NCBI RefSeq assembly: GCF_000284255.1 | Contig: NC_017075.1 | Span: 1,116,001-1,180,000 of the forward strand | Direction: 5' to 3' | DNA: 64,000 bases | Source: Rubrivivax gelatinosus IL144 | GTDB taxonomy: Bacteria > Pseudomonadota > Gammaproteobacteria > Burkholderiales > Burkholderiaceae_C | Shown here: piece after piece, positions 1-64,000 of the stretch | How the letters are laid out: every line of letters begins with the position of its first letter | Numbering within the stretch: the first letter of the stretch is position 1 | Translations under genes and position numbers: made by a program | The notes under the pieces: generated by a model | Database searches by the model: none | Seen by the model: only the letters and a program-made list of their open reading frames with translations | Told to the model about the DNA's origin: nothing

Positions 1-162
1 GCCGCCAGCGGCAGCGACTTCGCGGTCATCGCCGCGCGCTGCGGCGCCAGCCTGCTCGTCGCGCGTCGCCACCAGTCCCGGCTGGGCGATCTGCGCGAGG
101 TGAGCGACACCCTGACCCAGGGCGCGGCGCGCACGGTCGGCGTCGTCGTCAACGAGTTTTGA
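1..162 (+). CDS. EpsG-type chain-length determinant tyrosine kinase, C-terminal end (partial)
   Basis: Only the last 53 codons are inside the window; the frame is open from base 1 to a TGA at 160-162. The peptide contains a stretch reading SLLVARRHQSRL and ends GVVVNEF, which resembles the end of the P-loop/BY-kinase fold (the hydrophobic strand of a ParA/MinD-like ATPase followed by the GVVLN-type strand). The gene lies 21 bp before exosortase B, where EpsG kinases usually sit in XrtB-type exopolysaccharide loci. The family autophosphorylates on tyrosine and works with a Wzz-like partner to control polymer length. The catalytic Walker motifs lie outside the window, so the name rests on the tail and the context. 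Confidence 0.6.
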   Translation, partial: AASGSDFAVIAARCGASLLVARRHQSRLGDLREVSDTLTQGAARTVGVVVNEF

Positions 163-183
163 CGGCCCCGGCCGCGCCAGCCG

Positions 184-1068
184 ATGTCGGCCGTCGTGCG
201 ATCCGGTCCGCAACCGGCCCGGTCCCCCCGGGAGGTCGACGCCTGGTCGGCCGGCACCCTGGCGGCGGGGTTCCTGCTGCTGTACCTGCCGACCTACTGG
301 GGCCTGTCGCAGACGCTGTGGCGCAGCGACGAGCAGGGCCACGGGCCGATCATCCTGGCGCTGGGGCTGTGGCTGCTGTACCGCGCCAGCGGCGAGCTGC
401 TGGAGATGGCGCCGCGGCCAGCGCACGCCGCCGGCTGGGGGCTGCTGGTGCTGTCGCTGCTGCTGTACGCGCTCGGCCGCTCGCAGGCCGTGCTGATGTT
501 CGAGGTCGGCTCGCAGATCGGCGTGCTGGCCTCGCTGCTGCTGCTGTTTCGCGGCTGGCGCGCGCTGCGCCGCGTCTGGTTCCCGCTGTTCTTCCTGCTG
601 TTCATGGTGCCGCTGCCGGAGGCGCTGGTGGCGGCGGTGACGGCGCCGCTGAAGTCCGCGGTGTCGGCGACGGCCAGCTCGCTGCTCTACCAGCTCGGTT
701 ATCCGGTGGGGCGCTCGGGCGTCATCCTGACCGTCGGGCCGTTCCAACTGCTGGTGGCCGACGCCTGCGCCGGGCTGAACTCGATGTTCACGCTCGAGGC
801 CCTGGGCATGCTCTACATGAGCCTGATGAAGTACACGTCCAAGGCGCGCAACGTCGCCCTGGCGCTGCTGCTGGTGCCGATCGCCTTCGTCTCCAACGTC
901 GTGCGCGTGATGGTGCTGGTGTTGGTCACCTACCACTTCGGCGACGCGGCCGGGCAGGGTTTCGTGCACGGCTTCGCCGGCATGGTGCTGTTCGTCGTCG
1001 CGCTGATGCTGATGCTGGTGGCCGACCGCGCGCTCGGCGCGATCTTCGACTCGCGGCGGGCCGCATGA
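184..1068 (+). CDS. xrtB: Exosortase B (XrtB)
   Basis: A 294-residue polytopic inner-membrane protein of the exosortase/archaeosortase family, which are membrane transpeptidases thought to process C-terminally anchored proteins. The family catalytic triad is visible: Cys195 in the motif VADACAGLNS, Arg241 in SNVVRV and His262 in FVHGF. About eight hydrophobic segments span residues 25-280. The start is the first ATG after the kinase stop. Its TGA overlaps the epsI ATG (ATGA), which suggests translational coupling. The family subtype B is inferred from the pairing with an EpsI protein and from the EpsL homologue at 19501-20712. No PEP-CTERM type substrate is seen in this window. Confidence 0.9.
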   Translation: MSAVVRSGPQPARSPREVDAWSAGTLAAGFLLLYLPTYWGLSQTLWRSDEQGHGPIILALGLWLLYRASGELLEMAPRPAHAAGWGLLVLSLLLYALGRSQAVLMFEVGSQIGVLASLLLLFRGWRALRRVWFPLFFLLFMVPLPEALVAAVTAPLKSAVSATASSLLYQLGYPVGRSGVILTVGPFQLLVADACAGLNSMFTLEALGMLYMSLMKYTSKARNVALALLLVPIAFVSNVVRVMVLVLVTYHFGDAAGQGFVHGFAGMVLFVVALMLMLVADRALGAIFDSRRAA

Positions 1069-1757
1069 TCCGCGTGACGCGCAGGCGGGCCCTCGGGGTC
1101 TTCGCGGCGATGGCGCTGGCCGCCGGGGCGGCGCGCTGGGCGACGCCGACGGTGCACGTCTCCGACCTCGAGCCCAAGGTCGACCTGGAAGGCTGGTTCC
1201 CGCGCGCTTTCGGCGCCTGGCGCATCGACGACTCGCTGCCGGTCGTGATCCCCGCGCCCGACGCCCAGGCGCTGCTGGACAAGCTCTACAACCAGACGCT
1301 GGCGCGCACCTACGTCGACGGCGGCGGCCAGCGCGTGATGCTCTCGGTGGCCTACGGCGGCGACCAGTCCGACGGCACACGTGCCCACCGCCCCGAGGTC
1401 TGCTACCCGGCGCAGGGCTTCGAGCTGAGCGACAACCGCGTCGGCGAGCTCGATCTGGGCGGCGAGCGCCTGCGCGTGCGCCGGCTGATGGCCAACCTGG
1501 GCGGCCGGCACGAGCCGATCACCTACTGGACGATCGTCGGCGGCCAGATCGCGCTGTCGGGCACCGAACAGAAGCTCGCCCAGCTGCGCTACGGCTTGCG
1601 CGGCCTGATTCCCGACGGCCTGCTGGTGCGCGTGTCGAGCATCGATCCCGACAAGGCGCGCGGCTGGGCGCTGCAGCAGCGTTTCCTGGCCGACATGCGC
1701 AACGCGCTGTCGCCGGCGCTGCGCCAGCGGCTGGGCATGGACGCGTCCGCAACGTGA
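1065..1757 (+). CDS. epsI: Exosortase-associated protein EpsI, B type
   Basis: A 230-residue protein with a single N-terminal hydrophobic segment (about residues 9-25, after an Arg-rich TRRRAL start), so probably anchored in the inner membrane facing the periplasm. The family signature HRPEVCY is present at residues 108-114, with its conserved His, Glu and Cys. EpsI proteins occur next to or fused to exosortases and are required for exopolysaccharide production in some systems, but their chemistry is not settled. I chose the ATG at 1065 because it overlaps the xrtB stop by 4 bp and because the longer upstream frame is only antisense-like filler read over xrtB. It overlaps the following gene by GTGA. 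Confidence 0.9.
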   Translation: MIRVTRRRALGVFAAMALAAGAARWATPTVHVSDLEPKVDLEGWFPRAFGAWRIDDSLPVVIPAPDAQALLDKLYNQTLARTYVDGGGQRVMLSVAYGGDQSDGTRAHRPEVCYPAQGFELSDNRVGELDLGGERLRVRRLMANLGGRHEPITYWTIVGGQIALSGTEQKLAQLRYGLRGLIPDGLLVRVSSIDPDKARGWALQQRFLADMRNALSPALRQRLGMDASAT

Positions 1758-3241
1758 ATGGCTCGCGCGTCGCCCGCCCCGATGCCGCGGGGGCCCCACC
1801 GGTGAGCGGCGAGCTCAAGCGCCTGGCGCTGCGCGGGCTGCTCTGGTCGGTCGTCCAGAGCTGGGGCGGCAAGGCGCTGACCTTCTTGCTCTTCCTCGTG
1901 CTGGCGCGGCTGCTGACGCCCGAGCAGCTCGGCGCCGCGGCGGCGGTGATGGTCGTCGTCTCCTTCCTGCAGATCCTCGGTGAGCAGGGTTACGGCGACG
2001 CCCTGGTGCAGCGGCAGAACCTGCAGCCGCACGAGGCCAACCTGCCGTTCGTCGTGTCGATCGCCAGCGCCTGCACGCTGGCGCTGGCGGTGGCGCTGGG
2101 CGCGCCGTGGATCGCAGGCGCGATGCGCGCCGAGGACCTCGCGCCCTACCTCGCGGTCGCCGCGCTGGGGCTGCCGCTGAGCTCGCTGTGGATGTTCCAG
2201 GAGGCCTTCTACCGCCGCGGCCTGCAGTACCGCTACCTGGCGGCGCGCCTGCTCGTCGTCACCGCCTTCGCCGGGGCGCTGGCGATCGCGCTGGCCTTCG
2301 CCGGCTGGGGCACCTGGAGCCTCGTCGTGCAGGCCGTGCTCGCCGCGGGGCTGAGCGCGGCCTGGATGTGGCGCCGGCCGCTGTGGCGGCCGTCGCGGCA
2401 GTTCGACCGCGCGAGCTTCGGCGAGATCTTCGCCTTCAGCCGCAGCGTGACGACCTACCGCGTGGCCGACTTCGTGTCCGCGCGCGCGGTGGAGCTGATC
2501 ATCATCACGCTGCACGGCACGGCCGCGCTCGGCCTGTACAGCGTCGGCTCGCGCATCTACCAGACGCTGATGCAGCTGCTGTCCTCGTCGGTGATGGGCG
2601 TCTCGCTGAGCGCCCTGTCGCGCATCGCGCACGACGTCGACCGCCTGCGTGCGGCCTACACGAAGACGCTGACGATCGGCTCGGCGGTCGGCACCGCGGT
2701 CTTCGTCGGCGTCGCCGCGGTGGCGTCCGAGCTGACGCGCACCGTCTTCGGCGAGCGCTGGGCCGATTCGGCCCCGGTCATGCAGGTGCTGATGCTGCTG
2801 GGCGCGGTGCAGTGCGTGCAGTTCATGAACGGCTCGGTGTTCAACGCGCTGGGCCGGCCGCACTACATCGCGCTGATGACGATCGCCAAGGCGAGCGTCA
2901 CGCTCGCGGCGCTGGCGCTGGTCCCGGCGGGCTCGGCCTACGAGCTGGCGGTGGTCTTCGCCGTGTGCCAGCTGTCGATCACGCCGGTGACCTACTGGCT
3001 GGTGCTGCGCCTGCTGCGCATGCCGGTGCGCAGCCTGCTGCGCCACGGGGCGCCGTTCTTCGTTTCGGCCGCGGTGGCCTTCGCCGGCGTGCAGTGGCTG
3101 CGTGCGTCGGGGCTGCTGCCGCCGTCGCCGGTGCTGCAGCTGGGTCTGCTGTCGGCGTCGTATCTCGGGGTCTACGTCGTGTTGGCGGCCCTCACGGGCT
3201 GGGGCCAGCTGCGCGCCGTGGCCAGCTACCTGGCGCGCTAG
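1754..3241 (+). CDS. Wzx-like oligosaccharide flippase
   Basis: A 495-residue polytopic membrane protein of the MOP superfamily (polysaccharide biosynthesis protein type). It has about twelve to fourteen hydrophobic segments, starting at residues 35-60 (FLLFLVLARLLTPEQLGAAA), the typical first helix and loop of Wzx/RfbX proteins. The expected role is to move lipid-linked oligosaccharide repeat units across the inner membrane. The start is a GTG at 1754 that overlaps the epsI stop by 4 bp; no in-frame ATG is near. It lies between the exosortase pair and glycosyl-modifying genes, as expected for a Wzx/Wzy pathway whose polymerase candidate is at 7341-8480. Confidence 0.85.
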   Translation: MNGSRVARPDAAGAPPVSGELKRLALRGLLWSVVQSWGGKALTFLLFLVLARLLTPEQLGAAAAVMVVVSFLQILGEQGYGDALVQRQNLQPHEANLPFVVSIASACTLALAVALGAPWIAGAMRAEDLAPYLAVAALGLPLSSLWMFQEAFYRRGLQYRYLAARLLVVTAFAGALAIALAFAGWGTWSLVVQAVLAAGLSAAWMWRRPLWRPSRQFDRASFGEIFAFSRSVTTYRVADFVSARAVELIIITLHGTAALGLYSVGSRIYQTLMQLLSSSVMGVSLSALSRIAHDVDRLRAAYTKTLTIGSAVGTAVFVGVAAVASELTRTVFGERWADSAPVMQVLMLLGAVQCVQFMNGSVFNALGRPHYIALMTIAKASVTLAALALVPAGSAYELAVVFAVCQLSITPVTYWLVLRLLRMPVRSLLRHGAPFFVSAAVAFAGVQWLRASGLLPPSPVLQLGLLSASYLGVYVVLAALTGWGQLRAVASYLAR

Positions 3242-3254
3242 TCGGAGGGTTCGG

Positions 3255-4367
3255 ATGAGGCTCGGTCTCGGTCTGCGATCGCGCTACCAGCGGTTCCCGC
3301 TGGTGCGCTTCGGGCGCTACGCCTACCTGAGGCGCTGGGAGGACTATCGCCTCGCACCGTCGGCGCCCTGCGTGCGCTACATCGGCTGGCTCGGCCACCG
3401 CAACATCGGCGACGAGGCGCTGTACCAGGCCTTCCGCAGCACCATCGCGCCCGACGCGCTGGTGGTGCCGTTCGACGACTGGTCGCCGGTCTCCTGGATG
3501 GCCGAACGCCGCAACGCCGACGTGGTGCTCGGCGGCGGCACGCTGATCAACGTGCGCGCCTACCTGGGTGCGATGCAGCGCGCCAACGAGCTCGGCGGCC
3601 GCATCTGCGTCTTCGGCACCGGCGTCGCCGACCTGGCGTACTGGGCGCAGCACGGCGGCCGCGGCCGCGGCGACGAGGCCGAGTGGGTGCGCGTGCTGCG
3701 CGGCGCGCAGTACCTCGGCGTGCGCGGCCCGCGTTCGCTGGACTGGATGCGCCGCCAGGGCCTGGGCAGCGCCGAGATCGTCGGCGACCCGGCGGTGTCG
3801 GTCGCCGCGCCGAGCTGGGACGCCGGCAGCGGCCGCGTCGTCGGCCTGAACCTCGGCAGCCACGACCCGGTGCAGGGCTCGGCCGACGGCGTGTACCAGG
3901 CTGCGCTGCATGCGCTGCGCGAGTTCCTGGCGCGGGGCTACCGCGTGCACTTCATCCCGCTGCACGACATCGACTCGGACGCCGGCGCCGCGCTCGCCCG
4001 GGAGGTGGACGACCCCGGCTTCGTCGTGCACCGCTTCGACCCGGACGTGCAGCTGTGCCTGCAGCGCCTGCGGGCCTGCCGCTTCGTCGTCGGCCAGCGC
4101 CTGCACGCCACCGTGCTGGCCAGCGCTTTGGGCATTCCCAACCTGTCGCTGAGCTACCAGCCCAAGTGCCTGGACTTCCTCGAGTCGATCGACTGCGCCG
4201 CGCTCGCGCTGCCGACCGAGCACCTCACCGGGCCGGCCCTCGTGGAGCGCGCCTTCGAGCTGGAGGCCGTGGCCGGCGCCTGGAACACGCGCCTGGTGCA
4301 GGCCTGCGACGGGCTGCGCGAGCGCCAGCACCGCCGCGCGCGCGATCTCGGCTGGGCACGGCCATGA
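3255..4367 (+). CDS. Polysaccharide pyruvyl transferase family protein
   Basis: A 370-residue cytoplasmic protein. The N-terminal motif GHRNIGDEALYQAF (about residues 48-60) and the C-terminal stretch VGQRLHATVLASALGIP are typical of the pyruvyl transferase family (PF04230), which adds ketal pyruvate from phosphoenolpyruvate to sugars of exopolysaccharides. A GGAGGG ribosome-binding site at 3244-3249 precedes the ATG at 3255 and decides the start against the longer upstream frame, which runs over the flippase gene. Pyruvylation would give the polymer negative charge. The stop overlaps the next start (ATGA). Confidence 0.82.
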   Translation: MRLGLGLRSRYQRFPLVRFGRYAYLRRWEDYRLAPSAPCVRYIGWLGHRNIGDEALYQAFRSTIAPDALVVPFDDWSPVSWMAERRNADVVLGGGTLINVRAYLGAMQRANELGGRICVFGTGVADLAYWAQHGGRGRGDEAEWVRVLRGAQYLGVRGPRSLDWMRRQGLGSAEIVGDPAVSVAAPSWDAGSGRVVGLNLGSHDPVQGSADGVYQAALHALREFLARGYRVHFIPLHDIDSDAGAALAREVDDPGFVVHRFDPDVQLCLQRLRACRFVVGQRLHATVLASALGIPNLSLSYQPKCLDFLESIDCAALALPTEHLTGPALVERAFELEAVAGAWNTRLVQACDGLRERQHRRARDLGWARP

Positions 4368-5617
4368 ACGCGCAGCCGATGGATCCGCCGGTGCACGAGC
4401 CGGCCCTGCGCCGCCCCGGGACGGCCGCCGCCCGCGGCGGCAAGGTCCTGGTCGTCTCCGATGTGCCGCCGTTCCCGACGAGTTCGGGCAACCGCGCCCG
4501 CATCCGCACGCTGACCGAGGTCATCGCCGGCCTCGGCCACGAGCTGCATTTCGCGGCGCTGGTGCGCCCCGGCAGCGGCCTGGACCCGCAGATGTCGCGG
4601 CACTACGGCCGCCGCCTGCACGTGCTGCCCTTCGAGCGCCGCCGCGGGCCGGCCTGGGCCTGGGAGCACGCGGCGCGGCGCCTGCGCCAGCGCCTGAACC
4701 TGGACGCCGGCTGGCTGTGGACGCTCGACGCCTGGTACGACGACCGGCTCGACGCCCGGCTGCGCGAGCTGCAGGCGCGCGAGAGCTTCGACACGGTGCT
4801 GATCGAGTACGTCTACCTGTCGCGCGCCGCCTGCGTCTTCCCGCCCGGGGTGCGCACGGTCATCGACACGCACGACCGCTTCACGCGCCGCCACCGTGCC
4901 GCGCGCGAGGCCGGGCAGGCCTACGGCTGGTTCTCGCTCGCCGAAGCCGACGAGCGCCGCGGCCTGGCGCGCGCCGACGCGGTGATCGCGATCCAGGACG
5001 ACGAGGCGGCGTTCTTCTCCGCATTGCTGGCCGGCACCTCGACCACCGTCGAGACCGTGGGCCACGTCTTCGAGCCGGCCGCGCCGGTGCGGCGCGCGCG
5101 GGCACGGCGCGCGCTGCTCGTCGGCTCGCACAACCCGGTGAACGCCGAAGGCGCGCGCTACTTCGTCGGGCAGGTGCTGCCGCGGGTGCAGCAGGAGCTG
5201 CCGGACTTCGAGCTGCTGATCGCCGGCGACGTCGGCCAGGCGGTCGCCGACGCGCCCGGCCTGCGCAAGCTCGGCCGCGTGACGGCGATCGGCGAGGCCT
5301 ACGCCCAGGCGGCGCTGGCGCTGAACCCGGTGCGCTCGGGCACGGGCCTGTGCATCAAGTCGCTGGAGACCCTGGCCTACGGCCTGCCGCTGGTCACGAC
5401 GCGCAGCGGAGCCCGCGGCCTGGAGGCCTGGGCCGGGAGCGCCTTCAGCATGGTGCCCGACGACGACCCGCAGGCGATGGCCGCGGCGATCTGCACGCTG
5501 CTGCGCCGCGACGATCAGGCCGAGGCGATGGGGCGCAGCGCCCGCGCCGCGGCGCTGGAGATCAACCGCGTGCAGCTCGCCGCGCTGCGGCGGCTGCTCG
5601 GCAGGGGCGAGGCATGA
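4364..5617 (+). CDS. Glycosyltransferase, GT4-like
   Basis: A 417-residue protein with a two-domain GT-B look. The N-terminal half begins after a roughly 25-residue tail with KVLVVSDVPPFP and a gap-rich loop SSGNRAR, typical of the acceptor domain. The C-terminal half has GSHNPVNAEGARYF and the donor-site segment TGLCIKSLETLAYGLPLV, with the conserved Glu used for nucleotide-sugar binding. It should add one sugar to the growing lipid-linked unit at the inner face of the membrane; donor and linkage cannot be read from sequence. It overlaps its neighbours by 4 bp at both ends, so it is in the same operon. Confidence 0.82.
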   Translation: MNAQPMDPPVHEPALRRPGTAAARGGKVLVVSDVPPFPTSSGNRARIRTLTEVIAGLGHELHFAALVRPGSGLDPQMSRHYGRRLHVLPFERRRGPAWAWEHAARRLRQRLNLDAGWLWTLDAWYDDRLDARLRELQARESFDTVLIEYVYLSRAACVFPPGVRTVIDTHDRFTRRHRAAREAGQAYGWFSLAEADERRGLARADAVIAIQDDEAAFFSALLAGTSTTVETVGHVFEPAAPVRRARARRALLVGSHNPVNAEGARYFVGQVLPRVQQELPDFELLIAGDVGQAVADAPGLRKLGRVTAIGEAYAQAALALNPVRSGTGLCIKSLETLAYGLPLVTTRSGARGLEAWAGSAFSMVPDDDPQAMAAAICTLLRRDDQAEAMGRSARAAALEINRVQLAALRRLLGRGEA

Positions 5618-7344
5618 GGCGGCGGCAGGCGTCGGCGCTGCGGGCCTGCGGCCTGCTGCTGGCGGCCGTGCTGGCCGCGGTCTCGGCCGGCGGGGCGGCG
5701 GCGCAGGAGCGGCGCAGCGGCTGGCAGCTCAACCGCTTCGGCGACGCGGCCGAGGCCCGGCTGCGCACCGCACCGGCCCGGCCGGCCGAAGTCCTGCTGG
5801 TCGGCCGCGACGGCGACGCCCAGGGCGCGCGGGCCCACGTCGTCTACCCGCTGAACCTCGTCGCCGACCACCGGTACCGTGTCCGGGTGCGGCTTTCCGG
5901 CGAGCCGGGCAGCCGCATCCAGCTGATGGTGCGGCGCAGCGCGGCGCCGTACGACGCCGTCGTGCAAGAGGATCTGGAACTCGACGAGGCGGGCCGCAGC
6001 GCCGAGCTGGAGTGGGTGGCCTACGACGAACCCGGCGCATTCGACCTGCGCATCGTGCCGCGCTCGCCGCGCGTGCAGCTGCAGGTCGGCACGCCCGAGA
6101 TCGAGGATCTGGGTCGCGTCAGCCTCGGCAGCGCCGGCACGCCGCCGCCCTTCGACGCTCGCCTGCTCGGCGTGCACCTGAACAAGTTCGCCCAGTACCG
6201 CACGGTGCCGGCGCTGGGCACCGGGCTCGTGCGCATCTGGGACATGCGCACGAACTGGCATCACCTCGCCCCGACTCCCGAAGCCTGGACGGCGCGCAGC
6301 GCCGACGCCTGGAAGCAGCTGGACGACCTGGTCGGGGTCGTGCAGCGTCGCGCCCCCGGCGCGACGCTGCTGATGACGCTGGGCCAGCCGCCGGCCTGGG
6401 CCTCGGCCAGCCCGCAGGCCACCTGTGCCTACGGCACCGGCACCTGCGGCGCGCCGGCCAGCCTGGATGCCTGGCGCGACTACGTGCAGACGCTCGCCCA
6501 GCGCTACAAGGGGCGCATCCGCTGGTGGGAGCTGTGGAACGAGCCCGACTACGCGCGCTTCTACGTGCCGACGCTGTCCCTCGTGGAGCTGGCCCGCGTG
6601 GCGTCTCAGGTGCTGAAGTCGGTGGACCCGGAGAACCGCCTCGTCTCGCCCGGCTTCACCGGCAACGGCTACGCCGCGCTCGACCGCTTCCTGGCCCAGG
6701 GCGGAGGGCGTTATGTCGACGCCATCGGCTTCCACTGGTACGTGCGTGCCGCGCCGGAAAGCCTGGTGCCGCGCGTGCGCAACCTGCGCGCGCTGATGCA
6801 GCGCCGCGGCGCCGGCCAGCTGCCGCTGTGGAACACCGAGGGCGCTCCCTGGTGCAACCCGGGGCGCGAGAGCCCCTGCGCCTTCGAAGGACTGGCCGGC
6901 GACGAACTGGACGCGCTGCCGATGCGCTACGTGCTGACGATGTGGCTGGAGGGCGTGGCCGCGTCGGCGTACTACACGGTCGAAGGCTCGGGCCGCCGGG
7001 CGGTGCCGCTCTTCGACCCCGACCGCAAGCTGGTGACACGCGCCGGCGAGGCCTTCGCCAGCCTGGGCGACTGGCTGCGCGACGCCCGCGTCGAATCGGT
7101 TCAGCCCTGGGGCGAGGCCGGCATCGCGGTGCGCCTTCGGCGCGGCGGGGACGCGTCGGTGCTCGTCTGGTCGCAGCGCCGCGACGAGGCCTTGCGCGTG
7201 CCGGCGGACTGGGGCATGGCACGAGCGCAGACGCCCTGGGGCGACACGCTGGCGTGGCGGCCGGGCGAGCCGCTGGTCGTCGGCCGCGTGCCCTTGCGGC
7301 TGCAGGCTGCGGGGGGCCGCGCGGCGGCCCAGGCCAGCCGATGA
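5614..7344 (+). CDS. Exported glycoside hydrolase, GH39-like, with N-terminal carbohydrate-binding-like domain
   Basis: A 576-residue protein with a cleavable signal peptide (about residues 1-30, ending AGGAAAQ). Residues 35-165 look like a beta-sandwich binding domain. Residues 180-560 form a clan GH-A type catalytic barrel: the acid/base Glu310 lies in WWELWNEPDY and the likely nucleophile Glu409 in PLWNTEGAPW. The match to GH39 and similar beta-xylosidase-like families is by motif only. It is encoded between glycosyltransferases with 4-bp overlaps on both sides, so it should act on the same polymer in the periplasm or at the surface, for trimming, release or turnover. A second, related enzyme is encoded at 10652-13123. 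Confidence 0.8.
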   Translation: MRRRQASALRACGLLLAAVLAAVSAGGAAAQERRSGWQLNRFGDAAEARLRTAPARPAEVLLVGRDGDAQGARAHVVYPLNLVADHRYRVRVRLSGEPGSRIQLMVRRSAAPYDAVVQEDLELDEAGRSAELEWVAYDEPGAFDLRIVPRSPRVQLQVGTPEIEDLGRVSLGSAGTPPPFDARLLGVHLNKFAQYRTVPALGTGLVRIWDMRTNWHHLAPTPEAWTARSADAWKQLDDLVGVVQRRAPGATLLMTLGQPPAWASASPQATCAYGTGTCGAPASLDAWRDYVQTLAQRYKGRIRWWELWNEPDYARFYVPTLSLVELARVASQVLKSVDPENRLVSPGFTGNGYAALDRFLAQGGGRYVDAIGFHWYVRAAPESLVPRVRNLRALMQRRGAGQLPLWNTEGAPWCNPGRESPCAFEGLAGDELDALPMRYVLTMWLEGVAASAYYTVEGSGRRAVPLFDPDRKLVTRAGEAFASLGDWLRDARVESVQPWGEAGIAVRLRRGGDASVLVWSQRRDEALRVPADWGMARAQTPWGDTLAWRPGEPLVVGRVPLRLQAAGGRAAAQASR

Positions 7345-8480
7345 AGTACACCATCCTGCAGCCCCGCCGCGAGCCGCTGGGCAGCCTGCTGCGTCTGGAC
7401 ATGCTGGTCGCCGGCATCTGCATCGCCGCGCTCGGCATGACGATGCTGGTCGGCAGCCTGCGCCTGGTGACCTACGTGATCCCGCCGTTGGCGCTGCTGG
7501 CCGTGCTGGCCACCGGTCGCCTGACCTGGTCGCCGAACGCGCCGCCGTACCTGGTGCTGATCGCCGCCGCGGCCCTGCTCGCGCCGCTGGGCAACATGGC
7601 CGGCCTGCAGGACGTCTACCTGATGCTGATCGGCCTGTCGCCGTTCGCCTTCGGTTGCCGCTACCGGCTGCCGTGGCAGCACATCTTCTGGGCGGCGGTG
7701 GTGGCGACACTGCTGACCTACGTCCGCAAGGGCGGCGTGGGCGGCGTCGAGTTCGATCCGATGACCTCGCGTTCCAGCTTCGAGGCCACGACGAGCTTCG
7801 TCTTCGGCGTGCTCGCGGCCTGGGCGGCCTGCGAGAGACGCTGGCTGGCTTCGCTGCTGGCGCTGCTGCTGTGCATCCTCACGCTCAAGCGCATCGTCGC
7901 GCTCGGCGCGATCGTGGTCGTGGCCGCGATGCTGCTGCCGCGCCGCTGGGTCGACCGGCTGCTGCGGCCGCTGCCGATGATCCTGCTGAACGTGCTGTAC
8001 CTGCTGGTGGTCATCCGCTACACGCAGGGCGGCTTCGATGCGCTGATCGTCCAGTACACCTCGCAGAGTTCGGACCAGCTCGGCATGGGGCGCCAGCGCC
8101 TGTACCACTACCCCGTGCAGGAGCTGTTGCACGACCCCTGGCGCTTCGCCTTCGTGGGCATGGGGCCGGGCAGCGCCTACGAGGTCATGAAGGGCGGCTG
8201 GGGCTTTCTCGGCAAGGCCAACCTGCACAACGACTCGCTGAAGATCCTCTTCGAGTACGGGGGACTCGTCTGGGCCGGCTTCTACGCCGTGCTCTACCGC
8301 ACTTCGCAGCGCCTGGAACTGCGCATCCTGATGCTCTTCGTCAACATCATGTTCCTGACCGACAACACGCTGATCTACCCCTACGTCATCTTCGCGATCG
8401 GCATCGCCTGCCAGAGTCTCGCCCCGGCGTCCGACACCGCGCAGGCCTGGGCGCGCGGCGACGCGGGAGCACGGCGATGA
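7341..8480 (+). CDS. Wzy-like polysaccharide polymerase / O-antigen ligase family membrane protein
   Basis: A 379-residue integral membrane protein with about ten hydrophobic segments. A periplasmic loop near residues 225-300 carries GQGGFDALI-like and QELLHDPWRFAFVG segments followed by GMGPGS and LHND motifs, as often seen in the large loop of Wzy/WaaL-type proteins. It is the only polymerase candidate in the exopolysaccharide region and pairs with the flippase at 1754-3241. The start ATG at 7341 overlaps the hydrolase stop by 4 bp. Family assignment is by topology and context because Wzy proteins share little sequence. Confidence 0.7.
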   Translation: MKYTILQPRREPLGSLLRLDMLVAGICIAALGMTMLVGSLRLVTYVIPPLALLAVLATGRLTWSPNAPPYLVLIAAAALLAPLGNMAGLQDVYLMLIGLSPFAFGCRYRLPWQHIFWAAVVATLLTYVRKGGVGGVEFDPMTSRSSFEATTSFVFGVLAAWAACERRWLASLLALLLCILTLKRIVALGAIVVVAAMLLPRRWVDRLLRPLPMILLNVLYLLVVIRYTQGGFDALIVQYTSQSSDQLGMGRQRLYHYPVQELLHDPWRFAFVGMGPGSAYEVMKGGWGFLGKANLHNDSLKILFEYGGLVWAGFYAVLYRTSQRLELRILMLFVNIMFLTDNTLIYPYVIFAIGIACQSLAPASDTAQAWARGDAGARR

Positions 8481-9526
8481 CCCGCGGCGTCGCCGGCTCG
8501 CGGCCGCTGCGCGTGCTGGAGTCCATCAATCCGCCCGACGGCACGACCCAGTACGTCGACCAGATCGTCGAGCTCGCGCCGCCCTGGGTGCGCTTCAGCT
8601 TCCTCGGCGCGAAGAACCTGGCGTCGCTGCGCTACGACGTGCTGCACGTGCACTGGCCCGAGTCGCTGCTCAGGGGCCGTTTCCATGTGCTGCGCTGCCT
8701 GGCCTTCGTCGCGCTGCTCGAGGTGCTGCGGCTGCGCCGCATCGCCGTCGTGCGCACGCTGCACAACCTCCAGCCGCACGAGGACGGCTCGCGCCTCGAA
8801 GCGGCCGTGCTGCGCTGGCTGGACCGGCGCACGACCTTCACCGTGACGATCAATCCGGTGACGCCGATCCCGGCCGGGCGCGGCGTCTACATCCCGCACG
8901 GCCACTACCGCGAGCGCTTCACCGCCTTGCCGCAGCAGGCACCGGTGGCCGGCCGGCTGCTGTACGCCGGCACGATCCGGCCCTACAAGGGCGTGGACGT
9001 GCTGCTGGACGCGTTCCGCGCGCTGGACGACCCGGCGCTGACGCTGCGCCTCGTCGGCCAACCCTCCCGGGAGATGCGTCCGCTGGTGGACCGCATGCAG
9101 TCCGACGACGGCCGCATCTCGGCGACCCTGGCCTTCGTGCCCGACGCCCTGCTGGTGGCCGAGATCACCGCCGCCCAGCTGGTCTGCCTGCCGTACCGGC
9201 AGTTGCACAACTCCGGGGTGCTGCTGGCGGCGCTTTCGCTGGACCGGCCGGTGCTGGTGCCGCGCACGCCCACCACCGAGGCGATGGCGCAGGAGGTGGG
9301 CCCGGGCTGGATCCACTTCTTCGACGGCGTGCTGCAGGCGCAGGACCTGCGCCGGGTGATGGCCAAGGTCCAGACCGAGTCGCGCCCCGAGCGCCCGCGT
9401 CTTGACGGGCGCGACTGGCGCGTCGTCGGCCAGGCCTATGCCGATGCCTTCGCGCAGGCTGCCGCGCTCGTCGGCCGCGCGCCGGTGGCGCGGCTCGCGC
9501 CCGATGGCCGTGGAGGCGAGCGGTGA
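8477..9526 (+). CDS. Glycosyltransferase (GT-B fold)
   Basis: A 349-residue protein. The N-terminal domain contains VLHVHWPESL, RTLHNLQPHE and later IPHGHY, and the C-terminal domain has RLLYAGTIRPYKGVDVLLDAF, the standard hinge and donor-binding start of GT4-type enzymes. These features resemble membrane-associated transferases of exopolysaccharide assembly. The donor sugar is unknown. It starts 4 bp inside the polymerase gene and ends 4 bp inside the next glycosyltransferase gene, so it belongs to the same transcript. Confidence 0.78.
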   Translation: MTRGVAGSRPLRVLESINPPDGTTQYVDQIVELAPPWVRFSFLGAKNLASLRYDVLHVHWPESLLRGRFHVLRCLAFVALLEVLRLRRIAVVRTLHNLQPHEDGSRLEAAVLRWLDRRTTFTVTINPVTPIPAGRGVYIPHGHYRERFTALPQQAPVAGRLLYAGTIRPYKGVDVLLDAFRALDDPALTLRLVGQPSREMRPLVDRMQSDDGRISATLAFVPDALLVAEITAAQLVCLPYRQLHNSGVLLAALSLDRPVLVPRTPTTEAMAQEVGPGWIHFFDGVLQAQDLRRVMAKVQTESRPERPRLDGRDWRVVGQAYADAFAQAAALVGRAPVARLAPDGRGGER

Positions 9527-10662
9527 AGCCGCGCGTGGCCGTCGTGCAGCGCCGCATGACGCACTACCGGGTGCCGCTGTTCGAGCACCTGCGCCGGCTG
9601 CTCGCCGCCGAAGGCATCGAGCTGCGTGTGCTGCACGGCGTCGGCACTCCGGCCGAAGCCAGCAAGGACGACGGCGCCGAGCTGCCCTGGGCGGTCCGGA
9701 TCCCGACGCGCTACCTGCTCGGCGGCCGGCTGTGCTGGCAGCCCTTCGCCGCGGCGGTGCGCGACTGCGCGGTGGTCGTCGTGACGCAGGAGAACAAGCT
9801 GCTGAACAACCTGCCGCCGCTGTTGTCGCCGTGGCGCCGGCGCCGGCTGGCCTTCTGGGGCCATGGCCGCGACATGCAGGCCCCCGACCCCGATTCCTGG
9901 AGCGAACGTTTCAAGGCCTGGACGGCGCGCCGTGTCGACTGGTGGTTCGCCTACACGGACATCAGCGCCGCGACGATCCGCGCCGCCGGCGTGCCCGACT
10001 CGCGCATCACCGTGCTGCACAACAGCATCGACACGTCCGCCTTGCGCGCGGCCATCGCCGCCGCGCGCCGCGACGGCCTCCCGGCCTTGCGCGCCGAGTT
10101 CGGCCTGGGCCCGGGGCCGGTCGGCCTCTACATCGGCTCGCTGTACGCGGGCAAGCGCATCGACTGGCTGATCGAATCGACGCTGCGACTGCGCAACCTC
10201 GTGCCGGGCTTCCAGCTCCTCGTCGCCGGGGCCGGCCCCGACCGCGGCCTGCTCGAGGACGCCGCCGCGTGCCACCCCTTCGTGCGCTACGTCGGGCCGG
10301 TGCGCGACGAGCGCAAGGCACGCTGCCTGGCGGTGGCCGACCTGGTGCTCAATCCGGGCCTCGTCGGCCTCGGCGTCCTGGACGCTTTCGCCGCCGGCCT
10401 GCCGATGATCACGACCGAGTACGGGCGTGCGGCACCGGAGATCGCCTATCTGCGCAGCGGCGTCAACGGCGTCGTGTCGGCGGACGAACTCGGCGCTTTC
10501 GTCGACGCCTGCGCGGGGCTGTTGAAAGACGATGCGGCCCGGGCCGAGATGGGCCGACGGGCCGCCGAGAGTGCCGACGAGTACTCGATCGAGCGGATGG
10601 CCGAGCGTTTCAGGGACGGGCTTCTGGCCTGCCTGGACGCCGGCCCCGGGCTCAGGGCTTGA
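9523..10662 (+). CDS. Glycosyltransferase family 4 protein
   Basis: A 379-residue GT-B protein. It shows FWGHGRDMQ in the N-terminal domain, ITVLHNSID before the hinge, and VGLYIGSLYAGKRIDWLIES at the start of the donor domain. LVGLGVLDAFAAGLPMITTE carries the family donor-site region. It uses a GTG start at 9523 that overlaps the previous stop (GTGA). This is the last gene of the rightward exopolysaccharide operon. Its stop lies 11 bp inside the 3' end of the convergent lipoprotein gene, so the two transcripts overlap and no separate terminator hairpin is seen between them. Confidence 0.82.
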   Translation: MKPRVAVVQRRMTHYRVPLFEHLRRLLAAEGIELRVLHGVGTPAEASKDDGAELPWAVRIPTRYLLGGRLCWQPFAAAVRDCAVVVVTQENKLLNNLPPLLSPWRRRRLAFWGHGRDMQAPDPDSWSERFKAWTARRVDWWFAYTDISAATIRAAGVPDSRITVLHNSIDTSALRAAIAAARRDGLPALRAEFGLGPGPVGLYIGSLYAGKRIDWLIESTLRLRNLVPGFQLLVAGAGPDRGLLEDAAACHPFVRYVGPVRDERKARCLAVADLVLNPGLVGLGVLDAFAAGLPMITTEYGRAAPEIAYLRSGVNGVVSADELGAFVDACAGLLKDDAARAEMGRRAAESADEYSIERMAERFRDGLLACLDAGPGLRA

Positions 10663-13123
10663 GCAGCACCGGCTCCAGGCCCAGGCGCAGCTGGCGCGTC
10701 GACGGCAGCGGCGACTCGGTCTGCGTGATGCTGCGCACCGTGTTGACGTTCCAGGCGCCCGGGATGGCGACGGTCTCGCCGTCCACGGTGGACCAGAGCA
10801 CGAAGCTGTCGACGCCGCCGCGCGTGAGCCTCACCACGTACACCCCGGACCCGGCGCGGAAGGAGTCGACGACCCGCGCCCCGAAGGCCCAGCTGCGCGC
10901 CTCGGCATAGGCTTTGCCAGCTTCGGTCTGCGTGATGAAGTCGGCCTGGACGAGCTGGCGGAACGCGTCGCTGGCCTCCCAGACATGGAAGTTGAAGTTC
11001 GCCACGCCCTTGACGGCCATCGTGAACATCGCCCGGGCGTTGGTCGAGCGGCTTTGTTCCAGGGTCGGCGTCGCGGTGCTGCAGTCGGTCTGGGTCGTGT
11101 CGCAGTAGAAGGCGCCTTCGGTCATCCAGATCGGCTTGGCTTGCAGGCCGTAGGTGGTCATCAGGACGCGCAGGTTGTCGACCATCGGGCCGACCATCTC
11201 CGGGTCGATCCAGTAGTACCAGTGGTAGCCCACCATGTCGACGTAGTTGCCGCCGCCGGCCGCGAAGAAGTAGTCCAGGAACTGCATGCCCTGGCCCTTG
11301 GTCAGCCCCGGGCTGACGATCTTGTTGGCCGGGTCGGCGGCGAGCAGTTCCTCGCGGGCGATGCGCGTCATCTCGACCATCTGCGCGGGCGTGCCGTTGT
11401 AGTGCGGCACGTAGTCGGGTTCGTTCCAGATCTCCCAGTAGCGGATCTTGCCGACGTAGCGGCGCGCCAGGGTGCGGACGTAGTCGCGCCAGTCGTCCAT
11501 GTTGCGCGGCACGCCGCTGGAGCCCATGCCGTACTGGCCGTTGACGTCGGGCGTGCTCGAGGCCCACAGCGGCGTCTGGCCGAGGGTGTAGAGGATCTGT
11601 GCGCCGGGGGCGTTCCTGGCGACGTAGTTCACGTACATGTCCATCCGCATCCCGCCGCCGGTGGTCCAGTTCCAGCCGTCCTGGGTCGGTTCGAGATCGC
11701 GCCAGGTCGTGCCGGTGTTCCACAGACGCAGGATGCGCGTGCTCATGCCTGGCCACTTGTCGTGCGTCCCGAGCTTGTTGACGTGCATGCCGAAGAGCGT
11801 GTCGGGGATGGCCGCGCTGGCGTTGTACGGCGCGAAGTCGTTGCGCTTGACCTCCGCGATGACCGCCTCGTCGACCCAGAGGGTGCCGCTGGCGTTCTTC
11901 AGCGCGATGCGCATGCTCCCGTCGGAGGTGGCGAGGTAGGTGCCCTCGATCTCCACCTTCTGCCAGTTCGTGTCCACGGTGACCGACTTGGCCGCGAAGT
12001 TGTCGTAGGGCTGGGTGTCGCGGCGCATCGTCACCTGCACCGGCGTGGCGACGTCGCTGCGCAGATAGACCACCGCCCGGTAAGTCTTGCCCTTGGTGAA
12101 GGCGTAACGCGAGACGAGCTGGACTTCGCCGCCGTTCTTGTTGGTGATCTGGAACTTCTGGGATGCCGCCCCGGCGTAGACGTGGCCCGGCTCGGTCTCC
12201 CGGCTGGCGCTGAACGTCGGCTTTTGCGGGCCCCAGTAGTTGTAGGTCCAGCCCGGGGCGTAGGTCGTGTAGGCCTCGTCCATCGTTGTCGTCTTCACCG
12301 GCGTGACCTCGACGCTCGAGCCGCCCGCGGCGGGCAGCACCACGGCGTTGGCGACGGCTTCGGCGCTGGCCATCGGGCTGATGGCGACGTCGTCGATGTA
12401 GACGTTGGCATTGGCGGTCAGCGACACCACGCGCAGCGAGCCGGCGTCCGGGAACGGGTAGGCCGCGCTCAGGTGGACTTTCTGCCAGCTCGTGCCGAGC
12501 ACGAGCTGCTTGCGGGCGACGACGTCGTAGGGCGCCGCGTTGCGGCGGAGCTGGACTTCGACGTTCGCGCCGTTGGCGTTGTCGGTCCTCAGGTAAGCCT
12601 GGGCGTCGTAGCTGCCGGCCTTGGAGATGCCGCGGCTGTAGACGAGGTTCAGGCCGCTGTTGGACGCCACCGTGCCGACCTGAAGTCGCAGGGCGCCGGC
12701 GCCCGCGTGGGTGTAGCCGCTGCGCGTTTCCGGCCCGACCGTGTAGTTCGGTCGGGTGCCCCACCAGTTGATGGACCAGCCCGCCGGCAGGCTGGTGAAG
12801 CCGGACTCGAAGTCTTCGGCGGCGCTGCCCGGGCTCTGCGTCGAGGCGCTCGCCGTCACCGTGCTCGGCGACGCGGCGGCCGTGTAGGCCTCGTCGTCGC
12901 CCGGCGGGACCTGGATCGGGGCTTCGGTGAAGACCGCCGTGTCGCTGCCGGGATCGGGGGCGATGTCGGTCTGGCCCGCGGCGGACTTGCTCTGCGCAGC
13001 GTCCGTCGCGGCTCCCGCGGCTTGGCCGTCGGCGTCGCTCGTGGAGTCGGCGCCGCCGCCACCGCAGCCGGCGACCAGCGCAACCAGCAGGCTGGCGAAA
13101 CAAAACTTGGCGTGTACGTTCAT
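10652..13123 (-). CDS. Lipoprotein glycoside hydrolase with two carbohydrate-binding-like modules
   Basis: An 823-residue lipoprotein. The signal peptide ends in the lipobox LVAGC with Cys20, followed by a Gly/Ala/Ser/Asp-rich linker to about residue 100. Two similar beta-sandwich modules follow (about 103-250 and 282-425), each with a WGPQ- or WGTR-type start and an LRRNAAPYD- or MRRDTQPYD-type strand, so they look like an internal duplication. The catalytic GH-A barrel covers about 440-800, with Glu568 in YWEIWNEPDY as acid/base and Glu669 in PIWMTEGAFY as likely nucleophile. The barrel is clearly related to the enzyme at 5614-7344. I chose the ATG at 13123 because it begins the lipoprotein signal; an upstream frame adds 25 unlikely residues. 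Possible role: polymer trimming or anchoring at the outer membrane. Confidence 0.8.
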   Translation of the reverse strand: MNVHAKFCFASLLVALVAGCGGGGADSTSDADGQAAGAATDAAQSKSAAGQTDIAPDPGSDTAVFTEAPIQVPPGDDEAYTAAASPSTVTASASTQSPGSAAEDFESGFTSLPAGWSINWWGTRPNYTVGPETRSGYTHAGAGALRLQVGTVASNSGLNLVYSRGISKAGSYDAQAYLRTDNANGANVEVQLRRNAAPYDVVARKQLVLGTSWQKVHLSAAYPFPDAGSLRVVSLTANANVYIDDVAISPMASAEAVANAVVLPAAGGSSVEVTPVKTTTMDEAYTTYAPGWTYNYWGPQKPTFSASRETEPGHVYAGAASQKFQITNKNGGEVQLVSRYAFTKGKTYRAVVYLRSDVATPVQVTMRRDTQPYDNFAAKSVTVDTNWQKVEIEGTYLATSDGSMRIALKNASGTLWVDEAVIAEVKRNDFAPYNASAAIPDTLFGMHVNKLGTHDKWPGMSTRILRLWNTGTTWRDLEPTQDGWNWTTGGGMRMDMYVNYVARNAPGAQILYTLGQTPLWASSTPDVNGQYGMGSSGVPRNMDDWRDYVRTLARRYVGKIRYWEIWNEPDYVPHYNGTPAQMVEMTRIAREELLAADPANKIVSPGLTKGQGMQFLDYFFAAGGGNYVDMVGYHWYYWIDPEMVGPMVDNLRVLMTTYGLQAKPIWMTEGAFYCDTTQTDCSTATPTLEQSRSTNARAMFTMAVKGVANFNFHVWEASDAFRQLVQADFITQTEAGKAYAEARSWAFGARVVDSFRAGSGVYVVRLTRGGVDSFVLWSTVDGETVAIPGAWNVNTVRSITQTESPLPSTRQLRLGLEPVLLKP

Positions 13124-13271
13124 GGTCGTCAAAGGCGTGCCGTCGCCGCCGGGAAGGGCGGTCTGGGTCGCTGTCGCAGGGGTTGGAGGGGCCGGCATCC
13201 ACCTCGAAGAAGGTGGTTCGGCAGCGCTGTGCCCCTCACTACGGTCTTGGCCGGGGCGGCCTGAACCGCAG

Positions 13272-13300
13272 CGTGTAAGCGCGTCTATCGGGCGCTACAA
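13272..13300 (-). promoter_or_regulatory. Candidate sigma-70-like promoter for the lipoprotein hydrolase gene
   Basis: The 269-bp stretch 13124-13392 holds no gene I can support. On the minus strand it contains TTGTAG (13300-13295) and TACACG (13277-13272) separated by 17 bp, about 150 bp upstream of the ATG at 13123. The match to consensus is only partial, and nothing else in the stretch stands out apart from GC-rich runs near 13320-13380. Confidence 0.3.
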
Positions 13301-13392
13301 AGCATCTCGCCGCGATACAGGCGAGGCGCGAGCGCGCGCGGGCAGGGCGGGGCGCGCGGCGCCCCGCGAAGCCGGGCGCGGCACCGGCAACG

Positions 13393-14181
13393 TCAACGCG
13401 GCGAGCGCCGGCTGCCGAGCAGCTGGCGTGCGGCGCCGATCGTGAAGGCCGAGTTCGTGAACAGGTAGCGCCGCCACAGGCGGCGAGGCTCGCTCAGCAG
13501 GCGGTGCAGCCACTCGAGCCCGGCATTGCGCATCCAGCCCGGTGCGCGCTGGATGGTCCCGGCGTGGAAGTCGAAGGCCGCGCCGACGCCGATCATCACG
13601 CCTTGCACGGCGCCGCGGTGCGCGGCCATCCAGCGCTCCTGCTTGGGGCAGCCCAGGCTGACGAAGACGACGCCGGCGCCGGAGGCGTTGATGCGCTCGA
13701 CGATCTCGGCGTCTTCCGCAGGCGTCAGCGCACGGAACGGTGGCGACAGGCTGCCGGCGATGCGCAGCGCCGGCCAGGTCGCGAGCAGGCGCTGCGCCAG
13801 CCGGGCGAGCGTCTCGGGCGTGCTGCCGAACAGGAAGATGGCGTCGCCGCGCCGCGCCGCCTCGGCGCACCAACGCCACATCAGGTCGGGGCCGTTGATG
13901 CGCTGCTGGCCGTCGTGGCCCAGGCGGCGCAGCATCCAGGCCACCGGAGCGCCGTCGGGCGTCGCCATGTCGGCGCTGGCCAGCACGGCGGCGAAGTCGG
14001 GTTCCTGCGCCGCGGTGACCACCGAATGAGCATTGCAGATGCAGATCACGCGGGATTCGCGGCGGGCCGACCAGGCCGCGATGGTGCCCAGGGCACGGTC
14101 CCAGTCCAGTGCATCGATGGGCGTGCCCAGCACGGGGGCGGTGACGCGCGGGGTGCTAGCCGATGTCAGCTCGATTGGCAT
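13393..14181 (-). CDS. WecG/TagA/CpsF family glycosyltransferase
   Basis: A 262-residue protein with the family marks in order: CNAHSVVTAAQ, the TPDGAPVAWMLR segment with the conserved Asp, FLFGSTPETL, VSLGCPKQERWM and the GVGAAFDFHAGT loop followed by RAPGWMRNAGLEWL. The fold is GT-E/GT26. Known members transfer N-acetylmannosaminuronic acid, N-acetylmannosamine or glucose to lipid-linked intermediates. The ATG at 14181 lies 16 bp inside the 3' end of the upstream glycosyltransferase gene, so the two are translated from one leftward transcript. Confidence 0.88.
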   Translation of the reverse strand: MPIELTSASTPRVTAPVLGTPIDALDWDRALGTIAAWSARRESRVICICNAHSVVTAAQEPDFAAVLASADMATPDGAPVAWMLRRLGHDGQQRINGPDLMWRWCAEAARRGDAIFLFGSTPETLARLAQRLLATWPALRIAGSLSPPFRALTPAEDAEIVERINASGAGVVFVSLGCPKQERWMAAHRGAVQGVMIGVGAAFDFHAGTIQRAPGWMRNAGLEWLHRLLSEPRRLWRRYLFTNSAFTIGAARQLLGSRRSPR

Positions 14182-15449
14182 GTGGATTCGATCGCCTCGC
14201 GGTAGATGGCCAGCAGTTGCCGGTAGTTGGACTCGCCGGTGAGCTCGCGTTCGTAACGCGCCCGGGCGCGGCGGCCCATCTCGCCGAGTTCGCCCGGATG
14301 CTGCAGGGCCCACTGCAGCGTCGAGGCCAGCGCGGCGGCGTCGCCGGGCGCGAACAGCAGGCCGGTGCGATGCTCTTCGAGCAGCGCCGCCATCGCCCCG
14401 TGCCGGCTGCCGATGACCGGCTGGCCGCAACCGAAGGCCTCGGCCAGCGTGCGCGGAAAGTTCTCGTAGCACAGGCTGGGCAGCACCAGCGCCCGGGTGC
14501 TGCGCATCCGCTCGTAGACCTGCTCGGGCGCCAGGTTGCCCAGTCTCACGACCCCGGGCAGGCCTTCGAGCAGGTGCTGCTCGGGCCCGGTGCCGGCGAC
14601 GAAGACCGGCTCTTCGAGGCGCTGCGCGCGCAAAGCCTGGGCCAGCACGCCGACGCCTTTCTCGGCGGAGAGCCGGCCGACGAACAGGAAGCCGTGGCGG
14701 GGCCCGTCGGGGGGCGCCGGCACGTCGACGAAGTTGAACTTCACGCGCAGCTTCGCGGCCGGCAGGCCGCCGGCGACGAAGCGGTCACGGCAGAAGTCGT
14801 TGAGCGCGATGTAGCGCGTGACCTTGCGGCTCCAGGTGCCCAGGCCGCGGTGGCCGGCGATCATCGTCGCCAGCACGGCGCTCTGGGCGGCACTGTCGCG
14901 GTAGCAGCGGTGGCGCACCGCGCGCCAGGGCAGGCGGCCCACGCAGTCCTCGCAGGGCCGGCCCTCGCGCAGCATCAGCCCCTGCGGGCAGACGAGGCGG
15001 AAGTTGTGCAGCGTCTGCACCACCGGCAGCCGGTGGCGCGCCGCCGCCCAGTACAGCGACGGCGAGATCAGCGGGAAGGTGTTGTGCACGTGCACGAGGT
15101 CCGGGCGGAACTCGTGCATCAGACGGTCGATGTCGGCGACGGTGCGCCGCGACCACAGCGTCTGCCCGGCCGCCGCGGCCGGCGGCATGGTCTCGAGCTC
15201 GTGGTTGTCGCGCCGGTACTCGTGCACCGCGTGGCCGCGGCTGCGCAGCAGCTCGACCTCGCTGTCGACGACGGCGTCCTCGCCGCCGCGCTGCTGGTAG
15301 CGGTTGTGGGCGACGAGCACGCGCAGCGGCGGCGCCGCCGCGGCCACTGCGGCCCGCGCAAGCGAAGCCGGCGACGGTGGCGCCGGGCAGGCGAGGGCCA
15401 AGTCGAGCGGGACGAATTCATGGGGATCTGGCCCCGGGGACGATGCCAT
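14166..15449 (-). CDS. Glycosyltransferase family 4 protein
   Basis: A 427-residue GT-B protein. After a low-complexity N-terminus of about 40 residues comes LRVLVAHNRYQQRGGEDAVV, which is very typical of GT4 enzymes, then HVHNTFPLISPSLYWAA, GFLFVGRLSAEKGVGVLAQAL and ENFPRTLAEAFGCGQPVIGS, giving the donor-site E(x7)E-like pattern. A CEDCVGRLPWRAVRHRCYR segment in the acceptor domain occurs in many family members. I chose the ATG at 15449 because the upstream extension has no family similarity. It is the first gene of the leftward unit that also contains the WecG-type gene, transcribed divergently from ugd. Confidence 0.85.
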   Translation of the reverse strand: MASSPGPDPHEFVPLDLALACPAPPSPASLARAAVAAAAPPLRVLVAHNRYQQRGGEDAVVDSEVELLRSRGHAVHEYRRDNHELETMPPAAAAGQTLWSRRTVADIDRLMHEFRPDLVHVHNTFPLISPSLYWAAARHRLPVVQTLHNFRLVCPQGLMLREGRPCEDCVGRLPWRAVRHRCYRDSAAQSAVLATMIAGHRGLGTWSRKVTRYIALNDFCRDRFVAGGLPAAKLRVKFNFVDVPAPPDGPRHGFLFVGRLSAEKGVGVLAQALRAQRLEEPVFVAGTGPEQHLLEGLPGVVRLGNLAPEQVYERMRSTRALVLPSLCYENFPRTLAEAFGCGQPVIGSRHGAMAALLEEHRTGLLFAPGDAAALASTLQWALQHPGELGEMGRRARARYERELTGESNYRQLLAIYREAIESTCQSS

Positions 15450-15648
15450 GCGAGCCTTGTAGAGCAGCGTGCGCAGGCGCCGGTCTCCATCGGTTACGGG
15501 TGGGGGAATTCGGCCGCTGCCGCCGTGGCGCCGCACCCGCCCCCGGTTTGCGTTGCCGCCGCGCGAAGCCTCGGCGCGCTCCCCTACACTGGCGGCCCGT
15601 TGCGGAGCTCCCGGGCTCCGGCGGACGAACTGTCGTGGGAGTCGTCAT

Positions 15649-16977
15649 TTGAAAGTCACCGTTGTCGGTACCGGTTACGTCGGCCTCGTCACAGGCGCCT
15701 GCCTGTCCGAGATGGGCAACCACGTCGTCTGCCTCGACGTCGACGAACGCAAGATCCGCATCCTCAACGAGGGCGGCATCCCGATCCACGAGCCCGGGCT
15801 CGAGGAGATCGTGCGCCGCAACGTCGCGGCCGGCCGGCTGCAATTCACCACCGACATCCCGATGGCCGTGGCCCACGGCACGCTGCAGTTCATCGGCGTC
15901 GGCACGCCGCCCGACGAAGACGGTTCGGCCGACCTGCAGTACGTGCTGGCCGCGGCGCGCAACATCGGCCGCTACATGACCGACCACAAGGTCATCGTCG
16001 ACAAGAGCACGGTGCCGGTGGGCACCGCCGCCAAGGTGCGCGAGGCGGTGCGCGAGGTGCTCGCCGAGCGCGGCGTCGACATCGAGTTCTCGGTCGTCTC
16101 CAACCCCGAGTTCCTGAAGGAAGGCGCGGCGGTCGAGGACTGCATGCGCCCGGACCGCATCGTCGTCGGCGCCGACGACGAGCGCGCGGTGCTGCTGATG
16201 CGCGCGCTGTACACGCCGTTCATGCGCAACCACGACCGCCTGCTGGTGATGGACCTGCCCAGCGCCGAATTCACCAAGTACGCCGCCAACGCGATGCTGG
16301 CCACGCGCATCAGCTTCATGAACGAACTGTCACGCCTGGCCGAGAAGGTGGGCGCCGACATCGAGAGCGTGCGCAAGGGCATCGGCAGCGACCCGCGCAT
16401 CGGCACCCACTTCCTCTACGCCGGCACCGGCTACGGCGGCAGCTGCTTCCCCAAGGACGTCAAGGCGCTGATCCACACCGGCCGCGAGAACGGCATGCAC
16501 CTCGAAGTGCTGGAAGCCGTCGAGTCGGTCAACGACCGGCAGAAGCTGGTGCTGGTCGACAAGATCGTCGCGCGTTACGGCGAGGACCTCGCCGGGCGCA
16601 CGTTCGCGCTCTGGGGCCTGGCCTTCAAGCCCAACACCGACGACATGCGCGAAGCGCCCAGCCGCGTCATCGTCGACGCGCTGCTGGCGCGCGGTGCGCG
16701 CGTGCGCGCCTACGACCCGGTGGCGATGGACGAGGCGCGCCGCGTGATGGGCGAGCTCCAGGGTCTCGAGTTCGTCGCCTCGCAGGCCGAGGCGCTGGCC
16801 GGTGCCGACGCGCTGGTGCTGGTCACCGAGTGGAAGGAATTCCGCAACCCCGATTTCGACGGCATCAAGGCGGCGCTCAAGCAGCCGGTGATCTTCGACG
16901 GCCGCAATCTTTACGACCCGGCCTACATGAAGTCGCTGGGCTTCGAGTACCGCGCGATCGGCCGCGCCGGGGCCTGA
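15649..16977 (+). CDS. ugd: UDP-glucose 6-dehydrogenase
   Basis: A 442-residue enzyme that oxidises UDP-glucose twice with NAD to UDP-glucuronate. The N-terminal Rossmann motif [15 protein letters not shown] starts at residue 2, and the catalytic Cys266 sits in [14 protein letters not shown]. The middle segment [14 protein letters not shown] and the C-terminal [19 protein letters not shown] are standard for the family. The start is a TTG at 15649 preceded by a GGGAG-like ribosome-binding site at about 15637; it gives exactly the family N-terminus. UDP-glucuronate would supply an acidic sugar to the polymer. The 199-bp gap to the divergent glycosyltransferase gene probably holds promoters for both. 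Confidence 0.95.
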
Positions 16978-17019
16978 TCCCGGCGGGCGGGCCCGGTCGC
17001 GCCGGGCCCCCGTGCCGGA

Positions 17020-18462
17020 TCAGCCGGCGGTACGCCCGTAGGTGTCCTCGAAGCGCACGATGTCGTCTTCGCCGAGGTAGCTGCCCGACTGCACCTCGAT
17101 GATCTCCAGCGGCAGCTTGCCGGGGTTGCGCAGCCGGTGCACCTCGCCCAGCGGAATGTAGGTGCTCTGGTTCTCGGCCAGCAGGATGACCTTGTCGCCC
17201 ACCGTCACCTCGGCGGTGCCGCTGACGACAATCCAGTGCTCGGCGCGGTGGTGGTGCATCTGCAGGCTCAGGCTCGCGCCCGGCTTGACCAGGATGCGCT
17301 TGACCTGATGGCGCGGCCCCGAGTCGATGCTGTCGTACCAGCCCCAGGGGCGGTGCACCTTGCGGTGCAGCGTGTGCTCGCCGCGGCGCCGGCTGCCCAG
17401 CTCGGCGACGATCTGCTTGACCTCCTGGCTGCGCTCGCGGTCGGCCACCAGCACCGCGTCGGGCGTCTCGACGACGACGATGTTGTCCAGGCCGACGGCG
17501 CCGACGAGCCGGCTGGTGGCGTGCACCAGCGTGTCGCGGCTGTCGCGCACGATGGCGTCGCCGACCGTGGCGTTGCCCTGCGCGTCCTTGGCCGCGACCT
17601 GCCAGACGGCTTCCCAGGCGCCCAGGTCGTTCCAGCCGGCGTCGAGTTCGACCATGCGGATGTCCTGGCCGCTGCCGGGGCACTTCTCCATCACCGCGTA
17701 GTCCACCGACTCGGCCGGCACGGCGGCGAACTCGGCCTTGCCCGGGCGCACGAAACGCTGGTCGGTGCTGCGTGCCGCCCAGGCGGCGCGGCAGGCCGCG
17801 GCGATGTCCGGGCGCCAGCGCTCCAGCGCCGCCATCCAGACGCTGGCCTTGAGCACGAACATGCCGGCGTTCCAGAAGTAGCCTCCGTCGGCGAGGTAGC
17901 GCGCCGCGGTCTCGGCGTCGGGCTTCTCGACGAACTGGGCGACGACCCGCGCGCCGGTGCTGCGTTCGGTGCGCACGTAGCCGTAGCCGGTCTCGGGCCG
18001 GTCGGGCGTGATGCCGAGGATGACGACGGCGCCTTGCGCGGCGACCTCGATCGCGCTGGCCATCGCGGCGGCGAACGCGGCTTCGTCGGCCAGCGTCTGG
18101 TCGGCCGGCGTGACGACGAGCACCGGGTCGGCGCCGCCTTCGAGCGCCTGCAGCGCCGCCAGCGTCAGCGCCGGCGCGGTGTTGCGGCCCGTGGGCTCCA
18201 GCAGCACGGCGGCCGGCTCGATGTCCAGCTCGCGCAGCTGGTCCAGCACGAGGAAGCGGTGCTCCTCGTTGCCGACGACCAGCGGCGCGGCGGCCTTCAC
18301 GGCGCCCTGGCCCAGCGCCTGCAGCCGGGCGACGGCCTGCTGGAACAGGCTGGTGTTGCCCGACAGGACCAGGAACTGCTTCGGATAACCGGCGCGCGAC
18401 AGCGGCCACAGCCGCGTGCCCGAGCCTCCGGCCATGACGACCGGTTGGACGGCAATGCTCAT
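17020..18462 (-). CDS. manC: Mannose-1-phosphate guanylyltransferase / mannose-6-phosphate isomerase
   Basis: A 480-residue bifunctional protein. The N-terminal nucleotidyltransferase domain begins VVMAGGSGTRLWPLSR and has the FVEKPD motif. The C-terminal type II phosphomannose isomerase cupin (about residues 345-475) has HRPWGWYDS and LQMHHHRAEHWIVVSGTAEV, with clustered His metal ligands. It turns mannose phosphates and GTP into GDP-mannose, so the polymer probably contains mannose or a sugar derived from GDP-mannose. The ATG at 18462 is chosen because it begins the usual N-terminus and overlaps the galE stop by 4 bp. The symbol follows the family (also called cpsB, algA or xanB). Confidence 0.92.
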   Translation of the reverse strand: MSIAVQPVVMAGGSGTRLWPLSRAGYPKQFLVLSGNTSLFQQAVARLQALGQGAVKAAAPLVVGNEEHRFLVLDQLRELDIEPAAVLLEPTGRNTAPALTLAALQALEGGADPVLVVTPADQTLADEAAFAAAMASAIEVAAQGAVVILGITPDRPETGYGYVRTERSTGARVVAQFVEKPDAETAARYLADGGYFWNAGMFVLKASVWMAALERWRPDIAAACRAAWAARSTDQRFVRPGKAEFAAVPAESVDYAVMEKCPGSGQDIRMVELDAGWNDLGAWEAVWQVAAKDAQGNATVGDAIVRDSRDTLVHATSRLVGAVGLDNIVVVETPDAVLVADRERSQEVKQIVAELGSRRRGEHTLHRKVHRPWGWYDSIDSGPRHQVKRILVKPGASLSLQMHHHRAEHWIVVSGTAEVTVGDKVILLAENQSTYIPLGEVHRLRNPGKLPLEIIEVQSGSYLGEDDIVRFEDTYGRTAG

Positions 18463-19475
18463 GCTTCGAAACCCCGAGGATTGTTCAGTTGCCAGCGCCA
18501 GCTGTCGGCGCACATGCGGTCCATGTCGTGGAGCGCCTGCCAGCCCAGCAGTTCCCGCGCCAGCGCGGGGTCGGCGTAACAGGCGGCCACGTCGCCGGGG
18601 CGGCGCGCCACGATGCGGTAGGGCACCGGCCGGCCGCTGGCGCGGGCGAACGCGTCGACGACCTCCAGCACCGAGTAGCCGCGGCCGGTGCCCAGGTTGA
18701 CGGTGAACGAGCCTGGCGCGTCGAACAGCCGGCGCAGCGCCGCGACGTGGCCTTCGGCGAGGTCGACGACGTGGATGTAGTCGCGCACGCCGGTACCGTC
18801 GGGCGTCGGGTAGTCGTCGCCGAAGACCTGCAGGAACTCGCGCCGGCCCACGGCCACCTGGGTCACGTAGGGCATCAGGTTGTTCGGGATGCCACGCGGG
18901 TCTTCGCCGATGCGCCCGCTCTCGTGCGCGCCGACGGGGTTGAAGTAGCGCAGGCAGGCGGTCTGCCAGGCCGGGTCGGCGGCGCCGAGGTCGCGCAGGA
19001 TCTGCTCGCCGATCAGCTTGGTCTGGCCGTAGGGGTTGGTGGCGGTGAGCCGCGAGTCCTCGCGGATCGGCAGCGATTCGGGGTCGCCGTAGACCGTGGC
19101 GCTGGAGCTGAAGACGAAACGCGAGCAGCCGTGGCGGCGCATCGCCCGGCAGACGGTCAGCAGGCCGCCGATGTTGTTGGAGTAGTACTCCAGCGGCTTG
19201 GCAGTCGACTCGCCGACCGCCTTGAAGGCCGCGAAATGCACTGTCGCGTCGATGCGGTGGCGGCGGAAGATGGCTTCGACGGCGTCGGCGTCGCAGACGT
19301 CGGCACGCTCGAAGACCGGCGGCTTGCCGCCGATGGCCTGCAGCCGCTCGAGCACGAGCGGGGAGCTGTTGGAGAAGTCGTCGACGCCGACGACGTCGAA
19401 GCCGGCGGCCTGTAGCGCCAGCCAGGTGTGCGAGGCGATGTAGCCTGTCGCGCCGGTGAGGAGGATGGTCGTCAT
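18459..19475 (-). CDS. galE: UDP-glucose 4-epimerase
   Basis: A 338-residue extended short-chain dehydrogenase. GATGYIASHTW near the N-terminus binds NAD, SSSATVYG carries the catalytic Ser/Thr, and NPYGQTKLIGE carries the YxxxK pair. YFNPVGAHESGRIGEDP and the terminal domain are characteristic of GalE. It interconverts UDP-glucose and UDP-galactose. Its 4-bp overlap with the manC-type gene and the 25-bp gap to epsL suggest one leftward sugar-supply and export transcript. Confidence 0.95.
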   Translation of the reverse strand: MTTILLTGATGYIASHTWLALQAAGFDVVGVDDFSNSSPLVLERLQAIGGKPPVFERADVCDADAVEAIFRRHRIDATVHFAAFKAVGESTAKPLEYYSNNIGGLLTVCRAMRRHGCSRFVFSSSATVYGDPESLPIREDSRLTATNPYGQTKLIGEQILRDLGAADPAWQTACLRYFNPVGAHESGRIGEDPRGIPNNLMPYVTQVAVGRREFLQVFGDDYPTPDGTGVRDYIHVVDLAEGHVAALRRLFDAPGSFTVNLGTGRGYSVLEVVDAFARASGRPVPYRIVARRPGDVAACYADPALARELLGWQALHDMDRMCADSWRWQLNNPRGFEA

Positions 19476-19500
19476 CGGGTCTCGGTGGTTTGTGCGGCCT

Positions 19501-20712
19501 TCACTGCAGCACGGCCTGGGCGCTGCAGCCCCAGACCGTGGCGCTGTAGGCGCTGGTCAGCTCGAGCCCCGGATTGTCGCCTCGGCGCTCGCGGCGCAGG
19601 TCGCAGCCGACCGAAATCGCGCGCGACGCCTGCCAGCGTGCGCCCAGCCCGAGTTGGTTGCCGCTGTCGCGCCCCTTCTCGGGCACACCCTGGGCCGAGG
19701 TGCCGGCCAGCGTGCGACGGAACAGCAGCGCCCGGGCGTTGAGCGTCACCTTGCCGGTCAGGTCGTAGTCGACCTGCACGCGCAGCGAGTCGGTGGTGCG
19801 GCTGAAGACCGAGGTCACGACCTCGGAGTCCTGGCCTTCGTCGCGCGCCAGGCGCAGCGCCAGCCGCGTGCGGCCGCCGTCGTTCAGGCGCCAGTCCAGC
19901 GAACCCGAGGTGCCGGTGAAATCGCGTTCGTCGAACACGTCGTGGCGCGTGCGCGTGCGGCTGACGCGGGCATCGACGCTGCTGCTGCCGGTGGGCGTCC
20001 ACTTCAGCGACAGGTCCAGCGCATCGCGCCGGCGGCGATCCTCCGGGTCGGCGAGCAGGCCGGTGAAGAGCTTGGGGTAATCGGCCTGCGTGCGCCGCAC
20101 GCCCAGGCCCAGGCGCGTGCTGCCGCCCAGGCGCCAGCGCAGCCCCGCCGACGCATCGCGCTGGTGGTACTCGCGAAACGCCATCGACGAGGCCGAGTAG
20201 TCCACCGAACGGGCGCCGGCGCCGACCTCGAAGGTCAGCGTCGAGACACCGCCCAGCCGGGCGACGAAGTCGACGCGCCGCGTGCTCTCGTAGTTGGCTT
20301 CGGACAGCTCGCGGCCGGCGGCGGTGCGGAAGTCCTGGCGCAGCGTGCGGGTCGCCGCGGTCGTCAGCTCGCCGGACAGGTGCTCCACGGTCTCCCAGTC
20401 CAGCCCCAGGTCCAGCGCGTAGGTGGTGCCGTCGAAGTCGTCGTTCTCGGCATAACGCGTCGCGCTGAGGGTGGCGCTGCCGTGCAGGCGCTGGCGGCCG
20501 ATCGGCTGGTCGAGGCCGGCCACCAGCGACGTGTTCGAGACGGTGTCGCTGCGGCTGCGCCCGGCGGGCGTCGCCGTGCCGTCGCGCAGGCGCAGCAGGT
20601 TGTCGTCGTGCGTCACGCTCTGCGCGACGCCGAGGTAGTACGGGCCGGTCTCGGCGCCGGCCGCGCAGGCGACGCAGGCGAGCACGAGCGGCAGCAGGCG
20701 GTGTGGGGCCAT
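19501..20712 (-). CDS. epsL: EpsL-like outer-membrane beta-barrel protein
   Basis: A 403-residue exported protein with a signal peptide ending about residue 20 (CAAGAETG). The rest alternates short polar and hydrophobic strands with many Arg and Asp residues (for example TTYALDLGLDWETVEHLSGEL and LSATRYAENDDFDG), as in outer-membrane barrels. It resembles EpsL, the putative outer-membrane protein of XrtB-type exopolysaccharide loci. Its place just downstream of the phosphoglycosyl transferase gene supports a role in export or surface attachment. The barrel assignment is inference from composition and context. Confidence 0.78.
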   Translation of the reverse strand: MAPHRLLPLVLACVACAAGAETGPYYLGVAQSVTHDDNLLRLRDGTATPAGRSRSDTVSNTSLVAGLDQPIGRQRLHGSATLSATRYAENDDFDGTTYALDLGLDWETVEHLSGELTTAATRTLRQDFRTAAGRELSEANYESTRRVDFVARLGGVSTLTFEVGAGARSVDYSASSMAFREYHQRDASAGLRWRLGGSTRLGLGVRRTQADYPKLFTGLLADPEDRRRRDALDLSLKWTPTGSSSVDARVSRTRTRHDVFDERDFTGTSGSLDWRLNDGGRTRLALRLARDEGQDSEVVTSVFSRTTDSLRVQVDYDLTGKVTLNARALLFRRTLAGTSAQGVPEKGRDSGNQLGLGARWQASRAISVGCDLRRERRGDNPGLELTSAYSATVWGCSAQAVLQ

Positions 20713-20740
20713 GGTCGTCTCCGGAAGGCCGGCGGGCGGC

Positions 20741-22135
20741 TCAGTAGGCGTTGCGGTCGAAGAACACCAGCTTCACGGTGCGGGCGATGATCTGCAGGTC
20801 CAGCCCCAGCGACCAGTTGCGCAGGTACTCCAGGTCGTACTCGACGCGGGCGCGCATCTTGTCGACGGTGTCGGTCTCGCCGCGATGGCCGTTGACCTGC
20901 GCCCAGCCGGTGATGCCGGGCTTGACCTTGTGACGCACCATGTAGGCCTTGATGATCTCGCGGTACTGCTCGTTGTGCGCCACCGCATGCGGGCGGGGTC
21001 CCACGATGCTCATGCGGCCCTGCAGCACGTTGACGAACTGCGGCAGCTCGTCCAGCGAGGTGCGGCGGATGAAGGCGCCGAAAGGCGTGATGCGCGGATC
21101 GTCCTTGGTCGCCTGCTTGACGACCGGGCCGTTGTCCATCGAACGCATCGAGCGGAACTTGTAGACGACGATCTCCTCGCCGGCCAGGCCGTTGCGGCGC
21201 TGGCGGAAGATCACCGGCCCCGGCGAGCTGAGCTTCACGCCCAGCGCCAGCAGCGCGAGGATCGGCGAGATCAGCACCAGGATCAGCGAGGCCAGCACGA
21301 TGTCGCTGAGCCGCTTGGCGACCATGTTCGTGCCGGTGAACGGGGTCTCGCAGATGCCGACCACCGGCACGCCGTTCATGTCCATCAGCCGGCCCTGGAT
21401 GATGCTGATGCCGAACACGTCGGGCACGTAGAACAGCGAGGCCGTCGTGCCCTGCAGCTGTTCGAGCAGCGCGACGATGCGCGGTTGCGAGCCCAGCGGC
21501 AGCGTGATGTAGACCTCGTCGATGCGGTGCTCGCGCACGTAGCTCGCGACCTCGGCCAGCCCGCCCAGGCGCTGCGACGCGGCGTCGGCGTCGATGCGCT
21601 CGTCGAATCGGTCGTCGAAATACCCCCGGAACGAAAGGCCGATGTCGCCGCGCGCCTGGAACGCCCGCGAGACCTTCACGCCCAGCGGCCCGGCGCCGAC
21701 GACGATCGCCAGGCGCCGGTTCGCCGGCTGCGCGGCGACCTGGCGCATCAGCCGCCGTCCGGCGTAAAAGGCGAGCCACTGCAGCGCCGGCGTCAGCAGC
21801 GCCCACCAGGCGAGCACCACCGGGTCGAAGAACGACAGGCTGCGCGTCGCGAAGCCGCACAGCGCCAGGATCACCAGCAGGCTGGCCCAGGACACGCTGA
21901 TGTCGACGGCGGCGTTCAGCGGCCGGTCGCCGAAGCGGTTTCGCCCCGGGAAGGTGAGGGCGAACACGAGCAGGCACAGCGTCAGATCGGCGCGCAGCAC
22001 CGGCTCGTCGAACGCGGTCGCGGCACCGAGGTACACGCCGACGGTGATCGCCGGCTCCAGGAACGCCGCGACCATCGAGGTCACGGACTGCGGAGCGCTG
22101 TAGAAAATGCGTTTGGTGCTGCGGTCTTCGAACAT
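20741..22135 (-). CDS. Undecaprenyl-phosphate glucose phosphotransferase (initiating polyprenyl glycosylphosphotransferase)
   Basis: A 464-residue WcaJ-type enzyme that starts each repeat unit by moving a sugar-1-phosphate, probably glucose, to undecaprenyl phosphate. The N-terminal half has four to five membrane segments and a CoA-binding-like domain ([19 protein letters not shown]). The C-terminal half is the bacterial sugar transferase domain: [61 protein letters not shown] and [12 protein letters not shown]. The ATG at 22135 is the start that gives the family N-terminus (MFEDRST); the longer frame reads back across the divergent ubiJ gene. It lies 28 bp upstream of epsL. Confidence 0.93.
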
Positions 22136-22288
22136 TCGTGAGCCGGAAGGCCTTGCCGTCGATTTGGGGCGAGGCGACGGGCACGAAGGTCCCGACCGGC
22201 ATCTTTTACCCGGGCCGGCCGCAAAAACGCGTCGCAAGCTGCAACGGCGCAAGATCGGTGCCGGGTGGTCGCTGCCTACAATGCGACG

Positions 22289-22807
22289 ATGCTGCAAACC
22301 CTCAACAGCCTGCTCGCGCCGGCCGTGCTGGAACGCCTGACGCTGGTCATCAACCACGTGCTGTCCAGCGAATCGGTCGCCACCGAGCGGCTCAAGCCGC
22401 ACGCCGGGCGCACGCTCGAACTCGCCGCGAGCGCCTGGCCCTCGCTGCTGCCGCCGCCGCCGGTGCTCGCCTTCCGCGTCACGCCCGCCGGCCTGCTCGA
22501 ATGGTGCGGCCTGGACCGCCCCGCCTCCTGCGACCTCGCGCTGCGCGTCGACGCCGCCAACCCGGCTCTGCTGCTGGCGCGCGCCCTGGGCGGCGAGCTG
22601 CCGCCGGTGGCCATCGACGGCGACGCCCAGCTCGCCGGCGACGTCAACTGGCTGATGCAGAACCTGCGCTGGGACGTCGCCGCCGATCTGGAGCGCGTCT
22701 TCGGCCCGGTCGTCGCGCAGCAGTTGCACCGCCTGGGTTCGGCCGTCGCGCACGCGCTGCGCAGCGCGGTGCAGGGCCTGGGCCGCGCGCGTCCGCGCTC
22801 GCGCTGA
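22289..22807 (+). CDS. ubiJ: UbiJ, SCP2-domain ubiquinone biosynthesis accessory protein
   Basis: A 172-residue soluble protein with an SCP2 (sterol carrier) domain over about residues 15-115, ending in a helical tail ([21 protein letters not shown]) that is typical of UbiJ. UbiJ organises the late ubiquinone biosynthesis complex and binds the hydrophobic intermediate. Its location directly before ubiB is the usual arrangement. The ATG at 22289 is used; a TACAAT -10-like box at 22277-22282 lies only 6 bp upstream, so either transcription starts further upstream or the message has almost no leader. It is divergent from the phosphoglycosyl transferase gene. Confidence 0.87.
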
Positions 22808-22839
22808 CGCCGGCCCCGCGTTTTTTCCGGATCCCCGCG

Positions 22840-24396
22840 ATGCGGCGTGTCGCCCGCCTGATCTTCATCGTCTTCACCGTCCTGCGCTTCGGCCTGGACG
22901 AGGTGGCGCTGTCGGCCTTCCGCCAGCCCTGGGTGCGCGTGCTGGTGCGCCTGGTCACCGTCGGCCGCCGCCTGGACGAGCCGCGCGGCGTGCGCCTGCG
23001 CCGCGCCTTCGAGCGCCTGGGCCCGATCTTCGTGAAGTTCGGCCAGGTGCTGTCCACGCGCCGCGACCTGCTGCCGCTGGACGTCGCCGACGAGCTCGCC
23101 AAGCTGCAGGACCGCGTGCCGCCGTTCCCGCCGGCCGTCGCGCGCTCGCTCGTCGAACGCGCCTTCGGCCGCAGCATCGAGGACATCTTCAGCCACTTCG
23201 AGACCGAGCCGGTGGCCAGCGCGTCGATCGCGCAGGTGCACTTCGCGACGCTGAAGAACGGCCGCGAGGTCGCGGTGAAGGTGCTGCGCCCGGGCATGCT
23301 CGAGGTCATCGACGACGACCTGACGCTGCTGCACACGCTGGCCCGCTGGGTCGAGCGCCTGTCGGCCGACGGCAAGCGGCTGCGCCCGCGCGAAGTCGTC
23401 GCCGAGTTCGACGTCTACCTGCACGACGAGCTGGACCTGGTGCGCGAGGCCAGCAACGCCGCCCAGCTGCGGCGCAACATGGACGGCCTGGACCTGCTGC
23501 TGGTGCCCGAGATGATCTGGGACTACTGCACGTCCTCGGTCATCGTCATGGAGCGCATGTACGGCGTGCCGATCAGCCAGGTCGAGCGCCTGCGCGAGGC
23601 CGGCGTCGACTTCAAGAAGCTGGCGCGCGACGGCGTCACGATCTTCTTCACCCAGGTCTTCCGCGACGGCTTCTTCCACGCCGACATGCACCCGGGCAAC
23701 ATCCAGGTGAGCCTGGCGCCCGAGACCTTCGGCCGCTACATCGCACTCGACTTCGGGATCATCGGCACGCTGACCGAGACCGACAAGGAGTATCTGGCTT
23801 ACAACTTCTTGGCTTTCTTCCGCCGCGATTACAAACGCGTGGCCGAGTTGCATGTCGAGAGCGGCTGGGTGCCGGCGAACACGCGTGTCGACGCGCTGGA
23901 AGGCGCGATCCGCGCCGTCTGCGAGCCGCATTTCGACCGGCCGCTGAAGGATCTGTCGCTGGGCCAGGTGCTGATGCGCCTGTTCCAGGCCTCGCGCCGC
24001 TTCAACGTCGAGATCCAGCCGCAGCTCGTGCTGCTGCAGAAGACGCTGCTCAACATCGAAGGCCTGGGCCGCCAGCTCGACCCCGAGCTGGACCTGTGGA
24101 CGACGGCCAAGCCTTTCCTCGAACGCTGGATGAACGAGCAGATCGGCTGGCGCGGCCTGCTCGACCGCCTGCAGCACGAGGCGCCGCACTACGCGCAGAT
24201 CATTCCCGAGCTGCCGCGCTTGGTGCATGCGGCGCTCAAGCCCAGGGCCGAACCGGCGCCGTCGCCGGTGATGCTGGCGCTGCTGGCCGAGCAGCGGCGC
24301 ACCAACCGGCTGCTGCAGGCGGTGCTGTGGTCGCTGGTCGGTTTCGTCGTCGGACTCGTCGTCACGCGCGTGCTCCTGCACGCCGCCGGTGTCTGA
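22840..24396 (+). CDS. ubiB: UbiB, ubiquinone biosynthesis protein of the ABC1/ADCK kinase-like family
   Basis: A 518-residue protein with the family features in order: the KxGQ motif in [15 protein letters not shown], the Ala-rich loop [11 protein letters not shown], the VAVKVLRPG lysine, the [11 protein letters not shown] catalytic loop and the LDFGIIG metal-binding Asp. Two hydrophobic segments close to the C-terminus (about residues 495-515) anchor it in the membrane. UbiB is an ATPase needed for ubiquinone biosynthesis, probably by helping intermediates leave the membrane. The ATG at 22840 gives the usual N-terminus and lies 32 bp after ubiJ. Confidence 0.95.
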
Positions 24397-24464
24397 GGCT
24401 CGCCGAAGCCCCTTCGCCGAGACGTTAGAATCAACGCTTTGCTTTTCAAATCAAGGGTTTAGCC

Positions 24465-24782
24465 ATGCCGATCTATGCGTACCGCTGCGCTGCCTGCGGG
24501 CACGCCCGGGACGTGCTGCAGAAGATCTCCGATCCGCTGCTGACGGTCTGCCCGGCGTGCGGGGCCGAAGCCTTCCAGAAACAGGTCACTGCCGCGGGCT
24601 TCCAGTTGAAGGGCTCGGGCTGGTACGTCACCGACTTCCGTGGCGGCAACGCCGGCAAGGCCGGCAGCGCCATCACCGAGACGGCGCCGGCCGAGACCGC
24701 CGCCAAGAGCGACAAGCCGGCCGACACGTCGGCCGCGGCGCCGGCTCCGGCGCCCACCTCCACGCCGTCGGCGAGCAGCTGA
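24465..24782 (+). CDS. FmdB-family zinc-ribbon protein
   Basis: A 105-residue protein. The N-terminus has two CxxC pairs (Cys8/Cys11 and Cys29/Cys32) forming the zinc ribbon typical of the FmdB/CxxC_CXXC_SSSS regulatory family, including the Phe-Lys-Gly-Ser-Gly-Trp-Tyr-type segment that follows (QLKGSGWYVTDF). The last 35 residues are a low-complexity Ala/Pro/Ser/Thr tail. The function of this family in most bacteria is unknown; it is often encoded beside DUF502 and aspS, as here. A -10-like TAGAAT lies at 24426-24431, but no convincing -35 was found. Confidence 0.85.
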   Translation: MPIYAYRCAACGHARDVLQKISDPLLTVCPACGAEAFQKQVTAAGFQLKGSGWYVTDFRGGNAGKAGSAITETAPAETAAKSDKPADTSAAAPAPAPTSTPSASS

Positions 24783-24801
24783 CGGCGCGCGAAAGCCACC
24801 C

Positions 24802-25440
24802 GTGAAAAAGTATTTCGTCGCCGGCCTGCTGGTCTGGCTGCCGTTGACCGTCACGATCTGGGTGCTGTCCTGGCTGCTCGGCGCGCTCGACGGCGTCTTC
24901 GTCAGCCTGCTGTCGGCGACGCAGATCGTGCTGCCGCAGTCGACCCACGAGACGGTCGAGTACCTGCGCGGGGTTCCCGGGCTCGGCGTGGCCGTGGTGC
25001 TGCTCGTGCTGCTGCTGTCCGGCGTCTTCGCGGCCAACTTCGTCGGCCAGTGGTGGCTCAGGCAGTGGGACGCGCTGATGGCGCGCATCCCGATCGTCAA
25101 GTCGATCTACAGCTCGGTCAAGCAGGTCTCGGACACGCTGTTCTCATCGAGCGGCAACGCCTTCCGCGAGGCGGTGCTGGTGCAGTACCCGCGCCAGGGC
25201 TCTTGGACGATCGCCTTCGTCACCGGCAAGCCCGGCGGCGAGGTCGCTGGCCACTTGCCGGGCGAGTACGTCAGCGTCTACGTGCCGACGACCCCCAACC
25301 CGACCTCGGGCTTCTTCCTGATGATGCCGCGTGCCGACGTGCACGTGCTGAAGATGAGCGTCGACGAGGCGCTCAAGTACGTGATCTCGATGGGTGTCGT
25401 CGCCCCGCCCGGGACCGAACCGCCCGCGCTGCGAAATTGA
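24802..25440 (+). CDS. DUF502 family inner-membrane protein
   Basis: A 212-residue protein with two hydrophobic segments (about residues 3-27 and 60-85) followed by a soluble domain containing [12 protein letters not shown] and [20 protein letters not shown], the DUF502 signature. The biochemical role is unknown. The start is a GTG at 24802 encoding the typical MKKYF-like beginning; the upstream frame reads over the FmdB gene. It sits 19 bp after that gene and about 109 bp before aspS, the standard order in betaproteobacteria. Confidence 0.88.
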
Positions 25441-25549
25441 CGGGGCCGGCCACCGCGGCACGCGGCCGGTCCTGAGGGCTCCTGTTGCAGCCCCGCCCCG
25501 ACGCCACCCCATTCCTCGCAAGAATTCCCCGAATACCTGGAGTGTCCCG

Positions 25550-27337
25550 ATGAGAACGACCTACTGCGGCCTGGTCAGCGAAACGCTGATGGACCAGACC
25601 GTGACCCTGATGGGCTGGGCCCACCGCCGCCGCGACCATGGCGGCGTGATCTTCATCGACCTGCGCGACCGTGAAGGCCTGGTGCAGATCGTCTGCGACC
25701 CCGACCGGCCCGAGATGTTCAAGGCCGCCGAAGGCGTGCGCAACGAGTTCTGCCTGAAGGTCGTCGGCAAGGTGCGCGCTCGGCCCGCCGGCACCGAGAA
25801 CACCAACCTCACCAGCGGCAAGATCGAGGTCCTGGCCTACGAGCTCGAGGTGCTCAACGCCAGCGTCACGCCGCCGTTCCAGCTCGACGACGACAACCTG
25901 TCGGAGACGGTGCGCCTGACGCATCGTGTGCTGGACCTGCGCCGGCCGATGATGCAGAAGAATCTGATGCTGCGCTACCGCGTCGCGATGGAGGTGCGCA
26001 AGTACCTCGACGAGCAGGGCTTCGTCGACATCGAGACGCCGATGCTGACCAAGAGCACGCCCGAAGGCGCGCGCGACTACCTCGTCCCCAGCCGCGTGCA
26101 CGACGGCATGTTCTTCGCGCTGCCGCAGTCGCCCCAGCTCTTCAAGCAGCTGCTGATGGTCGCGGGCTTCGACCGCTACTACCAGATCACGAAGTGCTTC
26201 CGCGACGAGGACCTGCGCGCCGACCGCCAGCCCGAGTTCACGCAGATCGACATCGAGACCTCGTTCCTGGACGAGGCCGAGATCCGCGCGATCACCGAAG
26301 GCATGGTGCGCACCGTCTTCCGCAAGGCGCTGGGCGTCGAACTGCCGGTCTACGGCGAGCTGACCTACGCCGAGGCGATGCACCGCTACGGCTCGGACAA
26401 GCCCGACCTGCGCGTCAAGCTCGAGTTCACCGAGATGACCGACGTGATGAAGACCGTCGACTTCAAGGTCTTCGCCGGCCCGGCGACGAGCAAGGGCGGC
26501 CGCGTCGCTGCGCTGCGCGTGCCCGGCGGCGGCGAGATGAGCCGCAGCGAGATCGACGCCTACACCGAGTTCGTCAAGATCTACGGGGCCAAGGGCCTCG
26601 CGTGGATCAAGGTCAACGACGCCGGCAAGGGCCGCGACGGCCTGCAGAGCCCGATCGTCAAGAACCTGCACGACGCAGCGATCGCCGAGATCCTGGCGCG
26701 CACCGGCGCCTGCAACGGCGACCTGATCTTCTTCGGCGCCGACAAGGCCAAGGTCGTCAACGACGCCCTGGGCGCCTTGCGCGTCAAGATCGGCCACAGC
26801 GAGTTCGGCCGCAACCACGGCCTGTTCGAGGACAAGTGGGCGCCGCTGTGGGTCGTCGACTTCCCGATGTTCGAGCACGACGACGAGGCCGGCCGCTGGA
26901 ACGCGGTGCACCACCCGTTCACCGCGCCCAAAGACGGGCACGAGGACCTGATGGACACCGACCCGGGCGCCTGCATCGCCAAGGCCTACGACATGGTGCT
27001 CAACGGCTGGGAACTCGGCGGCGGCTCGGTGCGTATCCACCGCGCCGAGGTGCAGAGCAAGGTCTTCAAGGCGCTGAACATCAGCGCCGAGGACGCCAAG
27101 GTGAAGTTCGGCTTCCTGCTCGACGCGCTGCAGTACGGCGCGCCGCCGCACGGCGGCCTGGCCTTCGGCCTCGACCGCCTGGTCACGCTGATGACCAAGG
27201 CCGAGTCGATCCGCGACGTCATCGCCTTCCCGAAGACCCAGCGCGCCCAGTGCCTGCTGACCGGCGCGCCGAGCAACGTCGACGAAGCCCAGCTGCGCGA
27301 GCTGCACATCCGCCTGCGCAACCCGGCGCAGGCCTGA
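25550..27337 (+). CDS. aspS: Aspartyl-tRNA synthetase
   Basis: A 595-residue class II synthetase of the bacterial type. It starts with the OB-fold anticodon-binding domain ([21 protein letters not shown]), has class II motif 2 in [23 protein letters not shown] (shown in part: [14 protein letters not shown]), the bacterial GAD insertion near residues 300-420 and motif 3 in [11 protein letters not shown]. It charges tRNA-Asp; whether it also mischarges tRNA-Asn cannot be decided here. The ATG at 25550 gives the usual N-terminus. An intrinsic terminator follows 20 bp after the stop. Confidence 0.96.
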
Positions 27338-27356
27338 GCAGCTACGGCGTGAATCG

Positions 27357-27383
27357 AAAGGCGGCCCTCGGGCCGCCTTTTTT
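27357..27383 (+). terminator. Intrinsic terminator after aspS
   Basis: An 8-bp perfect GC-rich stem (AGGCGGCC at 27359-27366 with GGCCGCCT at 27371-27378) with a CTCG loop is followed by six T residues to 27383. The A-run just before the stem also gives a weak T-run on the minus strand, so it may stop the convergent gene ending at 27398 too. Confidence 0.9.
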
Positions 27384-27397
27384 CATGCTGGAGCCGT

Positions 27398-28690
27398 TCA
27401 GCGCGCGCCGTCGCAGCGCACGCAGACCTTCAGCCCTTCGGGCAGGCGGATGCGGATGAACTCGGTGTCGTCCGAGGCCAGCGCGCGGCCGCCGCCGTAC
27501 GGAAAGTTGTTGTCGTTGATGACCAGCAGCGTGCGCGCGTCCAGCGGCAGCACGTCCTCGATCGTCGTGTACGGCAGCGAGAAGGTCGTGCTGCCGTCGC
27601 GGTTCAGGTCGTCGGGGTCGGCGATCGCCATCAGGTCGACGAGCTCGGTCTTCTTCACCGTGCCGCCGGCCTCGACGCCCTCGATGTCGATCAGGTAGAG
27701 CTTCTTGAACGGCGTGCCGCTGGTGGCCGTCGAGCCGTTGCGCTCGATGACGATGAAGCGGTGGTCGTCGACCGCGGTCATGTCGCCGATCGCCGTGCCC
27801 TGCGCGTCCAGCGGGTAGACGTAGCGCACGCCGGTCCAGCTGCGGCTGGCGATGTCGAACTCGTTGATGCGCAGCGTCTTGTCGGCGTCTCCCGTGACCG
27901 TCTTCTCCAGCAGCGCGTAGAGCTTCTTGCCGTCGCGCGACAGTGCCATGCCCTCGAAGCCGCCGGAGCTGGCGAGGTTGGCCGTCGCGCGGCCGGCCAG
28001 CACCTCGGGGTGCTGCGGCGAGTAGACGCCCGGCAGCGGGATCGGCGTGCCGAGCAGCTTGCCGCTGGCGTCGGTCTCCAGCAGGAAGGGGCCGAACTCG
28101 TCGCCGAACCAGTAGTGGCCGTCGGCGCTGCGGCGCACAGACTCGATGTCGAAGTCGGCGCCGGTCAGCAGCCGCTGGCTGCGGATCGAGGCGTCGACCT
28201 CGGGGTTGGTGTCGACACCGTAGTAGTGCTTGAGATCGGCCTGGATCGTCCAGCCGACCTTGTGCTCGGGGTCCGAGAGGCCGATGTGCGTGCTGGCGTC
28301 GAAGCTGCGGCGCAGGCGGCCTGTGCTCCTGTCGGCCGGATGCACGATGCCGCGGCCGCCTTCGCGGGTGCGCCACTCGGGGCGCACGGTGTAGACGCGC
28401 AGCAGCGCGTCGGCCGAGTTGTTCTGGGCGCCGAAGCCGTTGTCCGGCATCACGCGGAAGGTGCCGGGCACCGGGCCCGGCAGCACCGCCGAGAAGCCCT
28501 GCACCGGCTGGCCGGCGAACGGCGGCACGTTGCTGCCATAAGGGTTGGGCGAAGCGAACTGGCCCGAGGTCGGGCCGTCGGCGAAGGTGGCGGCGGGCAG
28601 CAGGGCCCAGCCGGTCAGCGTCTGCGCCGGGGCGGCGGGGGCGAAGGCGGCCAGCGTGGTGATCGCGGCGGCGAACAGGGTCTTGTTCAT
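27398..28690 (-). CDS. Exported esterase-like activity of phytase family protein
   Basis: A 430-residue protein with a Sec signal peptide (about residues 1-22, AAPAQ). The remainder looks like a beta-propeller of the phytase-like/esterase-like family (PF13449): GFSAVLPGPVPGTFRVMPDNGFG, LTGADFDIESVRRSADGHYWFGDEFGPF and GGFEGMALSRDGKKLYALLE are typical. The substrate is not known; family members are periplasmic or secreted phosphoesterase candidates. A strong ribosome-binding site (AGGAGGA, minus strand, 28700-28694) fixes the start at 28690. It is convergent with aspS and divergent from the DAHP synthase gene. Confidence 0.82.
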   Translation of the reverse strand: MNKTLFAAAITTLAAFAPAAPAQTLTGWALLPAATFADGPTSGQFASPNPYGSNVPPFAGQPVQGFSAVLPGPVPGTFRVMPDNGFGAQNNSADALLRVYTVRPEWRTREGGRGIVHPADRSTGRLRRSFDASTHIGLSDPEHKVGWTIQADLKHYYGVDTNPEVDASIRSQRLLTGADFDIESVRRSADGHYWFGDEFGPFLLETDASGKLLGTPIPLPGVYSPQHPEVLAGRATANLASSGGFEGMALSRDGKKLYALLEKTVTGDADKTLRINEFDIASRSWTGVRYVYPLDAQGTAIGDMTAVDDHRFIVIERNGSTATSGTPFKKLYLIDIEGVEAGGTVKKTELVDLMAIADPDDLNRDGSTTFSLPYTTIEDVLPLDARTLLVINDNNFPYGGGRALASDDTEFIRIRLPEGLKVCVRCDGAR

Positions 28691-28879
28691 CGGTCCTCCT
28701 GGTGCTGCGGCCGCCGGGCTGCGGCTCGCGGCGCGATGCTCGTGGCCGGTCGTGACGGCGCGGTGTCGGCGCCGTGAAGCCGGCCCCCGAGGGGCGGTGG
28801 CGCCAGGGGCGCTGGCTATACTGCGGCGCCCCCGGCGGCGCTGGTGCTGCCACCCGCCGCGGCACCAGGACGCCCGCAG

Positions 28880-30001
28880 ATGACCACCCCCCAAGATTCC
28901 AAGGTGCACGACCACGAGGCCGGCCCGCGCGACGCCGCCACGCAGGACAGCACGCGCACCGACGACACCCGCATCGCCGCCGTGCGCGCGCTGGTCTCGC
29001 CCGCGGTGCTGCTCGACGAGCTGCCCGCCACCGACGTCGTGCAGGCCGTCGTCGACGGCGCCCGGCGCGCGATCGGCGACGTGCTGCACGGCCGCGACGA
29101 CCGCCTCGTCGCCGTCGTCGGCCCGTGCTCGATCCACGACTACGACGCCGCGATGGAGTACGCGCGCCGGCTCAAGCCGCTGGCCGACGAGCTGGCCGGC
29201 GAGATCGTCACGGTGATGCGCGTCTACTTCGAGAAGCCGCGCACGACGGTCGGCTGGAAGGGCTTCGTCAACGACCCGCGCCTGGACGGCAGCTTCCGCA
29301 TCAACGAAGGCCTGCGCCGCGCGCGCGAGCTGCTGCTGGACGTCAGCGCGCTGGGCCTGCCGGCGGCCACCGAGTTCCTGGACCTGCTGTCGCCGCAGTA
29401 CCTGGCCGACCTGATCGCTTGGGGCGCGATCGGCGCACGCACTACCGAGAGCCAGAGCCACCGCCAGCTCGCCAGCGGCCTGTCCTGCCCGGTGGGCTTC
29501 AAGAACGGCACCGACGGCGGCGTGCAGGTCGCCGCCGACGCGCTGATGGCCGCCAGCGCGCCGCACAGCTTCATGGGCATGACCAAGATGGGCGTCGCGG
29601 CGATCTTCGAGACCCGCGGCAACCCCGACGGCCACGTCATCCTGCGCGGCGGCAAGGTGCCCAACTACGACGCCGACGCCGTGCAGGCGGCCTGCGCCGT
29701 GCTGCGCCGCGCCGGGCTGCGCGAGCAGGTGATGGTCGACTGCTCTCACGCCAACTCGGCCAAGCAGCCGCGGCGGCAGATCGAGGTCGCCGCCGACGTC
29801 GGCCGCCAGATCGCCGGCGGCGACGGCCGCATCGTCGGCGTGATGGTCGAGAGCCATCTGCACGAAGGCCGCCAGGACCAGGCGCCGGGCTGCCCGCTGG
29901 CCCACGGGGTGTCGATCACCGACGCCTGCCTGGGCTGGGACGACACCGTGCCGCTGCTGCGCGGCCTCGCCGAGGCCGTGCGCGCGCGCCGCGCACGATG
30001 A
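28880..30001 (+). CDS. aroG: 3-deoxy-7-phosphoheptulonate (DAHP) synthase, class I
   Basis: A 373-residue AroF/G/H-type enzyme that condenses phosphoenolpyruvate and erythrose 4-phosphate, the first step of aromatic amino acid synthesis. Seen motifs: VVGPCSIHDYDAAMEYA, YFEKPRTTVGWKGF, GARTTESQSHRQLASGL, GFKNGTDG and VDCSHANSAKQPRRQ. The ATG at 28880 is chosen; a -10-like TATACT at 28817-28822 lies upstream, but no good -35 is visible. Which amino acid inhibits it cannot be told, so the symbol is a class label. It overlaps nudB by 4 bp. Confidence 0.93.
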   Translation: MTTPQDSKVHDHEAGPRDAATQDSTRTDDTRIAAVRALVSPAVLLDELPATDVVQAVVDGARRAIGDVLHGRDDRLVAVVGPCSIHDYDAAMEYARRLKPLADELAGEIVTVMRVYFEKPRTTVGWKGFVNDPRLDGSFRINEGLRRARELLLDVSALGLPAATEFLDLLSPQYLADLIAWGAIGARTTESQSHRQLASGLSCPVGFKNGTDGGVQVAADALMAASAPHSFMGMTKMGVAAIFETRGNPDGHVILRGGKVPNYDADAVQAACAVLRRAGLREQVMVDCSHANSAKQPRRQIEVAADVGRQIAGGDGRIVGVMVESHLHEGRQDQAPGCPLAHGVSITDACLGWDDTVPLLRGLAEAVRARRAR

Positions 30002-30447
30002 CGCGTCCGCCGAAGATCCCGGTGTCGGTGCTGGTGGTCATCCACCGGCTCGACGGCCAGGTGCTGCTGATCGAGCGCGCCCAGCCCGCCGGCTTCTGGC
30101 AGAGCGTCACCGGCTCCATCGACTTCGTCGGCGAGCCGCTGGCGGCCGCGGCGCGCCGCGAGGTCGCCGAGGAGACCGGCATCACCGGCGGCGAGCTGGT
30201 CGACTGGAACCTGTCCAACGTCTACGAGATCTACCCGGTGTGGCGCCACCGCTACGCGCCGGGCGTGACGCACAACACCGAGCACGTCTTCGGCCTCACC
30301 GTGCCGGCGGGCACGCCGGTCGCCCTGAACCCGCGTGAACACCGCGACTGCTGCTGGCTGCCGTGGCACGAGGCGGCCGACCGCTGCTTCTCGCCCAGCA
30401 ACGCCGAGGCCATACTCCAACTGCCCCGTTTCGTGACCTTCGCGTGA
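29998..30447 (+). CDS. nudB: Dihydroneopterin triphosphate diphosphatase (Nudix)
   Basis: A 149-residue Nudix hydrolase. The Nudix box is GSIDFVGEPLAAAARREVAEETG, here cited as GSIDFVGEP followed by REVAEETG, with one residue more than the classical spacing, as recalled for betaproteobacterial NudB. FWQSVTG before it and the NTEHVFGLTVP strand after it fit NudB, which removes pyrophosphate from dihydroneopterin triphosphate in folate synthesis. The ATG overlaps the aroG stop by 4 bp, and the stop overlaps the next GTG start by 4 bp. Confidence 0.85.
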   Translation: MTRPPKIPVSVLVVIHRLDGQVLLIERAQPAGFWQSVTGSIDFVGEPLAAAARREVAEETGITGGELVDWNLSNVYEIYPVWRHRYAPGVTHNTEHVFGLTVPAGTPVALNPREHRDCCWLPWHEAADRCFSPSNAEAILQLPRFVTFA

Positions 30448-31253
30448 ACCGGCTGAAACCGCTGCAGTCGACGCTGATGCCCCCGGCCACCGGGCTGGAG
30501 GCGCTGCGCGTGGCCACCTACAACATCCACAAGGGCGTGCGCGGCGTCGGCCGTGCCAAGCGGCTGGAGATCCACAACCTGGGCCTCGCCGTCGAGTCCT
30601 TCGACGCCGACCTCGTCTTCCTGCAGGAGGTGCGGCTGTTCAACACGCGCGAGTCGCGCCATTTCCAGCGCACCTCCTTCGGCTGGCCCGAGCAGGGCCA
30701 GGCCGAGTTCCTGGCGCCCGAGGGCTACGACGTCGCCTACCGCACCAACGCCGTCACGCGCCACGGCGAGCACGGCAACGCGCTGCTGTCGCGCTGGCCG
30801 ATCGGCGAGATCGGCCCCCACGACGTCAGCGACCACCGCTTCGAGCAGCGCGGCCTGCTGCACGTGCCGGTGCAGTGGCAGGGCGCGACGCTGCACGCCG
30901 TCGTCGCCCACTTCGGCCTGGTGCACGCCAGCCGCCTGCGCCAGGTGGCGCGCCTGGCCGAGTTCATCGACGCCGTCGTGCCGGCCGACGAGATGCTGAT
31001 CGTCGCCGGCGACTTCAACGACTGGAACGAGCGCCTGGATTCGCCGATGGCGACGATCGGCCTGCAGCGCGCCGTCGCGCCCGACGCGACGCGGCTGCAG
31101 CGCCTGACCTTCCCGTCGCTGGCGCCGGTGTTCGCGCTCGACCGCTTCTACCTGCGCGGCCTGCGCTGCGTCTCGACGATGGTGCCGCGCGGCATGGCCT
31201 GGGCACGCATGTCCGACCACCTGCCGCTGGTCGCGGAACTGGAGCCGGCCTGA
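30444..31253 (+). CDS. Endonuclease/exonuclease/phosphatase (EEP) family protein
   Basis: A 269-residue protein of the EEP superfamily (DNase I/inositol-phosphatase fold). The N-terminal LRVATYNIHKGVRG, FLQEVRLFN with the catalytic Glu, the HGNALLSRWPI strand, IVAGDFNDWNERL and the terminal MSDHLPLVAEL all match the catalytic set. In many betaproteobacteria this gene sits directly before clsB, which suggests a link to phospholipid metabolism. The start is a GTG at 30444 overlapping the nudB stop; an internal ATG about 12 residues later is the alternative. Confidence 0.88.
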   Translation: MNRLKPLQSTLMPPATGLEALRVATYNIHKGVRGVGRAKRLEIHNLGLAVESFDADLVFLQEVRLFNTRESRHFQRTSFGWPEQGQAEFLAPEGYDVAYRTNAVTRHGEHGNALLSRWPIGEIGPHDVSDHRFEQRGLLHVPVQWQGATLHAVVAHFGLVHASRLRQVARLAEFIDAVVPADEMLIVAGDFNDWNERLDSPMATIGLQRAVAPDATRLQRLTFPSLAPVFALDRFYLRGLRCVSTMVPRGMAWARMSDHLPLVAELEPA

Positions 31254-32530
31254 TGCCGGTGCCGCTGGACGATCCCTCGGCCTGGGCCTGGTCGGGGGTG
31301 CCCCGGCCGCACTTCGTCGGCGGCAACGACGTGCGCCTGCTGCAAGGCGGCGACGAGCTCTTCCCGCGCATGGTCGCGGCCATCGAAGCCGCGCGCCACG
31401 AGGTCTGGCTGGCGACCTACATCTTCCATTCCGACGACGCCGCGCGCGCGGTGGCCGCCGCGCTGTCGGCCGCCGCCGGGCGCGGCGTCGAGGTCAACGT
31501 CGTCGTCGACGGCTTCGGCTCGCTGCAGACCATGGCCACGCTGCGCGAGTGGCTGCGGCCCAGCGGCGTGCGGCTGGAGGTCTTCCGCCCGCTGGACCGC
31601 TGGTGGGCCTGGCTGCAGCCCGGCCAGATGCGGCGCCTGCACACCAAGCTGTGCGTCGTCGACAGCGAGAGCGCCTACGTCGGCGGCATCAACGTCATCG
31701 ACGACCGCCACGACCTGCACCACGGCTGGAGCGACGCGCCGCGGCTGGACTACGCCGTCGAGCTGCGCGGCCCGATCGCCCGGCAGGTGCGCGACACCGC
31801 ACGCGCGATGTGGGCCCGCGCCCACCTCGGCCACTTCTGGGGCGAGGAACTGCGCGCGCTGGCGCGCAGCGCCGCGCCGGTGGAGCAGACCGTGCTGCTG
31901 CTGCGCCAGCTGCGCACGCGGCCGCAGCCGGTGCCCGGCGACGACGGCGGCGAGCCGGTGCGTGCGGCCTTCGTCGTGCGCGACAACCTGCGCCAGCGCC
32001 GCGCGATCGAGCGCAGCTATGTCGAGGCGATACGCGGCGCGCGCGAGCGCGTCGACATCGCGGTGCCGTACTTCTACCCCGGCCAGACCTTCCGCCGCGC
32101 GCTGCGCCGCGCCGCCGCGCGCGGCGTGCGCGTGCGCCTGCTGCTGCAGGGCAAGATCGACTACCGCATCGCCGCGCTGGCCGCGCGCGCGCTGTACGAC
32201 GAGCTGCGCGCCCACGGCGTGCGCATCTACGAGTACACGCCGGCCTTCCTGCACGCCAAGGTCGCGGTCGTCGACGACGACTGGGCGACGGTCGGAAGCT
32301 CCAACATCGACCCGCTGTCGCTGCTGCTGAACCTCGAAGCCAACGTCGTCGTGCGCGACCCGCTGTTCGCACGCGCGCTGGCCGACCGGCTGGACAGCGC
32401 GATCGACGCCTCGCGCGAGGTGAAGACGCAGCCGGCCGGCAGCGGCTGGCGCAGCTGGCTGCACCGCGGCTTCGTCGCCTGGTGCGCCAGCGTCTACCTG
32501 CGCCTGGCCGGCATCGGCGGGCGCTACTGA
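31253..32530 (+). CDS. clsB: Cardiolipin synthase B
   Basis: A 425-residue phospholipase D superfamily enzyme with two HKD motifs: HTKLCVVDSESAYVGGINV in the first half and HAKVAVVDDDWATVGSSNID in the second. FPRMVAAIEAARHEVWLATYIF near the start is typical of ClsB. It joins phosphatidylglycerol with another phospholipid, or phosphatidylethanolamine, to make cardiolipin. The absence of N-terminal membrane helices separates it from ClsA. The start overlaps the previous stop by one base (TGATG), implying coupling with the EEP gene. Confidence 0.9.
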   Translation: MPVPLDDPSAWAWSGVPRPHFVGGNDVRLLQGGDELFPRMVAAIEAARHEVWLATYIFHSDDAARAVAAALSAAAGRGVEVNVVVDGFGSLQTMATLREWLRPSGVRLEVFRPLDRWWAWLQPGQMRRLHTKLCVVDSESAYVGGINVIDDRHDLHHGWSDAPRLDYAVELRGPIARQVRDTARAMWARAHLGHFWGEELRALARSAAPVEQTVLLLRQLRTRPQPVPGDDGGEPVRAAFVVRDNLRQRRAIERSYVEAIRGARERVDIAVPYFYPGQTFRRALRRAAARGVRVRLLLQGKIDYRIAALAARALYDELRAHGVRIYEYTPAFLHAKVAVVDDDWATVGSSNIDPLSLLLNLEANVVVRDPLFARALADRLDSAIDASREVKTQPAGSGWRSWLHRGFVAWCASVYLRLAGIGGRY

Positions 32531-32634
32531 GCGTCGCCACGGCGACACGCCAGGGCCCTCGGCAAGCGCCTGCCTCAAAGGAAGCACGCCGCGAAGTGTT
32601 TAGCATCGCCCGCACCCCACAGGAGGACTCTTCG

Positions 32635-34236
32635 ATGACCCGATTCCCGTCCGTCCGTCTCGCCGTCGCCGCCGCCGCGCTGCTCGCCTTCGGCGCCGCG
32701 GCCCAGGCCAAGACCCTGGTCTACTGCTCCGAAGGCTCGCCGGAGAACTTCACACCGGCGCTCAACACCACCGGCACCAGCTTCGACGCCGCGCGTCCGG
32801 TCTACGACAAGCTGACCCACTTCGTGCGCGGCAGCACCGAGGTCCAGCCCGGCCTGGCCGAGAGCTGGACGGTGTCGCCCGACGGCCGGGTCTTCACCTT
32901 CAAGCTGCGCAAGGGCGTCAAGTTCCACTCCGGCGTCAACGGCTTCAAGCCGACGCGCGACTTCAACGCCGACGACGTGCTGTTCTCGTTCGAGCGCCAG
33001 TGGAAGGCCGACCATCCCTACGCCAAGGTCTCGGGCGGCAAGTACGACTACTTCGCCGACATGGGTCTGGCGCAGGACCTGGAGTCGCTGGAGAAGCTCG
33101 ACCCGTACACGGTGCGCATGACGCTCAAGCGCGCCAACGTGACGATGATCGCCAACCTGGCGATGGACTTCGCCGCGATCCACTCGGCCGAATACGCCGA
33201 CTTCCTCGCCAAGTCCAACCGCAAGGAACAGTTCGACCAGGTGCCGGTGGGCACCGGGCCGTTCAGCTTCGTTGCCTATCAGAAGGACGCGGTGATCCGC
33301 TACAAGGCCAATCCGGCCTACTGGGGCGCCGAGAAGGCGCTGGTCGACGGCCTGGTCTACGCGATCACGCCCGACCCGACGGCGCGCTACAGCAAGCTTA
33401 AGGCCGGCGAATGCCACTTCGCCGTCGCGCCGCGGCCGGCCGACCTGCCCGAGATGCAGAAGGACCCGAAGCTGCAGGTCATCAGCAAGCCGGGGCTGAA
33501 CATCGCCTACTGGGCCTTCAACAACCAGAAGGCGCCGTTCGACAAGAAGGACGTGCGCCTGGCCTTCAACATGGCGATCGACAAGGCGGCCATCATCCGC
33601 GACGTCTATCTCGGCGCCGGCCAGGCGGCCAAGAACCTGATCCCGCCGACGATGTGGGCCTACGACGACAAGATCAAGCCGATCGCCTACGACCCGGCCA
33701 AGGCCAAGGAGCTGCTGGCCAAGGCCGGCGTGAAGACGCCGCTGGAGATCGACCTCTGGTACATGCCGGTGCAGCGGCCCTACAACCCGAACTCCAAGCG
33801 CATCGCCGAGATGATGCAGGCCGACCTGGCCAAGATCGGCGTCAACGCCAAGCTCGTCACCTACGAGTGGGGCGAGTACCGCAAGCGCATGCAGCAGGGC
33901 GAGCACATGACCGGCATGCTGGGCTGGAACGGCGACAACGGCGACCCCGACAACTTCTTCTTCCTGCACGGCTGCGACGCCGCGCGTGCCGGCGGCCAGA
34001 ACCTGGCCAAGTGGTGCAACAAGGAGTTCGACGAGCGTCTGGAGAAGGCCCGCGCCACGCCCGACCACAAGACCCGGCTCAAGCTCTACCAGGAGATGCA
34101 GGCCATCGAGGCCGCCGACGTGCCCGACATGAAGCTCGCGCACTCGGTCGTCTACGAGGTGATGCGCAAGGAAGTGACGGGCTACAAACAAAGTCCCTTC
34201 TTCTCCCACGAGTTCACCGGCGTGAGCCTGAAGTGA
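32635..34236 (+). CDS. dppA: ABC transporter periplasmic dipeptide-binding protein
   Basis: A 533-residue family 5 solute-binding protein. The signal peptide ends about residue 25 (AAAQA), and the mature part begins KTLVYCSEGSPENF, as in DppA. The LAESWTVSPDGRVFTFKLRKGVKFH region and GMLGWNGDNGDPDNFF, with the conserved acidic and aromatic ligand-loop residues, fit the dipeptide-binding branch. An AGGAGGA ribosome-binding site at 32621-32627 precedes the ATG. It is the first gene of the dpp set; the 104-bp gap after clsB contains a possible -10 (TAGCAT near 32601) but no firm promoter. Confidence 0.92.
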   Translation: MTRFPSVRLAVAAAALLAFGAAAQAKTLVYCSEGSPENFTPALNTTGTSFDAARPVYDKLTHFVRGSTEVQPGLAESWTVSPDGRVFTFKLRKGVKFHSGVNGFKPTRDFNADDVLFSFERQWKADHPYAKVSGGKYDYFADMGLAQDLESLEKLDPYTVRMTLKRANVTMIANLAMDFAAIHSAEYADFLAKSNRKEQFDQVPVGTGPFSFVAYQKDAVIRYKANPAYWGAEKALVDGLVYAITPDPTARYSKLKAGECHFAVAPRPADLPEMQKDPKLQVISKPGLNIAYWAFNNQKAPFDKKDVRLAFNMAIDKAAIIRDVYLGAGQAAKNLIPPTMWAYDDKIKPIAYDPAKAKELLAKAGVKTPLEIDLWYMPVQRPYNPNSKRIAEMMQADLAKIGVNAKLVTYEWGEYRKRMQQGEHMTGMLGWNGDNGDPDNFFFLHGCDAARAGGQNLAKWCNKEFDERLEKARATPDHKTRLKLYQEMQAIEAADVPDMKLAHSVVYEVMRKEVTGYKQSPFFSHEFTGVSLK

Positions 34237-34285
34237 ACCCAGCGGCGGCCGGCGAGCGCCGGCCGCCCTGTCTGAAGTCCCCCGG

Positions 34286-35296
34286 ATGTTCCGCTTCCTC
34301 CTGCGCCGCCTGGCGCTGACGCTGCCGACCTTCGTCGCGCTGATGTTCGTGACCTTCGTCGCGATCCGCCTGGTGCCGGGCGATCCGGTCGAGGTGCGTG
34401 TCGGCGAGCGCGGCATCAGCCCCGAGCGGCTGGCGATGTTCCGCCACGAGCTCGGCCTGGACCAGCCGGTCTGGAAGCAGTTCCTCGACTACTGCGGCCA
34501 GTTGCTGCACGGCGACTTCGGCACCTCGCTGGCGACCAACCAGAAGGTGCTCACCGAGTTCGCGGCGCTGTTCCCGGCGACGCTGGAACTGGCCGCCGCC
34601 GGCATGCTGCTGGCGGTGCTGCTGGGCATCCCCGCCGGCACCATCGCCGCGGCGCGCCGCGGCAGCGTCTACGACCAGGTGCTGATGGGCCTGTCGGTGA
34701 CCGGCTACTCGATGCCGATCTTCTGGTGGGGCCTGCTGCTGATCATGTTCGTCGCCGAGCGCTGGGGGCTGACCCCGGTGTCGGGCCGCATCGACCTGAT
34801 CCAGTTCTACTTCGAGCCGGTGACCGGCTTCATGGTCATCGACGCCTGGCTGTCGGGCCAGGAAGGCGCGGTGAAGGACGCGCTGCACCACCTGGTGCTG
34901 CCGGCCATCGTGCTGGGCACGATCCCGCTGGCGGTCATCGCGCGCATGACACGCTCGGCGATGCTGGAGGTGCTGGGCGAGGACTACGTGCGCACTGCAC
35001 GCGCCAAGGGCCTGCCGCCGTGGCGCGTCGTCGGTCTGCACGCCTTGCGCAACGCGATGATCCCGGTGGTGACCATCGTCGGCCTGCAGGTCGGCACGCT
35101 GATGGCCGGCGCGGTGCTGACCGAGACGATCTTCTCCTGGCCGGGTGTCGGCAAGTGGCTGATCGAGTCGATCTCGCGCCGCGACTACCCGGCGCTGCAG
35201 GGCGGCGTGATGCTGATCTCGTCGATCGTCATCGGCGTCAACCTGCTCGTCGACCTGGCCTACGGGCTGCTGAACCCGAGGATCCGGCATGGCTGA
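34286..35296 (+). CDS. dppB: Dipeptide ABC transporter permease
   Basis: A 336-residue inner-membrane permease of the DppB/OppB type with six predicted membrane segments. MFRFLLRRLALTLPTFVALM is the usual first segment. The cytoplasmic EAA loop is visible as DYVRTARAKGLPPWRVVGLHALRNAMIPV, here cited as YVRTARAKGLPPW. It forms the channel with DppC. It lies 49 bp after dppA and overlaps dppC by 8 bp. Confidence 0.94.
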   Translation: MFRFLLRRLALTLPTFVALMFVTFVAIRLVPGDPVEVRVGERGISPERLAMFRHELGLDQPVWKQFLDYCGQLLHGDFGTSLATNQKVLTEFAALFPATLELAAAGMLLAVLLGIPAGTIAAARRGSVYDQVLMGLSVTGYSMPIFWWGLLLIMFVAERWGLTPVSGRIDLIQFYFEPVTGFMVIDAWLSGQEGAVKDALHHLVLPAIVLGTIPLAVIARMTRSAMLEVLGEDYVRTARAKGLPPWRVVGLHALRNAMIPVVTIVGLQVGTLMAGAVLTETIFSWPGVGKWLIESISRRDYPALQGGVMLISSIVIGVNLLVDLAYGLLNPRIRHG

Positions 35297-36203
35297 GGTC
35301 GCAACGGTTTCCGCAAAACCCGCCGCCGAGCTGTCGCCGCTGCGCGCCTTCTGGGCTGCGTTCCGCGAGAACCGCGGCGCGGTGGCGGGCCTGGTCGTCG
35401 TCGCCTTCGTCGTGCTGCTGGCGCTGGGCGCCGACGTTATCGCGCCTTACTCGCCGACCGAGCAGTTCCGCGAGTCGGTGCGTTTGCCGCCGATGTGGGT
35501 CGAAGGCGGCCATGCGCAGTTCGTCTTCGGCACCGACAGCCTGGGCCGCGACATGCTGTCGCGGCTGATCCACGGCGCGCGCGTGTCGCTGTTCATCGGC
35601 ATCGCGGTGATGGGCGTGTCCTTCGTGCTCGGCGTGCTGCTGGGCCTGGCCTGCGTGTCCTTCAAGGGGCCGCTGGGGCTGGCGGTGGACACCGCGGTGA
35701 CGCGGCTGATGGACCTGATCATGGCCGTGCCCAGCCTGGTGCTGGCGATCCTGGTCGTCGCGGTGCTCGGGCCCAACCTGTTCAACACCATCGTCGCGGT
35801 GACCATCGTCTACCTGCCGCGCTACGTGCGCCTGGTGCGCGCCTCGGCGCTGGCCGAGCTCGGCAAGGACTACGTCGTCGCGGCGCGCGTGGCCGGCGTC
35901 GGCCCGGTGCGGCTGATGTTCCGCACGGTGCTGCCCAACTGCCTGTCGCCGCTGATCGTGCAGGCGGCACTCGGCGTCAGCGACGCGATCCTCGAAGCTG
36001 CGGCGCTCGGCTTCCTCGGTCTGGGCGCGCAGCCGCCCACCGCCGAGTGGGGCACGATGCTCGCCGACGCACGCGAGTTCATCCGCTCCGACCCCTGGAT
36101 GGTCACGCTGCCCGGCCTGGCGATCCTCGTCACCGTCGTCTCGATCAACCTGATGGGCGACGGGCTGCGCGACGCGCTCGATCCGAAGATGAGGCGGTCG
36201 TGA
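35289..36203 (+). CDS. dppC: Dipeptide ABC transporter permease
   Basis: A 304-residue permease of the DppC/OppC type. The N-terminal cytoplasmic tail leads into FRENRGAVAGLVVVAFVVLL. FGTDSLGRDMLSRLIHGARVS is the signature region before the transmembrane domain, and the EAA loop reads YVVAARVAGVGPVRLMFR. It starts 8 bp inside dppB. After its stop, 337 bp without a gene separate it from dppD, which is unusual because the remaining dpp genes are tightly packed. Confidence 0.94.
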   Translation: MAEVATVSAKPAAELSPLRAFWAAFRENRGAVAGLVVVAFVVLLALGADVIAPYSPTEQFRESVRLPPMWVEGGHAQFVFGTDSLGRDMLSRLIHGARVSLFIGIAVMGVSFVLGVLLGLACVSFKGPLGLAVDTAVTRLMDLIMAVPSLVLAILVVAVLGPNLFNTIVAVTIVYLPRYVRLVRASALAELGKDYVVAARVAGVGPVRLMFRTVLPNCLSPLIVQAALGVSDAILEAAALGFLGLGAQPPTAEWGTMLADAREFIRSDPWMVTLPGLAILVTVVSINLMGDGLRDALDPKMRRS

Positions 36204-36267
36204 AGCAGCTTTCGACCACCCTTGACGCAGCGCCACCGGGCCTGCCGGCGTTCCACTGTCGTGTGCA

Positions 36268-36503
36268 GGCGGAGCGGGCGGCAGCCGTCGGGGGTGACTG
36301 GAGGCGGCGAGCAGCGCAGGCTTCGCGGTCGGCGCGCGTCAGCGCGCATCGTGATCTGACTCGCGGCCGACTGTTTGAGCGGAGCTCACGCAGTGAGCGC
36401 AGCGAGTTGGGCCGCGCGACCGCGAAGCCGAGCAGCGCAGCGGAGTCGGCCCGCAGGGCCGACCGCCGAGGCGGAACCCCCGGCGGCTGCCGCCCGCTCC
36501 GCC
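36268..36503. repeat. 236-bp element with 28-bp terminal inverted repeats, MITE-like, between dppC and dppD
   Basis: The gap 36204-36540 has no supportable gene. Inside it, 36268-36295 and 36476-36503 are inverted copies of each other over 28 bp with a single mismatch (left copy starts GGCGGAGCGGGCGGCAGCCG). The interior has two smaller hairpins: GCTCAC/GTGAGC at 36384-36398 and an 8-bp stem GTCGGCCC/GGGCCGAC at 36445-36463. It has no coding capacity for a transposase. It could be a non-autonomous mobile element or an intergenic repeat family; the interior resembles stretches I recall between genes in related Burkholderiales. It would be transcribed within the dpp message and could attenuate or stabilise it. 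Confidence 0.65.
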
Positions 36504-36540
36504 CGCCGCAAGGCTCGCGAACGCTGCCGAACCAAATCTC

Positions 36541-37512
36541 ATGAGCCTCCTCGACATCCGCAACCTGCGCGTGCGCTTCGCCACGCGCCACGGCGCCTTC
36601 ACCGCCGTCGACGGCATCGATCTCGTCGTCGAGCGCGACGAGGTGCTGGCCGTGGTCGGCGAGTCGGGCTCGGGCAAGTCGGTGGCGATGCTCGCCGTGA
36701 TGGGCCTGCTGCCGTGGACGGCCACCGTCACCGCCGACCGCATGGCTTTCGACGGCCAGGACCTGCGCACGCTGAGCGCCAGGCAGCGCCGCGCGCTCGT
36801 CGGCCGCGACGTCGCGATGGTGTTCCAGGAGCCGATGTCCTCGCTGAACCCGTGTTTCACGGTCGGCTGGCAGGTCGGCGAGGCGCTGGCCACGCACCTC
36901 GGGCTGGACCGCGCGGCGCGCAAGCGGCGCGTCGTCGAGCTGCTCGAGCAGGTCGGCATCCCCGACGCCGCGCGCCGCGCCACGGCCTTCCCGCACCAGC
37001 TGTCGGGCGGCATGTGCCAGCGCGTGATGATCGCGATGGCGCTGGCCTGCAAGCCGCGGCTGCTGATCGCCGACGAGCCGACCACGGCTTTGGACGTGAC
37101 GATCCAGGCGCAGATCCTGGACCTGCTGCTGGCGCTGCAGCGCGAGACCGGCATGGCGCTGGTGCTGATCACGCACGACCTGGGCGTCGTCGCCGAGACC
37201 GCCGACCGCGTCGTCGTGCAGTACGCCGGGCGCCAGGTCGAGACGGCGCCGGTCGACGCCTTGTTCGCCGACCCGCACCACCCCTACACCGCGGCGCTGC
37301 TGGCGGCGCTGCCCGAACGTGCCGCCGCCGGCCAGCGCCTGGCGGCGATCCCCGGCGTCGTGCCGGGGCAGTTCGACCGCCCCGAGGGCTGCCTGTTCGC
37401 GCCGCGCTGCCCGCATGCGCAGCCGCGCTGCGCGACGCCGCCCGGCCACGCCGGCGACGAGCTGGGCCGGGCGCTGTGCCACTTTCCGTTGATCCGAGGA
37501 GTGCCGACGTGA
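36541..37512 (+). CDS. dppD: Dipeptide ABC transporter ATP-binding protein
   Basis: A 323-residue ABC ATPase of the DppD/OppD type. Walker A is [11 protein letters not shown], the signature is [12 protein letters not shown] and Walker B is [12 protein letters not shown]. The C-terminal oligopeptide-transporter domain has the four-Cys region [13 protein letters not shown], which in this family can hold an iron-sulfur cluster. It follows the inverted-repeat element after dppC, so any attenuation there would lower both ATPases relative to the permeases. The stop overlaps the dppF GTG by 4 bp. Confidence 0.93.
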
Positions 37513-38477
37513 GCGCCGTGCTGGTCGCCGAGGACCTGCAGCGCCGCTACGAGCTGCGCCGCGGGCTGTTCGCCAAGCCGGGCGTCGTGCACGCGCTGGC
37601 CGGCGTCTCGTTCGCCGTCGAGGCCGGGCGCACGCTGGCCGTGGTCGGCGAGTCGGGCTGCGGCAAGAGCACGCTGGCGCGGGTGCTGACGATGATCGAG
37701 CCGCCCTCGGGCGGCCGGCTGCTGGTCGACGGTCAGGACGTCGCCGGCGCCGACGCCGACCGCCGCCGGGCGCTGCGCCGCGCGGTGCAGATCGTCTTCC
37801 AGAACCCCTACGGCTCGCTGAACCCGCGCCAGACGGTGGGCGCCGCGCTGACCGAGCCGCTCGAGGTGCAGGGCGAGGGCGACGCCGCGTCGCGCGAGGC
37901 GGCGGCGCGCGAGATGCTGCGCCGCGTCGGCCTGCGCGACGAACACTACGGCCGCTGGCCGCACATGTTCAGCGGCGGCCAGCGCCAGCGCATCGCGATC
38001 GCACGCGCGCTGATGCTGCGCCCGCGCGTGCTGGTGCTCGACGAGCCGGTCTCGGCGCTCGACGTCTCGGTGCGCGCCCAGGTGCTCAACCTGCTGGCCG
38101 ACCTGCAGGCCGAGCTCGGCGTGGCCTACGTCTTCATCTCGCACGACCTGGGCGTCGTGCGCCACATGGCCGACGAGGTGATGGTCATGTACCTGGGCCG
38201 CGCGGTGGAGCAGGGCGCTCGCGAGGCGCTGTTCGAGGCGCCGCAGCACCCCTACACGCAGGCCCTGCTGTCGGCCACGCCGACCATCGACCCGGCGGCG
38301 CGGCGCCAGCGCATCGTGCTGGCCGGCGAGCTGCCGTCGCCGCTGTCGCCGCCGGCCGGCTGCGCCTTCCACGCGCGCTGCTCGATCGCCGAACCGCGCT
38401 GCGCCGGCGAACGCCCGGCGCTGGCCGAGGTGGCCGGCCGGCGCGTGGCCTGCTGGGTGCGAGAGGAAGGCCGCTGA
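37509..38477 (+). CDS. dppF: Dipeptide ABC transporter ATP-binding protein
   Basis: A 322-residue ABC ATPase of the DppF/OppF type. Walker A is [24 protein letters not shown] is the family-typical Q-loop, [15 protein letters not shown] is the signature and [10 protein letters not shown] is Walker B. The C-terminal [14 protein letters not shown] holds the Cys cluster. The start is a GTG at 37509 overlapping the dppD stop. It ends 1 bp before the convergent DUF805 gene, with no visible terminator between them. Confidence 0.93.
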
Positions 38478-38478
38478 G

Positions 38479-38865
38479 TCAGCTGAGCGGCGGCGGCCCG
38501 AAGCGGTTGGGCCCGGCGGTGCCGCGCACGAAGCCGTTGTCCAGCAGCATCCAGATCTGGCCGATCACCGGGATCAGGCCGACGGCGACCCACCAGCCCG
38601 AGCGGTCGCGGTCGCGCCAGCGTTTGGCCGAGACGGCGATGCCGGGCCAGACGAGCAGCATGTTCAAGAGCGCGTCGCGGTGTTCGGCCTCGACACGCGC
38701 GATGTCCAGCAGCGCCCTCCCCAGCAGCCCGAGGCCGCCGAGCGCGACGACGCCGTACAGCCAGAAGGTGCGGCGCGAGACGCGGCCGCGCGGGTCCAGC
38801 ATCACGCGCAGCGGGTTGGCGCTATCGTCGTCGTCCAGCAGACGGAGTTCTCGGGGGCCGCTCAT
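38479..38865 (-). CDS. DUF805 family small membrane protein
   Basis: A 128-residue protein. After an acidic N-terminal tail (LLDDDDSAN) comes RGRVSRRTFWLYGV, the DUF805 entry motif, then three to four hydrophobic segments and AKRWRDRDRSGWWVAVGLIPVIG, the family core motif. The function is unknown. The ATG at 38865 is used because the longer upstream frame is antisense to the exonuclease gene. It is convergent with dppF and divergent from the exonuclease gene across 84 bp. Confidence 0.88.
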   Translation of the reverse strand: MSGPRELRLLDDDDSANPLRVMLDPRGRVSRRTFWLYGVVALGGLGLLGRALLDIARVEAEHRDALLNMLLVWPGIAVSAKRWRDRDRSGWWVAVGLIPVIGQIWMLLDNGFVRGTAGPNRFGPPPLS

Positions 38866-38949
38866 GAGTCGATTGTCGTCGGGCCGGGTCGCGGCCGGCG
38901 CCGCAACGAGGCGCCCGCACGACACTGCGCCGGCCGGAGTGCACGGCCG

Positions 38950-39963
38950 ATGAGCGAGGACCTGCTCGTCCAGCGCCCCGAAGGCCTGTACTGCCCGGCC
39001 GGCGACTTCCACGTCGACCCCTGGCGGCCGGTGGCGCGCGCCGTCATCACCCACGCCCACGCCGACCATGCGCGCCGCGGCCACGGCGCCTACCTGGCGC
39101 AGGCCGACGGCGCCGGCGTGCTGCGTGCGCGCCTGGGCGACATCACGCTGCAGCCGCTGGCCTGGGGCGAAGCCGTCGACATCGGCGGCGTGCGCGTCAG
39201 CCTGCACCCGGCCGGCCACGTGCTCGGCTCGGCCCAGGTGCGGCTGGAGCACCGCGGCCAGGTCTGGGTGGCCTCGGGCGACTACTTCGCCAGCGCCCAT
39301 GCCGACGAACGCAACCCGACCTGCCCGCCGTTCGAGCCGCAGCGCTGCCACTGCTTCATCACCGAGAGCACTTTCGGCCTGCCGATCTACCGCTGGCGGC
39401 GCCAGGCCGAGGTCTTCGCCGAGATCGACGCCTGGTGGCGCGCCAACGCCGAGGCCGGACGCGCCAGCCTGCTGCTGGGCTACAGCTTCGGCAAGGCGCA
39501 GCGCCTGCTGGCCGGTGTCGACGCGTCGATCGGGCCCATCGTCACCCACGGCGCGGTCGAGTCGGTCAACGAGGCCTACCGCGCCGCCGGTGTCGCGCTG
39601 CCGGCCACGCAGACGATCGACGCGCTCGACAAGGCGGCGCTGTCGCGGGCGCTGGTCGTCGCGCCGCCGGCGGTGCACGGCAGCGCCTGGGCGCGCCGGC
39701 TGGGCGACTACGCGGACGCCTTCGCCAGCGGCTGGATGCAGTTGCGCGGCGCACGCCGGCGCCAGGGCGTGGACCGCGGCTTCGTGCTCAGCGACCACGC
39801 CGACTGGCCCGGGCTGCAGCGCGCCATCGTCGCCACCGGCGCCGAACGTGTGCTCATCACGCACGGCTACGAGGCGGTGATGGTGCGCTGGCTCTGCGAG
39901 CAGGGGCTGGACGCCGACAGCTTCCGCACCGAGTACGGATCGCAGGACGGCGAGCCGGCCTAG
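38950..39963 (+). CDS. Ligase-associated DNA exonuclease (metallo-beta-lactamase/beta-CASP)
   Basis: A 337-residue metallo-beta-lactamase fold protein. The metal-binding motif THAHADHARRG, HPAGHVLGSAQV, ASGDYF and TESTFGLPIYRW match the mRNA 3'-end-processing-factor-like family of ligase-associated exonucleases. These act with an ATP-dependent DNA ligase and often a Lhr-type helicase in DNA repair. The matching ligase is at 43174-44877, three genes downstream, instead of adjacent. The ATG at 38950 is chosen from the family N-terminus. Its stop overlaps the convergent gene by 4 bp. Confidence 0.87.
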   Translation: MSEDLLVQRPEGLYCPAGDFHVDPWRPVARAVITHAHADHARRGHGAYLAQADGAGVLRARLGDITLQPLAWGEAVDIGGVRVSLHPAGHVLGSAQVRLEHRGQVWVASGDYFASAHADERNPTCPPFEPQRCHCFITESTFGLPIYRWRRQAEVFAEIDAWWRANAEAGRASLLLGYSFGKAQRLLAGVDASIGPIVTHGAVESVNEAYRAAGVALPATQTIDALDKAALSRALVVAPPAVHGSAWARRLGDYADAFASGWMQLRGARRRQGVDRGFVLSDHADWPGLQRAIVATGAERVLITHGYEAVMVRWLCEQGLDADSFRTEYGSQDGEPA

Positions 39964-42641
39964 AGCGTCAGCACGATACGCCGTGTGCCCGGCTCGGGCT
40001 GCTCGACGTCGTAGTCGAAGCCCAGGCGGCCGGCCAGGTCCAGCATGCGGCGGTTCTCGCTGAGCACGGTGGCCACCAGGCGCTGCGTGCCGCGCGCCTT
40101 CAGGTAAACGATCAGCTTGCGCATCAGGCGCTCGCCCAGCCGCCCGCCCTTGATGTCCGAACGCACGACGATGCCGAACTCGGCCTCCACGTTGTCCGGG
40201 TCGCAGAGCGCGCGCACCACGCCCAGCGTCTCTTCGCCCGCGCCGTCGGCCTTGGGTGCGGTGGCGACGAAGGCCATCTCGCGTTCGTAGTCGATCTGCG
40301 TCAGCCGGGCCAGTTCGCTGTGCTCGATGCTGCGCCGGCTGTAGAAGACGCGCATGCGCACGTCGTTCGGGTCCAGTCTGGCCAAAAACTCCAGGTGTTG
40401 CGGCTCGTCCTCGGGGCGGATCGGGCGCAGCGTCAGCTGGCGGTCCTGCCAGGCGACGGTCTCGCTCAGGTCCGACGGGTAGGGCCGGATCGCGAAGCGC
40501 CGGCTGCCGCCGGGGCCGCGCGCGTCGACGCGGATGCGTGCGTCCAGCGCCAGCACGCCGTGCGCGTCGGCGAGCAGCGGGTTGAGGTCGAGTTCGGCAA
40601 TGCGCGGCTCGTCGGCCAGCAGCTGCGAGACCCGCACCAGCACGTCGCAGACCGCGTCGACGTCGGCTGCCGGCACGTCGCGCCAGCCGGCCAGCAGCCG
40701 GGCGACCCGCGTGCGTTCGATCAGTGCCCGCGCCAGCGGCCGGTTCAGCGGCGGCAGGGCGACGGCACGGTCGGCGACGACCTCGACCGCGGTGCCCCCG
40801 GCGCCGAACAGGATCACCGGGCCGAACAGCGGGTCCAGCGTCGCGCCGACGATCAGCTCCAGCCCGCTGGCGCGGCGCACCATGGTCTGCACCGAGAAAC
40901 CGGTGATCGCCGCGCCCGGCTGGCGCTCGCGCACGCGGCGCAGCATGGCCGTGGCGGCGTCGCGCACCGAGGCGGCGTCGTCGAGGTCGAGCGCGACGCC
41001 GCCGATGTCGCTCTTGTGGCCGAGTTCGGGCGCGACGATCTTCAGCGCCACCGGGAAACCCAGCGCCTGCGCCGCGGCGACGGCGGCCTCGGGCTCCGGC
41101 GCGACCGAATGCGTCGCGACGACCGGCACGCCGACGGCGGCCAGCACCGCCTTGGCCTCGGGCTCGGTCAGCCACTCGCGGCCTTCGGCGAGTGCGGCGT
41201 CGATCGGCGCGTGCACCTGGGCGGCGTGCCACAGCGGCTCGGGCGGCGAGGCCGGCGGCGTCTGGATCAGCAGCTCCTGGTTGCGGCGGTAGGTCTGCAG
41301 CATGCCCAGCGCACGCACCGCGTCCTCGGGCGTGTCGTAGGTCGCCAGGCCGGCGGCGTGGCACAGCGCACGCGCCTCGCGCACCGCGTCGCCGCCCAGC
41401 CAGCAGGTCATCGGCTGCAGCGGCGAGCGCTGCAGCGACGGGATCACCGCGCGTGCGATCTCGGCTGCCGGCACGATGGCCGTCGGCGCGTGCACGAAGA
41501 GCAGCGTGCCGGGCGAGGCGTCGGTGTGCAGCGCGGCGATGGCGTCGACATAACGCTGCACCGGCGCGTCGCCGACGATGTCCACCGGGTTGGCGCGCGA
41601 CCAGCGCGGCGGCAGCACGCGGTCGAGCGCGGCGTAGACCGCGGCGCTGGGCTCGGCCAGCGTCACGTCGGCGGCCTGCGCGGCGTCGGCGGCCAGCACG
41701 CCGGCACCGCCGCCGTTGGTCAGCACCGTCAGGCGCTCGCGCTGAACGGCCGCCGGGCCGCGCAGCGTCAGCCGCGGGTGCGACAGCGTCTCGGCGGCGG
41801 CGAAGAGTTCCTGCAGCGTCTGCACGCGCAGCATGCCGGCGCGGCGGATCGCGGCGTCGAAGACCAGGTCCGAACTCGCCAGCACGCCGGTGTGCGAAGC
41901 CGCGGCGCGCTGCCCGGCCTGGGTGCGGCCGGCCTTGACGATCAGCACCGGCTTGTTGCGCGCCGCGGCGCGGGCCGCGGACATGAACTTGCGCGCGTCG
42001 GTCACCGTCTCGACATAGAGCAGGATGGCGCGTGTGTGGGCGTCGCTGGCGAGGTAGTCGATCAGGTCGCCGAAGTCGACGTCGAGCTGCTCGCCCAGCG
42101 CCGCGAACAGCGAGAAGCCGACGCCGCGTGCCGCCGCCCAGTCCAGCAGCGCGGTGACCAGCGCGCCCGACTGCGAGACGAAGGCCAGCGAGCCCGGCGC
42201 CGCGGTGACGTGGGCGAAGCTGGCGTTGAGCTTGAGCCGCGGGTTCAGCAGCCCCAGGCAGTCCGGGCCCAGCACGCGCAGCAGATGCGGGCGCGCGGCG
42301 TCCTGCACCGCGCTGCGCTGCCGCGGCGACAGCCCGGCGGTCATCACGATCGCCGCGCGCGTGCCGCGTTTGCCGAGTTCGGCCACCAGCTTGGCGACGG
42401 TGTCCGGCGGCGTGCACAGCACGGCGAGCTCGGGCGCCTCGGGCAGGTCGGCGGCGCGCGCGTAGGCGCGTTCGCCGCCCAGCACCGGCCGGCGCGGGTT
42501 GACGGCCCAGACCGGGCCCTCGAAGCCGCTGCCGGCGACGTTGGCCCAGACGGTGGCCCCGAGGCTCGAAGGGCGATCGGAGGCGCCGAACACCGCGACC
42601 GAGCGGGGTTCGAACAACGAATCCAGATGGCGGGTGCTCAT
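39960..42641 (-). CDS. Acyl-CoA synthetase (ADP-forming) fused to GNAT acetyltransferase
   Basis: An 893-residue multidomain protein of the Pat/PatZ type. An N-terminal CoA-binding Rossmann domain (SVAVFGASDRPSSLGATVW), two succinyl-CoA-synthetase-like flavodoxin domains (about 150-450, SQSGALVTALLDW), an ATP-grasp domain (about 480-700, ALKIVAPELGHKSDIGGVAL) and a C-terminal GNAT domain (about 730-890, RSDIKGGRLGERLMRKL) are in order. Homologues acetylate acetyl-CoA synthetase and other enzymes on lysine. Whether the synthetase part is catalytic needs the phosphohistidine: it cannot be judged with certainty here. It is divergent from the universal stress protein gene. Confidence 0.88.
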   Translation of the reverse strand: MSTRHLDSLFEPRSVAVFGASDRPSSLGATVWANVAGSGFEGPVWAVNPRRPVLGGERAYARAADLPEAPELAVLCTPPDTVAKLVAELGKRGTRAAIVMTAGLSPRQRSAVQDAARPHLLRVLGPDCLGLLNPRLKLNASFAHVTAAPGSLAFVSQSGALVTALLDWAAARGVGFSLFAALGEQLDVDFGDLIDYLASDAHTRAILLYVETVTDARKFMSAARAAARNKPVLIVKAGRTQAGQRAAASHTGVLASSDLVFDAAIRRAGMLRVQTLQELFAAAETLSHPRLTLRGPAAVQRERLTVLTNGGGAGVLAADAAQAADVTLAEPSAAVYAALDRVLPPRWSRANPVDIVGDAPVQRYVDAIAALHTDASPGTLLFVHAPTAIVPAAEIARAVIPSLQRSPLQPMTCWLGGDAVREARALCHAAGLATYDTPEDAVRALGMLQTYRRNQELLIQTPPASPPEPLWHAAQVHAPIDAALAEGREWLTEPEAKAVLAAVGVPVVATHSVAPEPEAAVAAAQALGFPVALKIVAPELGHKSDIGGVALDLDDAASVRDAATAMLRRVRERQPGAAITGFSVQTMVRRASGLELIVGATLDPLFGPVILFGAGGTAVEVVADRAVALPPLNRPLARALIERTRVARLLAGWRDVPAADVDAVCDVLVRVSQLLADEPRIAELDLNPLLADAHGVLALDARIRVDARGPGGSRRFAIRPYPSDLSETVAWQDRQLTLRPIRPEDEPQHLEFLARLDPNDVRMRVFYSRRSIEHSELARLTQIDYEREMAFVATAPKADGAGEETLGVVRALCDPDNVEAEFGIVVRSDIKGGRLGERLMRKLIVYLKARGTQRLVATVLSENRRMLDLAGRLGFDYDVEQPEPGTRRIVLTL

Positions 42642-42650
42642 GCGGCCAGT

Positions 42651-42666
42651 CTAGGGTTAACCTAGG
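42651..42666. promoter_or_regulatory. Imperfect palindrome in the 60-bp divergent promoter gap
   Basis: The sequence CTAGGGTTAACCTAGG contains a perfect GGTTAACC core flanked by CTAGG-type arms with one extra G. It is AT-richer than its surroundings and lies between the divergent acetyltransferase and stress-protein genes, so it could be an operator for one or both. No regulator gene is next to it. Confidence 0.35.
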
Positions 42667-42701
42667 CGCGAGACTTGACCCAAAACCCGAAGGTCCCGGT
42701 G

Positions 42702-43151
42702 ATGAAGATCCTGTTGCCCGTCGATGGCACTCCGTCCGCTCTGTTCGCCGTGCAGTACGCGCTGCGCCTGCGCCAGGAGGGCCTGGACGCGAGCTACGTG
42801 CTCGCCAACGTGCAGACGCCGCCGTCGCTGTACGAGGTCGTCACCGCGCACGACGCGGCCGTGCTCGACGACGTGCGCCGCGCCGCCGGTGCCGACCTGC
42901 TGGCGCCGGCCGAAGCCCTGCTCGAGGCCGCTGGCGCGTCCTGGGAGAGCGAAGTGGCCGGCGGCGAGCCGGGCCACGTGCTCGTCGACCTGGTCGAGAC
43001 CTACGGCTGCGACGCCGTGATCATGGGCGCGCAGGAAGAAGGCGAGGGCGTCGGCCCGGTCGCGATGGCCCTGCTCGAGCACTGCCCGGTGCCGGTGACC
43101 GTCGTGCGCCCGCCGGTGCCGGCCGAGCCCCAGGCGGACCTGGAACCGTAA
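42702..43151 (+). CDS. Universal stress protein family (UspA-like)
   Basis: A 149-residue single UspA domain. MKILLPVDGTPSALFAVQYAL is the nucleotide-binding start and GCDAVIMGAQEEGEGVG with ALLEHCPVPVTVVRP the end. The classical ATP-binding GxxGxxG-S(V/T) pattern is altered (GAQEEGEG), so ATP binding is uncertain. It could also start at the GTG one codon earlier. It is divergent from the acetyltransferase gene, and UspA-type proteins are often linked to protein acetylation, but that link is only suggestive here. Confidence 0.87.
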   Translation: MKILLPVDGTPSALFAVQYALRLRQEGLDASYVLANVQTPPSLYEVVTAHDAAVLDDVRRAAGADLLAPAEALLEAAGASWESEVAGGEPGHVLVDLVETYGCDAVIMGAQEEGEGVGPVAMALLEHCPVPVTVVRPPVPAEPQADLEP

Positions 43152-43173
43152 GCCGGGCGGCGCCGGCCGCACG

Positions 43174-44877
43174 ATGCGCCAGTTCGCCGCGCTGTATCTG
43201 CAGCTCGACGCCAGCACCGCCACCAGCGAGAAGGTGGCGGCGCTGGCGCGTTACTTCGCCGCAGCCCCGGCCGAGGACGCCGCCTGGGCGGTCTATTTCC
43301 TCGCCGGCGGCCGCCCGCGCCAGCTGGTGCCGGCGGCCGTGCTGCGCGCGACCGCGCAACAGCTCGCCGGCCTCGACGACTGGCTGTTCGAGGCCTGCTA
43401 CCAGGCCGTCGGCGACCTCGCCGAGACCATCGCCCACGTGCTGCCGGCGCCCGAGCGCGCGTCCGACGACGGCCTGGCCGAATGGGTGGAGCAGCGCCTG
43501 CTGCCGCTGCGTGGTCTGGCCCCGGCCGAGCAGGCCGCGCGTCTGGCCGAACAATGGGCGGCGCTGGACGCCACCGGCCGCTTCCTGCACGTCAAGCTGA
43601 TCGGCGGCGGCTTCCGCGTCGGCGTCAGCCGCCTGCTGGTGCAGCGCGCGCTGGCCGAGGCCTCGGGCCTGGACGCCAAGTGCATCGCCCAGCGCATGAT
43701 GGGCTACACCGACGCGCGCGCCACGCCGAGCGCCGAGCGCTACCGGGCGCTGGTCGCGCCCGGCGAGGACGCGGCCACCGACGCCGGCCGTCCGTACCCC
43801 TTCTTCCTCGCCCACCCGCTGCAGGCCGAGCCGGCCACGCTGGGGCCGGTGGCCGACTGGCTGGCCGAGTGGAAGTACGACGGCATCCGCGCCCAGCTGG
43901 TGCGCCGCGCCGGCGGCTGCTGGATCTGGTCGCGTGGCGAGGAACTGGTCACCGAACGTTTCCCGGAGGTCGTCGCCGCCGCGGCCGCCTTGCCCGAGGG
44001 CACGGTGCTCGACGGCGAGATCCTGGCCTGGCGCCCCGGCGACGAGCGGCCGGCGCCGTTCGCGCTGCTGCAGCAGCGCATCGCCCGCAAGACGCTGACG
44101 AAGAAGGTGCTGGCCGACGCGCCGGTGGTGTTCGTCGCCTACGACCTGCTCGAAGCCGGCGGCCATGACCTGCGCGCCGTGCCGCAGCACGAGCGCCGTG
44201 CTCGGCTGGAGGCGCTGCTCGCGGCGACGCCGCTGCGCGTCTCGCCCGAGGTGCAGGCGCCCGACTGGGCGGGCCTGGCCGCGTGGCGTGCCCAGGCGCG
44301 CGAGCGTGGTGTCGAAGGGCTGATGCTCAAGCACCGCGCCGCGGCCTACGGCGTCGGCCGCACCAAGGCCGATGGCGTCTGGTGGAAGTGGAAGATCGAG
44401 CCGTATACGGTCGACTGCGTGCTGGTCTACGCCCAGGCCGGGCACGGCCGGCGCGCGAGCGTCTACACCGACTACAGCTTCGCGGTCTGGAACCGCACGC
44501 CGCAGGACGCTGCCGAAGCCGAGGCCGCCGTCGAGGCGGTGGCCGCGGCGGCCGGGCGTGGCGCCGCCGCCGAGGCCGACCCCGAGGCGCTGCGCCTGGT
44601 GCCCTTCGCCAAGGCGTATTCGGGCCTCAGCGACGCCGAGTTCGCCGCCGTCGACCGCGTGATCCGGCAGACCACGCTGGAGAAGTTCGGCCCGGTGCGC
44701 AGCGTGCGGCCGACGCTGGTCTTCGAGCTCGGCTTCGAGGGCCTGGCCGAGAGCGGCCGGCACAAGAGCGGCATCGCGGTGCGTTTCCCGCGCATGCTGC
44801 GGCTGCGCCCCGACAAGCCGCTGCACGAGGCCGACACGCTGGCGACGCTGCGTGCGCTGCTGCCGCCAGCGCGCTGA
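43174..44877 (+). CDS. ATP-dependent DNA ligase (ligase-associated system)
   Basis: A 567-residue ligase. The N-terminal DNA-binding helical domain spans about 1-200, and the catalytic motif I is EWKYDGIRAQL with the adenylated Lys at about residue 231. DGEILAW, EGLMLKHR and WWKWKIEP follow as motifs III-V, and an OB domain lies near the C-terminus (VFELGFEGLAES...). It resembles ligases paired with the exonuclease of the same system, here encoded at 38950-39963. The pair is believed to act in DNA repair. It ends immediately before the convergent AhpD-like gene with no gap. Confidence 0.88.
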   Translation: MRQFAALYLQLDASTATSEKVAALARYFAAAPAEDAAWAVYFLAGGRPRQLVPAAVLRATAQQLAGLDDWLFEACYQAVGDLAETIAHVLPAPERASDDGLAEWVEQRLLPLRGLAPAEQAARLAEQWAALDATGRFLHVKLIGGGFRVGVSRLLVQRALAEASGLDAKCIAQRMMGYTDARATPSAERYRALVAPGEDAATDAGRPYPFFLAHPLQAEPATLGPVADWLAEWKYDGIRAQLVRRAGGCWIWSRGEELVTERFPEVVAAAAALPEGTVLDGEILAWRPGDERPAPFALLQQRIARKTLTKKVLADAPVVFVAYDLLEAGGHDLRAVPQHERRARLEALLAATPLRVSPEVQAPDWAGLAAWRAQARERGVEGLMLKHRAAAYGVGRTKADGVWWKWKIEPYTVDCVLVYAQAGHGRRASVYTDYSFAVWNRTPQDAAEAEAAVEAVAAAAGRGAAAEADPEALRLVPFAKAYSGLSDAEFAAVDRVIRQTTLEKFGPVRSVRPTLVFELGFEGLAESGRHKSGIAVRFPRMLRLRPDKPLHEADTLATLRALLPPAR

Positions 44878-45459
44878 TCAGCTCTTGGCGCGCGGCACGC
44901 GGCCCATGACGAAGAACTCGTCGTTGGGCCGCATGCCGATGACGTTGGCGATGCGGTTGGACAGACCGAAGAAGGCGGTGATCGCGGCGATGTCCCAGGC
45001 GTCCTCGGCGTCGAAGCCGTGCGCCGCCAGGGCCTCGAAGTCGGCTTCGCCGACCTCGTGCGAGGCGCTGCAGACCTTCAGCGCGAAGTCCAGCATCGCA
45101 CGCTGGCGCGGCGGGATGTCGGCCTTCAGGGGGTTGACCGCCACCTGGTCGGCGAGCAGCGGCTTCTTCTCGTAGATGCGCAGGATCGCGCCGTGCGCGA
45201 CGACGCAGTACAGGCACTGGTTTCGCGCCGAGGTGGCGACGACGATCATCTCGCGCTCGCCCTTGGTCAGGCTGCCGGTCTCCTTGGACATCAGCGCGTC
45301 GTGATAGGCGAAGAAGGCGCGCCACTCGGCCGGCCGGTGGGCCAGCGCGAGGAAGACGTTGGGCACGAAACCGGCCTTCTCCTGCACTTCGAGGATGCGG
45401 GCGCGCAGGTCCTCGGGCAGGTCCTTCAGCTCGGGCACGGGGTAGCGGGAGATCGTCAT
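44878..45459 (-). CDS. AhpD-like carboxymuconolactone decarboxylase family protein, peroxidase-related
   Basis: A 193-residue protein. The active motif RNQCLYCVVAH has the two cysteines and the His used by AhpD-like enzymes to reduce peroxides or act as thiol oxidoreductases. The start MTISRYPVPELKDLP is typical of the peroxidase-related subfamily. The ATG at 45459 is supported by family length; the upstream extension is unlikely. It is divergent from tolB and convergent with the ligase gene. Confidence 0.85.
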   Translation of the reverse strand: MTISRYPVPELKDLPEDLRARILEVQEKAGFVPNVFLALAHRPAEWRAFFAYHDALMSKETGSLTKGEREMIVVATSARNQCLYCVVAHGAILRIYEKKPLLADQVAVNPLKADIPPRQRAMLDFALKVCSASHEVGEADFEALAAHGFDAEDAWDIAAITAFFGLSNRIANVIGMRPNDEFFVMGRVPRAKS

Positions 45460-45623
45460 CGCGGGTGGCGTTTCGCAGGCCTGGATGCGGGTCAGTCTGC
45501 CGGCCTGCAGCGGCCGGCACCACCCGGTCGGACCCGTGCTTGCACCGCCGCTTCGAGGGGCCACTGCGCAGCCTGCCTACAATCACAAGATTCCCGGTTG
45601 CCGACGCGAAGCCGAATCCCGCT

Positions 45624-46928
45624 TTGAACACCGCCCTCGAAGACCGGTCCGTCGGCCCTCTGTGGCCGCGCCGCCGTTTCCTCACCGCCCTGGCCGCTGC
45701 CGGTACCGCCCTCCCGGCGGCCGCGCAATTCCGAGTCGACGTCTCCGGCGTCGGCGCCCGCCAGATCCCCATCGCCATCGCGCCGTTCCGTGACGAAGGC
45801 TCGTTGCCGAGCCCGATCTCGGGCATCGTCGGCGCCGACCTCACACGCAGCGGCATGTTCCGCGTCGACGGCTCGCCGGTCGCGCTGGACGAACGCAGCG
45901 TCGTCGCGGCACCCGAGTGGCGTGCCCGCGGCATCGACGCCGTCGTCGTCGGCTCGGTGACACGGCTGGCCGACGGCCGGCTGGACATCCGCTTCACGCT
46001 CTGGGACATCGTCAAGGGCCAGCAGCTCGTGTCGCAGGCCAAGCTGGTGCTGGCCGCCGACCTGCGCCTGACCGCGCACCGCATCTCCGACGCGATCTAC
46101 GAGGCCTTGACCGGCGAACGCGGCGTCAACGCGACGCGCATCGTCTACGTCGTCAAGGCCGGCAAGCGCTACACGCTGAACGTCACCGACGCCGACGGCG
46201 AAGGCGGGCAGGTCGCGCTGGCCAGCCCCGAGCCGATCATCTCGCCGGCCTGGTCGCCCGACGGCCGCGAACTCGCCTACGTCTCCTTCGAGACGCAGAA
46301 GGCGGTCGTCTGGGTTCAGGACCTGATCACCGGTAGCCGGCGCAAGCTGGCCGACTTCCGCGGCTCCAACAGCGCCCCGGCCTGGTCGCCCGACGGCCGC
46401 GAACTGGCGATGACGCTGACCCGCGACGGCATCTCGCAGCTCTACGCGATGTCGCGCGCCGGCGGCACGCCGCGCCGCCTGACCAACAGCACCGCGATCG
46501 ACACCGAGCCGGTGTACGCGCCCGACGGCCGCTCGATCTTCTTCGTCAGCGACCGTGGCGGTGGCCCGCAGATCTACCGCCTGCCGCTGGACGGCGGCGG
46601 CCCGCAACGCGTCACCTTCACCGGCGGCTACAACATCAGCCCCGCGGTGAGCCCCGACGGCAAGGTGCTGGCCTACGTCTCGCGCCAGGGTGACGCCTTC
46701 AAGCTGATGACGCTCGACCTCGCGGCCGGCGGTGTGCGCACGCTCACCGACACCCGCGACGACGAGAGCCCGAGTTTCGCGCCGAATGGCAAGCTGATCG
46801 TCTATGCGACGCGTCAGCAAGGCCGCGACGTGCTGATGACGACCACGCTCGACGGTTCGTTCAAGACACGGCTGGTTTCCAGCGGTGCCGACATGCGCGA
46901 GCCCGCCTGGGGGCCGTTCGAACGCTGA
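45624..46928 (+). CDS. tolB: TolB, Tol-Pal translocation protein
   Basis: A 434-residue periplasmic protein. An N-terminal RRRFLTALAAAGTALPAAAQ signal has a twin-arginine-like start. The D1 domain is followed by a six-bladed beta-propeller with repeated PAWSPDGRELA-type motifs (near residues 205-420). It links inner-membrane TolQRA to Pal and the outer membrane during division. The start is uncertain: I used the TTG at 45624 because it gives family length, and the -10-like TACAAT at 45578-45583 lies upstream. Pal and CpoB are encoded directly after it, the standard order. Confidence 0.9.
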   Translation: MNTALEDRSVGPLWPRRRFLTALAAAGTALPAAAQFRVDVSGVGARQIPIAIAPFRDEGSLPSPISGIVGADLTRSGMFRVDGSPVALDERSVVAAPEWRARGIDAVVVGSVTRLADGRLDIRFTLWDIVKGQQLVSQAKLVLAADLRLTAHRISDAIYEALTGERGVNATRIVYVVKAGKRYTLNVTDADGEGGQVALASPEPIISPAWSPDGRELAYVSFETQKAVVWVQDLITGSRRKLADFRGSNSAPAWSPDGRELAMTLTRDGISQLYAMSRAGGTPRRLTNSTAIDTEPVYAPDGRSIFFVSDRGGGPQIYRLPLDGGGPQRVTFTGGYNISPAVSPDGKVLAYVSRQGDAFKLMTLDLAAGGVRTLTDTRDDESPSFAPNGKLIVYATRQQGRDVLMTTTLDGSFKTRLVSSGADMREPAWGPFER

Positions 46929-46994
46929 CCGTGTCGGCCGGTTGCGCCTTGCCGACGTTGTACTTCCTGTTACTGTTCTAAGAGGAGTTATCCC

Positions 46995-47540
46995 ATGACC
47001 CGATTCCACCGCCTGCCGCTCGTTTCCGCGCTGTCTGTCGCGGCCGCGCTGCTGGCTGCCTGCGGCACCACGACCGACCTGGCCGACAAGAAGGCCCCGG
47101 TCGAGACGCGCCAGCCCGCCGCCGACGCGAATGCCAACGCGAACGCGACGCCGCAGTCCAAGGTGGCCACCGTCGAACTGTCGGCCCGTGATGCCGCCGC
47201 GGCGGCTGCCGCCAAGGCCCGCACCGTCTACTTCGACTTCGACAGCTACGTCGTCAAGGACGAGTACAAGCCCGTCATCGACGCCAACGGCAAGTTCCTG
47301 ACGCTGGACAAGGCCGCTCGCCTGACCGCCGAAGGCCACACCGACGAACGCGGTGGCCGCGAATACAACCTGGCCCTCGGCCAGAAGCGTGCCGAAGCCG
47401 TCGTCAAGGCGCTGAAGGTGATGGGCGCGACCGACGGCCAGGTCGAAGCGGTCAGCTTCGGCAAGGAACGTCCGGCCGACCCGGGCCACGACGAAGCCGC
47501 CTGGGCCAAGAACCGTCGCGTCGAGCTGAAGGACAAGTGA
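46995..47540 (+). CDS. pal: Peptidoglycan-associated lipoprotein Pal
   Basis: A 181-residue OmpA-family lipoprotein. The signal ends in the lipobox LLAAC, and the OmpA-like peptidoglycan-binding domain covers about 75-180 (VYFDFDSYVVKDEYKPVI, GHTDERGGREYNLALGQKRA, KNRRVEL). It anchors the outer membrane to peptidoglycan within Tol-Pal. An AAGAGGAG ribosome-binding site at 46979-46986 precedes the ATG. A candidate promoter TTGCCG (46949-46954) - 16 bp - TACTGT (46971-46976) lies between tolB and pal. The stop overlaps the cpoB ATG by one base. Confidence 0.95.
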   Translation: MTRFHRLPLVSALSVAAALLAACGTTTDLADKKAPVETRQPAADANANANATPQSKVATVELSARDAAAAAAAKARTVYFDFDSYVVKDEYKPVIDANGKFLTLDKAARLTAEGHTDERGGREYNLALGQKRAEAVVKALKVMGATDGQVEAVSFGKERPADPGHDEAAWAKNRRVELKDK

Positions 47541-48445
47541 TGAACCACCCCCGTAGCGCCTTCGGCGCTCCCCCTCGAGGGGGCGCCGCCAGCGACCCGG
47601 CGGAGCCGGGTCGCGGCGGCAGCTTGGTCCGCCGCGACACGCCTTCCGTCGTTCGCTCTGGGCTACGGGGTGCGTTCAAGCGCCTGCCCGGGGCCGCTGC
47701 GGTGGCCCTGGCCGCGCTGGTCGTCGTCAGCATGCCGGCACACGCCGGCCTGTTCGACGACGACGAGGCGCGCAAGGCGATCCTGGATCTTCGCCAGCGC
47801 CTGCGCACGGTCGAAGACCAGTCTGCCGCGACAGCGGCGCAGCAGAACGAGACCATCGAATCGCTGCGCCGGAACATCCTGTCGCTGAACAACGATCTGG
47901 AGGCGCTGCGCGCCGAGGTCGCGCGGCTGCGCGGCAACGACGAGCAGCTGGTGCGCGACGTCACCGAGCTGCAGCGCCACCAGAAGGACGCGAGCCAGGT
48001 GCTCGACGACCGCCTGCGCAAGCTCGAGCCGACCAAGGTCAGCATCGACGGCAAGGAGTTCGAGGTCACCGCCGACGAACGTGCCGCCTACGAGGAAGCC
48101 ATGGGCGTGCTGCGCACCGGCGACTTCGACAAGGCGACCGCCGCGCTGTCGAACTTCCTCACGCGCTACCCGTCCAGCGGTTACGCCGACTCTTCGCGCT
48201 TCTGGCTCGGCAACGCGCAGTACGGCAAGCGCGACTACAAGGGCGCGATCGCGAGCTTCCGCGCCTTCGTCAGCGCCGCGCCGCAACACCCGCGTGCGCC
48301 CGAAGCGCTGCTGGCGCTGGCCAACAGCCAGGCCGAAGCCAAGGACACGCGCGGCGCCCGCCGCACGATCGAAGAACTGCTGAAGACTTATCCCAAGTCC
48401 GAGGCGGCGGCGGCCGGCAAGGAGCGCCTGGCGTCGCTGAAGTGA
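47540..48445 (+). CDS. cpoB: CpoB/YbgF, Tol-Pal associated cell-division coordinator, with repeat-derived N-terminal extension
   Basis: A 301-residue frame from the ATG at 47540. Residues about 74-145 form a coiled coil (trimerisation domain: DDDEARKAILDLRQRLRTVED and onward, with LxxL heptads), and 175-295 hold three TPR-like repeats ending in the YPKSEAAAAGKERL segment. It adjusts peptidoglycan synthesis with outer-membrane constriction. The signal peptide is only at about residues 49-72 (PGAAAVALAALVVVSMPAHAG), after about 48 residues derived from the repeat at 47544-47640. An in-frame TTG at 47624 gives a shorter, more normal leader and may be the true start. Confidence 0.85.
   Translation: MNHPRSAFGAPPRGGAASDPAEPGRGGSLVRRDTPSVVRSGLRGAFKRLPGAAAVALAALVVVSMPAHAGLFDDDEARKAILDLRQRLRTVEDQSAATAAQQNETIESLRRNILSLNNDLEALRAEVARLRGNDEQLVRDVTELQRHQKDASQVLDDRLRKLEPTKVSIDGKEFEVTADERAAYEEAMGVLRTGDFDKATAALSNFLTRYPSSGYADSSRFWLGNAQYGKRDYKGAIASFRAFVSAAPQHPRAPEALLALANSQAEAKDTRGARRTIEELLKTYPKSEAAAAGKERLASLK
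47544..47640. repeat. Palindromic intergenic-type repeat inside the 5' end of cpoB
   Basis: Three hairpins in a row: AGCGCC/GGCGCT (47555-47569), the perfect 14-bp palindrome CCCCCTCGAGGGGG (47570-47583) and GCGACCCGG/CCGGGTCGC (47592-47614). I recall this kind of sequence as a common intergenic repeat in Rubrivivax- and Leptothrix-like genomes. Here it lies in the gap expected between pal and the cpoB signal peptide and keeps an open frame. Confidence 0.6.
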
Positions 48446-49230
48446 GCGCCGTGCTCGACGACGGCGCCGCCGACCTGGAGCGGCGCTTCGGCGGGCTGCG
48501 GCGCCTGTACGGCGACGTCGGCTACGAGCGGCTGCGCGCGGCGCGTGTGGCCGTCGTCGGTGTCGGCGGCGTCGGTTCCTGGGCCGTCGAGGCCCTGGCG
48601 CGCTGCGGCGTCGCCCGCCTCGTGCTGATCGACCTGGACCAGGTCGCCGAATCCAACGTCAACCGTCAGATCCAGGCCCTGGGCGCGACGCTCGGCATGG
48701 CCAAGGTCGATGCGCTGGCGGCACGCATCGCCGACATCCACCCCGGTTGCGAGGTGCAGCGGGTCGAGGAGTTCGTCGAGCCCGACAACTGGCCGGCGCT
48801 GCTGCCGTGCCCGGTCGACGTGCTGATCGACGCCTGCGACCAGGCGCGTGCCAAGGCCGCACTGGCCGCCTGGGGCATCGCCAGCGGCGTGCCGGTGATC
48901 TGCGTCGGCGCCGCCGGCGGCAAACGCGAGCCGCAGCGGGTCGAGGTCGCCGACCTGTCCGAGACCACGCACGACCCGCTGCTCGCCGGCCTGCGTCAGC
49001 GCCTGCGCCGCGACGGCGTCGTGCCGCGCAAGGGCGCAGCGCGTCTGGCTTGTGTCTTCTCGCGCGAGCCGGTGGCCCAGCCGCAGGCCGGCGCCTGCGC
49101 GACCGACGGCAGCCTGAACTGCGCCGGCTACGGTTCGGCGGTCACGGTGACGGCCACCTTCGGCCTCGTCGCGGCGGCGCAAGCGGTCGATCGAATCGTG
49201 TCGGCAAAAAATGCTTGCACATCCCGCTAA
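48442..49230 (+). CDS. tcdA: TcdA, tRNA threonylcarbamoyladenosine dehydratase
   Basis: A 262-residue E1-like ATP-dependent enzyme. The N-terminal RFGGLRRLYG and the Rossmann motif AVVGVGGVGSWAVEALARCG bind ATP; LIDLDQVAESNVNRQ is the family E1 motif. It cyclises t6A at position 37 of tRNAs that read ANN codons. The start is a GTG at 48442 overlapping the cpoB stop by 4 bp. Two tRNA-Lys genes, whose products are its substrates in bacteria where this was studied, follow directly. The tRNA promoter lies in its last codons. Confidence 0.92.
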   Translation: MSAVLDDGAADLERRFGGLRRLYGDVGYERLRAARVAVVGVGGVGSWAVEALARCGVARLVLIDLDQVAESNVNRQIQALGATLGMAKVDALAARIADIHPGCEVQRVEEFVEPDNWPALLPCPVDVLIDACDQARAKAALAAWGIASGVPVICVGAAGGKREPQRVEVADLSETTHDPLLAGLRQRLRRDGVVPRKGAARLACVFSREPVAQPQAGACATDGSLNCAGYGSAVTVTATFGLVAAAQAVDRIVSAKNACTSR

Positions 49231-49244
49231 ACCCTACCTATAAT
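49215..49244 (+). promoter_or_regulatory. Strong sigma-70 promoter of the tRNA-Lys pair
   Basis: TTGCAC at 49215-49220 and the perfect -10 TATAAT at 49239-49244 are separated by 18 bp. The -35 overlaps the 3' end of tcdA. Transcription should start about 15 bp before the first tRNA. Confidence 0.85.
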
Positions 49245-49264
49245 GCGAGGCTCCGCAGACGACG

Positions 49265-49340
49265 GGGTCGTTAGCTCAGTCGGTAGAGCAGCGGACTTTT
49301 AATCCGTTGGTCGCGTGTTCGAGTCACGCACGACCCACCA
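49265..49340 (+). tRNA. tRNA-Lys(TTT)
   Basis: A 76-nt cloverleaf including an encoded CCA. The acceptor stem is GGGTCGT paired with ACGACCC; the anticodon loop CTTTTAA gives anticodon TTT (reads AAA/AAG). The D-arm (TTAGCTCAGTCGGTAGAGCA) and T-arm (GTTCGAGTC) are canonical. It is followed after 22 bp by the second lysine tRNA. Confidence 0.97.
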
Positions 49341-49362
49341 AGCGAACAGCGGATACGAATCA

Positions 49363-49438
49363 GGGCTCTTAGCTCAGTTGGTAGAGCAGCGGACTCTTAA
49401 TCCGTTGGTCGAGTGTTCGAGTCACTCAGGGCCCACCA
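49363..49438 (+). tRNA. tRNA-Lys(CTT)
   Basis: A 76-nt cloverleaf including CCA. The acceptor stem GGGCTCT pairs with AGGGCCC with one G-T wobble; the anticodon loop CTCTTAA gives anticodon CTT (reads AAG). It is nearly identical to the preceding tRNA in the D-arm and anticodon stem, which suggests a tandem duplication with anticodon change. The two form one transcription unit with the promoter at 49215 and the terminator at 49471. Confidence 0.97.
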
Positions 49439-49470
49439 AACTTCCTGATTCGCACCAAGCGATCGGATCG

Positions 49471-49500
49471 AAAAAGCCAGCACACCGTGCTGGCTTTTTT
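49471..49500 (+). terminator. Intrinsic terminator after the tRNA-Lys pair
   Basis: A 9-bp stem AGCCAGCAC/GTGCTGGCT (49475-49483 and 49487-49495) with an ACC loop and six T residues to 49500. The preceding A-run makes it bidirectional, so it could also stop the leftward remnant gene ending at 49537. Confidence 0.92.
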
Positions 49501-49536
49501 CGTTCCGGGGTCTGACCTGCCACCGGGGATGCGGCA

Positions 49537-49922
49537 TCAGCGTGGTACGAGCAAGTATTTGGTGAAGTGCTCGGTCACCGCCTTGATGGACTGCTCGGTC
49601 ACCACCGCGTCGGCACTCACTGGGACAGTGCATCCGCGTTCCTTGCACGCGAGTTTTTCGTAAAAGCTGTGCCTGCGGCCAGCAGGCGTGATGCGTAGGC
49701 CTGCCCGCGCCCGTCGACACCCCCCGCGCCGTGCAGGATGACCACAACGGGCTTTCGGTTGGCGTCCCCGGCACCTGGCTGGAACGTCGCCTTGATCGGC
49801 GACGAGACGGCCGGGAAGCTCTCGGACCTGATGGCGTCGAAGAGAACGTTTTCCTGGGCGGCGGCCCCGGCGACGGGCCCGATCAGGACGAGTAATGCAG
49901 CGCCGCGGGACACGGAGTTCAT
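49537..49922 (-). pseudogene. Remnant of a dienelactone-hydrolase-like exported alpha/beta hydrolase
   Basis: The first 80 or so codons from the ATG at 49922 encode a signal peptide (ending AGAAAQ) and the start of the hydrolase domain with KPVVVILHGAGGVDGRG, the beta3-strand/oxyanion HGxGG motif. The frame then reads about 20 foreign residues and stops at 49617. In another frame, the bases before that stop and beyond encode SFYEKLACKERGC and then AVVTEQSIKAVTEHFTKYL up to a TGA at 49537-49539, which looks like the natural C-terminus. The central domain, with the nucleophile and acid residues, is missing. I read this as an internal deletion with frameshift. No intact copy is seen in the window. 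Confidence 0.75.
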
Positions 49923-50104
49923 TGCGTTCCTCCTCTGGGGCGCTGGCCCGCTTGTGGCACGATCGGTAGGAGCGGGCATGACGCTACCGGATACTTTGCC
50001 GACAACGACCTAGCGCGTGTGAGGTCCCCCCAACTCGAACCGGCGCGCGCCATTGAACAGCGCCCGGCCTGTTCGCTGCGGCGATTCCTCCATGCCCAAA
50101 AACC

Positions 50105-50129
50105 GAAAAGAGCCAGCGCTGCTGGCTCT
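50105..50129 (-). terminator. Intrinsic terminator of the glycine-zipper gene
   Basis: A perfect 9-bp stem AGAGCCAGC/GCTGGCTCT (50109-50117 with 50121-50129), loop GCT, followed on the minus strand by a run of four T residues. It lies 18 bp after the stop of the leftward gene at 50148. Confidence 0.85.
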
Positions 50130-50147
50130 CTTCGTTTCCGGCCGGAC

Positions 50148-50669
50148 TCAGCGGCCGTCGCGGTCGGAGTCGCCCGGGATCGCGCGTTCGACGCTGTCGC
50201 TCAGCCGGCTCCAGGCGTCGCGCGAGGCGTGGCGGGCGTTGCCCCAGTCCAGGTTGGACGTGCCGCGGCGGCTGCCCCAGTCGCGTTCCAGGTCCTGGTC
50301 GATGTCTTCGAAGCGGCGGTCCGGGAAACGCGAGTAGGCGTCGACGCCGTAGCGGTAGGCCGGGCCGTAGTCGTCGTAGCTGGCGCCCGGCGTCACGTAG
50401 GGGCGGCCGGTGTAGTTGCTGCGCCAGTAGGTGTCTTCGGCCTCGGGGTCCATCGCCTTGCCTGCGCCGCGGCCCATCAGGCCGCCGGCGACGGCGCCGA
50501 CGACGGCGCCGACCGCGGCGCCCACCGGCCCGGTCATGCCGCCGACGGCAGCACCGGCTGCCGCCGCGCCGGCCACGCCGCCGGCGGCGCCCCCCAGCGC
50601 GGCACCGACGCCGGTGGCCACCGGGTGGCCCTTGTCTTCGTCTCGTTCGGGGTTGCGGATGTCGTTCAT
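50148..50669 (-). CDS. Small protein with glycine-zipper membrane segments, function unknown
   Basis: A 173-residue protein. The charged N-terminus (MNDIRNPERDEDKGHP) is followed by an Ala/Gly-rich zone of about 60 residues with several GxxxG-type repeats (GVGAALGGAAGGVAGAAAAG), typical of glycine-zipper helices that insert in or associate with membranes. The acidic, Tyr- and Arg-rich C-terminus (YWRSNYTGRPYVTPG, YSRFPDRRFEDIDQDLE) looks like stress-related or biofilm-associated small proteins of this class, but I do not recognise a function. A clear ribosome-binding site (AGGAG) precedes the ATG at 50669. It has its own terminator and is divergent from the FGGY operon. Confidence 0.7.
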   Translation of the reverse strand: MNDIRNPERDEDKGHPVATGVGAALGGAAGGVAGAAAAGAAVGGMTGPVGAAVGAVVGAVAGGLMGRGAGKAMDPEAEDTYWRSNYTGRPYVTPGASYDDYGPAYRYGVDAYSRFPDRRFEDIDQDLERDWGSRRGTSNLDWGNARHASRDAWSRLSDSVERAIPGDSDRDGR

Positions 50670-50859
50670 GTCGATCTCCTGAGTCTTCGCCGCAGGGCCA
50701 TCGCCTGCAGTCATGGTTCCCAGCCTAGGGCGCCGGCCGGGCGCGGCGCGTGAGGCGCCAGCCCTGCGGCGGCCCGGACCCGGCCGCCGTGCGGCGTCGG
50801 CCGGCGCCTACGCGCTGAGGCCTCGCCTCCGGGTCTTCCCTCGGGTCAGCGCCAAAGTC

Positions 50860-50902
50860 TTTTCAAAAAGATAGCGATCGCTATAGAGTAGCGATATCTA
50901 TC
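50860..50902 (+). promoter_or_regulatory. Promoter and palindromic operator candidate of the FGGY operon
   Basis: The 296-bp divergent gap 50670-50965 has an AT-richer island. TTTTCA (50860-50865) and TATAGA (50882-50887) are spaced by 16 bp. The spacer and -10 hold the perfect 14-bp palindrome ATAGCGATCGCTAT (50871-50884), with a CG centre as in LacI-family operators; the half TAGCGAT recurs at 50889-50895. GATAG (50870-50874) and CTATC (50898-50902) form an outer inverted repeat. A repressor bound here would block the promoter. No regulator gene is visible in the window near it. Confidence 0.6.
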
Positions 50903-50965
50903 AAGTGATCGAGATCAGACGGTGCTGCTGCCAACTCCTGCCCACGCCGCGGGCCTGCCGACACG

Positions 50966-52567
50966 ATGAAGCCGCCCAGCGAGGACGAGCGCCTGCTGCT
51001 GGCCGTGGACCTGGGCACCTCGGGCTGCAAATGCGCGCTGGTGTCGGTCGATGGCCGGGTGCTGGCCTGGGCCTTCCGGCCGGTCTCGCTGCACGTCGAA
51101 GGCGCCTGTGCCGAACAGGATCCTGAAGCCTGGTGGCAGGCCTTCCTCGGCGCGTCGCAGGAGCTGCTGGCGGCCGACGCCGCGCGGCGCCGGCGTGTGG
51201 TCGCGGTCTGCAGTTCGACCCAGGCCGAGGTCACGGTCTGCATCGACCGCGACGGCCGGCCGCTGCGGCCGGCGATCAGCTGGCTCGACTCGCGCGGCGC
51301 CGCCGCGATCCAGCGCCGCACGCGCGGGCGGCTGTTCAACGTCGAAGGCTACGGGCCGCTGAAGCTCTGGCAATGGCTGCGCCTCACCGGCGGCGCACCG
51401 ACCGCCACCGGGCGCGACTGCGCCGGCCACATCGCCTGGATCCACGACGAAGCGCCCGAGGTCTACGCGCGCACGCACAAGTTCCTCAACGCGCTGGACT
51501 ACCTGAACCTGCGCCTCACCGGGCGCATCTGCACGACGCAGGACGCGATCCTGACGAGCTGGGTGACCGACAACCGCGACGTGCGCCAGGTGCGTTACGC
51601 GCCGGCGCTGATCGCGCGTCTGGGCGTGGTGCCTGACCAGTTCCCGGAGATCGTCAAGAGCACCGACGTGATCGGCACGCTGCGCGCGGAAGTCGCCGCG
51701 GCGCTGGGCCTGGCGCCGGGCGTGAAGGTGGTCGCCGGCGGCGTCGACAACTCGGTGGTCGCGGTGGGCGCGGCCGTCGCCGACGGCGCGGCGCACCTGT
51801 ACCTGGGCACCTCGTCGTGGCTGGGCGCGCACGTGCCGTTCATGAAGACCGACGTGCGCCACAAGATCGCCGCCGTGCCGGGCGCCGTCGAAGGCCGCTA
51901 TCTGGCGATGGCGCTGCAGTCGACCGCCGGCGCCAACCTGTCCTTTCTGCGCGACCGCATCCTCTACCACGCCGACGAACTGGCCAGCGACGAGGAACAC
52001 CCGGCCGTCTACGAGGTGCTCAACCGCATCGCCGCGCGGGTGCCGCCCGGCGCGCGCGGCCTGCACTACACGCCCTGGCTGTTCGGCGAACGCACGCCGG
52101 TGGACGACCCGCGGCTGCGCGCCGGCCTCGTCAACCTGTCGCTGGACCATTCGCGCGAGGACATCTTCCGCGCCTTCCTCGAAGGTGTGGCGCTGAACAC
52201 GCGCTGGATGCTCGAGCCCTTCTCGCGTTTCCTCGGCGGCCGGCCCGAGACGATCACCGTCGTCGGCGGCGGCGGCCAGAGCGAGGTGTGGTGCCAGATC
52301 ATCGCCAGCGTCACCGGCAGCGCCATCCGCCAGCTCGAGAACCCGATCCAGGCCAACGCGGTGGGCGCGGCCTTCCTCGGCGCCATCGGCATCGGCGCGC
52401 TGCGTTTCGAGGACCTGGACGGCCTGCGCCGCACGCGCCGCGTCTTCGAGCCCGAGCCGGCGCTGCGCCAGCTCTACGGCGACAAGTTCGAGTCCTTCAA
52501 GGAGATCCACCGCCGCCTGGCGCCGCTGTACCGGCGCCTGAACGCGCCGCGGGAGAGCCACGCATGA
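50966..52567 (+). CDS. FGGY-family carbohydrate kinase
   Basis: A 533-residue sugar kinase. The N-terminal phosphate-binding motif LLAVDLGTSGCKCALVSVDG, the SWLDSRGA loop, the ITVVGGGGQSEVWCQI adenosine-binding motif and GAAFLGAIGIGAL near the C-terminus are family hallmarks. FGGY enzymes phosphorylate sugars or sugar acids such as xylulose, gluconate, ribulose or erythrulose; the substrate is not readable from these motifs. The ATG at 50966 is the first good start after the operator region. It overlaps the following class II aldolase gene by 4 bp, so kinase and aldolase should act in sequence. Confidence 0.88.
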   Translation: MKPPSEDERLLLAVDLGTSGCKCALVSVDGRVLAWAFRPVSLHVEGACAEQDPEAWWQAFLGASQELLAADAARRRRVVAVCSSTQAEVTVCIDRDGRPLRPAISWLDSRGAAAIQRRTRGRLFNVEGYGPLKLWQWLRLTGGAPTATGRDCAGHIAWIHDEAPEVYARTHKFLNALDYLNLRLTGRICTTQDAILTSWVTDNRDVRQVRYAPALIARLGVVPDQFPEIVKSTDVIGTLRAEVAAALGLAPGVKVVAGGVDNSVVAVGAAVADGAAHLYLGTSSWLGAHVPFMKTDVRHKIAAVPGAVEGRYLAMALQSTAGANLSFLRDRILYHADELASDEEHPAVYEVLNRIAARVPPGARGLHYTPWLFGERTPVDDPRLRAGLVNLSLDHSREDIFRAFLEGVALNTRWMLEPFSRFLGGRPETITVVGGGGQSEVWCQIIASVTGSAIRQLENPIQANAVGAAFLGAIGIGALRFEDLDGLRRTRRVFEPEPALRQLYGDKFESFKEIHRRLAPLYRRLNAPRESHA

Positions 52568-53214
52568 CCTACGAATCCGAACGCCGCCAGGTCGTCGACC
52601 TGTGCCTGCAGCTCTCGCACCGGGGCTTCTTCGCCGGCACTGGCGGCAACATCATGCTGCGCATCGACGCCGAGCTGGTCGCCGTCACGCCGTCGGCCAC
52701 CGACTACCTGACGATGCAGCCGCAGGACGTCTGCGTGCTGCGCCTGGCCGACCTGAGCCCGGTGGCCGGCGACCGCACGCCTTCGGTCGAGACCGGGCTG
52801 CACGCCCAGGTGCTGACCCGGCGCCCCGACGTCGTCTGCAGCATCCACACGCACCAGCCGGTGGCCAGCGCGCTGGCGCTGATCGGCCGCCCGCTGGCGG
52901 TGCCGCAGGCGCTGCACGGGCTGCTCGGCGCGCAGGTGCCGGTGGTCGGCTACGCGCCTTCGGGCTCGGGCTGGCTGGCGCGCAAGCTGGCCAGGACGCT
53001 GCGCCCCGATCTCAACGCCTACCTGATGCGCAACCACGGGATCCTGTGCTGCGGCCGTGGCGTGCGCGAGGCGATGTCGGCCGTCTCCGCGCTCGAACAG
53101 ATCGCGCGCGAGCAGCTTTTGAACGGCATCCGGGCGCGAGCCATCGCGAACCCGCCGGGACGCGAGGGCCTGACGCAGCTGGCGCAGTCCCTGTCGAGCG
53201 AGCAATCCGTCTGA
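52564..53214 (+). CDS. Class II aldolase/adducin family enzyme
   Basis: A 216-residue cytoplasmic protein similar to fuculose-1-phosphate aldolase and related sugar-phosphate aldolases. The metal-binding set is complete: Glu76 in SVETGLH, His95 and His97 in SIHTHQP and His158 in RNHGIL. FAGTGGNIMLRI near the N-terminus matches the substrate phosphate-binding loop. It should cleave or epimerise the phosphate made by the preceding kinase. The ATG overlaps the kinase stop; 7 bp separate its stop from the next gene. Confidence 0.87.
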   Translation: MTYESERRQVVDLCLQLSHRGFFAGTGGNIMLRIDAELVAVTPSATDYLTMQPQDVCVLRLADLSPVAGDRTPSVETGLHAQVLTRRPDVVCSIHTHQPVASALALIGRPLAVPQALHGLLGAQVPVVGYAPSGSGWLARKLARTLRPDLNAYLMRNHGILCCGRGVREAMSAVSALEQIAREQLLNGIRARAIANPPGREGLTQLAQSLSSEQSV

Positions 53215-53221
53215 GGAAACC

Positions 53222-54706
53222 ATGGATACACGAGTCACCCCGAACCCGGTCGACGGCCCCGAAGCCAGCTCGGGCATCTCCCGCTGGCCCGACACCGAGC
53301 AGTTGCAGCGCCGCTTCGACGAGCTGGTCAAGCAGCCGATGCGCCCAGTGCGCGCGGACGCGATGCAGAAGGTGCAGCGCTACTTCGACGAGCGCTGCAA
53401 GACCTCCAAGGCGCTGTCCGAACGCGCCAAGACCGTCATTCCGGGCGGCGTGCAGCACAACCTGGCGTTCAACCATCCGTTCCCGCTGGCCTTCTCGCAG
53501 GCCGAGGGCGCGCACCTGAGCGACGTCGACGGCAACCGCTACATCGACTTCCTGCAGGCCGGCGGCCCGACGCTGCTGGGCAGCAACTACGAGCCGGTGC
53601 GGCGCAAGGTGCACGAGCTGATCGACGAATGCGGCCCGGTCACCGGCCTGCTGCACGAGTACGAGGTGAAGCTTGCCGAACTCGTCTGCCGCCACATGCC
53701 GGGCGTCGAGATGCTGCGCCTGCTGGGCTCGGGCACCGAGGCGGTGATGGGCGCGGTGCGCCTGGCGCGCACCTTCACCGGTCGCAAGTGGATCATCAAG
53801 GTCGGCGGCGCCTATCACGGCTGGAGCGACCAGCTCGTCTACGGCATGCGCCTGCCCAAGACCGGCCGCATGGAAGCCACCGGCATCCCGCGCGGCGCCA
53901 CCGGCCACACCCAGGAGTGCCTGCCCAACGACCTCGACGAGCTGCGCCGCAAACTGAGCTGGAACCGCCTGCGCGGCGGCACGGCGGCGGTGCTGGTCGA
54001 GCCGCTGGGCCCGGAAAGCGGCACGCGGCCGGTGCACCGGGACTACAACCGCCAGGTGCGCCAGCTTTGCGACGAGTTCGGCGCGCTGCTGGTCTTCGAC
54101 GAGGTCGTCACGGGTTTTCGCACCGGGCTGGCCGGCGCCCAGGGCTACTTCGGCGTCAAGCCGGACATCACCGTGCTCGGCAAGTGCCTGACCGGCGGCT
54201 ACCCGATGGCCGGCGCGATCGGCGGCCGCAAGGACATCATGATGTCGCTGGTCGGCGGCATCGGCACCACCACCAAACGCGCTTTCGTCGGCGGCACGCT
54301 GTCGGCCAACCCGCTGTCCTGCGTCGCCGGCTACCACGCGATCCTGGAGATGGAGCGCACCGGCGCTGCGGCCAAGGCCGGGCGCGCCGGCGACCGGCTG
54401 TGCCAGGGGCTGGAGGAGATCATCCGCCGCCGCGGCCTGCCTTACGTCAGCTACAACATGGGCTCGATCGTGCACCTGCAGACCTCGGGCGTGCTGCTGC
54501 TGGACACCAGCAGCCTGTGGAAGCTGCTGAAGGTGAAGGACGAGGCCAAGCGCCGCAAGCACATGATGGAAGAGATGGGCGCGGCCTACACCGCGCACGG
54601 GCTGATCACGCTGGCCGGCAGCCGCATCTACACCAGCCTGGCCGACACCGACGAGGTGATCGACGACGCGCTGAACCGCTTCGACGACGTCTTCGCGCTG
54701 GTCTGA
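53222..54706 (+). CDS. PLP-dependent class III aminotransferase, glutamate-1-semialdehyde aminomutase-like
   Basis: A 494-residue fold-type I enzyme. The catalytic Lys321 lies in VLGKCLTGGYPMAGAIGG and the pyridine-binding Asp293 in LLVFDEVVTGFR. SGTEAVMGAVRLAR and GAYHGWSDQ are standard for the family that includes HemL. An N-terminal extension of about 60 residues and the location away from heme genes argue against HemL itself. Its substrate is probably an amino or keto derivative of the sugar handled by the kinase and aldolase. An AGGAAAC segment precedes the start ATG at 53222, and it shares the operon with the neighbours at 7 and 4 bp spacing. Confidence 0.85.
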   Translation: MDTRVTPNPVDGPEASSGISRWPDTEQLQRRFDELVKQPMRPVRADAMQKVQRYFDERCKTSKALSERAKTVIPGGVQHNLAFNHPFPLAFSQAEGAHLSDVDGNRYIDFLQAGGPTLLGSNYEPVRRKVHELIDECGPVTGLLHEYEVKLAELVCRHMPGVEMLRLLGSGTEAVMGAVRLARTFTGRKWIIKVGGAYHGWSDQLVYGMRLPKTGRMEATGIPRGATGHTQECLPNDLDELRRKLSWNRLRGGTAAVLVEPLGPESGTRPVHRDYNRQVRQLCDEFGALLVFDEVVTGFRTGLAGAQGYFGVKPDITVLGKCLTGGYPMAGAIGGRKDIMMSLVGGIGTTTKRAFVGGTLSANPLSCVAGYHAILEMERTGAAAKAGRAGDRLCQGLEEIIRRRGLPYVSYNMGSIVHLQTSGVLLLDTSSLWKLLKVKDEAKRRKHMMEEMGAAYTAHGLITLAGSRIYTSLADTDEVIDDALNRFDDVFALV

Positions 54707-54710
54707 GGCC

Positions 54711-55334
54711 ATGGAGCTCGACGACCTGCTGATGGCGACCTGGCTCCCGCTGCGCGAGCGCCTGGTCGGCAAGCGCCTGATGAACGGTGCCGGCGCCGCG
54801 CTGTCGCTGCGCATTCCCGGCGGCAGCACGATGTGGCACGGCGCCGCGGGCGACGCCGCGCCGCGCCGCGTCGACTGGCGCGACGAGACGGCGATCCCGG
54901 CGGCGGCGGTGTTCGCCGCGCGCCAGGACGTCTGCGCCGTGCTGCACGGCGGCGGTCTCTACGGCCCGCAGCTCGCCGGCTTCGGCGGCCGCATGCCGGG
55001 CGTGTTCGACGAGCAGGTGCGCCACCTCGGCCTGATGGCGGCGGCGCGCGGTTCATCGAACTGGGTGGCGACGCTGGCCAAGGGCGGCAACGCCGCGCTC
55101 CACGACGGCCTGCCGCTGGTGCTGGGCATGACCGGCGCACGCCTGGCGCTCAACGCCGAGCTGTTCGAGAAATGCGCCAAGGCCTACGTGCTGGCGCTGG
55201 GCGCCGGCGGCCAGGTCAGGCCCTTGCCGTGGATCGTGCGCCACGTCGCCAACGGCCGGCTGATGAGGGACGAGAAACGCGCCCGCGAGCGGGTCGCGCA
55301 AGGCCTGCTGCCCGAAGAGAGCAAGGGCTACTGA
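54711..55334 (+). CDS. Divergent class II aldolase-like protein lacking part of the metal site
   Basis: A 207-residue protein of the class II aldolase fold. LMNGAGAALSLRIPG parallels the FAGTGGN loop, and AIPAAAVFAARQDVCAVLHGGG parallels the metal-loop region. Glu59 and His79 can be aligned with Glu76 and His95 of the neighbouring aldolase, but the second His of the HTH pair is Gly81, and no NHG motif with the third His is found. So metal catalysis as in classical members is unlikely. It could be a regulatory or lyase subunit. It starts 4 bp after the aminotransferase stop, the end of the operon. Confidence 0.7.
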   Translation: MELDDLLMATWLPLRERLVGKRLMNGAGAALSLRIPGGSTMWHGAAGDAAPRRVDWRDETAIPAAAVFAARQDVCAVLHGGGLYGPQLAGFGGRMPGVFDEQVRHLGLMAAARGSSNWVATLAKGGNAALHDGLPLVLGMTGARLALNAELFEKCAKAYVLALGAGGQVRPLPWIVRHVANGRLMRDEKRARERVAQGLLPEESKGY

Positions 55335-55349
55335 ACGCCGCCGACGCGA

Positions 55350-55372
55350 GCGGCCGGGCCTCAGCCGGCCGC
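55350..55372. other. GC-rich hairpin between convergent operons
   Basis: GCGGCCGG at 55350-55357 can pair with CCGGCCGC at 55365-55372 across a 7-nt loop. There is no T-run, and the right arm lies in the last codons of the leftward gene. It may slow or stop either convergent transcript. Confidence 0.4.
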
Positions 55373-56638
55373 CGGGAACGGCGTCCAGGTGTCGACGATG
55401 CCGCGTTCGCCGTCCCAGACGGCGATGTCGCCGAACTGCTGCAGCACCGCTTCGCTCTGCGTCGGGCGGAAGAACACCAGGCTGTCGGGCTCCAGCGCCT
55501 GGCGGCCCGAGCCGAGCAGGATCTGCTGGTTCGACGACGGGCCGATCAGCGCGCTGGCCGCCAGCCCGGCCGGCGACACCGGCTCGGCGAGCCAGTGGCC
55601 GCCGTGGATGTGGGCCTGGCGGCGCTGGTTGGGGTCCCAGGCGCGGGCCAGCGTGCCGACGAACTCGACGCCGACCGGCGGCCGGAACTCGGCCACCTTC
55701 AGCACCGGCGTGGCGATGAAGGCCGCGCAGCGGAAGTCCGCCAGCAGCGGCGTGTCGAAGTCCAGCGGCTTGACCATCGCCGAGCCGACCGCGACCTCGT
55801 TGGCCGCGCCGCTGCCGTCGTGCAGCCTGAAGGTCGGCGAGCCGCCGGTGTTCAGCGTCGCGTCGGCCAGCCGGGCGGCCAGTGGGCTGCGTCGCAGCTC
55901 GTCGACGGCTTCGCGGTAACGCACCAGCACCTGCTCGCGTGCGTAGGGTCGCCAGCCTGGCAGGTCGGGCAGCTTCTCGGTGTGCGCGTCGTAGCCCATG
56001 AAGCCCGACCACTGCAGCAGCGGCTCCTCGGCGATCAGCTGCAGCATCGTGCGCAGCGTCGCCGGGTCGGCGACGCCGCCGCGATGCAGGCCGACGTCGA
56101 TCTCGAGGTTCACGCGCATCGGCTGGCGCTGCGCACGCGCCAGCTCGCGGTACTGCTGCAGCCGCGCCGGCGTGTCGACCAGCCACTGCAGCTGGCGCGC
56201 GGGCTCGAAGCCCGAGGCCGGGCGCTGGCGCAGGTACTGCGCCGCGGCGGCCACCGGCAGCGGCTTGCCGAGCAGCAGCTCGCACTGCGGCCGCGCGCGG
56301 CTCGTCAGCTCCAGGTACGGCAGGTTGAAGACCATCTGCCGCTGCGTGCCGGTGGCCGCGGCCACGGCGTCGAGCAGCGCCAGGCAGGGCAGCGACTTGT
56401 TCACCAGCCGCAGCTGCAGCCGCCCGGCGACGTGGCGCTGCACCAGCGCCGCGTTGGCGCGCAGCCGCGCCAGGTCCAGCACCAGCGTCGGCTGCTGCGC
56501 CAGCCCGGCGGCACGCAGCGAGCGCGCCAGCGCGGCGAAGTAGGCGTCGTGCGGCGCGCCGCGCTCGCCAGGGCGCAGCAGCGCGACCGCGGCCAGCGCG
56601 GCGCCGCCGACGAGCAGGCGGCGGCGGCCGGGTCTCAT
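55361..56638 (-). CDS. Exported PLP-dependent alanine-racemase-fold protein (DSD1/D-threonine aldolase-like)
   Basis: A 425-residue protein. The start RPGRRRLLVGGAALAAVALL is a twin-arginine-type signal. The fold-type III domain begins about residue 48 with TLVLDLARLRANAALV, followed by LRLVNKSLP with the likely PLP Lys81, and NLEIDVGLHRGGV. The C-terminal beta domain (ADATLNTGGSPTFRLHD, VGSAMVKPLD) matches D-serine dehydratase/D-threonine aldolase relatives, but their zinc-binding His/Cys pair is not evident. Export by Tat would suit a cofactor-loaded enzyme. It starts 4 bp inside the end of the FAD oxidase gene, so it is coupled to it. Confidence 0.72.
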   Translation of the reverse strand: MRPGRRRLLVGGAALAAVALLRPGERGAPHDAYFAALARSLRAAGLAQQPTLVLDLARLRANAALVQRHVAGRLQLRLVNKSLPCLALLDAVAAATGTQRQMVFNLPYLELTSRARPQCELLLGKPLPVAAAAQYLRQRPASGFEPARQLQWLVDTPARLQQYRELARAQRQPMRVNLEIDVGLHRGGVADPATLRTMLQLIAEEPLLQWSGFMGYDAHTEKLPDLPGWRPYAREQVLVRYREAVDELRRSPLAARLADATLNTGGSPTFRLHDGSGAANEVAVGSAMVKPLDFDTPLLADFRCAAFIATPVLKVAEFRPPVGVEFVGTLARAWDPNQRRQAHIHGGHWLAEPVSPAGLAASALIGPSSNQQILLGSGRQALEPDSLVFFRPTQSEAVLQQFGDIAVWDGERGIVDTWTPFPAAG

Positions 56639-58026
56639 GCGAGGCCGAAGACCTGGCGCAGGTGCGTGTTCAGGAAACGCCCCTGCGGATCGAACTCGCG
56701 CCGCACGCGGCCGAAGTCGGCCCAGCGCGGGTACAGCGCCGCCAGCTCGGTGGCGCCCAGCGTGTGCAGCTTGCCCCAGTGCGGCCGGCCGCCGTGGGCG
56801 AGGCAGATGCGGCTGCCTTCGCGCACGAGGGTCTCGTGCTCCTCGTCGGCGGCGGCGTGGAGCGCGATCGAGCAGCTGTCGCGGCCGTGGAAAGGGCTCA
56901 GCCAGGCCTCGTCGCGGCGCACCCAGCGCATCTCGATCGGGAAGAAGGCGTCGTGGTGGCGCTCGATCTCGGCGATGACCGCGCGCAGGCCGTCCAGGCC
57001 CCGTTCGGCCGGCAGGTGCCATTCGGTCTCGTTGAAGCGCACCGAGCGGGTCGTCGACAGCAGCCGGTAGCCGCGGTCGCGTGCGTGTTCGGTCTGCTGC
57101 GGGTCGATCAGGCGCTGCGCGGCCCAGCTGCGCAGCACCGGGAAGCGGCCCAGCCAGTCGCGCAAACGCTTCAGGTCGGCCAGCACCGTGTCGTCGGCCG
57201 GCCGCGGCGTGACGACGTCGCTGCCGGCGTAAGGCGCGTGCGCGACGGCCGCCGCGTAGCCGGTGAAGGGCAGCACGAAGAGCTCGAAGTGGCGGTAGGA
57301 CGCGGCCAGCGCCGGGGCTTCCTCGAGCAGGCGGTCGACCGGGCGCAGCCAGACCTTGCGCTCCAGCGCGTAGGCCGGCACGACCCGCAGCGTGTACTGC
57401 GTCGCGACGCCCAGGCTGCCCAGCGAGACACGCGCCGCGGCCAGCGCCTGCGGGTCGCGGCGCTCGTCCAGCTCGACGAGGCGGCCGTCGGCGCCGACCA
57501 GGCGCAGCGCGAGCACGTCGGCGTGCAGCGCCGGCAGCGTCGCGCCGGTGCCGTGCGTGCCGGTGGCCAGCGCGCCGGCCAGGGTCTGCATCGTGATGTC
57601 GGGCAGGTTGCGCAGCGCCAGGCCCTGGGCGTCCAGCGCCTGGGCCAGCACGGCCAGGCGGGTGCCGGCGCGCACGGTCGCGGTGCCGGCGGCCTTGTCG
57701 ACGGACACGAGGCCGGACAGGCGGTCCAGCGACACCAGCGTGCCCGGCGTCGGCACCAGCGCGCTGAACGAATGGCCCGAGCCGACGGCGCGCAGCTCGC
57801 CGCGTGCGGCCCGCAGCAGCGCCTGCAGCTCGGTTTCGCTGCCGGGCGTGGCAATGGCCGCGGGCGTGGCCTGCTGCAGCCCCGACCAGTTGCGCCAGCG
57901 CGGCGCTGCCACCGGCCGAGCCGGCGTCGGCGTCTGTGCGGCCGCGGCGGTCACCCAGCCGGCGACGACCGTCGCCGCGGCGCTGGCGCAGACCTGGCGG
58001 CGCGTGAAGGGCGGGAGTGTGTTCAT
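56635..58026 (-). CDS. Tat-exported FAD-linked oxidase, D-arabinono-1,4-lactone oxidase family
   Basis: A 463-residue protein with a Tat-type signal (FTRRQVCASAAATVV, cleaved near residue 30). The PCMH-type FAD domain has RAVGSGHSFSALVPT with His85, the position where FAD is covalently bound in gulonolactone/arabinonolactone oxidases, and LAGALATGTHGTG. The C-terminal ALO domain ends RREFDPQGRFLNTHLRQ, typical of the family. The true substrate is unknown; sugar lactones, sugars or other polyols are possible. It overlaps the cytochrome c gene by 4 bp, so electrons may go to that cytochrome in the periplasm rather than to oxygen. Confidence 0.85.
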   Translation of the reverse strand: MNTLPPFTRRQVCASAAATVVAGWVTAAAAQTPTPARPVAAPRWRNWSGLQQATPAAIATPGSETELQALLRAARGELRAVGSGHSFSALVPTPGTLVSLDRLSGLVSVDKAAGTATVRAGTRLAVLAQALDAQGLALRNLPDITMQTLAGALATGTHGTGATLPALHADVLALRLVGADGRLVELDERRDPQALAAARVSLGSLGVATQYTLRVVPAYALERKVWLRPVDRLLEEAPALAASYRHFELFVLPFTGYAAAVAHAPYAGSDVVTPRPADDTVLADLKRLRDWLGRFPVLRSWAAQRLIDPQQTEHARDRGYRLLSTTRSVRFNETEWHLPAERGLDGLRAVIAEIERHHDAFFPIEMRWVRRDEAWLSPFHGRDSCSIALHAAADEEHETLVREGSRICLAHGGRPHWGKLHTLGATELAALYPRWADFGRVRREFDPQGRFLNTHLRQVFGLA

Positions 58027-58376
58027 CGTGGCCGGCTCATGAAGTCGATCAAACGAAGCAGGTCCTCGTCGCTGCAGTCGGCGCACAGGCCCCGCGGCGG
58101 CATCGTGTTGAAGCCTTCGCGCGCGCGCTGCAGCAGCACCGCCGGCCCCTGGGCCAGCCGCGGCCGCCACGACGGCGCGTGGCCGGCCAGCGGCGCCGGC
58201 CCGCGTGTGGTGTGGCACAGGCGGCAGGAGCGCTCCCAGCGCTCGGCCAGCGCGGCGTCGTCGGGCCGCATCGATTCGGCGCGGTGGTAATCGGCGTCGG
58301 CGGGCGGTGCGCCGGCCGGGCTGCAGGCCGCGAGCAGCAGCGCCGCGGCGGCGGGCAGCCAGGCGCGCGGCTTCAT
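58023..58376 (-). CDS. Small cytochrome c lipoprotein
   Basis: A 117-residue protein with a lipoprotein signal (LLLAAC lipobox with the Cys at residue 19). One heme-binding CRLCH motif follows about residue 50, and PAPLAGHAPSWRPRLAQG with FNTMPPRGLC contains the Met likely to be the sixth heme ligand. It lies between the MMPL exporter and the FAD oxidase genes with 4-bp overlaps at both sides, so it is probably the electron acceptor of the oxidase. Two extra Cys residues (LCADC) near the end are unusual for this class and could form a disulfide. Confidence 0.85.
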   Translation of the reverse strand: MKPRAWLPAAAALLLAACSPAGAPPADADYHRAESMRPDDAALAERWERSCRLCHTTRGPAPLAGHAPSWRPRLAQGPAVLLQRAREGFNTMPPRGLCADCSDEDLLRLIDFMSRPR

Positions 58377-60754
58377 TCGGCCACCGGCGCCAGCTGCGCC
58401 GCCCGCCGGCGCGAGGCCAGGCGCTGCCACAGCCAGGCCAGCGCCGGCATTAGCAGCAGCGCGCCGAGCACGTTGACCAGGAACATGAAGGCCAGCAGCA
58501 GCCCCATGTCGGCCTGGAACTTCAGCTGCGAGAAGGCCCAGGAGCCGACGCCGACGCTCATCGTCGCCGCCGTGAACAGCACCGAGCGCCCGCGTTCGTG
58601 CAGCGACAGCGCCCAGGCGTCGGGCAACGCCATGCCGTCGGCCAGGTGGTGCTTCAGGCGTTCGTAGAGGTAGATGCCGTAGTCGACGCCGACGCCGACG
58701 CCCAGCGTCACCACCGGCAGCGTCGAGACCTTCAGGCCGATGCCCAGCCAGGCCATCGTCGCATTGCACAGCAGCGACACCAGCGCCAGCGGCACGATGA
58801 TGACGACCGCGCCGCAGAGGTCGCGGAAGGTGATGACGCACAGCACCGCCAGCGAGACGAAGATCGCCGCCAGCATGCGCGGCTCGGCGGCGCTGACGGC
58901 TTCGTTGGTCGCCGCCATCACGCCGAGGTTGCCGCCGCCGAGCCTGAGCTGCACCGCGGCCGACGGGTTGGCTGCGGCGTAGTCCTGCACCGCCTGGACG
59001 ATGCGGCTGATCGTGTGCGCGTCGTGGTCGGCGGCGAACACCAGCACTTGCATCGCCTCGCACGAGCGGGCCACCAGCCCGGCGCCTTCGGTGATCAGCT
59101 GGTTCGAGGCCTGGCCCATCGCCGCCGGGCTGTCGGCGACGACGCGCCACTTGATGTTGCCCTCGTTCCAGCCGGCGTTGATCATCGCCGCGAAGAACGG
59201 ATAGGCGATGACGCGCGAGACGCCGTCGACCTCGCCGAGCCGCGCCTCGAGCCGGTCGATGTAGTCGGCGGCCTCGGGCCGCAGGCAGATCTGGCGCGTG
59301 CTCTCGTCGTGGGCGCCGTCCGGCGGCACGACGTAGACCGTCAGCAGCTCGCTGCCCAGGCTGAACGAACGCAGCACGGCCGCCGAGTCGCGGTTGTAGC
59401 GCGCGTCCGGGAAGAACTCCGGCATGCCCACGCCCTGGTCGCCGATGCGCACCTTGGCGCCCTCGACGTGGCCCACCCAGGCCAGGCCCAGCGAGACGGC
59501 GAGCACGCCGACGGCCAAGGGCGCCGTCGCCGCCGAGGCCACCCAGCGCAGCGCGCGCGGCAGCTGCTCGGCGGCGTCGCGCGCGGCGCGGTGCGGCGCG
59601 TGGCGCGGGTGGCCGAAGGACAGGATGACCGGCAGCAGCACCTTGTTGGTCAGGATCATCAGGCTGACGCCGATGCTGGCCATGACGCCGAGCTCGCGCA
59701 CGATCTCGATGTCGACGAGCATGATGACCAGGAAGCCGATGGCGTTGGTCAGCAGCGCCAGCGTGCCGGGCACGAAGAGCGCGACGAAGGCTTCGTGCGC
59801 GGCCTCGGCCGGCGTCGCGCCGCGGCGCACCGCACGCGACCAGGCGCTGGTCATCTGCACCGCGTGGCTGACGCCGATCGTGAAGATCAGGTAGGGCACC
59901 AGGATCGACAGCGGGTCGATGCCCATGCCGATCAGCGGCATCAGCCCCAGCAGCCAGAGCACCGGCAGCACGGCGACGGCCAGCGCGCGCCAGGTCAGCG
60001 CCCAGGAGCGGCTGTACCAGCGCAGCAGCAGCGTCGTCACGGCGGCCGCGGCGGCGAAGAACAGCAGCACGCCGCGCGTGCCTTCGGCGATGTCGCCGAT
60101 GACCTTGGCGAAGCCGACGATGTGCACGTCGACGTGCTCGTCGGCGTACCGGGCGCGCAGCGCCTCGAGCTTGCGCGCGACGGCTTCGTAGTCCAGCGGC
60201 TCGGCGCTGCCCGGCGTGCGGTCCTGCAGCTCGAACTGGATCAGCGCGCCGTGCAGGTCGTTGCTGACCAGGCGGCCGATCTCGCCGGACTTCTCGGTGT
60301 TGGTGCGCACCGTGGCGATGTCTTCGGCCGAGCCGGTGAAGCCCGAGCGGATGACGCTGCCGCCGGCGAAACCCTGTTCGGTGATCTCGACGTAGCGCAC
60401 GCGCGGCGTCCACAGCGACATCACCGACTCGCGGCGCACGCCGTCGATGAAGAAGACGTCGTCGGTCGCGGCCTTCAGGCGTTCGAGGTACCGCGCCTCG
60501 AAGATGTCGCCCTGCTTGTTGACCAGCGCGACGAGCACCGTGTTGGCGCCGCCGAAGACGTTCTCGTAGCGCAGGAAGTCCCGCATGAACGGGTGCTGCT
60601 GCGGGATCGACTTCTCGAAGCGCGCGTCCAGGCGCAGCTGCGTCGCCGAACAGCCCAGGGCCAGGGTCAGCGCGCTCATCACGACGAGCACGGCGATGCG
60701 CCAGCGGATCAGCGCGTCGGCGATGCGGTGGGTGGCGGTCTGCAACCGGGTCAC
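58373..60754 (-). CDS. RND/MMPL family exporter
   Basis: A 793-residue inner-membrane protein with two repeats of one plus five membrane segments (about 18-40 and 225-420; about 440-460 and 625-790) and large periplasmic loops after the first segment of each half. GGANTVLVALVNKQGDIFEARYL and the second half VTLGVGVGVDYGIYLYERL are typical of the hydrophobe/MMPL exporters. These export lipids, hopanoids or other hydrophobic molecules, and this type is recalled next to DUF1302/DUF1329 genes. The ATG at 60754 gives a normal first helix. It lies 22 bp downstream of the YCF48-like gene. Confidence 0.9.
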   Translation of the reverse strand: MTRLQTATHRIADALIRWRIAVLVVMSALTLALGCSATQLRLDARFEKSIPQQHPFMRDFLRYENVFGGANTVLVALVNKQGDIFEARYLERLKAATDDVFFIDGVRRESVMSLWTPRVRYVEITEQGFAGGSVIRSGFTGSAEDIATVRTNTEKSGEIGRLVSNDLHGALIQFELQDRTPGSAEPLDYEAVARKLEALRARYADEHVDVHIVGFAKVIGDIAEGTRGVLLFFAAAAAVTTLLLRWYSRSWALTWRALAVAVLPVLWLLGLMPLIGMGIDPLSILVPYLIFTIGVSHAVQMTSAWSRAVRRGATPAEAAHEAFVALFVPGTLALLTNAIGFLVIMLVDIEIVRELGVMASIGVSLMILTNKVLLPVILSFGHPRHAPHRAARDAAEQLPRALRWVASAATAPLAVGVLAVSLGLAWVGHVEGAKVRIGDQGVGMPEFFPDARYNRDSAAVLRSFSLGSELLTVYVVPPDGAHDESTRQICLRPEAADYIDRLEARLGEVDGVSRVIAYPFFAAMINAGWNEGNIKWRVVADSPAAMGQASNQLITEGAGLVARSCEAMQVLVFAADHDAHTISRIVQAVQDYAAANPSAAVQLRLGGGNLGVMAATNEAVSAAEPRMLAAIFVSLAVLCVITFRDLCGAVVIIVPLALVSLLCNATMAWLGIGLKVSTLPVVTLGVGVGVDYGIYLYERLKHHLADGMALPDAWALSLHERGRSVLFTAATMSVGVGSWAFSQLKFQADMGLLLAFMFLVNVLGALLLMPALAWLWQRLASRRRAAQLAPVAE

Positions 60755-60776
60755 GGGCCTGTCCTCGTCGAGGTCT

Positions 60777-61769
60777 TCATGCCAGCCAGGGCCCGCGGGG
60801 CAGCGGCTGGATACCGGTCTCGCCGACGGCGAGCAGGCTGCGCGAGGCGCCGCCGCTCAGAACGGTGCGCCAGGCGCCCGGGCCGACACGCGCCTGGTGC
60901 TGCAGGCGCCAGCCGGCGGCCGCGTCGGGGCCGAGGCTGGCGACGGCGCCGCCGTTGCCGGCCAGCAGCACACGCCGGCCAGCGCCTTGGCCGACCAGCG
61001 TCGCGCCGTACCAGGCGGCCGGCGCTTGCGCCGCCAGCAGCTGCCAGTGCTGGCCGGCGTCGGCCGAATGCAGCAGCGTGCCGCCCAGGCCGGCGGCGAC
61101 GAACTCGCGTTCGCCTGTTGCGACGACGGCGAACAGCGAGGCGCTGGCCGCGCCGCCGGTTTCGGCCCAGCTGCGGCCGCCGTCGGCGCTGCGCAGCACC
61201 AGGCCGCGTTCGCCGACGACGACGATCGCCGCCGGCGTCGCCGCGCAGGCGTTGAGGTGGCGGTCGTCCTCGACGGCCTTCAGCGCCGCCCAGTGCGCGC
61301 CGCCGTCGTCGCTGGCCCAGCAGGCGCCGAAAGCACCGACGGCCAGCAGCCGGTTCTGCGGCAGCACCAGCGCGTCCAGCAGCGACAGCGACTCGGGCGT
61401 GGCGATGGGCCGCGCCTGCCAGCTGTCGCCGCCGTCGGCGCTGGCGAGCACGGTGCCGCGGTGGCCGACGGCCAGGCCGCGGCGGCCGGCCATGACGATG
61501 GCGGTGATGCCGCCGGCGCCGGTCTCGGCGCTGCGGCGCCAATGGGCGCCGCCGTCGCGCGAGCGGTAGAGCTGGCCGCGGTGGTCGCCGACCCAGAGGC
61601 TGTCGCCCTGCTGGCAGCCGGCCAGCAGCACGCCGGCGCGCCGGTCGGGCGGGCGCGCGGCGGCGGCGTCCGGCGCAGGCTGGGCGTGCAGCCCGGGGGC
61701 CAGCAGCACCAGACCGGCGCCGCCGGCCTTGCGGAGGATGGCGCGGCGCGCCGGGGAAGGGGCAGACAT
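60777..61769 (-). CDS. YCF48/BNR-repeat-like beta-propeller protein with Tat-like signal
   Basis: A 330-residue protein. ARRAILRKAGGAGLVLLAPGLHAQ is a Tat-like signal. The mature part is a propeller with recurring SxDGGxxW motifs (SRDGGAHWRR, SADGGDSWQA, SDDGGAHWAA, SADGGRSWAE, SADAGQHWQL), the BNR/photosystem II stability factor Ycf48 pattern. The role in heterotrophs is unknown; in DUF1302/DUF1329 clusters it is a regular member and may assist assembly of an envelope complex. The ATG at 61769 is 32 bp after the DUF1329 stop. Confidence 0.85.
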   Translation of the reverse strand: MSAPSPARRAILRKAGGAGLVLLAPGLHAQPAPDAAAARPPDRRAGVLLAGCQQGDSLWVGDHRGQLYRSRDGGAHWRRSAETGAGGITAIVMAGRRGLAVGHRGTVLASADGGDSWQARPIATPESLSLLDALVLPQNRLLAVGAFGACWASDDGGAHWAALKAVEDDRHLNACAATPAAIVVVGERGLVLRSADGGRSWAETGGAASASLFAVVATGEREFVAAGLGGTLLHSADAGQHWQLLAAQAPAAWYGATLVGQGAGRRVLLAGNGGAVASLGPDAAAGWRLQHQARVGPGAWRTVLSGGASRSLLAVGETGIQPLPRGPWLA

Positions 61770-61801
61770 GGGCGTCGCGGCGTCGGGCGGCCGGGGCCGC
61801 G

Positions 61802-63151
61802 TCAGCGGGTGCCGAGGTTGCGCAGGTTCTGCGGCGAGTAGTAGTCGGCCGTGCGCTCGTTGAGCACCTTGAACTTCGGCCTGGAGTCGTTGGTCAGCGT
61901 CGTGAAGTAGCGGCCCGAACGCAGGTCGTAGAAGGTGTCGGTGGAGGTGAACACGCCGCCCAGCCAGGGCGCGATGATCGGCACCGTCTCCGAGACCCGC
62001 CAGAGCTCGCCGCGCTGGTCGTACTTCTCCTGCAGCACCGCGGACCAGCTGTCCTCGTCGACGTAGAAGACACGTTTGCCGTAGATGTGGCTGGCACCCT
62101 TCTTCAGCGTCGCCTCGACGACCCAGACGCGGTGCAGCTCGTAGCGCATGTAGCTCGGGTTGACGTGGCCGGGCTTGAGGATGTCGGCGGCCTTGGCGTC
62201 GGACTGCAGCATCGCGTAGTTGTGGTACGGCACGATCAGCTCGCGCTTGCCCAGCAGCTTCCAGTCGTAGCGGTCGGTGCCGCCGTTGAACTCGTCGACC
62301 TCGTCGCTGGTCAGCATGCCGTCGCGCTGCGGCGTGTCGTAGGCGAACTCGGGCGCCAGGCGCACGCGGCGCTGGCCGGGGCTGTAGATCCAGATCGACT
62401 GGAAGGGCTTGCCCGGCTCGGCGCTGATCGCCGAATGCGCCAGCACCATCTCGCCGGCTTCGCGCGCCGGCGCCAGCTTGCGTTCGAGGTAGTAGCTCAG
62501 CACGTTGGGCACGCGCGCCTCGGGCTTGATCGCCGGGTTGCCGTGCTGGCGCAGCACCTCGTATTCGAGCTTGGAGAAGCTGGCGTCGCCGTTGGGCGCG
62601 ACGTTGGCGTAGGTCAGCGTCTGGCCGTAGGCCGCGCCCATGAACCTGAACTTGTGGTTCAGGATGACTTCCTCGCCGTTCTTCGGGATCGGGAAGGGCA
62701 CGCCGCCGGACGAGCCGACGATGCCGCCGTTGACCAGCCTGGCGCGGCCCGGGTTCAGCGCCGTCTCGTCGTAGACGGCCTGCGGGAAGAAGGCGCTGCG
62801 GTGGGTCTTGTACAGCGGCAGCGCGTAGCTCGCGTACTTCTTCAGCAGCGCGACGTGGCCGGGCGAGAGCTTGTCCTGGTAGCTCGCCAGGTTGGCCACC
62901 GTGATGACGGCCAGCGGCTTCTCGGCGGCGTAAGGGTTGGGGTAGTCGTTGGCGTTGCTCCACTTGAGCAGCTCGCGCTCGCCGCCGGTCCAGGCGGGAA
63001 TGGAGCCGTCGGCGTTGGGCTTGGGATCGGCGCCGACCGGGCTCAGGCTCTTGCCGAGATCGGCCGCGGTCTGGGCCTGGGCGGCCGCCGGCACGGCCAG
63101 GGACGCTGCGGCGAGCAGCACGGCGAGGATGGACGGGGCGCGGTGTCGCAC
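61802..63151 (-). CDS. DUF1329 family periplasmic/outer-membrane lipoprotein-like protein
   Basis: A 449-residue exported protein with a Sec signal (ending AAQAQT about residue 27). IPAWTGGERELLKWSN, RLVNGGIVGSSGGVPFPIPKNGEE and GKRVFYVDEDSWSAVLQEKYDQRGELWR are the DUF1329 signature regions. The family fold resembles LolA/LolB-like lipid-binding proteins by general knowledge, and it is regularly co-encoded with DUF1302, so a role in carrying hydrophobic compounds is likely. I chose the GTG at 63151 because TAGGAG lies 7 bp upstream; an ATG at 63190 would sit inside the DUF1302 gene. Confidence 0.87.
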   Translation of the reverse strand: MRHRAPSILAVLLAAASLAVPAAAQAQTAADLGKSLSPVGADPKPNADGSIPAWTGGERELLKWSNANDYPNPYAAEKPLAVITVANLASYQDKLSPGHVALLKKYASYALPLYKTHRSAFFPQAVYDETALNPGRARLVNGGIVGSSGGVPFPIPKNGEEVILNHKFRFMGAAYGQTLTYANVAPNGDASFSKLEYEVLRQHGNPAIKPEARVPNVLSYYLERKLAPAREAGEMVLAHSAISAEPGKPFQSIWIYSPGQRRVRLAPEFAYDTPQRDGMLTSDEVDEFNGGTDRYDWKLLGKRELIVPYHNYAMLQSDAKAADILKPGHVNPSYMRYELHRVWVVEATLKKGASHIYGKRVFYVDEDSWSAVLQEKYDQRGELWRVSETVPIIAPWLGGVFTSTDTFYDLRSGRYFTTLTNDSRPKFKVLNERTADYYSPQNLRNLGTR

Positions 63152-63179
63152 GGTGGCTCCTATCGTCAACGGCGGGTCG

Positions 63180-64000
63180 TCAGAAGGCATAGCTGAGGCT
63201 GAACGCGACGAAGTCCCGGTCCTTCAGCAGGTTGGAGTTCGAGGCGTACTGGAAGCCGGCGACCGGGTCGGTGGCGCGGTAGACGCGGCCGCCGAAGTAG
63301 CCCGTGTACGAGAGGTCGGCCTTCCAGCGCTTGTCGGCGCTGACCAGCGCGGTGCCCAGGCTCAGCGAGCGCACGCCTTCGGTGAAGCTGGGGCCCGTGC
63401 CGTGCACGTCGTGCGAGAAGGACACGCGCGGCGACAGCGTCATGCCGGCGATGGCCTGGCTGTAGTCCATCTGGTAGGCCAGCACGTAGCCCCAGGAGGC
63501 GCGTGTCGTGAAGCCTTCGCTCTGCGAGGCCAGCACCGAGCCCAGGCCCAGCCGCGTGACGAGCTCGGTCGAGGTCAGATAGACGCCCGGGCCGTCGTAG
63601 ACCTTGCCGTCGGACAGGCCGAGGTGGGTGTAGCCGACTTCGGCCAGCAGCATCGAGCCGGTCGAGCCCAGCACCGCGCCGGTGGACTTGGTGGCGCTGA
63701 CCTGGATCTGGTGCATCTTGACGCGGTCGTAGCCGCGCAGCGTCGTGCCGGCCAGCGCCGAGACCTCGGGCGGCACCAGGCCGGTCAGCCCGGCCAGCGC
63801 CGCCTGCGTCGACAGGTCGCCGAGCTGCACCGGCTGGTTGGGGCGGTAGGTGTACTCGCCCTGCAGCGCCACGCCCCAGGGGCCCTGGGCGCGCGCGCTG
63901 ACGCCGAAGACGCGGATGCGCTCCGGGTACTCGAGGAAGTAGCTGGCGCTGCCGGCCGGGTACAGCGGGTTGGCCGAGGACGGCACGCCGCCCGCCGCCG
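63180..64000 (-). CDS. DUF1302 family outer-membrane protein, C-terminal part (partial)
   Basis: About 273 codons are in the window; the 5' end lies beyond 64000. The sequence is a series of amphipathic strands (VRLGLGSVLASQSEGF-like, WKADLSYTGYFGG, FVAFSLSYAF) ending in a terminal Phe, the outer-membrane barrel signal. The region starting PLYPAGSASYFLEYPERIRVFGVSARA is typical of DUF1302. Family members act as outer-membrane channels for hydrophobic substrates in several degraders, though function is mostly inferred. It leads the leftward cluster, 28 bp before DUF1329. Confidence 0.85.
   Translation of the reverse strand, partial: AAGGVPSSANPLYPAGSASYFLEYPERIRVFGVSARAQGPWGVALQGEYTYRPNQPVQLGDLSTQAALAGLTGLVPPEVSALAGTTLRGYDRVKMHQIQVSATKSTGAVLGSTGSMLLAEVGYTHLGLSDGKVYDGPGVYLTSTELVTRLGLGSVLASQSEGFTTRASWGYVLAYQMDYSQAIAGMTLSPRVSFSHDVHGTGPSFTEGVRSLSLGTALVSADKRWKADLSYTGYFGGRVYRATDPVAGFQYASNSNLLKDRDFVAFSLSYAF

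Follow-up and report, generated by a model that had tools for sequence, protein, structure and literature searches.

The seven-gene operon at the end of the window (the whole stretch of Rubrivivax gelatinosus IL144 DNA analysed here, 64,000 nucleotides) is, with a probability that we put at roughly 0.57, an envelope system that deals with sphingoid bases or with long-chain 2-amino-1,3-diols closely resembling them. Its likeliest role is to oxidise and cleave, in the periplasm, lipids that resemble sphingoid bases. The observed basis is gene content, gene order, protein families, signal motifs, conserved catalytic residues and ceramidase linkage in related loci, and from these we infer both the chemistry and a sphingoid-base substrate in this strain. 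In this single run of genes, relatives of the enzymes with which Pseudomonas removes sphingosine are combined with a pump for greasy compounds that is of a known type. An earlier note on this DNA had read the seven genes as one operon; we find in it two described units, one Ame-like and one sphBCD-like, and not a single undescribed system.

All seven leftward genes of that note were found in place, and a Pfam search confirmed each predicted family. On the minus strand, the first gene encodes an AmeA-like DUF1302 outer-membrane barrel (63180..64000; PF06980, 508 bits; open reading frame 13000-11180 of L002), which has its stop at 63180, is cut by the window end and reaches 606 aa in the genome. 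The AmeB-like DUF1329 periplasmic protein follows (61802..63190, minus strand, 462 aa; PF07044, 427 bits), overlapping DUF1302 by 11 bp if the ATG at 63190 is its start. Next are an AmeC-like, YCF48-like periplasmic protein with a twin-arginine-type signal, PARRAILRKAGG (60777..61769, minus strand, 330 aa; PF14870, 59 bits), and an AmeD-like MMPL/RND inner-membrane transporter with a GTG start (58373..60754, minus strand, 793 aa; PF03176, 86 bits). Three junctions, MMPL/cytochrome, cytochrome/ALO and ALO/PLP, are 4-bp overlaps, and the remaining gaps are 22 and 32 bp. The single operon of the earlier note stands as regards its genes and short junctions. It did not take in the whole operon, since the window stops within DUF1302 and same-strand genes continue upstream: an Abhydrolase_3 esterase (L002 14088-13069) and an MFS gene (L002 15350-14178; a weak Pfam match of 19 bits, below cut-off), beyond which lies a divergent TetR gene (L002 15439-16164). 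The esterase, the MFS gene, a convergent plus-strand module and the link to sphingosine were all missing from the earlier inventory. A search upstream of the operon turned up neither a sigma-70-like promoter nor an informative operator repeat.

Genes 1-4 (DUF1302-DUF1329-YCF48-MMPL) make up an RND cassette of the AmeABCD type. The best NCBIfam match of the MMPL protein is TIGR00921 (HAE3), at 153 bits below the cut-off of 352. The four-gene cassette of Castellaniella defragrans DSM 12141 (L159), which is not established as ameABCD itself, is 29-45% identical to that of the window, and lies on a different contig from the trio of the same strain. The Ame proteins of Castellaniella serve monoterpene tolerance and growth, and related P. 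putida genes are important for Tween 20; the cassette is of a type tied to hydrophobic compounds, as had been proposed from the sequence.

Genes 5-7 correspond to Pseudomonas sphBCD in their order, their protein families and their predicted signals. They encode an SphB-like mono-haem cytochrome c lipoprotein (58023..58376, minus strand, 117 aa; PF13442, 43 bits), in which a LAAC lipobox and a CRLCH haem motif can be read; an SphC-like ALO-family FAD enzyme with a Tat-type signal, FTRRQVCASAAATVVAGW (56635..58026, minus strand, 463 aa; PF04030, 162 bits; TIGR01679, 456 bits against a cut-off of 292); and an SphD-like fold-III PLP protein with a Tat-type signal or anchor, GRRRLLVGGAALAAVALL (55361..56638, minus strand, 425 aa; PF01168, 70 bits, with a model and fold match). 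The corresponding proteins of a Pseudomonas-type locus (L138) are 47% (PLP), 41% (ALO) and 46% (cytochrome) identical to those of the window; the comparison with sphBCD runs via this locus and published descriptions rather than PAO1's own sequences. In P. aeruginosa, sphBC are needed, directly or indirectly, for sphingosine metabolism, and SphD is dispensable for growth.

The pairing of oxidase and cytochrome in an envelope redox module, proposed earlier, is supported. Aligned with 2vfr, and counted over the readable rows of 81 (L101-L104 included), the ALO proteins keep His85, presumably the flavin-linking residue, in 80 of 80 rows, and what we take to be the active-site residues Glu365 and Arg367 in 79/79 and Lys419 in 79/80. 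L102 and L103, both in this count, appear to duplicate L023 and L036. Alignment to L-galactonolactone dehydrogenase places Pro142 of the window protein at the gatekeeper position. Since proline here is usual in O2-using oxidases, with exceptions known (PMC11505616), the cytochrome is a putative electron acceptor only. The idea that cytochrome loss tracks a gatekeeper glycine was rejected: L073 and L099 fit, and other loci without a cytochrome match, such as L025, L048 and L057, keep proline.

By our own motif rule, twin-arginine-type N-termini are seen on the YCF48-like, ALO and PLP proteins, as the earlier note had read them. Leaving aside five short G-genome loci (L101-L104 and L106), as for the PLP residue counts below, a Tat-type signal is present on the PLP protein in 78/81 loci and on the ALO protein in 61 of the 74 with a readable N-terminus, three more being cut. 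A working Tat signal has been demonstrated experimentally on Pseudomonas SphC, and the motif suggests that the PLP protein may also be exported from the cytoplasm. The signal is absent from 43 of 120 Pseudomonas-type PLP records, which start later; the predicted Tat-type signal that such records omit is new here. A general rule that loci lacking the cytochrome also lack the signals of both enzymes was rejected, as this holds in one locus only (L099) and seven other cytochrome-less loci keep the PLP signal.

The Schiff-base lysine of the PLP protein, Lys81, is present in 81/81 loci. The metal ligands of D-threonine aldolase, His347 and Asp349 (PMC4401734), are replaced by Gln394 and Glu396 in a MAFFT alignment with five aldolase-like proteins, on which the C-terminal motif rests, hhalign having spanned residues 44-313 only. 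Position 394 is Gln in 74 of 81 loci (K in 5, L in 1, H in 1) and Glu396 is kept in 81/81. The position of the aldolase base His193 is held by Lys222 (alignment with 4v15), which is invariant (16/16). This apparent loss of the metal ligands, read from the alignment, is also new here.

Among the named PLP loci, the oxidase is present in 76/80 and the cytochrome in 65/80, and because 65/80 repeat the cytochrome-ALO-PLP order, the grouping of these genes is beyond chance. In another order, only 7 of 16 regions have all three. A neutral-ceramidase gene lies near 16/80 of the named loci, and the closest named relatives of the window PLP protein belong to trio loci, many of which are linked to a ceramidase gene. 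A PF04734 search matched nowhere, known carriers included, and a ceramidase protein was therefore used as the query; it matched in 2 of the 11 genomes searched, both known carriers, and found no neutral ceramidase in the window's genome or in seven other PLP-carrying genomes of the order (0/8). Neither of the SphR-regulon partners, AraC and the SphA porin, is among the neighbours read (TetR, MFS, esterase and DUF1302 upstream; the plus-strand module downstream).

That convergent module comprises an FGGY-family kinase (50981..52564, plus strand), 72% identical to L013:798-2387, which has FGGY_N and FGGY_C; a class II aldolase (52576..53193, plus strand), 61% identical to L014:1120-1773, which has PF00596 at 144 bits; a glutamate-1-semialdehyde-aminomutase-like class III aminotransferase, AMT3 (53222..54706, plus strand; PF00202, 171 bits), whose best NCBIfam matches are aminomutase models, all below cut-off; and, at its end, ALD2 (54711..55334, plus strand), with no Pfam or NCBIfam match, which we read as class II aldolase-like. 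Copies of AMT3 83-86% identical occur in 5/80 PLP loci, yet in only 1 of 399 genomes of the order at E 1e-150, and an ALD2 homologue adjoins AMT3 in 5/80 PLP loci. The kinase/aldolase/aminotransferase module recurs in convergent orientation beside the trio.

The same enzymes might now serve a different hydrophobic alcohol or amino alcohol, such as a terpenoid, an aromatic or an antibiotic-like compound; the Ame cassette, the upstream esterase and the MFS gene would point towards that substrate and away from sphingolipids. The monoterpene and Tween 20 roles of Ame-type genes, the lack of a ceramidase match in the window's genome and a recurrent module without obvious sphingolipid role are all in keeping with such a change of substrate. 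We nevertheless think it unlikely, as ceramidase-linked loci share both the catalytic residues of the oxidase and the QSE motif at the C-terminus of the PLP protein, and many of the closest named relatives of that protein also lie in such loci.

The earlier note's seven-gene set did not hold up as a conserved neighbourhood, and a new conserved seven-gene operon is rejected: none of the four Ame genes was found in any of the 80 named PLP loci (0/80; E 1e-4, flanks of up to 10 kb a side), a sample from which genomes very near the window's are possibly left out. Of the 399 genomes of the order, 42 have DUF1329, eight the PLP protein and three both, one of these on different contigs. The sole comparable joining, in G043, has another gene order and no detected cytochrome, and apparently arose independently; in the DUF1329 tree (computed without L159, with L161 too short) G043 is placed apart from the window, although long branches leave the placement of both unsure. 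Three further regions combine an Ame-type cassette with a nearby PLP gene but have neither the oxidase nor the cytochrome, and three related genomes from the order of Marinobacter carry the PLP gene 2-4 kb from the cassette. We found no published description of a sphBCD-type trio joined to an Ame cassette, and this joining is new here. On these counts the pump and the trio could be functionally unrelated and share a transcript by accident of insertion, but we regard this as decidedly improbable given the 4-bp overlaps at MMPL/cytochrome and both trio junctions, which suggest co-expression, the second joining in G043 and the proximity in the order of Marinobacter.

In the preferred sphingoid-base reading, the Ame-type cassette would move the amphiphile across the envelope; the SphC-like flavoenzyme would oxidise its C1 alcohol in the periplasm, with the SphB-like cytochrome c lipoprotein receiving the electrons; and the SphD-like protein, exported by Tat, would carry out an aldol cleavage of the product, a 2-amino-3-hydroxy carbonyl compound or acid, giving a long-chain aldehyde and a glycine-type fragment. 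Against this reading we count the ceramidase and AraC results, the dispensability of SphD in P. aeruginosa, the lost metal ligands, Pro142, the lack of cassette-trio linkage in the 80 loci and the 7/16 full trios in another order. A more specific version, which we offer tentatively and hold to be somewhat doubtful, is a complete periplasmic degradation line, unlike the cytoplasmic sphingosine-kinase/S1P-lyase route: the RND cassette would handle the lipid, a covalent-flavin enzyme would oxidise C1, yielding a 2-amino-3-hydroxy compound of D configuration and passing the electrons on to cytochrome c, and SphD, a metal-independent relative of D-threonine aldolase, would cut it outside the cytoplasm, its export having been overlooked partly because many predictions start 23 residues late. 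If true, this would make SphD a periplasmic protein, and it predicts an intermediate of D configuration and an aldolase that works without metal.

Sphingosine is a lipid of epithelial surfaces with antimicrobial action, and plants have related sphingoid bases. The operon bears on how bacteria chemically destroy sphingosine, including the product of SphB/SphC and the role of SphD; sphBCD-like trios turn up here and there among the Burkholderiales, some of them next to ceramidase genes, and the preferred reading, if true, would supply new enzymes and a linked transporter for testing the pathway.

Compared with known systems, the PLP protein differs from the fold-III enzymes D-threonine aldolase and D-3-hydroxyaspartate dehydratase in its missing metal ligands and base His193 and in its export-type signal. 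That signal agrees with the location outside the cytoplasm proposed earlier. The earlier note called exported fold-III PLP enzymes of this kind unusual; for exported PLP enzymes in general, PvdN of P. aeruginosa is a precedent. PvdN is a PLP-dependent, fold-I pyoverdine enzyme and not a relative of the window protein; it is a Tat substrate, and a Tat survey calls it an aminotransferase. The trio resembles sphBCD (PA5328-PA5326; family names as in PMC5150637) in having three co-directional genes of matching order, for a cytochrome c, an ALO-family oxidoreductase and an alanine-racemase-N PLP protein, with a Tat-type signal on the oxidoreductase and a lipoprotein cytochrome. Unlike sphBCD, it has TetR instead of an adjacent AraC, is joined to an Ame cassette, an esterase and an MFS gene, and sits in a genome without detected ceramidase. 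The cassette has the DUF1302, DUF1329, YCF48/COG4447 and RND genes of the HAE3-type AmeABCD cassette of C. defragrans in the same order, encoding proteins of 606/462/330/793 aa against 605/451/316/787 aa there; unlike in C. defragrans, the trio directly follows it here.

The seven leftward genes that the earlier note described, spaced by 4-bp overlaps to 32-bp gaps, were all found in place in the window (G000:C1:1116001-1180000), which belongs to a 5.04 Mb genome on one contig. Pfam assigned them to DUF1302, DUF1329, YCF48-like, MMPL, Cytochrome_CBB3, ALO with FAD_binding_4, and Ala_racemase_N (the PLP protein). The 4-bp overlaps are MMPL/cytochrome, cytochrome/ALO and ALO/PLP, with further gaps of 22 and 32 bp, while DUF1302 and DUF1329 overlap by 11 bp provided that ATG is the start. 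Upstream of DUF1302, past the window and on the same strand, lie an Abhydrolase_3 esterase at a distance of 68 bp and, 89 bp beyond it, an MFS-type gene (Pfam match below cut-off), followed by a divergent TetR gene. Past the latter is a lactate/malate-dehydrogenase-family gene (L002:16177-17103, minus strand; L002 is the same locus, extended). Judged by sequence, the operon joins a redox unit of sphBCD type to a lipid pump of Ame type, and it most likely serves sphingoid-base-like lipids. Each unit is of a known kind, while their joining appears new: among the papers retrieved from open-licence PMC none joins them, and none contains terms from both sides.

To survey the last three genes, named genomes were scanned with a 16-member PLP alignment and the best 80 of 560 confirmed loci were used; because these are the best matches, close relatives are over-represented. 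Searching them with the window proteins (tblastn, E 1e-4) recovered PLP in 80/80, the oxidase in 76/80 and the cytochrome in 65/80, in the order cytochrome-ALO-PLP in the trio loci. A contig end cuts L017, L021, L033, L061, L074 and L083, all among the loci that lack a partner. Neighbours recurring in these 80 were defined by ORF clustering, with Pfam run on representatives only and other members assigned by cluster. They include a neutral ceramidase (16/80; representative in L025, 669 aa, PF04734, 615 bits), a TonB receptor (13/80), a Gcw_chp outer-membrane-type protein and a DUF2147 protein (12/80 each), TetR regulators, and an aldehyde dehydrogenase (4/80, plus genome G043). These neighbours point to sphingolipids, and the literature agrees.

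A conserved seven-gene neighbourhood, as the earlier note envisaged, was not borne out: DUF1302, DUF1329, YCF48 and MMPL were absent from all of the best 80 of 560 loci (flanks of up to 10 kb each side, E 1e-4). Among 399 genomes of the order, scored at E 1e-60 for PLP and E 1e-40 for DUF1329 on the best few candidates per genome, PLP was found in 8 and DUF1329 in 42, both occurring in the window's own genome, G043 and G388 (in G388 on separate contigs). G043, from another family, carries on one strand ALO, an MFS-like ORF (read by eye), PLP, aldehyde dehydrogenase, DUF1329, DUF1302, MMPL and YCF48; no cytochrome was found in this region. ALO and PLP both lack a signal here, a layout that suggests a putative cytoplasmic version of the pathway. 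The gatekeeper residue of this locus (L099) is Gly, and the MFS-like ORF sits between the signal-less ALO and PLP. When DUF1329 proteins were placed in a tree, the window's fell among cassettes from genomes lacking the PLP gene (97/94 support) and that of G043 elsewhere, which suggests, with both branches long, that the two joinings arose separately. In the order of Marinobacter locus L079, 39/194 genomes have the PLP gene; of 16 regions taken from these, 7 hold all three genes, 2 the oxidase and PLP, and 7 PLP with neither partner. In three related members of the last group, 2-4 kb separate the PLP gene from an Ame-type cassette. Loci L141, L142 and L143 hold a PLP-family gene near an Ame-type cassette without oxidase or cytochrome, the PLP protein of L141 and L143 having an N-terminal hydrophobic anchor and no twin arginine. 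Since 36 other genomes of the window's genus gave no match better than E 7e-5, the island is sporadic.

Facing the PLP gene at a distance of 26 bp is a plus-strand module (50981-55334) of an FGGY kinase, a class II aldolase, a GSA-aminomutase-like class III aminotransferase (AMT3) and an aldolase-like protein (ALD2). At E 1e-150, AMT3 occurs in 1/399 genomes of the order, the window's own. Copies 83-86% identical occur in 5 of the best 80 of 560 PLP loci, each with ALD2, the MFS protein and an FGGY-kinase-cluster gene, a pattern that ties the module to the trio. In L069 the gene directly after PLP is that for the MFS protein. The module's substrate is perhaps an alpha-amino-aldehyde-type compound. 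Two tandem tRNA-Lys genes (ttt, ctt; 49265-49438, plus strand) lie upstream.

The twin-arginine-type N-termini noted earlier for PLP and ALO recur as a motif. Our rule asked for an RR and, behind it, a hydrophobic stretch free of charges; it is a motif test and not a signal predictor. It selected 78/81 PLP and 61/74 readable ALO proteins (3 further ALO were cut), as against 2/427 and 0/391 internal segments of these proteins. The PLP exceptions are L017 (contig edge), L040 and L099; the 13 ALO exceptions include RR-bearing rows with a charge in the hydrophobic stretch (e.g. L007, L037 and L056), L077 (unreadable letters) and L099 (no such signal). Full-length proteins make up 119 of the 120 homologues listed near the window PLP and 77 of the 120 near that of Pseudomonas-type locus L138, and all have RR within the first 30 residues. 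A late start is seen in 43/120 SphD-like entries (L138:8188-9465 and homologues P0121-P0240), each 402 aa and beginning after the RR signal. Strain TCU-HL1 is listed with both versions, P0139 and P0180; the shorter lacks the first 23 residues of the longer and, start residue aside, is otherwise the same. The 402-aa entries are likely a recurrent start-site error. The main text of a P. aeruginosa Tat survey lists SphC and PvdN and does not name PA5326 (PMC6085387).

The window ALO scores 456 bits against TIGR01679 (cut-off 292) and aligns in the PDB with an FAD-binding protein, xylitol (alditol) oxidase and L-galactonolactone dehydrogenases. Among readable rows of 81 aligned proteins, the flavin-linked His85 is kept in 80/80, Glu365 and Arg367 in 79/79 each, and Lys419 in 79/80. 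Gene linkage supports the cytochrome as the likely electron partner, short of proof because the gatekeeper (Pro142) is Pro in 76/78 readable rows, as is usual, with known exceptions, in O2-using oxidases (PMC11505616).

In P. aeruginosa, PA5328-PA5326 are sphBCD, encoding a cytochrome, a flavin oxidoreductase and a PLP threonine-aldolase-like protein. Together with cerN (ceramidase) and sphA (porin) they make up the SphR regulon, which responds to sphingosine (PMC3900636). Sphingomyelin induces the genes (PMC5150637). A 2025 study showed a role for sphBC in growth in the presence of three sphingoid bases and in the disappearance of sphingosine; its authors leave open the product and whether the proteins act directly, and found sphD dispensable there (PMC11893366). 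In Pseudomonas-type genome G559 the trio is accompanied by an AraC gene and by a convergent gene that by our reading codes for an outer-membrane protein, the arrangement reported for sphBCD, sphA and sphR; the 120 best entries listed for its PLP protein, many of them named Pseudomonas, match that protein at 76-92% identity. On comparison with these published descriptions, the window's last three genes are sphBCD-like. Two observations count against the sphingoid-base reading, whose reaction is itself only proposed: no ceramidase was found in the window's genome, and a TetR gene stands in the place of SphR.

The first four genes, put down in the earlier note as a recurrent but poorly understood set, are of a kind already described in Castellaniella defragrans, where the conserved AmeABCD cassette serves in the tolerance of monoterpenes (PMC6394551). 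In Pseudomonas putida, use of Tween 20 needs DUF1302/DUF1329 genes and an RND pair, and the proteins have been modelled as a transport complex (PMC10866462). By sequence, the window's four genes are of this known Ame type, predicted to act in export or uptake. They match in order and size AmeA (DUF1302, 605 aa), AmeB (DUF1329, 451 aa), AmeC (COG4447/YCF48-type, 316 aa) and AmeD (HAE3 RND, 787 aa) (PMC6394551), and a four-gene cassette in C. defragrans DSM 12141 (L159) has the same order with 29-45% identity to the window's.
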